A stretch of DNA of 36,648 bases, from contig JAIULZ010000027.1 in the NCBI GenBank assembly GCA_022565805.1, positions 1-36,648 on the forward strand. Reading direction: 5' to 3'. Under the pieces are notes generated by a model. The model had not been told where the DNA came from. It worked only from the letters and a program-made list of their open reading frames with translations, and searched no databases. Made by a program: the position numbers and the translations under genes. Source of the DNA: Balneolales bacterium. Its GTDB lineage: Bacteria; Bacteroidota; Rhodothermia; Balneolales; Cyclonatronaceae. Shown here one piece after another: positions 1 to 36,648 of the stretch (its first letter is position 1; each line of letters starts with the position of its first letter).

Positions 1-93
1 AGCTTAAATGGAATGAAGCCTGATTTTTAAGATTTTGATGAAGTTGAGCTAAGAATCAATTCTGCTCAATATGATTTTTAAAGTTTTAGTTAT

Positions 94-131
94 AAAAAAA
101 GGCACAGTACAATAAAGTACTGTGCCTTTTT
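94..131 (-). terminator. Rho-independent terminator of the DoxX gene, probably bidirectional
   Basis: A perfect 10-bp stem, GGCACAGTAC (101-110) with GTACTGTGCC (117-126), encloses a 6-nt loop. It is flanked by an A-run on the left and a T-run on the right, so each strand ends in a U-tract. It starts 20 bp past the stop codon of the minus-strand DoxX gene, which it most likely terminates. Any plus-strand transcript entering from the left would also end here. Confidence 0.85.
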
Positions 132-151
132 GGAAAAAAACTGATACTACT

Positions 152-583
152 TTATCGGGAAGATAAAATTTTGCTGTTAATCATATTGTCAAGAGCCCAT
201 TTTCTGGGTCCCATAAAAAACAGTCCCAGAAAAACAATTCCAAGCTCGATAGGGTATGCGATTTGTGGAATAAAGCTGTCTCCGTTAGCAATGTGCATAA
301 CAGCGGCAACGAACATAGTGAAAGCTAGCAAAAGTGCAGAAATACGATGGAAAAGCCCAAGCATTAGAAAGATACCGCCGAAAAACTCAGCAAAAGCAGC
401 CATAAATCCCCAAAAGACGGGCGCAAAGGTTATGCCAAGATTTCCCATTGCTCCGCCAAGGTTAGCCCAAAGCTCCGGTCCGCCCATTATTTTAGGGTAG
501 CCGTGAAGCATTATCATAAAACCTAATCCCACTCTTATGATGAGATAACCGAATTCCCTAAAGGTGTTTGTAATATTGAACAT
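152..583 (-). CDS. DoxX family membrane protein
   Basis: This is a small integral membrane protein of about 143 residues with four hydrophobic segments. Near the N-terminus it has the DoxX signature of an Arg in the first helix (R17) followed by HGYPK (27-31) and GG. DoxX proteins are widespread inner-membrane proteins. Some are linked to thiol or oxidative-stress handling and others to quinone oxidation, but the exact role here cannot be read from sequence. The start at 583 (MFNITNTF) is preferred over an in-frame ATG at 652. The longer version would add 23 polar, Cys/Asn-rich residues and would begin inside the hairpin that appears to end the upstream ompA-like gene. It lies 115 bp after that gene on the same strand, and a strong terminator follows it. 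Confidence 0.85.
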   Translation of the reverse strand: MFNITNTFREFGYLIIRVGLGFMIMLHGYPKIMGGPELWANLGGAMGNLGITFAPVFWGFMAAFAEFFGGIFLMLGLFHRISALLLAFTMFVAAVMHIANGDSFIPQIAYPIELGIVFLGLFFMGPRKWALDNMINSKILSSR

Positions 584-648
584 ATTTAGTTTATTTGTTT
601 TGTTGTTGCAACAATTAAAATCTAGACTACACAATTGTCGGTAAAGTT

Positions 649-684
649 CCATCCCGAAAATGCTGATTGCAAATTTCGGGATGG
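649..684 (-). terminator. Hairpin after the OmpA-type lipoprotein gene
   Basis: A perfect 11-bp inverted repeat, CCATCCCGAAA (649-659) and TTTCGGGATGG (674-684), with a 14-nt loop lies 15 bp after the stop codon of the minus-strand OmpA-type gene. The U-tract on the minus strand is weak (GGAACTTTA), so termination may be partial or the hairpin may act in mRNA stabilisation. Some read-through into the DoxX gene is possible. Confidence 0.55.
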
Positions 685-698
685 TATTAGTTTACAAC

Positions 699-1370
699 TT
701 ATTGATTTTTAGCTTCTTCGCGGAATTCTTCGCTGGCAATAATTAGAACTTCAACTCTGCGGTTCATAGATCTGCCTTCATCGGTATCATTATCGGCAAT
801 GGGTTCCATTTCTCCGCGTCCTTCAATGATGAGTCTGGAAGCATCAACGCCGCGGGTTTTTAAGTAATCTGCGGCAGATTGTGCGCGTCGCTCGCTAAGA
901 CCCTGATTATAGGTTGCGGAACCGATTGAATCGGTATGTCCGATTATTACAATATTGGTGTTGTCGTATTGCGATAAACTGTTTGCTAAGCGCTGTAAGT
1001 TGGTTTGTGCCGTTGGAGATAAAACGGCAGAGTCAAAACCATAAAGCAGGCCGGAATCAAAACGGATGGCAATAGCTTCGCCAACACGCTCGATAGTAGC
1101 GCCTTCAATAGAGTCTTCAAGCTCTTCTGCCTGTCGATTCATCTGAGAGCCAATAATTGCGCCCGCAGCACCACCAACAACAGCTCCGATGATCGCTCCT
1201 TTTGCGGTATCTCCAAGTGCAGCACCAGCTATTGCGCCCGCAGCGCCGCCAGCTCCGGCTCCGATTAATGCACCGCGGCCTGTATTTCCAAGTGAAGAGC
1301 AGCCAACAAGTGCAAGTGCAGCAATAATGCAAATTAGTTTAAAGCTGTGCGATAATTTTAATGTCGTCAT
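699..1370 (-). CDS. OmpA family lipoprotein with glycine zipper (YiaD-like)
   Basis: This outer-membrane lipoprotein (223 aa) probably tethers the envelope to peptidoglycan. It starts with a lipoprotein signal ending in LVGC (lipidated Cys24). A double glycine-zipper stretch follows (about 31-75, two GAxxGGAAGAI-type repeats), a hydrophobic segment thought to associate with membrane. The C-terminal half (about 100-212) is an OmpA peptidoglycan-binding domain with GHTDSIG (144-150; Asp147 corresponds to the diaminopimelate-binding Asp) and NQGLSERRA (155-163), then a final NRRVEV. Length and order match the glycine-zipper/OmpA lipoproteins of Gram-negative bacteria. It is monocistronic or weakly linked to the downstream DoxX gene. 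The start ATG at 1370 places the signal peptide correctly. Confidence 0.92.
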   Translation of the reverse strand: MTTLKLSHSFKLICIIAALALVGCSSLGNTGRGALIGAGAGGAAGAIAGAALGDTAKGAIIGAVVGGAAGAIIGSQMNRQAEELEDSIEGATIERVGEAIAIRFDSGLLYGFDSAVLSPTAQTNLQRLANSLSQYDNTNIVIIGHTDSIGSATYNQGLSERRAQSAADYLKTRGVDASRLIIEGRGEMEPIADNDTDEGRSMNRRVEVLIIASEEFREEAKNQ

Positions 1371-2197
1371 AAATGTGTGTTAAGGTTTGAGTAAGGCTTT
1401 TTTGTGAATACAAACGCGCCTGTGTAGTTATTGGAAGTAGTTACTCTGCTAAAAAGCTTTTTTGAAGCATCTGCATGCCAACCGGCAAATCTTTTGGTGC
1501 CGGTTTATACTTACGTATAACTGCATTTAACAGCCCAATATTATAGATTGTGTTATGAATTAAGAAGCTGTTTTTCCTAAAGTCTTTATTTATTTTAAGG
1601 CGTATACGTTGTGCAGTAAGATATGCAATTTTCAGACTCCTTCATCTGTCTATTCTTTTGTATGCCTTGTACTATCAAGTAGATTTTTAAGCTACTTTAA
1701 AAGCTTGTGATTCGTTTTGAAGGCTGCTTGCAGTAAGCTATTTACGAATTTGGGTGGTTTTCTAGACCGAAAGCATAAGGTTAAGAGAAGAGCCGGCTAT
1801 TCGATCAACAGCTTTGGATTAATTGCTGCCAAATGGAAACGACTAAATACAGTTCTGTTAAATCTTTTTTGCTTTTAAACTGTTAGGAAATTTTGTAAAG
1901 CCTTTTGTTAGCTGTTAGCTAAAAAAAAGTTTTTTTAAGGCTTGTATTTGTTTGGTAAAACAGCTTAGTAACACAGTTCATATAAGACTTAGGAAATGAA
2001 AGTGGGTATGTTATTACCTCTCATTACACTAAAAATCTACAGATGAACTATCGGAATTTAATTGACGCTTCAGTTTTTGTGAAGTATTCGTCTCTTTAAT
2101 TATACATACTAAATCTTACAGGTCTTGGCCAGAGATTATATCTTTTATTAAATCCAGGCTTGTATCAAAAAAACAGACATTATAGTCTTCATAATTT
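1371..2197. other. Gene-free 0.83-kb intergenic region between divergent genes
   Basis: This is the shared upstream region of the minus-strand OmpA-type gene and the plus-strand DUF389 gene. It is AT-rich and contains no convincing ORF. The one clear structure is a perfect 8-bp inverted repeat, AACCGGCA (1480-1487) and TGCCGGTT (1498-1505), about 110 bp ahead of the ompA-like start. A homopolymer A8/T7 stretch lies near 1921-1937. I find no convincing Bacteroidota-type promoter (TTG, then TAnnTTTG at proper spacing) and no tRNA or recognisable riboswitch. Confidence 0.6.
1480..1505. repeat. GC-rich perfect inverted repeat upstream of the OmpA-type gene
   Basis: An 8-bp perfect stem (AACCGGCA/TGCCGGTT) with a 10-nt loop stands out from its AT-rich surroundings. 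There is no T-tract on either side, so it is not a terminator. It could be an operator or an mRNA 5' structure. Its function is unknown. Confidence 0.35.
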
Positions 2198-3349
2198 ATG
2201 GCGCTACGACTGATTGAAGTTTATACCCCAAAAGAGAAACCGGATTTGGAAGAATCGGTTGATCAGGGCCATTTTATAGAACTTCGTACCGAAACACGAG
2301 CCGATAATTCTAAGGTCCTTCGTATTCTCTGTGAGGTTGAGTTTTCAGAGTCTATTATGAAGGATTTATCCGATGCAGCTAACGGGCATGATGGCTTTCG
2401 GTTAATTTTGTATTCTATTGAAGCTACACTGCCAAGTGCAGATACCGAGCCCGACAAGGGTAATGCAACCGGCGTCGACCCTGAGAAATTTCAGGATCAA
2501 CCATCATCAGAAAAAAAAGATGTAAACACCGATTCTGGTCAAAATGGTAATGAAGTTAATGATGAGGAAAAAAGCTTGCAAAAGTCGGCTCAATATGTTC
2601 GGCCAAGTGGCTACACTTCAACTAAGGATACTAAGGGCGAAAAAGTACAGCGTATTTCGACTATCGAGATGTATGAAGATGTTAAGGAAATGATCGACTT
2701 GTCGCCCATTTACATTACCCTTACCGCTATGAGCGCTATTGTGGCTGCAACCGGTATGATGCGCGATAACCCTGCTATTGTAATTGGTGCTATGGTAATC
2801 GCTCCCCTGTTGGGCCCAAATGTTGGCTTATCTCTTTCAACCACGCTTGGCGACCAAAAATTGCTTGTACAATCTCTTAAATCTCTTTTTTCAGGGTTTT
2901 CGTTAGCTTTTGCATTATCCATTGCGATGGGTGTTTTGCTTACTTTCGACTACGAAACATCCGAACTTGTTTCGAGAACGAGCGTAAGTTTTGCTGATGT
3001 TGCGCTTGGTTTCGCCGCCGGAATTGCGGGCGTATTGTCTTTTACCCGCGGTATTTCTGCGGCTGTAATCGGGGTGATGGTTGCCGTGGCTCTTCTGCCT
3101 CCTTTGGTTGCAACAGGGCTCTATTTGGGCAGTGGACAGTACGATTACGCGCTCGGTGCCGCTATTCTTACCTTCACCTACGTGATTTGTTTTAATCTGG
3201 CAGGCGTATTAACGCTTTTGGCGCAAGGCGTTACACCCAAAAGTTGGCGCGAAAAGAAAAAGGAAACTCGCTTTAGTCCCTATGCCATCATATTTTGGCT
3301 TGTATTGCTCGCCGGAATGGCTGTTGTGATTTTTTTCAGAAACGGATGA
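2198..3349 (+). CDS. DUF389 (TIGR00341-like) membrane protein
   Basis: The protein (383 aa) has a soluble N-terminal part (about 1-155) followed by the DUF389 membrane domain (about 165-383). The membrane part shows the family hallmarks: a segment near 175-195 that reads LTAMSAIVAATGMMRDNPAIV, then GAMVIAPLLGP, and later FTRGISAAVIGVMVAVALLPP before the last helices. Five or six hydrophobic segments are visible. The soluble part ends in a strongly acidic and Ser/Gln-rich linker (about 85-140), probably flexible. DUF389 proteins have no firmly established function. The gene stands alone, after a long untranslated region and convergent with the beta-helix gene 92 bp downstream. Confidence 0.85.
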   Translation: MALRLIEVYTPKEKPDLEESVDQGHFIELRTETRADNSKVLRILCEVEFSESIMKDLSDAANGHDGFRLILYSIEATLPSADTEPDKGNATGVDPEKFQDQPSSEKKDVNTDSGQNGNEVNDEEKSLQKSAQYVRPSGYTSTKDTKGEKVQRISTIEMYEDVKEMIDLSPIYITLTAMSAIVAATGMMRDNPAIVIGAMVIAPLLGPNVGLSLSTTLGDQKLLVQSLKSLFSGFSLAFALSIAMGVLLTFDYETSELVSRTSVSFADVALGFAAGIAGVLSFTRGISAAVIGVMVAVALLPPLVATGLYLGSGQYDYALGAAILTFTYVICFNLAGVLTLLAQGVTPKSWREKKKETRFSPYAIIFWLVLLAGMAVVIFFRNG

Positions 3350-3441
3350 GTGGAAACCGGAGGATTGAAGAACAGGAAATAGTTATAGCTAACATTAATT
3401 TTCAATCCCGACACCCACCAACCATCTCCAAAAACAGCAGA

Positions 3442-6400
3442 TTATTTGATGAGCGTCATTCTTCTGTTGAGGGTTCGGCCGCCGGCTTCAAGTCTGTACA
3501 CATATACTCCGCTGGCAAGTGAAGATGCATTGAATGGTACGGTATAGGTGCCGGGTGACTGCCACTCATTTACAAGGGTTGAAACAAGCCGGCCGGTTAC
3601 ATCATACACTCTAAGCCGAACATTAGATGGCTCATCGAGTTCATAGCTGATTTGGGTTACCGGATTAAACGGATTCGGATAATTCTGGCTCAATGAAAAA
3701 GTAGCTGCTAACTCGGGCTCTGTGCTGGTAGATGTATTTTTATTTATGATGATGACAAATGGAGACTCAGACTCGGTAGCGGTTCCTGTTAGCATGGGCA
3801 ACCCCGGATTCCGGGTTTTTGAAGCCTCGTCGCTCAGCCCACCATCAAAGCTTCTTTCACCAGTTTTATTTTGGGTACTGGTGATGGGTTCCCAATCAAA
3901 TGAAATGGTTCCGGGCTGAAATAAACTGTACTCATTTCCGGTTTTGGTATGGTAAAGAATAGCCTCGGTAATACCCGCATCTCTCAGCTGATTCGCGCTG
4001 ACTTCACCATCCCAGCTTAGCTTGTGTGCTCCAATGTGGGTTGTTTCTATGATGAGCTCAACTTCTGAGGTTTCATCACCCGGGTTAAGCGCAAATCCGG
4101 AAACGGGGCCGTTTACAGACGGACTAAATACTCTCACATATTCCGGATTCAGGCTTTGTAAAGAAAACATGTGATAATCCGATGAGCTGAACCCGGATTC
4201 GGGCACCGACCAAATGGAAAAGGCATCACCAAAACCTTCATGCTCCAGCCTTAGCTGAAAAAACTTTTTTGGTTGTTCCGTAATTTCCAGGCGATACAAG
4301 TCTTCCGAAAACTGATCTGGTACCGCAAGAGTGTTTTTATTTAGCGGGATGGTTGCAGAATCATCAAATGAGCTGGTATATCGTATAAAGAATGACTGAA
4401 AAGGAGGGATTGGGTCGCCGCTATTGCGCGAAAGAACCCGATACGCACCAAATTCTGTATTTTCACCTTCGGTCTGAGCCTTATTAGGATCCCAGATATA
4501 TATGTTTTGATTTACATTTAACCGCTGAAAAGTTATAGGGCTCACCAAAGCATCGAGGACTTGTGGGATCGAAAGAGGCACACCAAATGGATTTCCGATC
4601 AGGTTCCAGCCGGTTAAATCCGGGTTGGTTTGTGTATTTCCAAATACGATTACGGATTGCTCTGTAGTGTGTTCACGCCCATTAAGTCCGAGTGGTTTTG
4701 GAAACCCGTCTGGATTGCCATCATAATTCTGGTCATCAAAGATGTAGGAAATATACCCGGCACCGGCACTCATTTGGTTATTCATGGAGGAAGGCGCGCT
4801 CCACTCACCGTTTTCTGCATCCCATCGGTAAATGGTGGGGCTGCCTTGTGGAGCGTCTGAGCCCGGAATTCCCTGTGTCCAGAAATCAGTAAAAAAATCG
4901 CTGAATGATGTATTGGCTACAGGATTCGCCAAAAATCGCCAGTCGCTTGTTGTGTTTTCGCCGGAAATAATAGTTTTGGTTCCGCTTTCGAAAATCCCCA
5001 TATCCGGTCTGCCAAACAGTCTTGGGGCAGCTTCAAAATCGAGCTCAAGATCAACCAGAACCCCGTCATTGATAAATGGTTCAGGGCTACCGCCATCAAT
5101 AGCGGGAGATTGTCTGGTAAGTTTTAAAGCATCGGTATTCACTGTTTCCGAATCGAAGGTGCCTGCGAAAAGCGGATCTGCATCAATATTTCCGCCTAAA
5201 TCTTGACCGTAAGCCGAGTTCCATGGGATTCCACTACCGTTTGAAAATGATACAAGGGAATGGGAGAAGCGGGGCTGCGCCTGAATGTTGAACAGGACTT
5301 CATTTGCGCTGTTTCCACTATTCCAGATTATAGAATTAATAACTTGCGGCTGAGCTTGCCCATTCAGCCCTATGGAGTACATAAAAGAGCCAATTCCTGA
5401 AGTGGCCACATTGTTTATGATGGTGCTTTGCGCAATAACCGGATTCGAAACACCTTCAAAAATACCTTCGTTGTACATGAAGCCGCCATCATTTGCGCTA
5501 TTACCCGAAGCGAGAACCTGTATAAACTGCGGGCTCGATATCCCTGCGCTTCCAATATTATATACGGCTCCACCTGCAAATCCGTTTAGCGCGGAGTTAT
5601 TTAAAAATTTGGTATTCACAAAAACGGGCGATGCATTACCGCCCTGACCATTGTTTAAAACAGCGCCGCCGTTTCCGCCGGTAGAGGTGTTTCCATCAAA
5701 AACAACGTTGTTAAAAATACCTTGATATGTGCCGTTATCTCTGGCATCCAGATAAACTGCACCACCGCTCGAAGCCGCTTCATTGCTGATAAAACTTGAA
5801 TTGTCCAATTCGGGATTGGATTCGCCGAAATTTCTGGAATCGGAATACAGAGCACCACCACGCTGACCCGCGGAATTTTCGATAAATGAAACATTTCTGA
5901 TAACCGGAGAGCTGATGCCCACATTGCGCGCATCCAGATAAATACCGCCACCGTCAACCGGTGCCTGGTTTTGCTCGAAAAAGATGTTCTCAAGTGTTGG
6001 GGAGCAGTTACCGGCTGTTCCATCACAAAATAAACCGCCACCGTTTGTGGAAAATCCATTTCTGATCGTCAGACCATCGATAACGGTATCATTAGAGATT
6101 TGCCTGCCAGAGCTTGCCAGAATAATTACCCCACGTCGCTGACCTTCACCATCGAGTATGCTCGCATTAGCATTTAAATCGCGTCGGTTGAGCTGAAGAT
6201 TGTCTGTGGAAAGGGATTCATTGCCTCCATAACCACCGTAAATACGAATACCGTTAAGCACGCTGGGAAGCTCGAGCACTGCGCTATTGCTGGAAGTATA
6301 CTCCCCACCTGCTAAAACAATTATACTTTGGGGAGTAGCCAGAGGGATGGCCATTTCCAAACTGTTAAGGGCAGTTTCCCAGCTTAGGCCATTTCCGCCA

Positions 6401-7875
6401 GCTGTTGCAGAGGCGTTAACGTGGATAATAGCCTCGCCAAGAATACCTGCTTCGTAGGGACCCCTGCTAATCACGTCGCCCTGAATACGATCTTGTCCGA
6501 ACAGATCGGTAAGAACTGCTTCGGCGGGCCCGCCGGGCTGGAATGGAGTATTGTCACCAGAGTTTAAGCTGGGTGAAGTAAGGAGGAGTCGAAAATCACC
6601 TTCGGTAAAGGGTGCTGATGCGGCCGGAACGGGAGCTACGAAAAGCGGATTGGAAGCCAGGTTGCTGCCCAAATCTGTTCCCACATCACCATCCCAGTTA
6701 TCGCTTCCTGTACCCTCAATAGTTGAGTGGCTGAAATTCAGGTTGCCGGGAAAGTTGGGTTTAACCTGAGGGCCTAAACCTGCCTGATTACCCCAAATTA
6801 TACTATTGTCTACTCTGGAAACAGGGCCTCCAGAAAACGAGTCTGCAGACATTCCACCACCATCACCAGAAGAGTTACCGCTAATAGTAGAGTTAATGAG
6901 CCTTGTGCCAACAAGTCCGGTGTAAAAACCGCCTGCCCGGGCACTTGCCGAATTGCCTATTATTAACAAATTGACTAAAGTAGCCGTGAAGTTTAAAGAC
7001 CCGTTATTTGATATGTCCAGACCACCACCTCGCAAAGCCTCGTTACCCTGAAAGATACTGTTCGTTATGGTCAGGTTTCCGACGGTGCTTCTTACATACA
7101 TTCCACCGCCTAACTCAGCTTCGTTACCAATAAATGTAAGTCCGTTAAACTCTGGTGGTAAATCTGTGTTTAAGTCAACCGGAATACCCAGGCCACCTCC
7201 TCTGCCGGTTACGGTGGCGCTGTTATATGTACCCGTAAGCGCCCTGTTATTAATAAAAGTAACGTTCTCAAAAGAAACCGAAGTACTCGTTGTAGGATTG
7301 GCTACACCAAACCCGCCGCCTGCACCAAGCGCCTGATTGTCCCTGAAAATCAAGTTGCTCAAACTTGGGCTGCAAGTTGCCTGGGTCGCACCAATACAAA
7401 CCATACCGGCTCCGTTTGGTGAAAACGAGGTGTTGCTATTTGTAAGTCCGTTTTGAATAGTTAGACCATCAATGCGCGTAGAACGAGAAAAGGCTCCGTT
7501 CAGCAGCATAACCCGCCCTTGATTTTGCCCGTCTAATATTGTCTCGTTCTCTACTAGATCACGCTCATCGAGTTTCAGGTCATTCACAGAAAGTGTTTCA
7601 TTACCGGCATAACCCCCATAAATCTGAATCCCATTCTTATCTTGAGATATGAAAAGAGTAAAACTGGCATTATATACGCCCGCTGCAATCACAATTATAT
7701 CGTTGCCCGTTGAAAGGTCTATAGCTGATTGCGGGTTGGTGCAGGCTGTTTCCCAGCTGGTGCAGGTAGTTGCGCTACCTGTTGTAGAAACGTAATAAAT
7801 AGTTTGAGTAAAAGCCGAATCATAAAAAAACAGGGAAAGAAAAGAGAACGCCAGAATCGTAGATAATCGTCGCAT
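3442..7875 (-). CDS. Large secreted right-handed beta-helix protein with T9SS type A sorting domain
   Basis: This protein of about 1477 residues is predicted to be secreted across the outer membrane by the type IX system. It has a Sec signal peptide (MRRLSTILAFSF..., cleaved near SAFTQ, about residue 24) and then two similar parallel beta-helix modules (about 26-480 and 483-955). Each opens with a SWETA/YYVS-like block, then IRIYGGYxGNESLS, LxxRDL, LDGxxQGR and DGLTIxNG. Many SxNxAxxGGG-type rungs follow, as in polymorphic outer-membrane or choice-of-anchor proteins. A region about 963-1390 contains WRFLANP and GWNLIGNP motifs, typical of surface proteins in this phylum. The last 86 residues are the sorting domain (NYPNPFNP, LRVYDVTGR, GVYVYRL, MTLIK). 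The start at 7875 gives a proper signal peptide; an upstream ATG at 7920 would add 15 residues before it. Its ligand or substrate is unknown; adhesion or polysaccharide binding is plausible. Confidence 0.88.
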   Translation of the reverse strand: MRRLSTILAFSFLSLFFYDSAFTQTIYYVSTTGSATTCTSWETACTNPQSAIDLSTGNDIIVIAAGVYNASFTLFISQDKNGIQIYGGYAGNETLSVNDLKLDERDLVENETILDGQNQGRVMLLNGAFSRSTRIDGLTIQNGLTNSNTSFSPNGAGMVCIGATQATCSPSLSNLIFRDNQALGAGGGFGVANPTTSTSVSFENVTFINNRALTGTYNSATVTGRGGGLGIPVDLNTDLPPEFNGLTFIGNEAELGGGMYVRSTVGNLTITNSIFQGNEALRGGGLDISNNGSLNFTATLVNLLIIGNSASARAGGFYTGLVGTRLINSTISGNSSGDGGGMSADSFSGGPVSRVDNSIIWGNQAGLGPQVKPNFPGNLNFSHSTIEGTGSDNWDGDVGTDLGSNLASNPLFVAPVPAASAPFTEGDFRLLLTSPSLNSGDNTPFQPGGPAEAVLTDLFGQDRIQGDVISRGPYEAGILGEAIIHVNASATAGGNGLSWETALNSLEMAIPLATPQSIIVLAGGEYTSSNSAVLELPSVLNGIRIYGGYGGNESLSTDNLQLNRRDLNANASILDGEGQRRGVIILASSGRQISNDTVIDGLTIRNGFSTNGGGLFCDGTAGNCSPTLENIFFEQNQAPVDGGGIYLDARNVGISSPVIRNVSFIENSAGQRGGALYSDSRNFGESNPELDNSSFISNEAASSGGAVYLDARDNGTYQGIFNNVVFDGNTSTGGNGGAVLNNGQGGNASPVFVNTKFLNNSALNGFAGGAVYNIGSAGISSPQFIQVLASGNSANDGGFMYNEGIFEGVSNPVIAQSTIINNVATSGIGSFMYSIGLNGQAQPQVINSIIWNSGNSANEVLFNIQAQPRFSHSLVSFSNGSGIPWNSAYGQDLGGNIDADPLFAGTFDSETVNTDALKLTRQSPAIDGGSPEPFINDGVLVDLELDFEAAPRLFGRPDMGIFESGTKTIISGENTTSDWRFLANPVANTSFSDFFTDFWTQGIPGSDAPQGSPTIYRWDAENGEWSAPSSMNNQMSAGAGYISYIFDDQNYDGNPDGFPKPLGLNGREHTTEQSVIVFGNTQTNPDLTGWNLIGNPFGVPLSIPQVLDALVSPITFQRLNVNQNIYIWDPNKAQTEGENTEFGAYRVLSRNSGDPIPPFQSFFIRYTSSFDDSATIPLNKNTLAVPDQFSEDLYRLEITEQPKKFFQLRLEHEGFGDAFSIWSVPESGFSSSDYHMFSLQSLNPEYVRVFSPSVNGPVSGFALNPGDETSEVELIIETTHIGAHKLSWDGEVSANQLRDAGITEAILYHTKTGNEYSLFQPGTISFDWEPITSTQNKTGERSFDGGLSDEASKTRNPGLPMLTGTATESESPFVIIINKNTSTSTEPELAATFSLSQNYPNPFNPVTQISYELDEPSNVRLRVYDVTGRLVSTLVNEWQSPGTYTVPFNASSLASGVYVYRLEAGGRTLNRRMTLIK

Positions 7876-8377
7876 GTAAGATGAGTATTTTAGGATGAAA
7901 GAAGTTTTCGTGTAGCGCATCTAATTCCCGGAAAATCGTTGTTAGGTCGGGTAGTAAAGAAAAGTAAAAGCCCGGACATTTATTCAAGAATAGAATATTT
8001 ATGCCTGAATAATAAAACCTGAGAAAAAGAAAAAAATAGCGGCGCTATAATGCAAAGGCTGAAATCTCAAATGGGCTGATCTCATAATGTAAACATAATC
8101 TTAGATTTAGCAGATCCTTTTTACAGCAAAGATTGTGCTTATACTTAAATGAACACTCCATTTGCAGAAAGTGACTATTTAAAGTTTGTTTGAGTTTATT
8201 CTTGATTCACTTTTCTGAACTGTCTCACTCGAAGTGAACCAAACCAAATTAAGGGGTGTGGAATTTTCAAATCCTAAAATACCCCGTGACTTACCTTAGG
8301 TTGATTTTATTTATATTCGGTTTTGGTCTTTATGCTTGTTTAATCTGAAACCGTAATTCATCTTACCTATTTGAAAA
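7876..8377. other. Intergenic region of about 0.5 kb between divergent secreted-protein genes
   Basis: This AT-rich region must hold the promoters of the minus-strand beta-helix gene and the plus-strand M6-like peptidase gene. I see no ORF, strong hairpin or recognised operator in it. Confidence 0.55.
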
Positions 8378-10288
8378 ATGCTTAAATCCGTAAATCGCAT
8401 TTCTCAGCTCATTTTTCTGATTTTTCTCACTATTACGTTTTCGTCTTGTGCGCAAAGGGGAATTCCAGACGCGTCTTTGCAGGAGGTGGCTGGAAGCTCT
8501 GAAACCATAATAGCAGATTTCTCAGGCTTCACCCTTTCGCAAACAGACACCGTAAAGCATGGTCGCGTGTTTCCGACCCGTGGGCATAAGCATATTGCGG
8601 TTGTATTTGTCCGATTTGAAGAGGATGATAATCCGCTGCGGGAATGGGTGGAGTGGCCCAACGAAGATCCGGCCAATGTTCCGCAATGGATGCGCGACAT
8701 GGTAAACAGCATGGATCATTCACCTGATTTTGATAATGGACTCTACCAGAACATTACTTCCTATTTCCGGGAGGCATCAGCCGGTAATCTGTTGGTTACG
8801 GGGGATGTTTACTATGTAACTGCGCCGGATTCTCTGCATGGTTCGGGTCCGGGATTGGTAAACCGCACCGTTCTGCAGCAGCTTTTTGGTAATGGGGATT
8901 ACATCGAGCCTAAGGTTGGGCCGGAGCAAATTCGGGCGCTCGATAGCTGGACCACCCATGCCCCTTTTGTGCACACCAATGTTCCGGATGGCATAGCGGA
9001 TTACATCATTACAATTTATCGTCATCCGGGCGGCATGGCTCATCCTTTTAACGCAAGATGGACCGGAATTGCAGGCTTAGGGGGCGGAAACTACCCGATT
9101 GGGGCAGGTCTGAGCGTACACAGCAGCGGTACAAAAGTTTCTGGTGCAACCATGGTTTTTCGGGATTTCCTGAGGATGTACGATATTATGATTCATGAAG
9201 TAGCCCATCATCTTCTTGGCTCGCCTCATCCGTATATAGGAAATGCAGGCCGGCACCCAGCCTATTGGGGTTTATTTAGCTCGCATTTGTCGAATCAGAG
9301 CATAAACGCTTATGAACGAATGGTGCTGGGCTGGGGCATGCCGCAGGAATTACTTGTTGATGAAGACGTAAACAGCTCAAGAGTACAGCGCATTCGGCTT
9401 GGTGATTACTGGAGTACAGGAGAGTCGGCATACTTTACAATGGAAGACGGCTCGCTTCTTTTTTTTGAAAACCGTCAGAAAAAATCAGTACGCGAAGGCA
9501 TTGAAAATTCTTTTGATCTTGCCACAATCAACACCGAAGACCGGGGCATACAGATTTTCAAAGTTCGTCCGCCCTATGATTTCCGAAGACAAAACCTGCG
9601 CACATTTCCGGCCGACGGACACTTTAGCTGGGATGTAGTTTCGTTAAGTGATGCCTGTCGTTCTTCTTTGCCACAGCCGGTTTTAAGAAAAGCCCATGAG
9701 CATCCTGCCGGAATTTCCTTCCGGGATAGTTTCAGGCTAAATCAGGATGCATTTGATGTAGATGTTCCCGAAACCGTATCTCTTTACATATTGGATGAGT
9801 TCGGGTCTGACCGCTGTACGAGCTTTACTTCCGGAGAGCACTTCGCGACCGCATTTGGCCCGGGCTCGCTTTCCGGGAAAAGATTATTTGCCAGCTATAC
9901 GAATCCTGCAAGCAAAACCGATACAGGTCTGTATACCGGAATTTCGATGTTTATAGAAAGCATAGACGAAACCGACGGCAGTATGAATATAGCCTTTTCA
10001 AGAGATCCGTTTTTTACCGAATTAGGACGTGCGCTTGTTATAGAGCAGTCTTTTTTTATTACGGGTGACATGATTGTGCCCGAGGGTACCGAAATACATT
10101 TTACCGACGCGGCAACAATTTATGTAGAAGAAAATGCAAGCATTCGGATTGATGGTATCCTGCTCTTGTCAAACGGCAGAGCCCTTACCGGCTTTTTTTC
10201 GGGCAAGGATCTAATTGGGCTAAACAACAGCCCGATAAGACCGCTTCGCAATATGTCGGAAAAAGTAAGCAGAGAACCCCTTGACTAA
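8378..10288 (+). CDS. M6-like zinc metallopeptidase, lipoprotein
   Basis: The product (636 aa) is probably an envelope-anchored zinc protease. A lipoprotein signal ends at SSC (lipidated Cys24). The stretch from about 65 to 145 (AVVFVRFEEDDNP, then NITSYFREASAGNLLVTGDV) matches the N-terminal part of M6 (immune inhibitor A-like) catalytic domains, in which a Phe-rich strand precedes the NxSxYxxexSxGxl block. The zinc site is HEVAHH at 273-278 with a further GSPH ending at H284. After it, NAYERMVLGWG resembles the conserved W/Y-x-x-x-x-LGW motif of M6 enzymes. The C-terminal part (about 380-600) is beta-rich without a recognised domain and lacks the sorting signal of the neighbouring secreted proteins. 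The spacing HExxHxxxGxxH is one residue longer than the metzincin motif. Family assignment is by motif only. The gene is monocistronic and convergent with gltB. Confidence 0.72.
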   Translation: MLKSVNRISQLIFLIFLTITFSSCAQRGIPDASLQEVAGSSETIIADFSGFTLSQTDTVKHGRVFPTRGHKHIAVVFVRFEEDDNPLREWVEWPNEDPANVPQWMRDMVNSMDHSPDFDNGLYQNITSYFREASAGNLLVTGDVYYVTAPDSLHGSGPGLVNRTVLQQLFGNGDYIEPKVGPEQIRALDSWTTHAPFVHTNVPDGIADYIITIYRHPGGMAHPFNARWTGIAGLGGGNYPIGAGLSVHSSGTKVSGATMVFRDFLRMYDIMIHEVAHHLLGSPHPYIGNAGRHPAYWGLFSSHLSNQSINAYERMVLGWGMPQELLVDEDVNSSRVQRIRLGDYWSTGESAYFTMEDGSLLFFENRQKKSVREGIENSFDLATINTEDRGIQIFKVRPPYDFRRQNLRTFPADGHFSWDVVSLSDACRSSLPQPVLRKAHEHPAGISFRDSFRLNQDAFDVDVPETVSLYILDEFGSDRCTSFTSGEHFATAFGPGSLSGKRLFASYTNPASKTDTGLYTGISMFIESIDETDGSMNIAFSRDPFFTELGRALVIEQSFFITGDMIVPEGTEIHFTDAATIYVEENASIRIDGILLLSNGRALTGFFSGKDLIGLNNSPIRPLRNMSEKVSREPLD

Positions 10289-10353
10289 ATAACTTGGATT
10301 CGGCTTTTCAGCTCGAATACCGATTTCATCTGTCAGAAGCTTGTACAAATACC

Positions 10354-13300
10354 CTACGCCGCTTCTGTTTCGGAATTCTCTTTTTCCTCTGTTTCAGTTA
10401 ACGGCGCTTGTTCTTTTTGGTGAACGGGGATATACTTTCTGAAATTGACGACGCTTTGTTTCCAGTTCTTCAGTATGGATGTTGCGCGCTTGCTTCCCGC
10501 TTCTTTTGTGTAATCTTCAAGGAGCATTCTAAGCAGCTGTTGGTCTTCTTCATTCAGCTCGCCGCCCGACAAGTAGGATGTATTAATTTTGTCGTCTTGA
10601 TCACCGTATACAAAAAGCGAGCCGCCCGTCATTCCGGCACCGGCATTGGCAGATAAGCTTCCCAAAACCACTACGGTGCCGTTAGTCATATATTCACAAG
10701 CGTGCAGGCCGGTGCCTTCGACTACGGCGGTTGCGCCACTGTTGCGAACTGCAAAACGATCGCCGGCAAGGCCGCAAACATATAGCACGCCGCCCGTTGC
10801 GCCATAGAGCGCACAATTTCCAATAATTGCATTTTCCGATGCATCAAACTTTGCTTGCTGCGGTGGACGAATGGTCACTTTTCCACCCGACATAGACTTG
10901 CAAACCGAATCATTTGCTTCGCCAAACAGCTTAATTTCGATTCCCTGAGTTAGGAAAACACCGAACCCCTGACCTGCACTGCCCTTCATTTCAACTTTTA
11001 CGCTGCCCGGAAACTTAATGTCTTCTCTTTGATTGCTTCCGGTTTTTATTCTACGAAGCCGCTCGGTATGCACCCATTTAGCGATAGCGCCCGATAAGGT
11101 GGCAAAAGCAGCTCTGTCTGTAGTTGTGATATTGTGCTTGAGCTCAACCGATTTGCCCGCCAGCAGCGCTGGTTTGGCTTCATCCAGAAGAATTCGGTTA
11201 AGCATGTTTACACCATCGTCGTATACCGCAGATATGATGTGGCTTACAGCAGCACCCGGCTGCAAAAAGTACGAAAGATCCAGATTCTTCTGCTCAGTAA
11301 GCGAAATATGGTCGGGATGAAGGCGAAGTAAATCGGATCTGCCTCTAATCTCTTTAAGGCTTTTGAATCCGGCTGCCGCGAGGCGGTTTTTCACATCTGT
11401 GGCCAAGTACCGAAGCATCCTGATAATTTGATCTTTATTGCCCTTGTACTTGGCCTTAAACTTAGGATCGTGCGTAGCAATGCCTACCGGACACGTATTT
11501 TTCTCGCAAATACGGGCCATCACGCAGCCTTCGGCAACAAGCAAAAGTTTTCCGAATTCGAATCCATCTGCACCGAGAATGGCGGCAGTTAGAATGTCTT
11601 CTCCAGTATGAATTCCTCCATCAACGCGAAGCTCCACGTTGCTTCTAAGCCGGTTAGAGCTTAAGTACCTGTGAACTTCAGCCAGTCCGAATTCCCACGG
11701 GAGCCCGGCATTTTTCATCGAGCTAAGCGATGCGGCCCCGGTTCCGCCATCACCTCCCGAAATATGAATGATATCGGCACCAGCTTTGGCCACTCCAACG
11801 GCAATTGTACCAATGTGAGCACCTGAGACAAGCTTTACATTTACTTTAGCGCCGGGCTTTAGTTGCTTGAGCTCAAAAATAAGCTGCTTCAAATCTTCGA
11901 TGCTGTAAATATCGTGAAGTGGTGGCGGGGAAATCAGGTCGACCCCGGGATTGGCAAAACGGGCACGGGCAATGTGCTCATCTACTTTTACACCCATAAG
12001 CTGACCGCCTTCTCCGGGTTTTGCTCCCTGAGCAACTTTGATTTGGAACTCCTCAGCAGGAATTAAATATTCGGCCGTTACGCCAAACCTTGCCGAAGCC
12101 ACCTGTTTCGCGCTTGCGGTGATGCCGTCTGTGAAATAATACGGGTTTTCTCCCCCTTCGCCACTGTTGCTGCGTCCGCCAATTTCCCGCATCGCCAGAA
12201 AAATATCCCGCTGCGACTCTGCGCTAATGGCTCCAAAAGACATCGCTCCCGAGCCAAAGGTTTTCATTATGGATGCTTCAGATTCTACTTCTTCGGGTGC
12301 AAGTGGCTCCGAAGCCGGATTTACTTTAAACAAATGCCGCACCGCCAGCGGACTATCATTAGTACCGGCTTCGAGATAGGCTTTGTAGAGCTCCGGGTTG
12401 TCTAATGAAATGTTTTCTTCGCGCACCAAATCGTGAATCAGCTTAGATCTGGTGTTGGTCATTGCGTGCTTTTCCCCAACAAGACCTTTGTTGTGCTCTT
12501 TATAAAAATAGCTTTTAATGACCTTCCCGCTTTCTACATGTATTTCGCCAACTTTTAGTCTTTGCTCGATCATGTCGGCCAAATGTGGTATTTCAACACC
12601 GTTAACAGGCGAAGTAAGACCGGGGAAATAAGCCTTGGTAATTTCTTTTCCAACACCCAGCGGTGTGTAAAGCTTGGAGCTTAAGTAGCTTTGAGCGACC
12701 GAAATCCCCATTTTTGCCATGATTTTCAGGAGTCCGCCTTTCAAAGCTTTAATCAGGTTTTGCTCCCGTTCTGTGGCTGTTTCCGGTTTCGTCTTTCTGA
12801 GGTTTCCGTCGCGCGCAAGGCTTAGCGCAAGCCACGGACAAACCGCAGACGCCCCGAAACTAACCAGAGCCGCAAGCTGATGCGTATTTCGAACTTCGCC
12901 AGTATGAACGACAATGCTGGCATTTAAACGCAAGCCGTTTCGGTTTAAAGCTTGTACCACAGAACGAAGCGCCAAAAGGGTAGGAATTGGAGGCCGCTCG
13001 AAACCCGCGTTCTGATCGGAAAGAACGATAATATTTCGTCCTCTCTCTACCGCTTCGCAGGCTTGTTTTGCTATTTGCCGCAGTCCGGATTGTATGCCAA
13101 CGGCCGCCTCTGTACGTGAATATGTGATGTCTAAGATGGCGGTTTTTAGAAATTTTCCGTGCTCTTTAAACAGGTGCAGGTCCCGGATAAAAGCAAACTC
13201 TGCAAGGCTTAAAACCGGGCTATCCAGCTTGATGGCAGCGGCCGGCGGAATAAGCTCCTTTGGCTCAAAAATATTGGGCTTTTTACCCAGATATATTGTG

Positions 13301-14814
13301 AGCTCGGTAACCATTTCTTCCCGTATATAATCGAGGGGCGGGTTGGTAACCTGAGCAAAATTTTGGTAGAAAAAATCAAAGAAAGAACGGGGCTCATCCG
13401 AAAGAATGGCGGGCCGGGCCGTATCTCCCATGGAGCCAATTGGCTCTTTGCCTTCATTAACCATAGGAACCAGTACTTTGTCGAGCTCCTCATTAGTATA
13501 TCCAAAAATATAGGTGGCATCACCAGAAGAATCGTCTTTGCTGTGCGCGGTGGTTTCTTCTGTATCTTTAGGAATTGCGAATAATCCGGTGTCGAAAACG
13601 GCTTTACTGTTTTCGCGCGAATTGCTTGGATCGCGAAAATGTACTTTCCCATAATCCAAATCTACCTTTACGCCGCTACCTGCATGAAGCGAGCCTTTTT
13701 TAAGAACTTTACTTTCGTCTACGGTAAATGCACCTGCTTCAGAAGAAAGATAGAAATGGTCGTCGGTTAGCATCCAGCGGCAGGGGCGAAAGCCATTCCG
13801 ATCTAAACGCGCACCGATAGTGTGGCCATCGGAATAAGTTACGAATGCGGGCCCGTCCCAGGGTTCCATAGCTCTGCTCCAGAACTCATAAAAACTGTTT
13901 CCGGAATGCGCAGGTGGCATCATCAGGGCAAGAATGTCCTCGACGTGAGGAATAGAACTGCGGTACAGGAGTGCTTCTACCATTTCATTAAGGCTTCCCG
14001 AATCGCTTATGCCTTTAGCGGTGAGGAGCTCATCGGTGCGCAGACCCAGATACTGCTCGCGGGAATAAGCCCATGAGCGGTTTCCGGCTATGGTGTTAAT
14101 TTCGCCATTATGGCCAATAAGGCGGAATGGCTGCACTTTATCCCAGGATGTTCGCGTGTTGGTAGAAAATCTTCTGTGGAATAGCGCAAAACGGGATTCA
14201 AAAGCGGGGTTTTGCAGATCCAGGTAAAAACGCTCCAGATCCTGAGCCCGGGTTAATCCTTTATAGACAAGTGTTCGGGCAGAAAGAGAGGTGAAGAAAA
14301 ATTCTTTATAGATGCCGGCCTCTTTTTCCTTGGTCCGGGTCATTTGACGCGCGTTATACAGCAGTTTGTCGAAAGAAGCATCAGTACGGCAATGATCGGG
14401 ACGCTTTATGATAACCTGAACCACTCCCGGCAGACTTTCGAGGGCTTCATCACCCAGCACGCCGGGGTCTGTGGGAACGGCGCGATATTGAATAATTTCG
14501 AGCCCGAAAAACTGAAAGGTTTGTTCGAACACCCGCAGCGCAATTCGTCGGCGCTCCGTATCGGTAGGGGTAAAGAGGGAAGCCACGGCAATAGAACCCG
14601 GTTTGTACCCAAGAAGCTCGAAAGGTATATCGGTCATAATGCCCGCCCCGTCTCCGGTAATCTGATCGGCCGCGCAGGCTCCTCTGTGCTCTACACAGCG
14701 AAGCGCGTCGAGTGCGAGTCGTACATTGGCGTGAGAGGGTTTAGATTTAAGGCTGGCTATAAACCCAACCCCGCAGGCTGATTTTTCTTCCGGTGTTTGT
14801 AGGGTGTCGAACAT
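10354..14814 (-). CDS. gltB: Glutamate synthase large subunit
   Basis: GltB converts 2-oxoglutarate and glutamine to two glutamates in the cytoplasm, as part of ammonium assimilation with glutamine synthetase. The 1486 residues match the usual bacterial alpha subunit. A 13-residue propeptide precedes Cys14 (ACGVGF), the amidotransferase nucleophile. The class II glutaminase domain runs to about 420, with HRRFSTNT and HNGEINT motifs. The central domain and the FMN/synthase domain (about 830-1190; GEGGENPYYF, SGGDGGTGA) follow. The 3Fe-4S ligands C1097, C1103 and C1108 have the canonical C-x5-C-x4-C spacing. The C-terminal GXGXG helix domain (about 1230-1430) carries repeated G-rich rungs such as GAGMTGG. 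No gltD (small subunit) lies next to it, so it must be encoded elsewhere, or electrons come from another donor such as ferredoxin. It is preceded by a gap of about 1 kb with no visible regulator. Confidence 0.97.
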   Translation of the reverse strand: MFDTLQTPEEKSACGVGFIASLKSKPSHANVRLALDALRCVEHRGACAADQITGDGAGIMTDIPFELLGYKPGSIAVASLFTPTDTERRRIALRVFEQTFQFFGLEIIQYRAVPTDPGVLGDEALESLPGVVQVIIKRPDHCRTDASFDKLLYNARQMTRTKEKEAGIYKEFFFTSLSARTLVYKGLTRAQDLERFYLDLQNPAFESRFALFHRRFSTNTRTSWDKVQPFRLIGHNGEINTIAGNRSWAYSREQYLGLRTDELLTAKGISDSGSLNEMVEALLYRSSIPHVEDILALMMPPAHSGNSFYEFWSRAMEPWDGPAFVTYSDGHTIGARLDRNGFRPCRWMLTDDHFYLSSEAGAFTVDESKVLKKGSLHAGSGVKVDLDYGKVHFRDPSNSRENSKAVFDTGLFAIPKDTEETTAHSKDDSSGDATYIFGYTNEELDKVLVPMVNEGKEPIGSMGDTARPAILSDEPRSFFDFFYQNFAQVTNPPLDYIREEMVTELTIYLGKKPNIFEPKELIPPAAAIKLDSPVLSLAEFAFIRDLHLFKEHGKFLKTAILDITYSRTEAAVGIQSGLRQIAKQACEAVERGRNIIVLSDQNAGFERPPIPTLLALRSVVQALNRNGLRLNASIVVHTGEVRNTHQLAALVSFGASAVCPWLALSLARDGNLRKTKPETATEREQNLIKALKGGLLKIMAKMGISVAQSYLSSKLYTPLGVGKEITKAYFPGLTSPVNGVEIPHLADMIEQRLKVGEIHVESGKVIKSYFYKEHNKGLVGEKHAMTNTRSKLIHDLVREENISLDNPELYKAYLEAGTNDSPLAVRHLFKVNPASEPLAPEEVESEASIMKTFGSGAMSFGAISAESQRDIFLAMREIGGRSNSGEGGENPYYFTDGITASAKQVASARFGVTAEYLIPAEEFQIKVAQGAKPGEGGQLMGVKVDEHIARARFANPGVDLISPPPLHDIYSIEDLKQLIFELKQLKPGAKVNVKLVSGAHIGTIAVGVAKAGADIIHISGGDGGTGAASLSSMKNAGLPWEFGLAEVHRYLSSNRLRSNVELRVDGGIHTGEDILTAAILGADGFEFGKLLLVAEGCVMARICEKNTCPVGIATHDPKFKAKYKGNKDQIIRMLRYLATDVKNRLAAAGFKSLKEIRGRSDLLRLHPDHISLTEQKNLDLSYFLQPGAAVSHIISAVYDDGVNMLNRILLDEAKPALLAGKSVELKHNITTTDRAAFATLSGAIAKWVHTERLRRIKTGSNQREDIKFPGSVKVEMKGSAGQGFGVFLTQGIEIKLFGEANDSVCKSMSGGKVTIRPPQQAKFDASENAIIGNCALYGATGGVLYVCGLAGDRFAVRNSGATAVVEGTGLHACEYMTNGTVVVLGSLSANAGAGMTGGSLFVYGDQDDKINTSYLSGGELNEEDQQLLRMLLEDYTKEAGSKRATSILKNWKQSVVNFRKYIPVHQKEQAPLTETEEKENSETEAA

Positions 14815-15812
14815 AGAATCTGTTGAAATAAAAGTGTGCTGTGTAAATAGTTTAGCGGAGTTCTGTATTCATGGCTTGGTGAAACCATTCATAAGTCTGA
14901 CCAGTTGCCGATCTTAAATACGAGTCTTAGGTCTCTAATCAAGTGTAGGTATAGTCCTGTTTAATTTGGGATGCATAAATACAGAACGGAAGCTTTTTAG
15001 ATGCTTCGATGAATTAAAAAGTGACTAAGGTGTCTGAAATTCTGCGTTTTTATAAATAACCAAAGGAGGCTTAACAATGTTTGGTTGTAATTGAGAAAAA
15101 AATCAGAAAGTCCGGGTAAAAAGCACATGATTTTGTGTCGCATTGGATTCTCGAGTACTATTTTACTGCCGTTAATTGCGACAGGAGAAAGCATGCAAAT
15201 ATTTCAACATCAGATGCTTTGAGATAACTGATGCCTTATTATTTCGTTTGCATCACCCGGAAAAATAAATATTCGGTGTTTGGTTGTAAGAACAGAGAAA
15301 ACTTAAGAGAAAGTATTTGCAGACTAAGGTATCACCATATAACAAACAAATAAGCGAGGCATAAGTCAAGTTTATTAATAGTTTAAGGTCGATTTGCCGG
15401 AGAAGAAGCCTTCAAAAATGGCCCTTGTAATCGGAAAAGCGCTACCAGTAAAATGTGTTCAAAAATGAAAAAACGAGATATTGGGGCAATTTGTAAAAGT
15501 GCATCGCGGTATTTGAAGATTTTAATGAGTTTCCTTATCATAATGAAAGCGCTTACATTTTTTTGTAGCGTATAATTTTGCTGTATATAAGCTTTGTCTT
15601 CTGTTATTGCTGAAAAAAATGCAGCTGCACTTTTTGGGGTGTGATGGCTTCTGTTCAACAAAGTAATCTTAGCAGTAAAATACGGATCTTGTATATCGGG
15701 TTTGTTTACGCCTGCAGCCTCTCTTTGGTAATTTTCCTGATTCCTTGTCTAATTACCGTTGTATTCTGCGATAAAGCCTGTTCAAAAATAGTTATCATCA
15801 TATAAATCATTT
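14815..15812. other. 1-kb intergenic region between gltB and the amylase gene
   Basis: This long AT-rich stretch separates two divergent genes and presumably carries both promoters. Two minus-strand open frames (15383-15661, 92 codons; 14997-15194, 65 codons) were inspected. They have no recognisable motif and lack the character of the neighbouring genes, so I do not call them. No tRNA, strong terminator or known riboswitch is apparent. A degraded gene or an unannotated regulatory RNA cannot be excluded. Confidence 0.55.
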
Positions 15813-18800
15813 ATGAAAAAAGTACTCTGCTTTTCTCTCTTATTATTGTTATCTGCCATTGGTTTGGCGCTGCAGCCCGCTCAGGCGCAGCAAGACCGCA
15901 CCATGATGCAGGGCTTCTACTGGGATGTTACTCCCGGAGGCGTATGGTACGATACCCTTGCTACGAGCGCCGAGTTGCTTGGGCGTGTTGGCTTCGACAG
16001 CATGTGGATACCACCACCAAGTAAATCTGCTGCCGGAGGTTTCGATGTGGGCTACACGCCATACGATTACTACGATTTAGGTGAATTCGATAGCCGGGCC
16101 GGTGACCAAACTTCCGGCACGGGCGCCTTCATCCCCACTCGTTATGGTACGAAAGCAGGTTTGCAGGAAGCAATTAGCAGATTACAAGCTCATGGGTTAA
16201 AAGTTTACGCCGATATCGTGCTAAACCACCGTTCCGGAGGAAATCTGGAGCCAAATATTTACGGTGATTTTTACACAGACCGCAATGGCGGTTCATTGTT
16301 TAGTCCCGATGGGGAGAATACCTTCACAGCCTTTCCGCTAACGCATGGCTCGAACCGAATTAACTGGGCTGTTGGAGATGGAAACGAGTTTTTTTACCCC
16401 AATGCGGTTCATAACCAAAGCAACACGGCAGATTTTCTGAGCGGGAGTCAGCTTGCGGGTTTTCATCAGATGTATGTAAATGAATTTGGCTATAGCAACG
16501 CCCTGCATACGGGCTCGGGAGAAACATTACCCGTAGGCGATTCTCTTATTGTTTGGGGCGACTGGCTTACAGAAACTCTCGGCTTAGACGGGTATCGCTT
16601 CGATTTTGTTAAGGGCGTGCATCCCGAATACTTTAAGGCATTTATGAGCTATGGCGCTATGGCGGGCAAGTTTCATGTGCATGAGCTTTTTGATGGCGAT
16701 ATTGGTAGAAAACTGGCTTATCTCAATATGCTTAATACACAAGACAGCCCGTTTAGCCCGTCTCCACCAGCGCCTTCTGCCGGAGCCATTTTTGATTTTA
16801 ATATGCGCTTTGCATACAAGGAAATGAGCGATGGCGGCAATAATTACGACATCAGAAACTGGCATAACCGGGGCTTACACAATCAGTTCGGCGTTCCTTT
16901 CGAGCAAATTGTGATGTTCATAGATAACCACGATTTCGACCGCACCGATTACAACGGCGAAGTGAATCAGCCCGGACATAGCCCCGTTGTAAACAACAAA
17001 ATGCTTGCCTATGCGCATATGTTAACGCATCCGGGTTATGCTCAGGTTTGGTGGCGCGATTACTTTAATTATGGCTTGCGCGATGAAATTACTTTGCTGG
17101 TTCAATTACGGAATCAGTTTGGTAGCGGCAGTTATAAAGCGCTTACGCGCCCCGGCGAAGGCGGTGGAAATCCGTTTTTCCCCGGTAATCCCGATGAAGA
17201 TCCTCGTCATATCTACGTTGCCGAGCGTGGCGGAACCGGTGGCGATACCGGTCTTATCGTTGCCATTAACAAGCACAGCGATTTCAATATAGATGTTTGG
17301 GTAGACACGCAATGGCCGGAGCGCACTTTGTACGATATTACCGGTAATTTTGAGGGTACTATAGAAGTCTTTTCAGACGGACGCGCCCGCATCCAAACGA
17401 TGCCTTCGAGCTATCATATTTTTGTGCCGGTAGAATATGTGCTGGACGACCCTGCGGTAAATATTACAATGGAAGAAATTACATCTCCATCCGGTACACG
17501 GTTTTTGGGTGAGTCTATTTCGCCGGCAGTTGTAATTTCGAATCAGTCGCTTTTTGCTCAGCAGGATATAGATGTTCGCTTCACGATTCGTCAGGAGTCG
17601 TCTGAGGTGCCTATTTATGATGATGTGGTTACCGTGTATGATTTACAGGCTGGAAATATGACTTCCGTAGCTTTCGAAAGTTTGGAGATTACCCTGCCGG
17701 GAACCTACGTTGCCCGTGCTGCTGTAGAATTTGATCCCGACCAGAATGCGGATGATGATGTGCTTGAAATTACGTTTCAAATTGTGGATCCCGATGAAGG
17801 CGGGCAGTTTCGTGTAGACGGGGTTCTCAATGAGCCGCAGTACATACTAATGGCCGAAAAGGAAAATGATAACAGCGGTTTTGGTCCGAACAAAAACGTG
17901 CAGGCCATATACTACTTCGCCGATGCCGACAGCTTGTACATAGGAATTGAGGCACAAATGCTGCTTGGCGACGACGACGTAATCGGTCTTTTTCTGGATT
18001 TTGAAGAAGTGGACGGACTTCCCGCCGGTTCGCCCCTCGGCGGCGCAACAGGTGCTGTTTCATTCTTGAATGCGGCAGATCCGGCGCAGCATGATTTTGC
18101 TATGGATTTTGAGGTCGACTACGGTTTTGTATGGGCTGGCTCTCAGAACAGACTGCTAATGTCGGTTGCAGATTATACCGGAGATGAAAAGCTCGGAAAA
18201 CTAGTGCTACCAGCCGGTTCGAGTCCGCAGGCTAACGGAACTACCGGCATCGGGCCGGCCGAAGACGGTTTGTTTCCGGCCAACAGCATTCGCTATGCCA
18301 TGCTCAATACCGGAGAAGCCAACAACGGAATTGAAATGGCGCTATCTCTGCAGGATCTTGGTGTATCGGGCGGACACGTACGGGCATTTGCCTTCATCGT
18401 ATCCGGAACGGCTTATTTCTCAAATGTAACCGTGCCCGGAAATGCATCAGGAACGGCCGATTCTTTCGGTAATCTCGGGTTCAACGTAGATTTTGGCGCG
18501 ATTGAGGGTGGTCCTTATCATACGGGATGGTTTTCCCTCACAGATCCCGTTAGCCTGAATGATCCCATTTCAGAAACTCCAAACCGCGCTTCTTTGGATC
18601 AAAATTATCCGAATCCTTTTAACCCGAGCACAACCATTCGATACGCGGTTGCCAATCAAGGGCAGGTTTCGCTCGAAGTGTACAACCTTTTGGGTCAGCG
18701 CGTGGCCGTTTTGGTGAACGAAGTGATGCAGCCCGGTACATACAATCTCTCTTTTGATGCAAGCCGACTCGCGAGCGGTATATACGTGTACAGGCTTCAA

Positions 18801-18845
18801 ACTGCCGGAGAGGTCATCACCCGAAAAATGACGCTGATTAAATAA
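15813..18845 (+). CDS. Secreted GH13 alpha-amylase with CARDB-like, CBM9-like and T9SS sorting domains
   Basis: This 1010-residue enzyme should hydrolyse alpha-1,4-glucans (starch or glycogen) outside the cell. A Sec signal peptide ends at AQA (about residue 25). The GH13 barrel (about 28-450) opens with MMQGFYWD and shows the four family motifs: DIVLNH, GYRFDFVKG with nucleophile D264, HELFDG with acid/base E291, and FIDNHD with D374. The amylase C-terminal beta domain runs to about 520 (SSYHIFVP). Then come a CARDB-like beta domain (about 550-660) and a second beta domain (about 665-915) whose opening, VDGVLNEPQY...YYFADADSLYIGIEA, is like CBM9/DOMON-type carbohydrate-binding modules. The last 87 residues are the type IX sorting domain (NYPNPFNP ... 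MTLIK). It is monocistronic, with a strong terminator after it. The exact product range (maltose versus longer oligomers) cannot be told. Confidence 0.93.
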   Translation: MKKVLCFSLLLLLSAIGLALQPAQAQQDRTMMQGFYWDVTPGGVWYDTLATSAELLGRVGFDSMWIPPPSKSAAGGFDVGYTPYDYYDLGEFDSRAGDQTSGTGAFIPTRYGTKAGLQEAISRLQAHGLKVYADIVLNHRSGGNLEPNIYGDFYTDRNGGSLFSPDGENTFTAFPLTHGSNRINWAVGDGNEFFYPNAVHNQSNTADFLSGSQLAGFHQMYVNEFGYSNALHTGSGETLPVGDSLIVWGDWLTETLGLDGYRFDFVKGVHPEYFKAFMSYGAMAGKFHVHELFDGDIGRKLAYLNMLNTQDSPFSPSPPAPSAGAIFDFNMRFAYKEMSDGGNNYDIRNWHNRGLHNQFGVPFEQIVMFIDNHDFDRTDYNGEVNQPGHSPVVNNKMLAYAHMLTHPGYAQVWWRDYFNYGLRDEITLLVQLRNQFGSGSYKALTRPGEGGGNPFFPGNPDEDPRHIYVAERGGTGGDTGLIVAINKHSDFNIDVWVDTQWPERTLYDITGNFEGTIEVFSDGRARIQTMPSSYHIFVPVEYVLDDPAVNITMEEITSPSGTRFLGESISPAVVISNQSLFAQQDIDVRFTIRQESSEVPIYDDVVTVYDLQAGNMTSVAFESLEITLPGTYVARAAVEFDPDQNADDDVLEITFQIVDPDEGGQFRVDGVLNEPQYILMAEKENDNSGFGPNKNVQAIYYFADADSLYIGIEAQMLLGDDDVIGLFLDFEEVDGLPAGSPLGGATGAVSFLNAADPAQHDFAMDFEVDYGFVWAGSQNRLLMSVADYTGDEKLGKLVLPAGSSPQANGTTGIGPAEDGLFPANSIRYAMLNTGEANNGIEMALSLQDLGVSGGHVRAFAFIVSGTAYFSNVTVPGNASGTADSFGNLGFNVDFGAIEGGPYHTGWFSLTDPVSLNDPISETPNRASLDQNYPNPFNPSTTIRYAVANQGQVSLEVYNLLGQRVAVLVNEVMQPGTYNLSFDASRLASGIYVYRLQTAGEVITRKMTLIK

Positions 18846-18884
18846 CGAAAACAGGTTTCTGATTTCGATATATTATAGTTAAGA

Positions 18885-18924
18885 AAGCCATCACTCTACA
18901 AAAAAAGGGTGATGGCTTCGTTTT
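18885..18924 (+). terminator. Rho-independent terminator of the amylase gene
   Basis: A perfect 10-bp stem, AAGCCATCAC (18885-18894) and GTGATGGCTT (18909-18918), is followed by CG and a TTTT run on the plus strand. It lies about 40 bp after the amylase stop codon. Confidence 0.82.
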
Positions 18925-19021
18925 AAATGCTATGAGTAAGAATGATGCTGAAAGGAATGGATTGCCGGGAAATTTAACCGAAGCTTAAAAGATTGAGATT
19001 GCAATCCCTCAGCAAAACCGG

Positions 19022-20086
19022 CTACGGATGCAAATACTCGCCCATAATTCTGGCCATGAGAAACGCGCCTTCTGCAGTGGGATGACCGTCACCAGGAATC
19101 TGGATTCTGCTCAAATCCTGCTCCGTAATTTCCAGCAATTCAGGAGTAATATCATTGAACTGAATTCCGCGATTTTCAAGAATATCGGACAAATGGTCGA
19201 AAACAAACTGGTTATAAACACCAAACTCCGGGATTTGCTCAGAGATAAAGCCCGTTGTAATAACAGTCACAGGTATGTCGAGTCTTATTGAGAGCTCAAG
19301 CAATAAATCGTAATAAGCTTCGGTAAGGTCTATAAAATAATCTTTCAGTTCGGCATTTGTTTCGAAGGTGGGTAGAGGCGGGTATTGATCGCGCAGCTCC
19401 GGGCGATTTTGCGAGATATCGATGAAATACAGATTATCCCAGAGCAAACGTTGCACAAAAGTAATCAACCTGGATCGCTCCTGCATCCAAACCCAAAGCC
19501 TGCTCGAATCCATCATTCTTTTAAGCCGCGTTTCCCTCCATCGCACCGACGGTATCATTTCGCCATCCTGCAACACATACAGATTTTTGGAAAACATCCG
19601 CACAAAATCATCATAGTTATGGATGATGAGTATGGCATCTACAGGCCATTCGCTGCCATAGGTCTCCAGCATAACAACCCAATCTGCCAAGCCGGTGCCA
19701 CCAATCCCCGCGTTAACGTAAGTTGTTTTAGACTGCATGCTGTTCAAATGATGCAAAAAAGTATCTTCCTCCTGCAGTAAAAGACCGAAGGTAAACGAGT
19801 CTCCAAAAACAAAGGTATTATGATCGGTTTCTAAGGGTTCGCTCCCCCGAGTGCGCGCCGAAGAAATCGAATATCGAACCCGTATATCCCGCAAAGTATG
19901 CAGGCGGGAAACCGAAGGCATATTTTGCATAAAACCTCGATCATGCATCTGCAGCCAGGTACTTAATACGGGCGAACGCGGCGTAAGCCGGACTACAGAT
20001 TCAGCAATAATGAACATCACCGTGCTCGAAAGTAATATTGCAACAAGAGCGAAGAGCGTATATTTAAAAGGAGATCTGGCGGGCAT
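19022..20086 (-). CDS. Membrane-anchored SGNH/GDSL-hydrolase-like protein
   Basis: This protein (354 aa) has one N-terminal transmembrane helix (about 10-30), possibly an uncleaved anchor, and an extracytoplasmic SGNH-type domain. Block I is FGDSFTFG with the candidate nucleophile S97, block II is NAGIGGTG (125-132), block III appears as HNYDD with N157, and block V is PGDGHPTAEG, giving D333 and H335. Together these match the SGNH hydrolase or acyltransferase fold, which covers esterases and AlgX/AlgJ-like O-acetyltransferases of surface polysaccharides. The substrate cannot be predicted. It lies alone, convergent with the amylase gene and beyond that gene's terminator. Confidence 0.78.
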   Translation of the reverse strand: MPARSPFKYTLFALVAILLSSTVMFIIAESVVRLTPRSPVLSTWLQMHDRGFMQNMPSVSRLHTLRDIRVRYSISSARTRGSEPLETDHNTFVFGDSFTFGLLLQEEDTFLHHLNSMQSKTTYVNAGIGGTGLADWVVMLETYGSEWPVDAILIIHNYDDFVRMFSKNLYVLQDGEMIPSVRWRETRLKRMMDSSRLWVWMQERSRLITFVQRLLWDNLYFIDISQNRPELRDQYPPLPTFETNAELKDYFIDLTEAYYDLLLELSIRLDIPVTVITTGFISEQIPEFGVYNQFVFDHLSDILENRGIQFNDITPELLEITEQDLSRIQIPGDGHPTAEGAFLMARIMGEYLHP

Positions 20087-20272
20087 GGGCTGATCAAAGA
20101 AATAGGAAGCCGGGATAAATATGAATTAATGCGAAATAAATACGTGCTGGAATTGCAAATTTATGAGCGCAAAATATACGTAAACAGTCTTTATCCCAAA
20201 GTAGTTTTTCTGTAAAAGCTATGACTACGATTCATACATTTTTAGGAACGAGCTGGACTCGCACATCCCAAA
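20087..20272. other. Spacer before the left direct repeat
   Basis: This AT-rich spacer lies between the SGNH gene start and the left copy of the 210-bp repeat. It contains no ORF and no recognised site. Confidence 0.4.
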
Positions 20273-20482
20273 TTTTTGCCCAAGCTGAAGCATAGGCTTA
20301 GCAGATTTTGTTTCTGTGTTGTGATGGGTTTCTTGGCCTTAAATTATTTCTGGCCAGATTCGAGCTACCGAGGCTCAGAGGTTGATTGCGAAATTATGGG
20401 CCCGAATCAAGCTGAAGCAAGATTCGGGGAGGAGGTTTTTCCGTTACTATGCTTCATCGTTTAAATGGAAAATTCCGTAGCG
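20273..20482. repeat. Left copy of a ~210-bp direct repeat flanking the toxin-antitoxin pair
   Basis: This copy starts with TTTTTGCCCAAGCTGAAGC and ends near GTAGCG. By eye it agrees with 21238-21446 at about nine positions in ten, over the full length and in the same orientation. It contains GCTGAAGCATAGG (20284-20296) near its left end and an imperfect reverse complement of it (20446-20458) near its right end. A CCCGAATCA...AGATTCGGG hairpin also lies inside, with one mismatch compared with the right copy. A 62-codon TTG-start frame inside it is broken in the other copy by a 1-base deletion, so the element is read as non-coding. Confidence 0.88.
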
Positions 20483-20584
20483 CCGAGCTGCGAGATGGCG
20501 CTAATTTTCAAGCACGAGTTAAACATATTTTTTTCAAATTCTGTAAGAATACTCCCTTTTGGTATTTCATGATGTATAAGTTTT

Positions 20585-20599
20585 GTACATTATATATAC
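20585..20599. promoter_or_regulatory. Possible operator/promoter site of the toxin-antitoxin operon
   Basis: The imperfect palindrome GTACATTATATATAC lies about 20 bp before the antitoxin start, in a very AT-rich stretch. Phd/YefM-type antitoxins repress their own operon by binding palindromes at such positions. The palindrome is imperfect and partly a consequence of TA-richness, so this is a tentative call. Confidence 0.3.
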
Positions 20600-20619
20600 A
20601 TTTAAAAATATAAATCATT

Positions 20620-20913
20620 ATGCCCACAGTACGAATTGAAATAGACCAGGATATTCAGCCACTTTCTGAGTTCAGAAAACATGCGGCTGATTTTATTGAG
20701 CGAATCAAGGAGCAGAAACGTCCTATTGTTTTAACTCAACACGGAAAAAGTGCCGCTGTTTTAATGGATGTGTCCGAATATCAGCGTATGGTTAATAAGA
20801 TCGATTTAATGGAAGAGCTGATCGAAGCAGAAAGACAAATTTCAAGAGGAGAAATTGTATCTCATACCGAAGCCAAAAAGCAGATTAAAGAAAACCTGAG
20901 CAAGTGGAAATAG
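20620..20913 (+). CDS. Type II antitoxin, Phd/YefM family
   Basis: This antitoxin (97 aa) should neutralise the downstream toxin and repress the operon. The N-terminal half has the Phd/YefM fold signature, with LSEFRKHAADFIERIKEQKRPIVLTQHGKSAAVLMDVSEY around residues 15-53 (beta-alpha-alpha-beta DNA-binding and dimer core). The C-terminal half (about 55-97) is charged and helical, as expected for the toxin-binding tail. It overlaps the toxin start by 10 bp, the usual coupling in such pairs. The pair sits between two direct repeats. Confidence 0.92.
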   Translation: MPTVRIEIDQDIQPLSEFRKHAADFIERIKEQKRPIVLTQHGKSAAVLMDVSEYQRMVNKIDLMEELIEAERQISRGEIVSHTEAKKQIKENLSKWK

Positions 20914-21209
20914 TCTGGACAAATCAGGCATTACAAAAGCTCAACAAGTTTGTCGACTATATTGCCCGGGATGATGTAGCCATTGCTGAAAAGTGGGCAT
21001 TGGAAATAATAAACAAAACGGATCAGCTTTTAGAGCAACCAGAATTGGGGCGTATTGTGCCTGAATATAATGAGTCAAGTTTGCGTGAATTGATTTTAGG
21101 CAACTATCGGGTGATTTACCGGATACGTAAAGAGGTAAATACGATCTATATTCAGACTGTTTGGCATGTCAAGCAGTATCCACCTAAATCGAAATCGGGC
21201 TTGCGTTAA
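20904..21209 (+). CDS. Type II toxin, RelE/ParE family
   Basis: This toxin (101 aa) has the compact RelE/ParE fold: an opening WTNQALQKLNKFVDYIARDD helix pair, then PELGRIVPEYNESSLRELILGNYRVIYRIR and a last strand, IYIQTVWHV. The RELILGNYRVIYRI block is typical of ParE/RelE-superfamily proteins. Classical RelE toxins cleave ribosome-bound mRNA and ParE toxins poison gyrase; sequence alone does not choose between them, though the overall pattern is nearer ParE. The start is GTG at 20904, inside the last codons of the antitoxin, which makes translation coupled. The right repeat begins 28 bp after the stop. Confidence 0.9.
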   Translation: MEIVWTNQALQKLNKFVDYIARDDVAIAEKWALEIINKTDQLLEQPELGRIVPEYNESSLRELILGNYRVIYRIRKEVNTIYIQTVWHVKQYPPKSKSGLR

Positions 21210-21237
21210 CAAGTACATCAATCAGAACAGAGTAAGG

Positions 21238-21446
21238 TTTTTGCCCAAGCTGAAGCATAGGCTTAGCAGATTTTTTTCTGTGTTGTGATGGCTTTCTTGG
21301 CCGCAAATTATTTCTGGTCAGATTCGCGCTACCGGGGCTCAGAGGTTGATTACGAAATTATGGGCCCGAATCAAGCTGAAGCATGATTCGGGGATGAGTT
21401 TTATTCGTTCCTATGCTTCAGCGTTTGAATGGAAAGTTTCATAGCG
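21238..21446. repeat. Right copy of the ~210-bp direct repeat
   Basis: This copy is about 90% identical to 20273-20482 by eye and lies 965 bp further on. Its internal symmetry is better kept: GCTGAAGCATAGG (21249-21261) is an exact reverse complement of CCTATGCTTCAGC (21410-21422). A perfect 9-bp hairpin, CCCGAATCA (21365-21373) and TGATTCGGG (21384-21392), has a loop containing the same GCTGAAGCA word. The 13-mer CAAGCTGAAGCAT occurs twice (21246-21258 and 21372-21384). No target-site duplication or transposase was seen. Confidence 0.88.
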
Positions 21447-21696
21447 TGGTGCTTTAGCCGGCGTTCATCCGGTTGTGTCGATTCGGGTTAAAAGCCTTTT
21501 TTGCTTGTCTGTAATATGAATTGCCAAAACTGAGTAGAAGAATTCGGGTTTCGCATCCGAATGTTTAGGTTAAAGGAACTGTTTCTGACAGTCGTGTATT
21601 GTTCTTCAATTGGTTGATGTATCAATACCTGAAATATGCGCCATAGCAATGTTATTATTTCATAAACGGGACTCATCCGCTCACTCAGATTATTTT
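21447..21696. other. Leader region of the photolyase operon
   Basis: These 250 bp between the right repeat and the photolyase start hold no gene I can support. An in-frame extension of the photolyase back to 21610 exists, but the added residues are not family-like. The promoter of the two-gene repair operon is presumably here. Confidence 0.45.
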
Positions 21697-23259
21697 ATGA
21701 AGACATTTAATCCGGATCAGGATAGACGAGAAACTAAGTCGAGCTGTTTTTTTGTGAACAGCGATCAGCTTAACAGTAACCTTTTTCCAGAGGAAGTAAA
21801 GCCAGAAAATGTTAGTCTGATTTTTTGTGAGTCGGCTGATGTTTTTCGGCGCTTGCCTTTTCATAAGAAAAAAATAGTGTATACATGGAGCGCGCAGCGA
21901 CATTTTGCGAAGGAATGCGCCGAGGCCGGATTTCATGTAGTGTACCTGAAAGGTGATGCAGAGCCGGCGAAGCAAATCGAAGAATGGCTTGAATCGGGTC
22001 GGGAAGACATCACCTTATCGTATATGGAGCCTGCGGAATGGGATTTGCGGGCTTCGTTTGAGTCGCTCAAAAAAGGCTTCGGCAGCCGTGTTACTATGCA
22101 TCGGAATACGTTCTTTCTTTCTGACCCGGAGGAATGGAAAAAGAAAATCGCCGACGGTTATCTGATGGAATATTTCTATCGGGAAATGCGCAAGCGTACG
22201 GGCTATCTTATGCAGGATGGAAAACCTGAGGGTGGTCAGTGGAATTTTGATAAAGATAATCGAAAAAAATTACCCGCTAAGCAGAATCCGCCCAGGCCGG
22301 TGGAATTCAGCGCAGATGACATCACCCTGGAAATAATGCAGGAAGTGGAGCAGACTTTCCCCGATAATTGGGGCAAGGCTGAGGGCTTCTGTTTTGCGGT
22401 TACCAGAGAAGAGGCACTTCGGGCAACCGATGATTTTTTCCGGAAAAGGTTTGCCGATTTTGGTCCTTATGAAGATGCCATGGCCGTGGGCGAGTATTTT
22501 GTGTACCATTCTACGCTTTCGATTTATATGAATAACGGTCTGCTGGGCGCTGCCGAACTTTGCGATCGGGCAATGGATTATTACCGGGAGGGAAAAGCGC
22601 CGATTAATTCGGTAGAAGGCTATATAAGGCAGATTATTGGCTGGCGGGAATACATCCGAAATTACTACGAAGCGATGATGCCGGCCGTTCGTGATGCAAA
22701 TGCTTTTGGGTTTACTAATGATATACCCGAAGCTTTCTGGTCGGGAGAAACCCGGATGAAATGCATTTCTGAATGCGTAAAACCGGTTAAGAGATTCGGC
22801 TATTCGCACCACATTCCCCGTCTTATGGTGCTTAGTAACTACTCGAATCTCACAGAAACAGATCCCCGGAAATTGCTGGAATGGTTTTGGTACGGCTATC
22901 TTGATGCCTGGGAATGGGTTGTGCTACCAAACGTACTGGGTATGAGTACCTTCGCAGATGGTGGCGTGCTTGCTTCTAAGCCCTATGTTTCCAGCGGGAA
23001 TTACATTAACAAAATGAGCGATTACTGTAAGTCGTGCCACTATTCGGTGAGCGCGAAAACAGGTGCCAAAGCTTGTCCGTTTAACTACTTGTATTGGAAT
23101 TTTGTAGACAAGCATCGCACAGCTTTCGAAGAAAACGGCAGAGTTTCTTTTATGCTTAATATGTTAGACAAAAAAACAGAAGAGGAAATCGCTCAGATTC
23201 GGGAGAGTTCAGAAAGCTATATCGATGCTCTGGAGAGGTTTAGCAGACAGGAAAGGTGA
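21697..23259 (+). CDS. Iron-sulfur bacterial cryptochrome/photolyase (PhrB-type, probably 6-4 photolyase)
   Basis: This flavoprotein (520 aa) probably repairs UV-induced (6-4) photoproducts with light. It belongs to the deoxyribodipyrimidine photolyase-related/FeS-BCP group. The N-terminal Rossmann-type domain begins near CFFVNSDQLN, and the C-terminal FAD domain carries EGYIRQIIGWREYIR, YSHHIPRLMVLSN, WVVLPNVLGMSTFADGG and SGNYINKMSDYC. Four cysteines, C356, C444, C447 and C460, have spacings 88-3-13. These are the spacings I recall for the 4Fe-4S ligands of Agrobacterium PhrB, so the cluster should be present. The start at 21697 is chosen because the 29 residues of a longer frame look unlike the family. 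The class II photolyase follows 54 bp later and should be co-transcribed. Confidence 0.88.
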   Translation: MKTFNPDQDRRETKSSCFFVNSDQLNSNLFPEEVKPENVSLIFCESADVFRRLPFHKKKIVYTWSAQRHFAKECAEAGFHVVYLKGDAEPAKQIEEWLESGREDITLSYMEPAEWDLRASFESLKKGFGSRVTMHRNTFFLSDPEEWKKKIADGYLMEYFYREMRKRTGYLMQDGKPEGGQWNFDKDNRKKLPAKQNPPRPVEFSADDITLEIMQEVEQTFPDNWGKAEGFCFAVTREEALRATDDFFRKRFADFGPYEDAMAVGEYFVYHSTLSIYMNNGLLGAAELCDRAMDYYREGKAPINSVEGYIRQIIGWREYIRNYYEAMMPAVRDANAFGFTNDIPEAFWSGETRMKCISECVKPVKRFGYSHHIPRLMVLSNYSNLTETDPRKLLEWFWYGYLDAWEWVVLPNVLGMSTFADGGVLASKPYVSSGNYINKMSDYCKSCHYSVSAKTGAKACPFNYLYWNFVDKHRTAFEENGRVSFMLNMLDKKTEEEIAQIRESSESYIDALERFSRQER

Positions 23260-23313
23260 GCTTGTAGGGCTTGTTTCTAAAATTGATGCAATCAATAATC
23301 GTATTTAAGAAAA

Positions 23314-24780
23314 ATGAAGAATATAAACAGTAAGCGGGTTTTTAAAAGAAATTCGAATGAAGTTCGGGAGAGCGGGGATTATGTGCTCTACTGGATGCAG
23401 ATTAACAGGCGGTTTCACTATAATTACGCGCTGGAATATGCCGTAGCCTGGGCGAATAAGCTTAATAAGCCGCTTTTAGTTTTTGAGGGGTTGTCCTGCG
23501 ATTACCCCTGGAGAACCGCGCGAACGCATTGGTTTATAATGGAGGGTATGCGTGAGCATCAGCAGCTGGCGGATGAGAAAAACTATAGCTATTACGGTTT
23601 TTTGGAAGAAAATGCGGGTGAATATCAGTCGTTGTTTAGAGAATTTGCAAAAAAAAGCGCGCTTGTGGTAACCGACGAATATCCTGTTTTCATTATGCGA
23701 AAACGCAACGAAACTCTGCCTGCTGAGCTTCCTGTGCCGTATTATACCGTTGACTCAAATGGGATCATTCCGCTTGGTCATACGGAAGGGGCTCCGTACT
23801 CGGCCTATATTTTCCGTAAGACGATGCAGAAAAAATTTCGCGAGTGCTTCGAATTACCGCCCGCAGAAAATCCGATGGATGAGCTCAATAATACACAAAA
23901 AATTGCCCTTCCTGAAGAACTTACAGTGAAATATCCTGCTGCGAATAGGGCAGAACGCTATTCAAAGGAATGGCTGAAAACGATTGATGTGCGTCAGGAT
24001 ATTGAGCCAATTAATTTGATTGGAACCCGAGAAGCAGGGTTGGAGCGAATGCAGCATTTTCTGGAATTCGATCTGAAAGCATATCATCAAGATCGAAATG
24101 ATCCGGATAAAGAAGCAACAAGCAGGCTGAGTCCGTGGCTTCATTTTGGAAAAATAAGTGAATATGAGGTTGTTGATCACAGCCTCCGGCGGCAGCCAAG
24201 GGACTGGAGCCGGGATGAACTTGTGCCACAGCAGGGTAAACGAGACGGCTTTTTTGGAGGCGAACCCGGGATTGAGGCTTTTTTAGATGAAGTGATTACA
24301 TGGAGAGAAGTCGGTTTCCACTTTGCGCATCATACGCCTAATTATGATCAGTTCGAGTCTTTGCCCGACTGGGCAATTACCACGCTAACCGAGCATGAGG
24401 CAGATGAGCGGGAGCATATCTACAGCTTTGAAGAGCTAGCCGGTGCCCGAACCAACGATGACATCTGGAATGCGGCTCAACGACAGCTTGTTAGAGAAGG
24501 CCGTATCCATAATTATTTACGCATGCTTTGGGGTAAAAAAATACTACAATGGACCCCCGATGCCAGAACTGCTTTAGACTATCTTATCGAGCTTAATAAT
24601 CTCTATGCCATAGATGGCCGCGACCCAAACAGCTATTCTGGTATTTTTTGGATTTTAGGGCGATTTGACCGTGCATGGGGCCCGGAGCGGCCGATATTTG
24701 GCAAAGTGCGCTATATGACGAGCGACAGCACAAGAAAGAAAATTAAGCTGAAAGCCTATTTGGAAAAATTTGGCAGATGA
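23314..24780 (+). CDS. Class II deoxyribodipyrimidine (CPD) photolyase
   Basis: This protein (488 aa) should repair cyclobutane pyrimidine dimers using FADH- and blue light. It carries class II hallmarks: VLYWMQINRRFHYNYAL near the N-terminus (about 25-40), WLHFGKIS around residue 270, a helix with EAFLDEVITWREVGFHF, and the C-terminal block (about 430-485) with YAIDGRDPNSYSGIFWILGRFDRAWGPERPIFGKVRYM. That block includes the conserved DGRDPN and RxWGPERP elements. Its length is typical. It is the second gene of a repair operon with the FeS photolyase, so both main UV lesions would be covered. Confidence 0.95.
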   Translation: MKNINSKRVFKRNSNEVRESGDYVLYWMQINRRFHYNYALEYAVAWANKLNKPLLVFEGLSCDYPWRTARTHWFIMEGMREHQQLADEKNYSYYGFLEENAGEYQSLFREFAKKSALVVTDEYPVFIMRKRNETLPAELPVPYYTVDSNGIIPLGHTEGAPYSAYIFRKTMQKKFRECFELPPAENPMDELNNTQKIALPEELTVKYPAANRAERYSKEWLKTIDVRQDIEPINLIGTREAGLERMQHFLEFDLKAYHQDRNDPDKEATSRLSPWLHFGKISEYEVVDHSLRRQPRDWSRDELVPQQGKRDGFFGGEPGIEAFLDEVITWREVGFHFAHHTPNYDQFESLPDWAITTLTEHEADEREHIYSFEELAGARTNDDIWNAAQRQLVREGRIHNYLRMLWGKKILQWTPDARTALDYLIELNNLYAIDGRDPNSYSGIFWILGRFDRAWGPERPIFGKVRYMTSDSTRKKIKLKAYLEKFGR

Positions 24781-25090
24781 GATTCAAGAATAATAGAAGG
24801 TTTATCTCTGAAAGGATTTTGTTTTTTGGAGAGGTAGGGTAAGGGAGAGATACGGATCTTAATTTTGAGTTTTGAGTTTTGAGTTTTGAACCTTGAGTTG
24901 ACCGGGGAATCGTTTTGTAAACATGCTAATACATGAAATTTATGAACGTAAGCAAAGATTATTCGAAACGAAACCAGACTACAGTCTGCCAAATTCACAA
25001 AATTTCTTTTACTGAAAATGTATTTTGAACTGCGAAAGTTGAGCAGTTCAGTCTTAGAGCTAATAAGACAGTATTGACACTTAGAAATAC
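24781..25090. other. Intergenic region with heptamer tandem repeat
   Basis: This region separates the convergent photolyase and lipoprotein genes. It has no gene I can support. A minus-strand open frame overlapping it (24756-24998) runs through the tandem repeat and into the photolyase 3' end, and is not coding-like. The notable content is the TTTTGAG array at 24863-24890. Confidence 0.55.
24863..24890. repeat. Tandem heptamer (TTTTGAG)x4
   Basis: Three exact copies of TTTTGAG are followed by a fourth with one change (TTTTGAA) and then a decayed CTTGAG. Short heptamer arrays of this kind are typical slipped-strand repeats. Here it lies outside any gene. Confidence 0.85.
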
Positions 25091-25603
25091 CTATTCATTT
25101 CTTTGCAGTACAAAGATGCGGGGTAGCGCAGTTCGGGGAGAGTCTGTAGTTAGCTGTATATGCAGCTGCTGATCGGCGTAGCTTATTAAAGCTCTTCCCA
25201 TAGACTGTTGCTCATCCGTGCGGAATTCTACCAGAAGGCGATCACCGCTTGGTGAGCCAGAAACCGAAAGTCTTCCGCTAATGCCAACCAACCCATTTTC
25301 ATTCCCGGAGACAGTAAGATCTCGGTAGGTTAAGTTTCCGGTAAATGAAATGGCGTCACCTAAGTTATCGTTACTATCGGTAGGTGTTAGTTGCAAAACT
25401 GCCCTCTCGGATGTCGTATACTCCGGTGGTGTAACCCATGTGCCCGAAAAATTATCAGAATTAAAAGCTGAGTTTTCGTTTGATATTTCCTGCTCTGTAT
25501 TTCCAGAGCAAGACTGCAGAAGCATAGGAATAATAAGAAGAAAGGGGATAAAGCCACATTTAGTTTTGTGTTTTACAATTAATTCTTTATTTAGATAAAG
25601 CAT
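25091..25603 (-). CDS. Small lipoprotein of unknown function
   Basis: The protein (170 aa) has an N-terminal hydrophobic segment ending in a lipobox (LLQSC, Cys32 with this start), followed by an Asn/Ser-rich linker. A beta-rich domain of about 125 residues begins FSGTWVTPPEY and includes alternating hydrophobic strands, with SGRLSVSGSPSGDRLLVEF near 110-130. I do not recognise the family; the compact FSGTW opening resembles lipocalin-like or other small beta-sandwich lipoproteins, but that is a guess. The start at 25603 (ATG) is preferred to an upstream TTG at 25612. It is divergent from the PQQ-dehydrogenase gene with a 350-bp shared upstream region. Confidence 0.6.
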   Translation of the reverse strand: MLYLNKELIVKHKTKCGFIPFLLIIPMLLQSCSGNTEQEISNENSAFNSDNFSGTWVTPPEYTTSERAVLQLTPTDSNDNLGDAISFTGNLTYRDLTVSGNENGLVGISGRLSVSGSPSGDRLLVEFRTDEQQSMGRALISYADQQLHIQLTTDSPRTALPRIFVLQRNE

Positions 25604-25953
25604 AAGATACAATTGGATTGCAAAATAATATTTTTGAGGGCAGAGCCTGGAGTCAAATCAAACAGCTATCGTGCGGCTTGGGTTCACAGAAAATACAGTA
25701 ATCCGCGTATGTTGTTGTGCAGAATCATTAGCGGGGGTTAAAGACAAATAAGATATTAGGGGCTTCATCAAAAATCCTTTTACAAATCCTGTATGGATTT
25801 AAAAAAAACCGGCTCGTATTCTGGCACGATGTATAAGATATAACGGTTTTGTTGTTTAAATAGAGTTTAAACGATCAGTTTGGTATTTGGAGTAGAAAAG
25901 CCTTCCTGGTAATGAATTAAACAATTCTTAGAGTAGCATTTAACTTAAAACAA
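25604..25953. other. Divergent promoter region of 350 bp
   Basis: This region serves the unknown lipoprotein (minus) and the PQQ dehydrogenase (plus). It is AT-rich. It has a small AAATCC/GGATTT inverted repeat near 25784-25800 followed by an A-run, which is not a terminator on either strand. I see no ORF. Confidence 0.5.
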
Positions 25954-27147
25954 ATGAAACTTATGTATAAATCAATTACCTATTCAATAATCATGTTAGC
26001 TTTCGGCTTGTTTATGCTACAGGCCTGCGAAAACATAGATTCTTCTGGCAGTATAGAAAATGATTCTTTTTCTGATTTTGAAACCAATACACAGTACGAG
26101 CGAGTACAGGTATCTAAAGTTGCCGGAAATCTGGAAAACCCCTGGGCGCTTGCTTTTCTGCCCGATGGAAGTATGCTCGTTACGCTTAAACCGGGTAAGC
26201 TGCTTCACTTCGATAGTGATGGAGAAAGCCGTGAAATTACCGGTTTACCCGAGATTCATGCCTTCAGACAGGGTGGATTAATGGATGTATCTCTGCATCC
26301 CGATTTTGATAATAACAGAATGGTGTATTTAACGTATTCGAAAGCCAACGAAGAAGAGTTAACAGCTACCGCAGTTGCTCGCGCTTTTCTGGATGCAGAA
26401 AATGGTGAGTTAACAGATGTGGAAGAGATTTTTGTCCAGGATCGGTTTTCCCAGCCGGGCAGACATTACGGCTCGCGTTTGGCATGGACAAGAGATGGCC
26501 ACTTATTGGTATCAATCGGAGATCGTGGCGCTCAGCCTCCGCGCGCTCAGGATTTGAACGACCATGCCGGTACCGTTTTGAGAATGTATGATGATGGCTC
26601 CGTGCCCGATAGCAATCCTTTTGTAGGTCGCGATGACGCAAGGCCAGAAATTTTAGCTTACGGACTCAGAAATATTCAAGGTATGATTGTTCATCCCGAA
26701 ACCGATGAAATCTGGGTAACAAGCCACGGACCGCGCGGTGGCGACACCCTGCATCGTATTGAGGCCGGAAAAAACTACGGCTGGCCGATTGTAACTCAGG
26801 GCTTAGATTATCGTACGGAAGGCCCTTATGATGGGTTTCAAGCCAGAGAAATGGATGGGGTAGAGCCACACATTCACGAATTCCTGCCGACCTTGGCGCC
26901 CTCCGGACTTGCTTTGGTTCATAATTCTGGTTTTGGTAGATGGGAAGGTAACCTTCTCGCCGGTGGACTAAGAAGCGAGCGTATTCTGCGTATTTTGTTG
27001 AATAATGATGAAGTGCTTCACATAGAAGAGTTATTTACAAAGGATCTTGGCAGAATCCGGGATGTCAGAATCTGCCCAATGGGCGATCTGTATATTCTGA
27101 CTGATCATTCAGACGGAGCACTCTATCGGGTAGTTTCGGCAAGCTAA
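25954..27147 (+). CDS. PQQ-dependent sugar (aldose) dehydrogenase, lipoprotein
   Basis: The 397-aa product is a lipoprotein (LQAC, Cys25) with a six-bladed propeller of the soluble glucose/sorbosone dehydrogenase (GSDH, YliI-like) family. It should oxidise aldoses outside the inner membrane with PQQ as cofactor. Family blocks in order: NPWALAFLPDGSMLVT (about 61-76), GGLMDVSLHPDF, HYGSRLAW with H171 at the place of the catalytic general base, SIGDRG, YGLRNIQGM, ENW-like DEIWVTSHGPRGGDTLHRI, KNYGWPIV, and a final GDLYILTDHSDGALYRV. There are no PQQ biosynthesis genes here, so the cofactor is made elsewhere or taken up. A strong terminator follows. Another ATG lies three codons in. Confidence 0.88.
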   Translation: MKLMYKSITYSIIMLAFGLFMLQACENIDSSGSIENDSFSDFETNTQYERVQVSKVAGNLENPWALAFLPDGSMLVTLKPGKLLHFDSDGESREITGLPEIHAFRQGGLMDVSLHPDFDNNRMVYLTYSKANEEELTATAVARAFLDAENGELTDVEEIFVQDRFSQPGRHYGSRLAWTRDGHLLVSIGDRGAQPPRAQDLNDHAGTVLRMYDDGSVPDSNPFVGRDDARPEILAYGLRNIQGMIVHPETDEIWVTSHGPRGGDTLHRIEAGKNYGWPIVTQGLDYRTEGPYDGFQAREMDGVEPHIHEFLPTLAPSGLALVHNSGFGRWEGNLLAGGLRSERILRILLNNDEVLHIEELFTKDLGRIRDVRICPMGDLYILTDHSDGALYRVVSAS

Positions 27148-27177
27148 AAACAAATTTTATAAGCTATTTAAAATCCT

Positions 27178-27223
27178 AAGGCGGGTAGAGAAGCATCTAT
27201 AACTTTTCTATTCGCCTTTTTTT
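27178..27223 (+). terminator. Rho-independent terminator of the sugar dehydrogenase gene
   Basis: The 15-position stem 27178-27192 with 27204-27218, which includes G-U pairs, is closed by AAGGCG/CGCCTT and runs straight into a T7 tract. It lies about 30 bp after the stop codon. Confidence 0.85.
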
Positions 27224-27383
27224 GTGGTTTACTTTTTGCGAGGCAAAAGAAGGAAGATCGAGGACTCATGGCCGAAGATACTTTCGGATTCTTTTATTTA
27301 GCTGAATTAGATGAGTTTATAAGAATCAAAGAACTGATTCAATCAAATTTTCATCAAGACCAATGTCTATTTCCAATAGTTTT

Positions 27384-28532
27384 TTAATCGAGTCCGTCCA
27401 TGGTAAACTTTTTTAGGAGAATGCCACGGGCAGGCGGCTTCAGCATGATTTTTACCTGAAGCTTTTTCATCCAAAGAGAAAGAGGTGAAGCCGAGAAAGC
27501 CCGGCCTGTTTTCATGTTAAACTCGGCACGCTGAGCGGCGGTGAAGGCCGCTCGTCTTCTGTTATATTCGTAGGAATTAAGCAGCGAAGGACGAGGTTTT
27601 TTTGGGTTAAGTATTTCCGGGAATAATTTGGCCAAAAAGGCAGCATCCAGCCAGCCCAAATTCATTCCTTGTCCGCCAATAGGGCTTACGAGATGAGCGG
27701 CATCACCCGCCAGAATAATGCGCCCTTTATAAAAAGATTCGGCCATTTTTCGCTCAACTTTGAAGCTGCTGATCATAGAGCAGGTTTCAGCATCAGGAGC
27801 TGTTCCGGTTCGCTCTTTCGCTTTCTGAGCGAGGGATACCGCGTTTGGTTCCTGAATAAAATGATCGGTTTTAAGCACCCATCTGCGCAGGTTTTGCCCA
27901 TGAGGAAACGACTCGATTAATCCGTCGGGGCAGAGGAATACCTGTGCTTCATTTCGCTTTCCTACGGTGTCTTCGAAATCTCCCATGATGTAGGTGTCGG
28001 GATAGCTGCCGCCCAGAAAGTCAATTCCGGCCTGCTTCCGAATTTCACTGTGCTTGCCGTCGCATCCCACAAGATACTCACAGTTTATTTGCTCGCCCGA
28101 AGATAGGGTTGCCAGCACAGATTCTTTTTTTTGCTTTACCTCCGTAATTTCACATCCTTTCCGGAAAGCATTTGGGGCCAGTTCCAGCAGTTTTTGCTCG
28201 AGCAGATTTTCGGTAATGCTTTGCGACAGGGTGATGATAAACGGGTAATCGTGCTCAAGGTCATCAAAAGAAATGGTACCGGTATCTTTTGAGCCAACAA
28301 ATGCGCGTCCTGCCGTAATTTTGTTTCCTGAACGGAGTACATCATCCAGCACTTCCGCATCTTTAAGTAAAAGTAGCGACGGAGGATGAATGCCAATGGA
28401 TTTTGAGTGCTGCGCGCGCGACTCTTTTTTTTCTAGCAGGAGAAAGGGGATTTTTTCTTTAGCCAGATAAATGCCAAGTAGCAGGCCGGTTGGACCGCCT
28501 CCACAAATCAAAATCTGTGTTTGCTCAGACAT
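27384..28532 (-). CDS. FAD-dependent aromatic hydroxylase (PHBH-like monooxygenase)
   Basis: This flavoprotein (382 aa) probably hydroxylates or oxidises a phenolic ring made by the upstream polyketide synthase. It has the three group A flavin monooxygenase fingerprints: GGGPTG at 11-16 (after MSEQTQILIC), DG at 158-159 in VGCDGKHSEIRK, and GDAAH at 276-280 followed by PIGGQGMNLG. It is the third gene of a tight minus-strand operon, overlapping the methyltransferase stop by 8 bp (ATGTCTGA arrangement), so translation is probably coupled. No clear terminator follows. The substrate is inferred from context only; related flavoproteins in type III polyketide clusters convert resorcinols to hydroxyquinols or quinones. 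Confidence 0.85.
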   Translation of the reverse strand: MSEQTQILICGGGPTGLLLGIYLAKEKIPFLLLEKKESRAQHSKSIGIHPPSLLLLKDAEVLDDVLRSGNKITAGRAFVGSKDTGTISFDDLEHDYPFIITLSQSITENLLEQKLLELAPNAFRKGCEITEVKQKKESVLATLSSGEQINCEYLVGCDGKHSEIRKQAGIDFLGGSYPDTYIMGDFEDTVGKRNEAQVFLCPDGLIESFPHGQNLRRWVLKTDHFIQEPNAVSLAQKAKERTGTAPDAETCSMISSFKVERKMAESFYKGRIILAGDAAHLVSPIGGQGMNLGWLDAAFLAKLFPEILNPKKPRPSLLNSYEYNRRRAAFTAAQRAEFNMKTGRAFSASPLSLWMKKLQVKIMLKPPARGILLKKFTMDGLD

Positions 28533-29292
28533 TGGATAGTGCTTTTTCTGGTTGATTTGCTGCGAATATAGCTACTTCCTCCGGTTCGGGATGCAGATTG
28601 CGGTCGTATCGTACAACTAAGCGAAACGGATGAAAACTTTGCACTTCAAGGAAATCAGGCAGTATTTCTCTGAGCTCTTCTGCAGTATAGCTGCGGCGAA
28701 TAGAAATTAGCCCATCGTAGCGGATAAAAGAATTTCTGAAGGTAAAGAGTGTGAGCATATTAAAGCAGGACCATGCTAAGTCGCTTCGTGATAAGTCGTT
28801 GAAAATAAGTGCTTTTTTGCATAAGAGAGCGCTGTTGTACACCAAAGTTTTCAGGTCGCTGCTATCCAAATGGTGCATCAAATGATTCGAGATTACAAAG
28901 TCATATTTTTTACCCTGTCGAAGGAGATCTGCTTCAGAAACGTGCAAGAACATAATCGGGTAATCGCTGTAGTGTAAATTTGCGTATTCAAGCGCTCTTG
29001 CATCGGTATCAATCGCTGTAATATTGAGCCTAATCCCGTAAGAATGTGCAGTCTTCAAAAGTTGTGCAGGAATATCACCACCACCAAAACCTATATCGAG
29101 CAAGCTATATTCTTTATCTCTTTCGCCGCAATGTGGCAGGATGTAGCTGTAAAAAAGCAAATCCCAGCCAGATAGCAACCGGTTAATGGTTTTGAAATGA
29201 GAGTACGTGTTATTAAGCAGACTTTCGTCGCAGTCGGCCGCATCCATACTCTCGGTAAGATCGGTGTTTCGTTCATGCAGAAATAGCGGCAT
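28525..29292 (-). CDS. Class I SAM-dependent methyltransferase
   Basis: The 255-residue protein has a Rossmann methyltransferase core. Motif I is LLDIGFGGGD (64-73), followed by an acidic motif II (TAIDTDARALEYA) and a motif IV-like DFVISNHLMHHL near 130-141. It lies between the type III polyketide synthase (20-bp overlap) and the FAD monooxygenase (8-bp overlap), so its likely substrate is the polyketide product, giving an O- or C-methylated phenol. Similar proteins occur next to type III polyketide synthases in other bacteria. The sequence does not show whether it acts on oxygen or carbon. Confidence 0.85.
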   Translation of the reverse strand: MPLFLHERNTDLTESMDAADCDESLLNNTYSHFKTINRLLSGWDLLFYSYILPHCGERDKEYSLLDIGFGGGDIPAQLLKTAHSYGIRLNITAIDTDARALEYANLHYSDYPIMFLHVSEADLLRQGKKYDFVISNHLMHHLDSSDLKTLVYNSALLCKKALIFNDLSRSDLAWSCFNMLTLFTFRNSFIRYDGLISIRRSYTAEELREILPDFLEVQSFHPFRLVVRYDRNLHPEPEEVAIFAANQPEKALSNV

Positions 29293-30454
29293 CTGCTGTA
29301 TTCGTGCTTTTGTGTTCAGGATGATCGGTTATTTGCGCTGGAATTAAGCCAAAAATACCGGTTTCGACCGTGAGGCCGGGTCCGAAAGCCATGCCAAGAA
29401 CGCGGCCTTCGCCAGGCTGCCGGGTATTCATTACTTCGCGAAGAACGAATAAAATTGTTGCGCTGCTCATATTCCCAAAATCCCGAAGAACCGATCGGGA
29501 AGGCGCAATTTGCGGTGATTTAAGCTCTAAAGAGTTTTCAACTTTATCGAGTATAGCACGACCACCGGGGTGAATCGCCCAAAAATCGAAATCTTCGGCG
29601 CTGAAATTATTTCCCAGAATACCGCTAAGCAGCTGCTGTAGATTAGCTTCAATAATGTCGGGAATGTAGGTAGAAAGTACCATATCGAAGCCATTGTTGG
29701 CGATTGTCCAGGCCATGTCTTTTTCGCCATCGCTTGTTAATGCGGTAAATAAACCGTCAATTCGAAGCGCAGCAGTTCCGGGCTGTGGCTCTTTCTTGCT
29801 CACCAAAGCCGATGCGGCACCGTCTGCAAATACAGAAGCAGATATCATGGCATCGGCATCTGTTTTGGGCTGCAGGTGAATGGTGCAAAGTTCGCAACAA
29901 ACAATTAGAACAAGCGCATCCGGGTCTTCATTACAAATAGTTTCTGCCATTTTAAGGGCGGGGAAAGCCGCATAGCAGCCCATAAATCCGATATGATACC
30001 TGCGTGTATGTGGCGAAAGACCAAGCTGCTTTACAATTAGATAGTCGGGCCCGGGTGCAAAGAAACCCGTGCAGGAGACCGTAATAACGTGCGTAATATC
30101 GGAGGGTTCGAACTGACTATCATCAATAGTTTTTTTTGCTAATTGGGTATACAGTTTGCCGGCTTCGCGGGTATAAAGATCGTTACGCTCCTTCGTACCG
30201 GGATTCAGAAACTGATCGTTTTCGGCATCATAAAATAAGCCGCTTTTGCTTTTTCCTCCCAGCTCTTGTATAACAGAGTGTCGTTTATCGATATCAGACA
30301 TGGAATAAATGCGGTGCAAAATTCGCTTTATGGCGTCTCTCTCTTTACCAAGGTGATGCTTCATAAAGTCTCTGGCATATTCCTGCGTGTACGAAGTTTG
30401 CGGAACAGCAGTTTCTATTTGATGAATGTATGAGGGTGATGTCCTGATTTTCAT
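29273..30454 (-). CDS. Type III polyketide synthase (chalcone/alkylresorcinol synthase-like)
   Basis: This homodimeric enzyme (393 aa) should condense an acyl-CoA starter with malonyl-CoA units to a pyrone or a resorcinol. The Cys-His-Asn triad is clear and in the expected places: C160 in GFMGCYAA, H295 in WAIHPGGRAIL, and N328 in DFGNMSSATI, near the chalcone synthase positions 164, 303 and 336. The N-terminal YIHQIETAVPQTSYTQ and C-terminal GMAFGPGLTVETGIF blocks are also typical. The product is not deducible; by analogy with srsA and bpsA a long-chain alkylresorcinol or alkylpyrone is likely. It opens a three-gene operon with a methyltransferase and an FAD hydroxylase, and overlaps the former by 20 bp. 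Confidence 0.94.
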   Translation of the reverse strand: MKIRTSPSYIHQIETAVPQTSYTQEYARDFMKHHLGKERDAIKRILHRIYSMSDIDKRHSVIQELGGKSKSGLFYDAENDQFLNPGTKERNDLYTREAGKLYTQLAKKTIDDSQFEPSDITHVITVSCTGFFAPGPDYLIVKQLGLSPHTRRYHIGFMGCYAAFPALKMAETICNEDPDALVLIVCCELCTIHLQPKTDADAMISASVFADGAASALVSKKEPQPGTAALRIDGLFTALTSDGEKDMAWTIANNGFDMVLSTYIPDIIEANLQQLLSGILGNNFSAEDFDFWAIHPGGRAILDKVENSLELKSPQIAPSRSVLRDFGNMSSATILFVLREVMNTRQPGEGRVLGMAFGPGLTVETGIFGLIPAQITDHPEHKSTNTADAAISA

Positions 30455-30957
30455 AGCTTTGAAGATTAAAGATAGAAATAGTTGTGTAGCACTATTCGTT
30501 AAATCCGTGCCTCTGTCATGAAAGTCGGCTAGATTAACGCAGTTGAAACCTGCCGTTTAATATCATATAAAACAGAAACGAGGCAGCCTGAATGATAACC
30601 AAGGCCAAAACTACTACTTTTTAATGGCATTCCGGATTTAAAATAATGAAGAGCTTATCATTTATTTATCGAATGTGTTTATTTAAGCTAAGTGGTTGTC
30701 CTTTGTTTGTTGTTTCTAAGTATAAGCAAAATACAGTTAACTACGTTCGCCCGGCGATTATAAATCAATTTTCTCTTGAAAGCAGTGCATAACCCCATTT
30801 GAATAATCAGTGTAATTTTTTTATCCCCACCGAGCTACCTTTTCAAGTCTATTTTCTAACTTACTCAATTCTAAGTTGAAATAATTTTTGATGATACTTT
30901 GTAAATATCAACCTAATTTGCTTTATGTATTCGATTTCTTAAAGGAATATGGTTTCT
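30455..30957. other. 0.5-kb gene-free region between the polyketide operon and the MATE gene
   Basis: This AT-rich interval contains the promoter region of the minus-strand polyketide operon and the 3' end of the MATE gene. I see no ORF, no strong hairpin and no recognisable operator. Confidence 0.5.
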
Positions 30958-32373
30958 TTAGTCTGTATTAACGTTATTTAATAAATCGGCGGGTGCATCA
31001 TCCTGTTGTTTTTGATAGAGTTCCTCAAAGCTGTAACGGGTGGTTAGATAGCGGAAACGAATGTTATGTAGAACGGCAGCGGTCGTAAGACCGAGAATGA
31101 GCCCCATCCAAAGACCCTGAGGTCCGTAATCGAGATGAAACCCAAAGTAATACCCGGCAGAAAGTCCAACAACCCAGTAGGCAATCAGGTTTACGATCAT
31201 TGGGATAGTAGTATCTTTGAGCCCGCGCAATGCTGCCGAACCGCTAACCTGAAGTCCGTCTGAGATTTGAAATACAGCCGCAAAGAATAAAAGCTGAATG
31301 GAAAGGCTACTAAGAGATGGGTCGTCGGTATATATGCTAACTAATGCACCGGGAAACACAAAAAATATTACAGCTGTAGAAGTCATTAGCATAACAACCA
31401 TAAAAATTCCGGTATAGGCCGAAAAGACGGCATTTTCGAGAGACTTGCGCCCAAACTGTTGACCAACCCGAATTGTTATAGCGCTGGCGAGCCCAAAAGC
31501 CATCATAAATGTAATGGAAGCCAGGTTAAGCGCAATTTGATGGGCTGCCACGGCTGTTGTACTTATATATCCCATTATAAGAGATACAACCGCAAACATA
31601 CTAACCTCCATCGTTAAGGTTACTCCAATAGGTAAACCAATTCTCAGAAGCTCTTTCATGTAAGCTGGATCGGGTAGTTTCCAGCCGGTAAAAATTTCAT
31701 ATTCTGCAAAGTCTTTCCATTGAATAGAGAAAACGAGCATACACAGAAACATCACCCACATTACAATCATGGTAGCATAGCCGGTGCCAATGGCTCCTAA
31801 TGCCGGAAAGCCAAAATGACCAAACATAAGGGTGTAGTTACCCAAAATGTTAAAAAATAAGCCTACAAGGGCAAAGTACATAGCGGGGCGTGTTACGGAT
31901 ACTGCCTCATTGAAATGCTTGAGAGCGATATAGCCCATAAAACCCGGAATTCCCCACGAAGCCGCTTTTAAGTATCCATCGGCCAGCTCTGCAACATTTC
32001 CCTCCAAATTTAGCAACTCAAGTACGGGAAAAGCATTGCGCAGCAATAATATAGTTGGAATGGAAAGTATAGCAGCCAGCCACAAAGACTGTCGCACGCT
32101 TTTGCCAATCTTAACGGAGCTGCCCGCCCCGAAATGCTGTGCAACAATAGGAGTTACAGCCATAAGAATACCAACGCCGAACATGAAAACCGGCGTTAGA
32201 ATAGACGAGCCAATGGCAACAGCTGCAAGATCGGATGTGCTAAGGTTTCCCGCCATTACAGTATCCACAAACGCCATCGACATTTGCAGTAGGTTGGCAA
32301 TAATAAGCGGCAAGCCAAGCCGGAATGTAGTGCCTGCTTCGGTAAAAAAACGTTCTTTAAAAGGGAGACTCAC
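30958..32373 (-). CDS. MATE family efflux transporter
   Basis: This protein (471 aa) is an inner-membrane multidrug or metabolite/cation antiporter of the MATE family. It has twelve hydrophobic segments in two similar halves and an N-terminal pattern, LPLIIANLLQMSMAFVDTVMAG...LAAVAIGSS, typical of NorM-like members. Further conserved blocks are APIVAQ-like TPIVAQHFGAG near residue 75, and GLASAITIRVGQQFG in the second half. Its start is GTG (32373), with no in-frame ATG nearby. It is on the same strand as the polyketide operon but separated by 0.5 kb, so co-regulation is possible but not shown. The substrate cannot be predicted. Confidence 0.93.
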   Translation of the reverse strand: MSLPFKERFFTEAGTTFRLGLPLIIANLLQMSMAFVDTVMAGNLSTSDLAAVAIGSSILTPVFMFGVGILMAVTPIVAQHFGAGSSVKIGKSVRQSLWLAAILSIPTILLLRNAFPVLELLNLEGNVAELADGYLKAASWGIPGFMGYIALKHFNEAVSVTRPAMYFALVGLFFNILGNYTLMFGHFGFPALGAIGTGYATMIVMWVMFLCMLVFSIQWKDFAEYEIFTGWKLPDPAYMKELLRIGLPIGVTLTMEVSMFAVVSLIMGYISTTAVAAHQIALNLASITFMMAFGLASAITIRVGQQFGRKSLENAVFSAYTGIFMVVMLMTSTAVIFFVFPGALVSIYTDDPSLSSLSIQLLFFAAVFQISDGLQVSGSAALRGLKDTTIPMIVNLIAYWVVGLSAGYYFGFHLDYGPQGLWMGLILGLTTAAVLHNIRFRYLTTRYSFEELYQKQQDDAPADLLNNVNTD

Positions 32374-32540
32374 AAAATGCCAGATAAGAAAGGGTTAAGC
32401 TGCAGCGCATTGCGACTCTTGCGTAACCCATCTGTAGATTAATGATTTCATCAGATCACGAATAGATGAGACCACAGTGAATGTTTAATTAGCTGTGAAC
32501 ACTCTCGTAAGCGTGTACAGTTCGCGTTGCTCAAACAAGT

Positions 32541-35500
32541 TTAATCCTGTGTCATCTTTACGTTTTCCAGAGCAGGCAAAAGTACTTCAAATTGGCTTCC
32601 GGATTTGTAAGAAGATGTGAAGCGAATTTCGCCACCATGCGCATCAATAATTTTTTTACAGATGGCAAGACCGAGGCCGGTTCCGCTTGTTTTGGTTGAA
32701 AAATTGGGCATAAATATTTTGTCTTGTATCTCAGGTTCTACACCAACACCGGTATCTGTAATACTAATATGAAATACACGATGAATCTGCTGCACAGATA
32801 AAGAAAGTACGCCACCCTCGGGCATGGCTTCGATCCCATTTTTAATAATATTAATAAATACCCGCTTCAGTTCGTCTTCAGAGCCTGTAATTAGGGCAGG
32901 GGAGTGATAAAGACCGAGTTGTATTTTAACCATGGGCTGCGATTCAAACAGGGCAGCACTTGATCGTACAAGTTCATTAAGATCTAACTTTGTACGATTA
33001 CCGGTTAAAGGTTTTGCAAAAGCCGAAAAATCGGATGCAATCGCATTGAGCGATTCAATTTGGTCGACCAGCATATCGGTTAGCCGTTCGATAGCAGGTT
33101 TTAGCTCCTCCATTGATCTTCCGGCATACATTTGACGCTGTAAATGCTGTATGCTAAGCTTCATTGGTGTTAGCGGGTTTTTTATTTCATGCGCAATTTG
33201 CCGGGCCATCTCAGACCAAGCGGCATCTCGCTCAGCCTTAGATAGCTCTGTGCGCAGGTTTTTTAAGTCTACGACCATTTGATTATAGACATTTGCCAGC
33301 TCTCCGATTTCATCGTTTGTGGTAGCTTCGATTACTGTATTCATGTTACCGCTGGATATTTGTTTTAGCCCTTCTTCGAGGGCAGAAAGCGGTTGTGCCA
33401 AATTACGTGCAAGTGCCCAGGCCAGGCCGCTAAAGAAAACGAATATGATAATATAAAAACCAATGAGGTAGGTAGTTGTTTGTAGAAATTCCTCTTCATA
33501 AACAGCCGAACGGGTGTAGGCTGGAATGCCCAGAATACGGGTGATTTTGCCGTCTTCAAAAATAGACCTGAAACCCATCAATATGGTCATATCACCCAGG
33601 TTTACTGGTTGGAAAACTGTTGATTTTTGATCTGAATGAATGCGTTGATAGGCTTCGAAAGGAAGAAAGTCTGAAATAAGCTGAAGCCTGAAAATTTCGG
33701 GAGCAGTAGTTGTCGTAATTTGATTGTCTTCGAAAATCATAACATCCAGATCATCGAGGCGGGCCAGCTGCTGTCTGCTGGTAAGCGGGTCAGATTCAGA
33801 AAGAAGCCTTTCGAGCGCGTTCAGGTTTTTATATAGCTCTTGTTCGGTTATTCTAACATTTTGTCGTGCTACAATTTGCTCGGTTACAAACGCTAAAGCA
33901 ATAAGAAAGAGTAGCGTTGCAATAAGATAACTATCCAGAATACGATCTTGGAGACGGCGGCGCTCGTTATGCCGATTTCCGATCTTAAGACTGCCGTATG
34001 TAAAGAAAAGCCCTGTTTGGTACACAATGAGACAGATTATAAGCATCGCAACAAAAAAACGAAACCCGGAGAAGATATAGTTCAAAAATGTTAGATCGCG
34101 AACGGTTACCGTTACATGATGATCTTCCTGAATTGGAACAATTAATTTCCTGTATGGTGTACGATCGCTGATACGGATGATTTTATTGCCATCCTCCGGA
34201 GTGATGCGCAAATGAGATGCCAGCTGATGTGTTTGTGCCAGCATAGGTGATCGGCTTGTTTCTGTGCTCCGCACCCGATCGCCGTTACGAAACTCACTAA
34301 TCACATAACGATTCCAGCTTTCGCGATCCCGGCGATGAAAAGCCAGAGCATCATTAACCGGTCTGCCAAAACTAGTGCCTTCTACCACTATAAATGTTAC
34401 CAGCCATGATGGTTGTGTAGGAAAATCTGATGGAATACTTTGCAGCCCTTTAACAAAAATAGGAAAGCCGCTAAATCTTGTTTCCGATTCGATTATTGGC
34501 AGTCTCGCAAAAGGCCTTTGAAGCGATTGACGAATAAAACTGCGAACTTCATCATGGAAGGATGTAGAAAAGCGATCTGTAAATGAGGTCTGCGAACCGT
34601 AATCTGCGATAATATTAAGCCTTCCGTCGAGCAGGAAACCCATTACCGTATAAGCGCTCCACTCGGGTTTAATCAGGCGGCTCATTTGTGTTCGAAATTG
34701 TACCGCCGACTGGAGCGGAAAAGAAGGCGTGGCTTCAATAGCCTGTACCTGCGAAAGTATACCTTCCTGGAGTAAATCCTGAATAAGTATTTCTGTAATA
34801 ATTCTGGCCTGCTGATCGTCGGTAGTAGCGAAGTTTATCGCCATACGTTTCATTGTTTCATTTTCTCTGGAAATTTCGCTGCTAAAAAAAACAGGAAGGG
34901 AGAGAAGCATCACAAAAAAAACACCGAATGTAATAATGCGTGGCTTGGCATGTGCATTAGCAGCCATTTCCTGAAAAGAGCGCCCAAAAAATACGAGCAT
35001 TATTGCGAACAGAATTACAGCTGGTATCCCAAAAAAGTAGGGGTCAGCATTTCTGGCTAACAGATAGTACCACAGGATAGCTGTGATAAAGAAAAATAAA
35101 ATGAATGATACGGTATTATATTTGTGAAACTCTTTTCGGCTAACAATTTTTATACTGTTAAAAAGAACAGCAAGAAAAGACCCGAAAAGAAATAGAGTGC
35201 TCAAATAAATAAACAGCGTATTTAATTGTGGCAAAACCTGCAGAGAAAGCAGACCGGTTTCTGTATGGCTAATGGCCGTAACAATTCTTTCTACCGACCA
35301 AATGCTTAAAAATGCTGATGCCGATGCTAAAAAGAGGCTTATTAATACAGCATTATGAGGTTTTGCCGGTCGATGTTTTAAGGTTCGTTCCAGCCGAAAG
35401 AGATAGCGAACAGCGAAATTGGCCGCTAGCATCACAAATATGGCGTCTGTGAAAAGCGATGATATTTGGAGAAGGTTGAAACTGGCCGTATCCGGAAATA

Positions 35501-36353
35501 AACGCGAAGAAGGCAGATCCAAATATTTCAAGAGCTGCCACATGCCAATAGTAAGTATTGCGGAGGAAATGTATCGGTCTCCTTTTTGTAAACTCCCTGT
35601 AACTAATAAGCCAAAAGCAAGGAACCAAAGAAGACTTGTGTTAACGAGAGTCCACCGGAACCAAACCATATTTTTGTGCCATTCCCGCTCAAGCGCGGTA
35701 AAATCGGCCGCACTTACCGTAACAAATCCAACGGAATCTTGAGAAACAGTAAACAGAGGCACCTGTCTTGTGGCTACAGGAGCCATGTCGATATCGAAAA
35801 AGCGATAGTGAACCGGATAAATCTGTTCTTTAGCCCAACCGGCGGTGGCATCATATTGCTGTGTTAACAGATTGGGAGAGGCTCCTGTGCGTCTTACAAG
35901 TCTGGTTGTAACAATGTCGTAACGGGTTCCATCATCCTGCCTGAATGAAATCTGGCATATAAAATAAATTACGTAACCGCTTTGTTGCATTGTTACGTTA
36001 ATTTCATTTTCATTAAGGCTTGTAAGGTAGGTAACGGGGTTTCCGCTCCATGCAAAAGGCTGCCCATTTTGGAAAATGGTTATCCCTCTAAAGTTTTTCT
36101 CCCCTTGAAGCCGGCGGTACACCCTTTGTGCATCTGCATCTTCATCTAAAATAGGTAAAATGGAAGACTTTAGCCTTTGAGTTTGCTCAATAAGATCTTG
36201 TTCTACTCTTTTAAACGTATTTACGGCCCCGTCGAGGGCCTGTCGTGTAAGCTGTTCTCGTTCTTCAATTCCGGGTTTGCCAAAGTAAAAATGTGCTTCC
36301 CCGGCTAACCATGCCAAAAAAAGGAGGCCCAGTGCAACCCACAGCCAGTTCAT
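32541..36353 (-). CDS. Large NtrY-like sensor histidine kinase
   Basis: This membrane-bound kinase (about 1270 aa) has, after the first helix (about 1-18), an extracytoplasmic stretch (about 20-225) and a block of about eight hydrophobic segments (about 230-495). A second exposed stretch (about 500-745), two more helices around a short loop, a third exposed stretch (about 810-930) and a final helix follow. The cytoplasmic end carries a HAMP domain (LARNLAQPLSALEEGLKQIS region) and a HisKA domain with phosphoacceptor H1055 in ARQIAHEIKNPLTPMKLSI, an NtrY-type H-box. The ATPase boxes are NIIKNGIEAM, DTGVGV and GTGLGL. No response regulator is adjacent. The start at 36353 (ATG, MNWLWV) is preferred; a TTG 15 codons upstream (36398) would add a basic cytoplasmic tail. 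The ligand is unknown. Confidence 0.88.
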   Translation of the reverse strand: MNWLWVALGLLFLAWLAGEAHFYFGKPGIEEREQLTRQALDGAVNTFKRVEQDLIEQTQRLKSSILPILDEDADAQRVYRRLQGEKNFRGITIFQNGQPFAWSGNPVTYLTSLNENEINVTMQQSGYVIYFICQISFRQDDGTRYDIVTTRLVRRTGASPNLLTQQYDATAGWAKEQIYPVHYRFFDIDMAPVATRQVPLFTVSQDSVGFVTVSAADFTALEREWHKNMVWFRWTLVNTSLLWFLAFGLLVTGSLQKGDRYISSAILTIGMWQLLKYLDLPSSRLFPDTASFNLLQISSLFTDAIFVMLAANFAVRYLFRLERTLKHRPAKPHNAVLISLFLASASAFLSIWSVERIVTAISHTETGLLSLQVLPQLNTLFIYLSTLFLFGSFLAVLFNSIKIVSRKEFHKYNTVSFILFFFITAILWYYLLARNADPYFFGIPAVILFAIMLVFFGRSFQEMAANAHAKPRIITFGVFFVMLLSLPVFFSSEISRENETMKRMAINFATTDDQQARIITEILIQDLLQEGILSQVQAIEATPSFPLQSAVQFRTQMSRLIKPEWSAYTVMGFLLDGRLNIIADYGSQTSFTDRFSTSFHDEVRSFIRQSLQRPFARLPIIESETRFSGFPIFVKGLQSIPSDFPTQPSWLVTFIVVEGTSFGRPVNDALAFHRRDRESWNRYVISEFRNGDRVRSTETSRSPMLAQTHQLASHLRITPEDGNKIIRISDRTPYRKLIVPIQEDHHVTVTVRDLTFLNYIFSGFRFFVAMLIICLIVYQTGLFFTYGSLKIGNRHNERRRLQDRILDSYLIATLLFLIALAFVTEQIVARQNVRITEQELYKNLNALERLLSESDPLTSRQQLARLDDLDVMIFEDNQITTTTAPEIFRLQLISDFLPFEAYQRIHSDQKSTVFQPVNLGDMTILMGFRSIFEDGKITRILGIPAYTRSAVYEEEFLQTTTYLIGFYIIIFVFFSGLAWALARNLAQPLSALEEGLKQISSGNMNTVIEATTNDEIGELANVYNQMVVDLKNLRTELSKAERDAAWSEMARQIAHEIKNPLTPMKLSIQHLQRQMYAGRSMEELKPAIERLTDMLVDQIESLNAIASDFSAFAKPLTGNRTKLDLNELVRSSAALFESQPMVKIQLGLYHSPALITGSEDELKRVFINIIKNGIEAMPEGGVLSLSVQQIHRVFHISITDTGVGVEPEIQDKIFMPNFSTKTSGTGLGLAICKKIIDAHGGEIRFTSSYKSGSQFEVLLPALENVKMTQD

Positions 36354-36544
36354 TCGTTTTTTCCTGGCGGCATCGAATTTCAAAAGTGAATTAATCAACC
36401 TAATGGCCTGTAAAAGTGGATAGTATTACGTGTGGCAGGAGAGGAGCTAATACGAATATTGAAAAAAATAGAAATACTCCGCCACAAATAATGAAACGGG
36501 CTATTCGTAAATTGAATTAAAGTTAACAATATAACAGAATGTTA

Positions 36545-36575
36545 ATAGTGCAGGAATCCTGCACTATGTTTTTTT
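36545..36575 (+). terminator. Terminator-like hairpin on the plus strand
   Basis: A perfect inverted repeat (ATAGTGCAG with CTGCACTAT, loop GAATC) is followed by G and a seven-base T run on the plus strand. On the minus strand no U-tract follows. It is a good Rho-independent terminator by shape, yet no plus-strand gene precedes it within the window. The sequence before it (36354-36544) is gene-free upstream DNA of the kinase. Confidence 0.7.
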
Positions 36576-36595
36576 GAAGCCTTTCGGAAATGGTA

Positions 36596-36623
36596 TAGAA
36601 GGCTTTGAAAAACCTTCTATTTT
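36596..36623 (+). terminator. Second weaker terminator-like hairpin
   Basis: TAGAAGG (36596-36602) pairs with CCTTCTA (36613-36619), followed by TTTT. The stem overlaps an alternative pairing, AAGCCTT (36577-36583) with AAGGCTT (36599-36605), so the two cannot form at once. This would fit an attenuator-like arrangement, but the stems are short. Confidence 0.35.
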
Positions 36624-36648
36624 GTTCGTATTCGACGCCGGAGCAAAA

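What the first reader, a model, noticed from the sequence alone, without database searches (positions are those of the whole stretch)
20273..21446. Toxin-antitoxin pair enclosed by two ~210-bp, ~90%-identical direct repeats
A complete Phd/YefM-RelE/ParE operon lies between two long repeats in the same orientation, 965 bp apart. No transposase or integrase is adjacent and no target-site duplication is seen. Such an arrangement could loop out by homologous recombination or could be a mobile cassette. The addiction module would protect the repeat-bounded segment from loss, or the repeats could be how the module entered.
Basis: partly seen in the sequence, partly recalled or inferred. Interest (0 to 1): 0.62.

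Follow-up and report, generated by a model that had tools for sequence, protein, structure and literature searches.

The report
Stranded integron toxin-antitoxin cassette between repeats
A small toxin-antitoxin gene pair in this Balneolales genome is a leftover integron gene cassette whose recombination site is truncated; the two long repeats around it belong to a hairpin repeat family seen only in this genome, and nothing found shows that they move it.

Summary
In detail: 20273-20482 and 21238-21446 are direct repeats, 91% identical, 965 bp apart, around an intact Phd/YefM-ParE/RelE operon. Five syntenic relatives lack repeats and operon, so this is an insertion. The suggested mechanism is not supported. 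The repeat has 23 BLAST matches in its own genome, mostly beside ordinary genes; its loop motif is at background in 59 relatives. It is a mosaic of hairpins with a nearly invariant 12-nt loop on covarying 8-bp stems, resembling REP/BIME repeats without their GTAG or CGTC tag. The pair is best read as a stranded integron cassette. Its 5' edge (GTTAAAC, 20518) aligns with the cassette edge in 11 relatives; its stop codon lies in GCGTTAACAAG, the attC start, as in relatives where an attC follows. Here attC is cut off there. The genome has other attC sites, including a TA-rich array on C129, but no integron integrase over cut-off; 10 of 18 relatives searched have one. Unexplained: the only two gene-sized gaps found between full repeats both hold toxin-antitoxin pairs. 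Whether the cassette landed in a repeat cluster or the repeats came later is open.

The parts
20251..20504 (+). Repeat copy R1 (core 20273-20482): mosaic of hairpins of the genome-specific repeat family
20401..20428 (+). Hairpin 2 of R1: stem CCCGAATC/GATTCGGG, loop AAGCTGAAGCAA (one change from the family loop)
20518..20524 (+). 5' border of the integron cassette: core-site-like GTTAAAC, 102 bp before the antitoxin ATG, aligned with GTTAACGC in relatives
20584..20600 (+). Palindrome TGTACATTATATATACA in the conserved promoter region; operator role inferred, not tested
   Evidence: sequence; TTTTGTACATTA conserved in relatives
20620..20913 (+). Antitoxin gene, Phd/YefM family (97 aa)
20904..21209 (+). 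Toxin gene, ParE/RelE family (101 aa, GTG start overlapping the antitoxin end)
21203..21213 (+). attC remnant GCGTTAACAAG containing the toxin stop codon; in relatives the same bases open an attC site
21238..21475 (+). Repeat copy R2 (core 21238-21446; right end approximate), same orientation as R1
21365..21392 (+). Hairpin 2 of R2: stem CCCGAATC/GATTCGGG, loop AAGCTGAAGCAT

Best explanation
The toxin-antitoxin operon is a former integron gene cassette (about 20518 to 21213) that reached this intergenic site after this lineage split from its congeners and then lost most of its attC site; the genome now shows no integron integrase over cut-off, so the cassette is stranded. The repeats on either side are copies of a dispersed, genome-specific family of hairpin repeats (REP/BIME-like) that does not match the integron sites. 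Shown: repeat identity, empty sites in relatives, cassette borders shared with relatives, attC directly behind the same toxin gene in several relatives, attC sites but no integrase over cut-off in this genome, stem covariation. Inferred: that integrase action brought the cassette here (capture into an array or off-target insertion), and that the repeats accumulated independently, either before (cassette landing in a repeat cluster) or after.
For: Cassette: the toxin stop codon lies in GCGTTAACAAG; read by eye, the same start (with small changes) opens an attC ending in GTTA in G009, G027 and G047, and in named, mostly Balneolales, records a covariance-model attC starts within 20 bp of the toxin end in L253, L246, L249, L251, L245, L252, L241 (E 4e-17 to 0.03) and weakly L257. 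The 5' edge aligns in one column in the window and 11 relatives, with no evident homology to its left; chance of GTTAA at 98-106 bp from the ATG is 0.02 by shuffling. The attC model gives 10 matches in this genome at E<=1, on C231, C82, C55, C66, C6 and C129, the last also holding the genome's two other ParE matches. Integrase over cut-off in 10 of 18 relatives searched, including a congener, none in this genome. Insertion: five relatives keep SGNH and photolyase-related genes adjacent, with 117-568 bp between first aligned residues against about 1650 bp here (from coordinates). Repeat family: motif 47 times against 1 for the reversed control and at most 4 per relative; the 29 relative loci checked have no more than 5 of 8 stem pairs; here 277 of 328 stem cells are paired against mean 194, maximum 225 in 2000 arm shuffles.
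Against: No attC is detected in the window itself, even without filters; only about 11 bases of it remain, and the 5' border alone is modest evidence. Several relatives of the pair (e.g. G058, G003) show no attC directly behind the toxin, so the gene pair also persists outside arrays. The repeats lie 13 bp and roughly 25 bp from the two cassette borders, and a second repeat pair on C2 also encloses a toxin-antitoxin pair, which independent accumulation does not explain. Base-exact junctions could not be defined.
Confidence: 0.77

Rival explanations
1. The repeat pair is the mobility device: a repeat-TA-repeat composite unit that moves or loops out by homologous recombination between the repeats, with the addiction module protecting the segment.
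For: Two direct copies in the same orientation, 965 bp apart; a second locus, C2, has direct copies 976 bp apart around a HigB/HigA pair.
Against: Most copies lie beside ordinary genes with no TA cargo; empty sites hold no repeat; R1 and R2 are hardly closer to each other (87% over aligned columns) than to an unlinked copy on C274 (85% each), so they do not look like one recent duplication; relatives of the TA pair carry integron-type borders instead.
Confidence: 0.1
2. The repeats target or replaced attC sites: they inserted into the cassette's own attC and the preceding attC, so they occupy the array's recombination-site positions.
For: R1 ends 13 bp before the 5' border and R2 begins shortly after the attC start, which is where the two attC sites of an array would lie; attC is truncated there. 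The C2 pair is arranged similarly, and a HigBA homologue in G010 is the first cassette beside its integrase, with attC at 13511-13602 of L220.
Against: None of the contigs with attC matches (C129, C231, C82, C55, C66, C6) appears among the repeat matches; no attC border could be shown for the C2 pair; most repeats are in places without recognised cassettes.
Confidence: 0.1
3. The TA pair arrived by some other route and the border similarity only reflects ordinary conservation of its promoter and stop region.
For: No detectable attC in the window; some homologues have no attC directly behind the toxin.
Against: Homology among relatives begins at the GTTAA-type edge and the sequences to its left show no evident similarity; the shared bases past the stop codon open attC sites in several relatives.
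Confidence: 0.1

Closest known systems
Toxin-antitoxin cassettes of sedentary chromosomal integrons and CALINs
   Same: Two-gene TA unit with its own promoter region, core-site 5' border, stop codon inside the start of attC; genome has attC arrays without a recognised integrase. TA cassettes and CALIN formation by off-target insertion or integrase loss are described (PMC8618304); TA-rich arrays in halophiles in PMC7923331.
   Different: Single, not in an array; attC truncated; enclosed by dispersed hairpin repeats.
Off-target cassette insertion at attG sites (Loot et al. 2024, known here only through its citation in PMC12444791)
   Same: Cassette sitting in an ordinary intergenic region away from an integron.
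   Different: Actual insertion event not reconstructed; no junction at base level.
REP/BIME repeats, GTAG and CGTC superfamilies (PMC3733652)
   Same: Dispersed, intergenic, species-limited palindromes (28 nt here) with complementary stem changes, singly, in inverted pairs and in clusters.
   Different: No GTAG or CGTC tag at the stem foot; the nearly invariant part is the 12-nt loop; hairpins sit in a mosaic unit of roughly 200-330 bp.
Atypical secondary structures beside subclass 2.6 TnpA-Y1 genes of Bacteroidetes (PMC6006769)
   Same: Hairpin repeats with copies elsewhere in the genome; this genome has three Y1 transposase matches.
   Different: No Y1 match lies on a contig with this repeat; two of the three sit beside other hairpin repeats.

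Membership tests
Integron gene cassette | 5' core site at a border shared with homologous cassettes | tested here: met
   GTTAAAC at 20518 aligns with GTTAACGC-type edges in 11 relatives; shuffle probability 0.02
Integron gene cassette | Complete attC site after the gene | tested here: not met
   Only GCGTTAACAAG remains; no covariance-model match near it with filters off
Integron gene cassette | Homologues of the same pair are attC-bearing cassettes elsewhere | tested here: met
   G027, G009, L246, L253 and others
Integron gene cassette | Integron integrase in the genome | tested here: not met
   No TIGR02249 match over cut-off in this genome, 98.95% complete; absence now does not exclude a past integrase
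Type II TA, Phd/YefM antitoxin with ParE/RelE toxin | Both families recognised in one overlapping operon | tested here: met
Type II TA, Phd/YefM antitoxin with ParE/RelE toxin | Toxicity and neutralisation | not testable with these tools
   needs expression assays
REP (GTAG/CGTC) | Short palindrome with covarying stem, multicopy, mostly intergenic | tested here: met
   41 distinct hairpins, 8-bp stem, strong covariation; positions
REP (GTAG/CGTC) | GTAG or CGTC tag at the stem foot | tested here: not met
   Not a shared feature of the flanks of the 41 hairpins listed, read by eye
Repeats as attC sites | Match to the attC model of the order | tested here: not met
   No match at R1, R2 or the C2 copies

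The most novel reading that the evidence does not exclude
The hairpin repeats are mobile elements that preferentially enter or replace integron attC sites, so that repeat pairs bracket former cassettes in place of the attC pair.
Probability: 0.1. Interest if true: 0.62.

Novelty: new member of a known kind. Interest (0 to 1): 0.4.

Why it matters
It shows how an addiction module that looks like a repeat-bounded unit can instead be a relic of integron activity, found by comparing cassette borders across relatives. It adds a case of TA cassettes persisting in a genome without a recognised integrase, and a hairpin repeat family whose loop, not its stem, is conserved and whose maintaining enzyme is unknown.

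Tried and rejected
Integron attC identity of the repeats themselves: no model match. Rfam: nothing over gathering in the window; one weak match (RgsA, 17.7 bits against 88.4) in C2, taken as chance. Repeat in other organisms: an exact 20-mer was not found in the genome or viral collections, which may leave out this genome. Empty-site test at C2: synteny downstream of htpG is not conserved in congeners, so not informative. A first attempt to find attC by duplex energy was noisy and was dropped; a first alignment with one site reversed was redone. In one search flanks of loci matched on the minus strand were read in the wrong direction; redone. PADLOC: no match. Simple promoter and terminator scans: not above shuffles.

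Full report
Observation. The two repeats and the operon are as described: 20273-20482 and 21238-21446 are 91% identical over 210 bp in the same orientation, and the operon between them is intact. The window is one whole contig (C27) of a 4.47 Mb, 290-contig genome, 98.95% complete.

The repeat is a dispersed family. BLAST gives 23 matches in the genome, many at contig ends, so the true number is probably higher. Neighbouring ORFs are mostly not toxin-antitoxin genes (this is my reading of the translations, not a family search). Units are mosaics of hairpins. The hairpins are related copies, so the shuffle is a control and not a strict probability. The motif occurs 47 times here, once for the reversed control, and at most four times in any of 59 relatives; the 29 relative loci inspected have at most 5 of 8 stem pairs. 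R1, R2 and a copy on C274 form one subfamily, with R1-R2 at 87% and each at 85% to C274 over aligned columns.

The insertion. In G002, G003, G004, G005 (same genus) and G009 the SGNH gene and the photolyase-related gene are neighbours, with 117-568 bp between their first aligned residues (coordinates), against about 1650 bp here. The intergenic sequences printed show neither the pair nor the repeat.

The pair is an integron cassette. Downstream, the toxin stop codon is embedded in GCGTTAACAAG. In G009, G047 and G027 nearly the same bases open an attC-like site ending in GTTA. A covariance model built from nine attC sites of relatives finds sites directly behind the same toxin in named, mostly Balneolales, records; one of these (L253) is the same contig as a site used in the model, so it matches by construction. 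Upstream, homology among the window and 11 relatives starts at a GTTAA-type edge, 102 bp before the ATG in the window and roughly 90-115 bp in the others. Some G-handle genomes and named records are the same sequences, so the two surveys overlap. In this genome the model gives 10 matches at E<=1, with an array on C129 that holds both other ParE matches and other TA-like ORFs by eye. No integrase over the cut-off is found in the genome, while 10 of 18 relatives searched have one.

How it most likely came about. A TA cassette was inserted here by integrase action, or is the last member of a former array, and its attC was later truncated. The order relative to the repeats cannot be read from the data: repeats form clusters elsewhere (e.g. 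C2), so a cassette landing in a cluster would give the present picture, as would later arrival of repeats. The cassette has GC 0.37 against 0.46 for its neighbours, in keeping with acquisition.

What remains odd. Among the loci examined, only two have two full repeats separated by a gene-sized gap, and both hold TA pairs: this one and a HigB/HigA pair on C2. A HigBA homologue in G010 sits between its integrase and an attC, so the C2 pair may also be a former cassette, but no border could be shown for it. With two cases, and with many repeat copies cut off at contig ends, chance is not excluded.

Literature. TA pairs as integron cassettes and the formation of CALINs by off-target insertion or integrase loss are established (PMC8618304, PMC7923331, PMC12444791). 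Palindromic REP families are sorted by GTAG or CGTC tags (PMC3733652), which this family lacks; atypical hairpins beside Y1 transposases are reported in Bacteroidetes (PMC6006769).

Noticed in passing
L212 (G000:C129:1-10000): attC array without integrase containing several TA-like ORFs and fragments that look like a broken group II intron reverse transcriptase (by eye).
   Followed up: partly
L024:5400-5994 (G000:C2): HigB/HigA pair between two direct copies of the same repeat, 976 bp apart, with further partial repeat units in a cluster beside it.
   Followed up: partly
L186 and L187 (G000:C111, C236): Y1 transposase genes with other hairpin repeats beside them, different from the repeat studied here.
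   Followed up: partly
L220 (G010:C4:1-13663): HigBA homologue lying between an integron integrase and an attC site, as a first cassette.
   Followed up: partly
L255 (JADEXJ010000299.1): The same TA cassette, 78% identical, on a 3.6-kb low-coverage contig labelled Pleurocapsales cyanobacterium; transfer or contamination.
   Followed up: no
G005:C1:753005-753517: Partial integron integrase match (positions 1-170 of 315), possibly a decayed integrase in a congener.
   Followed up: no
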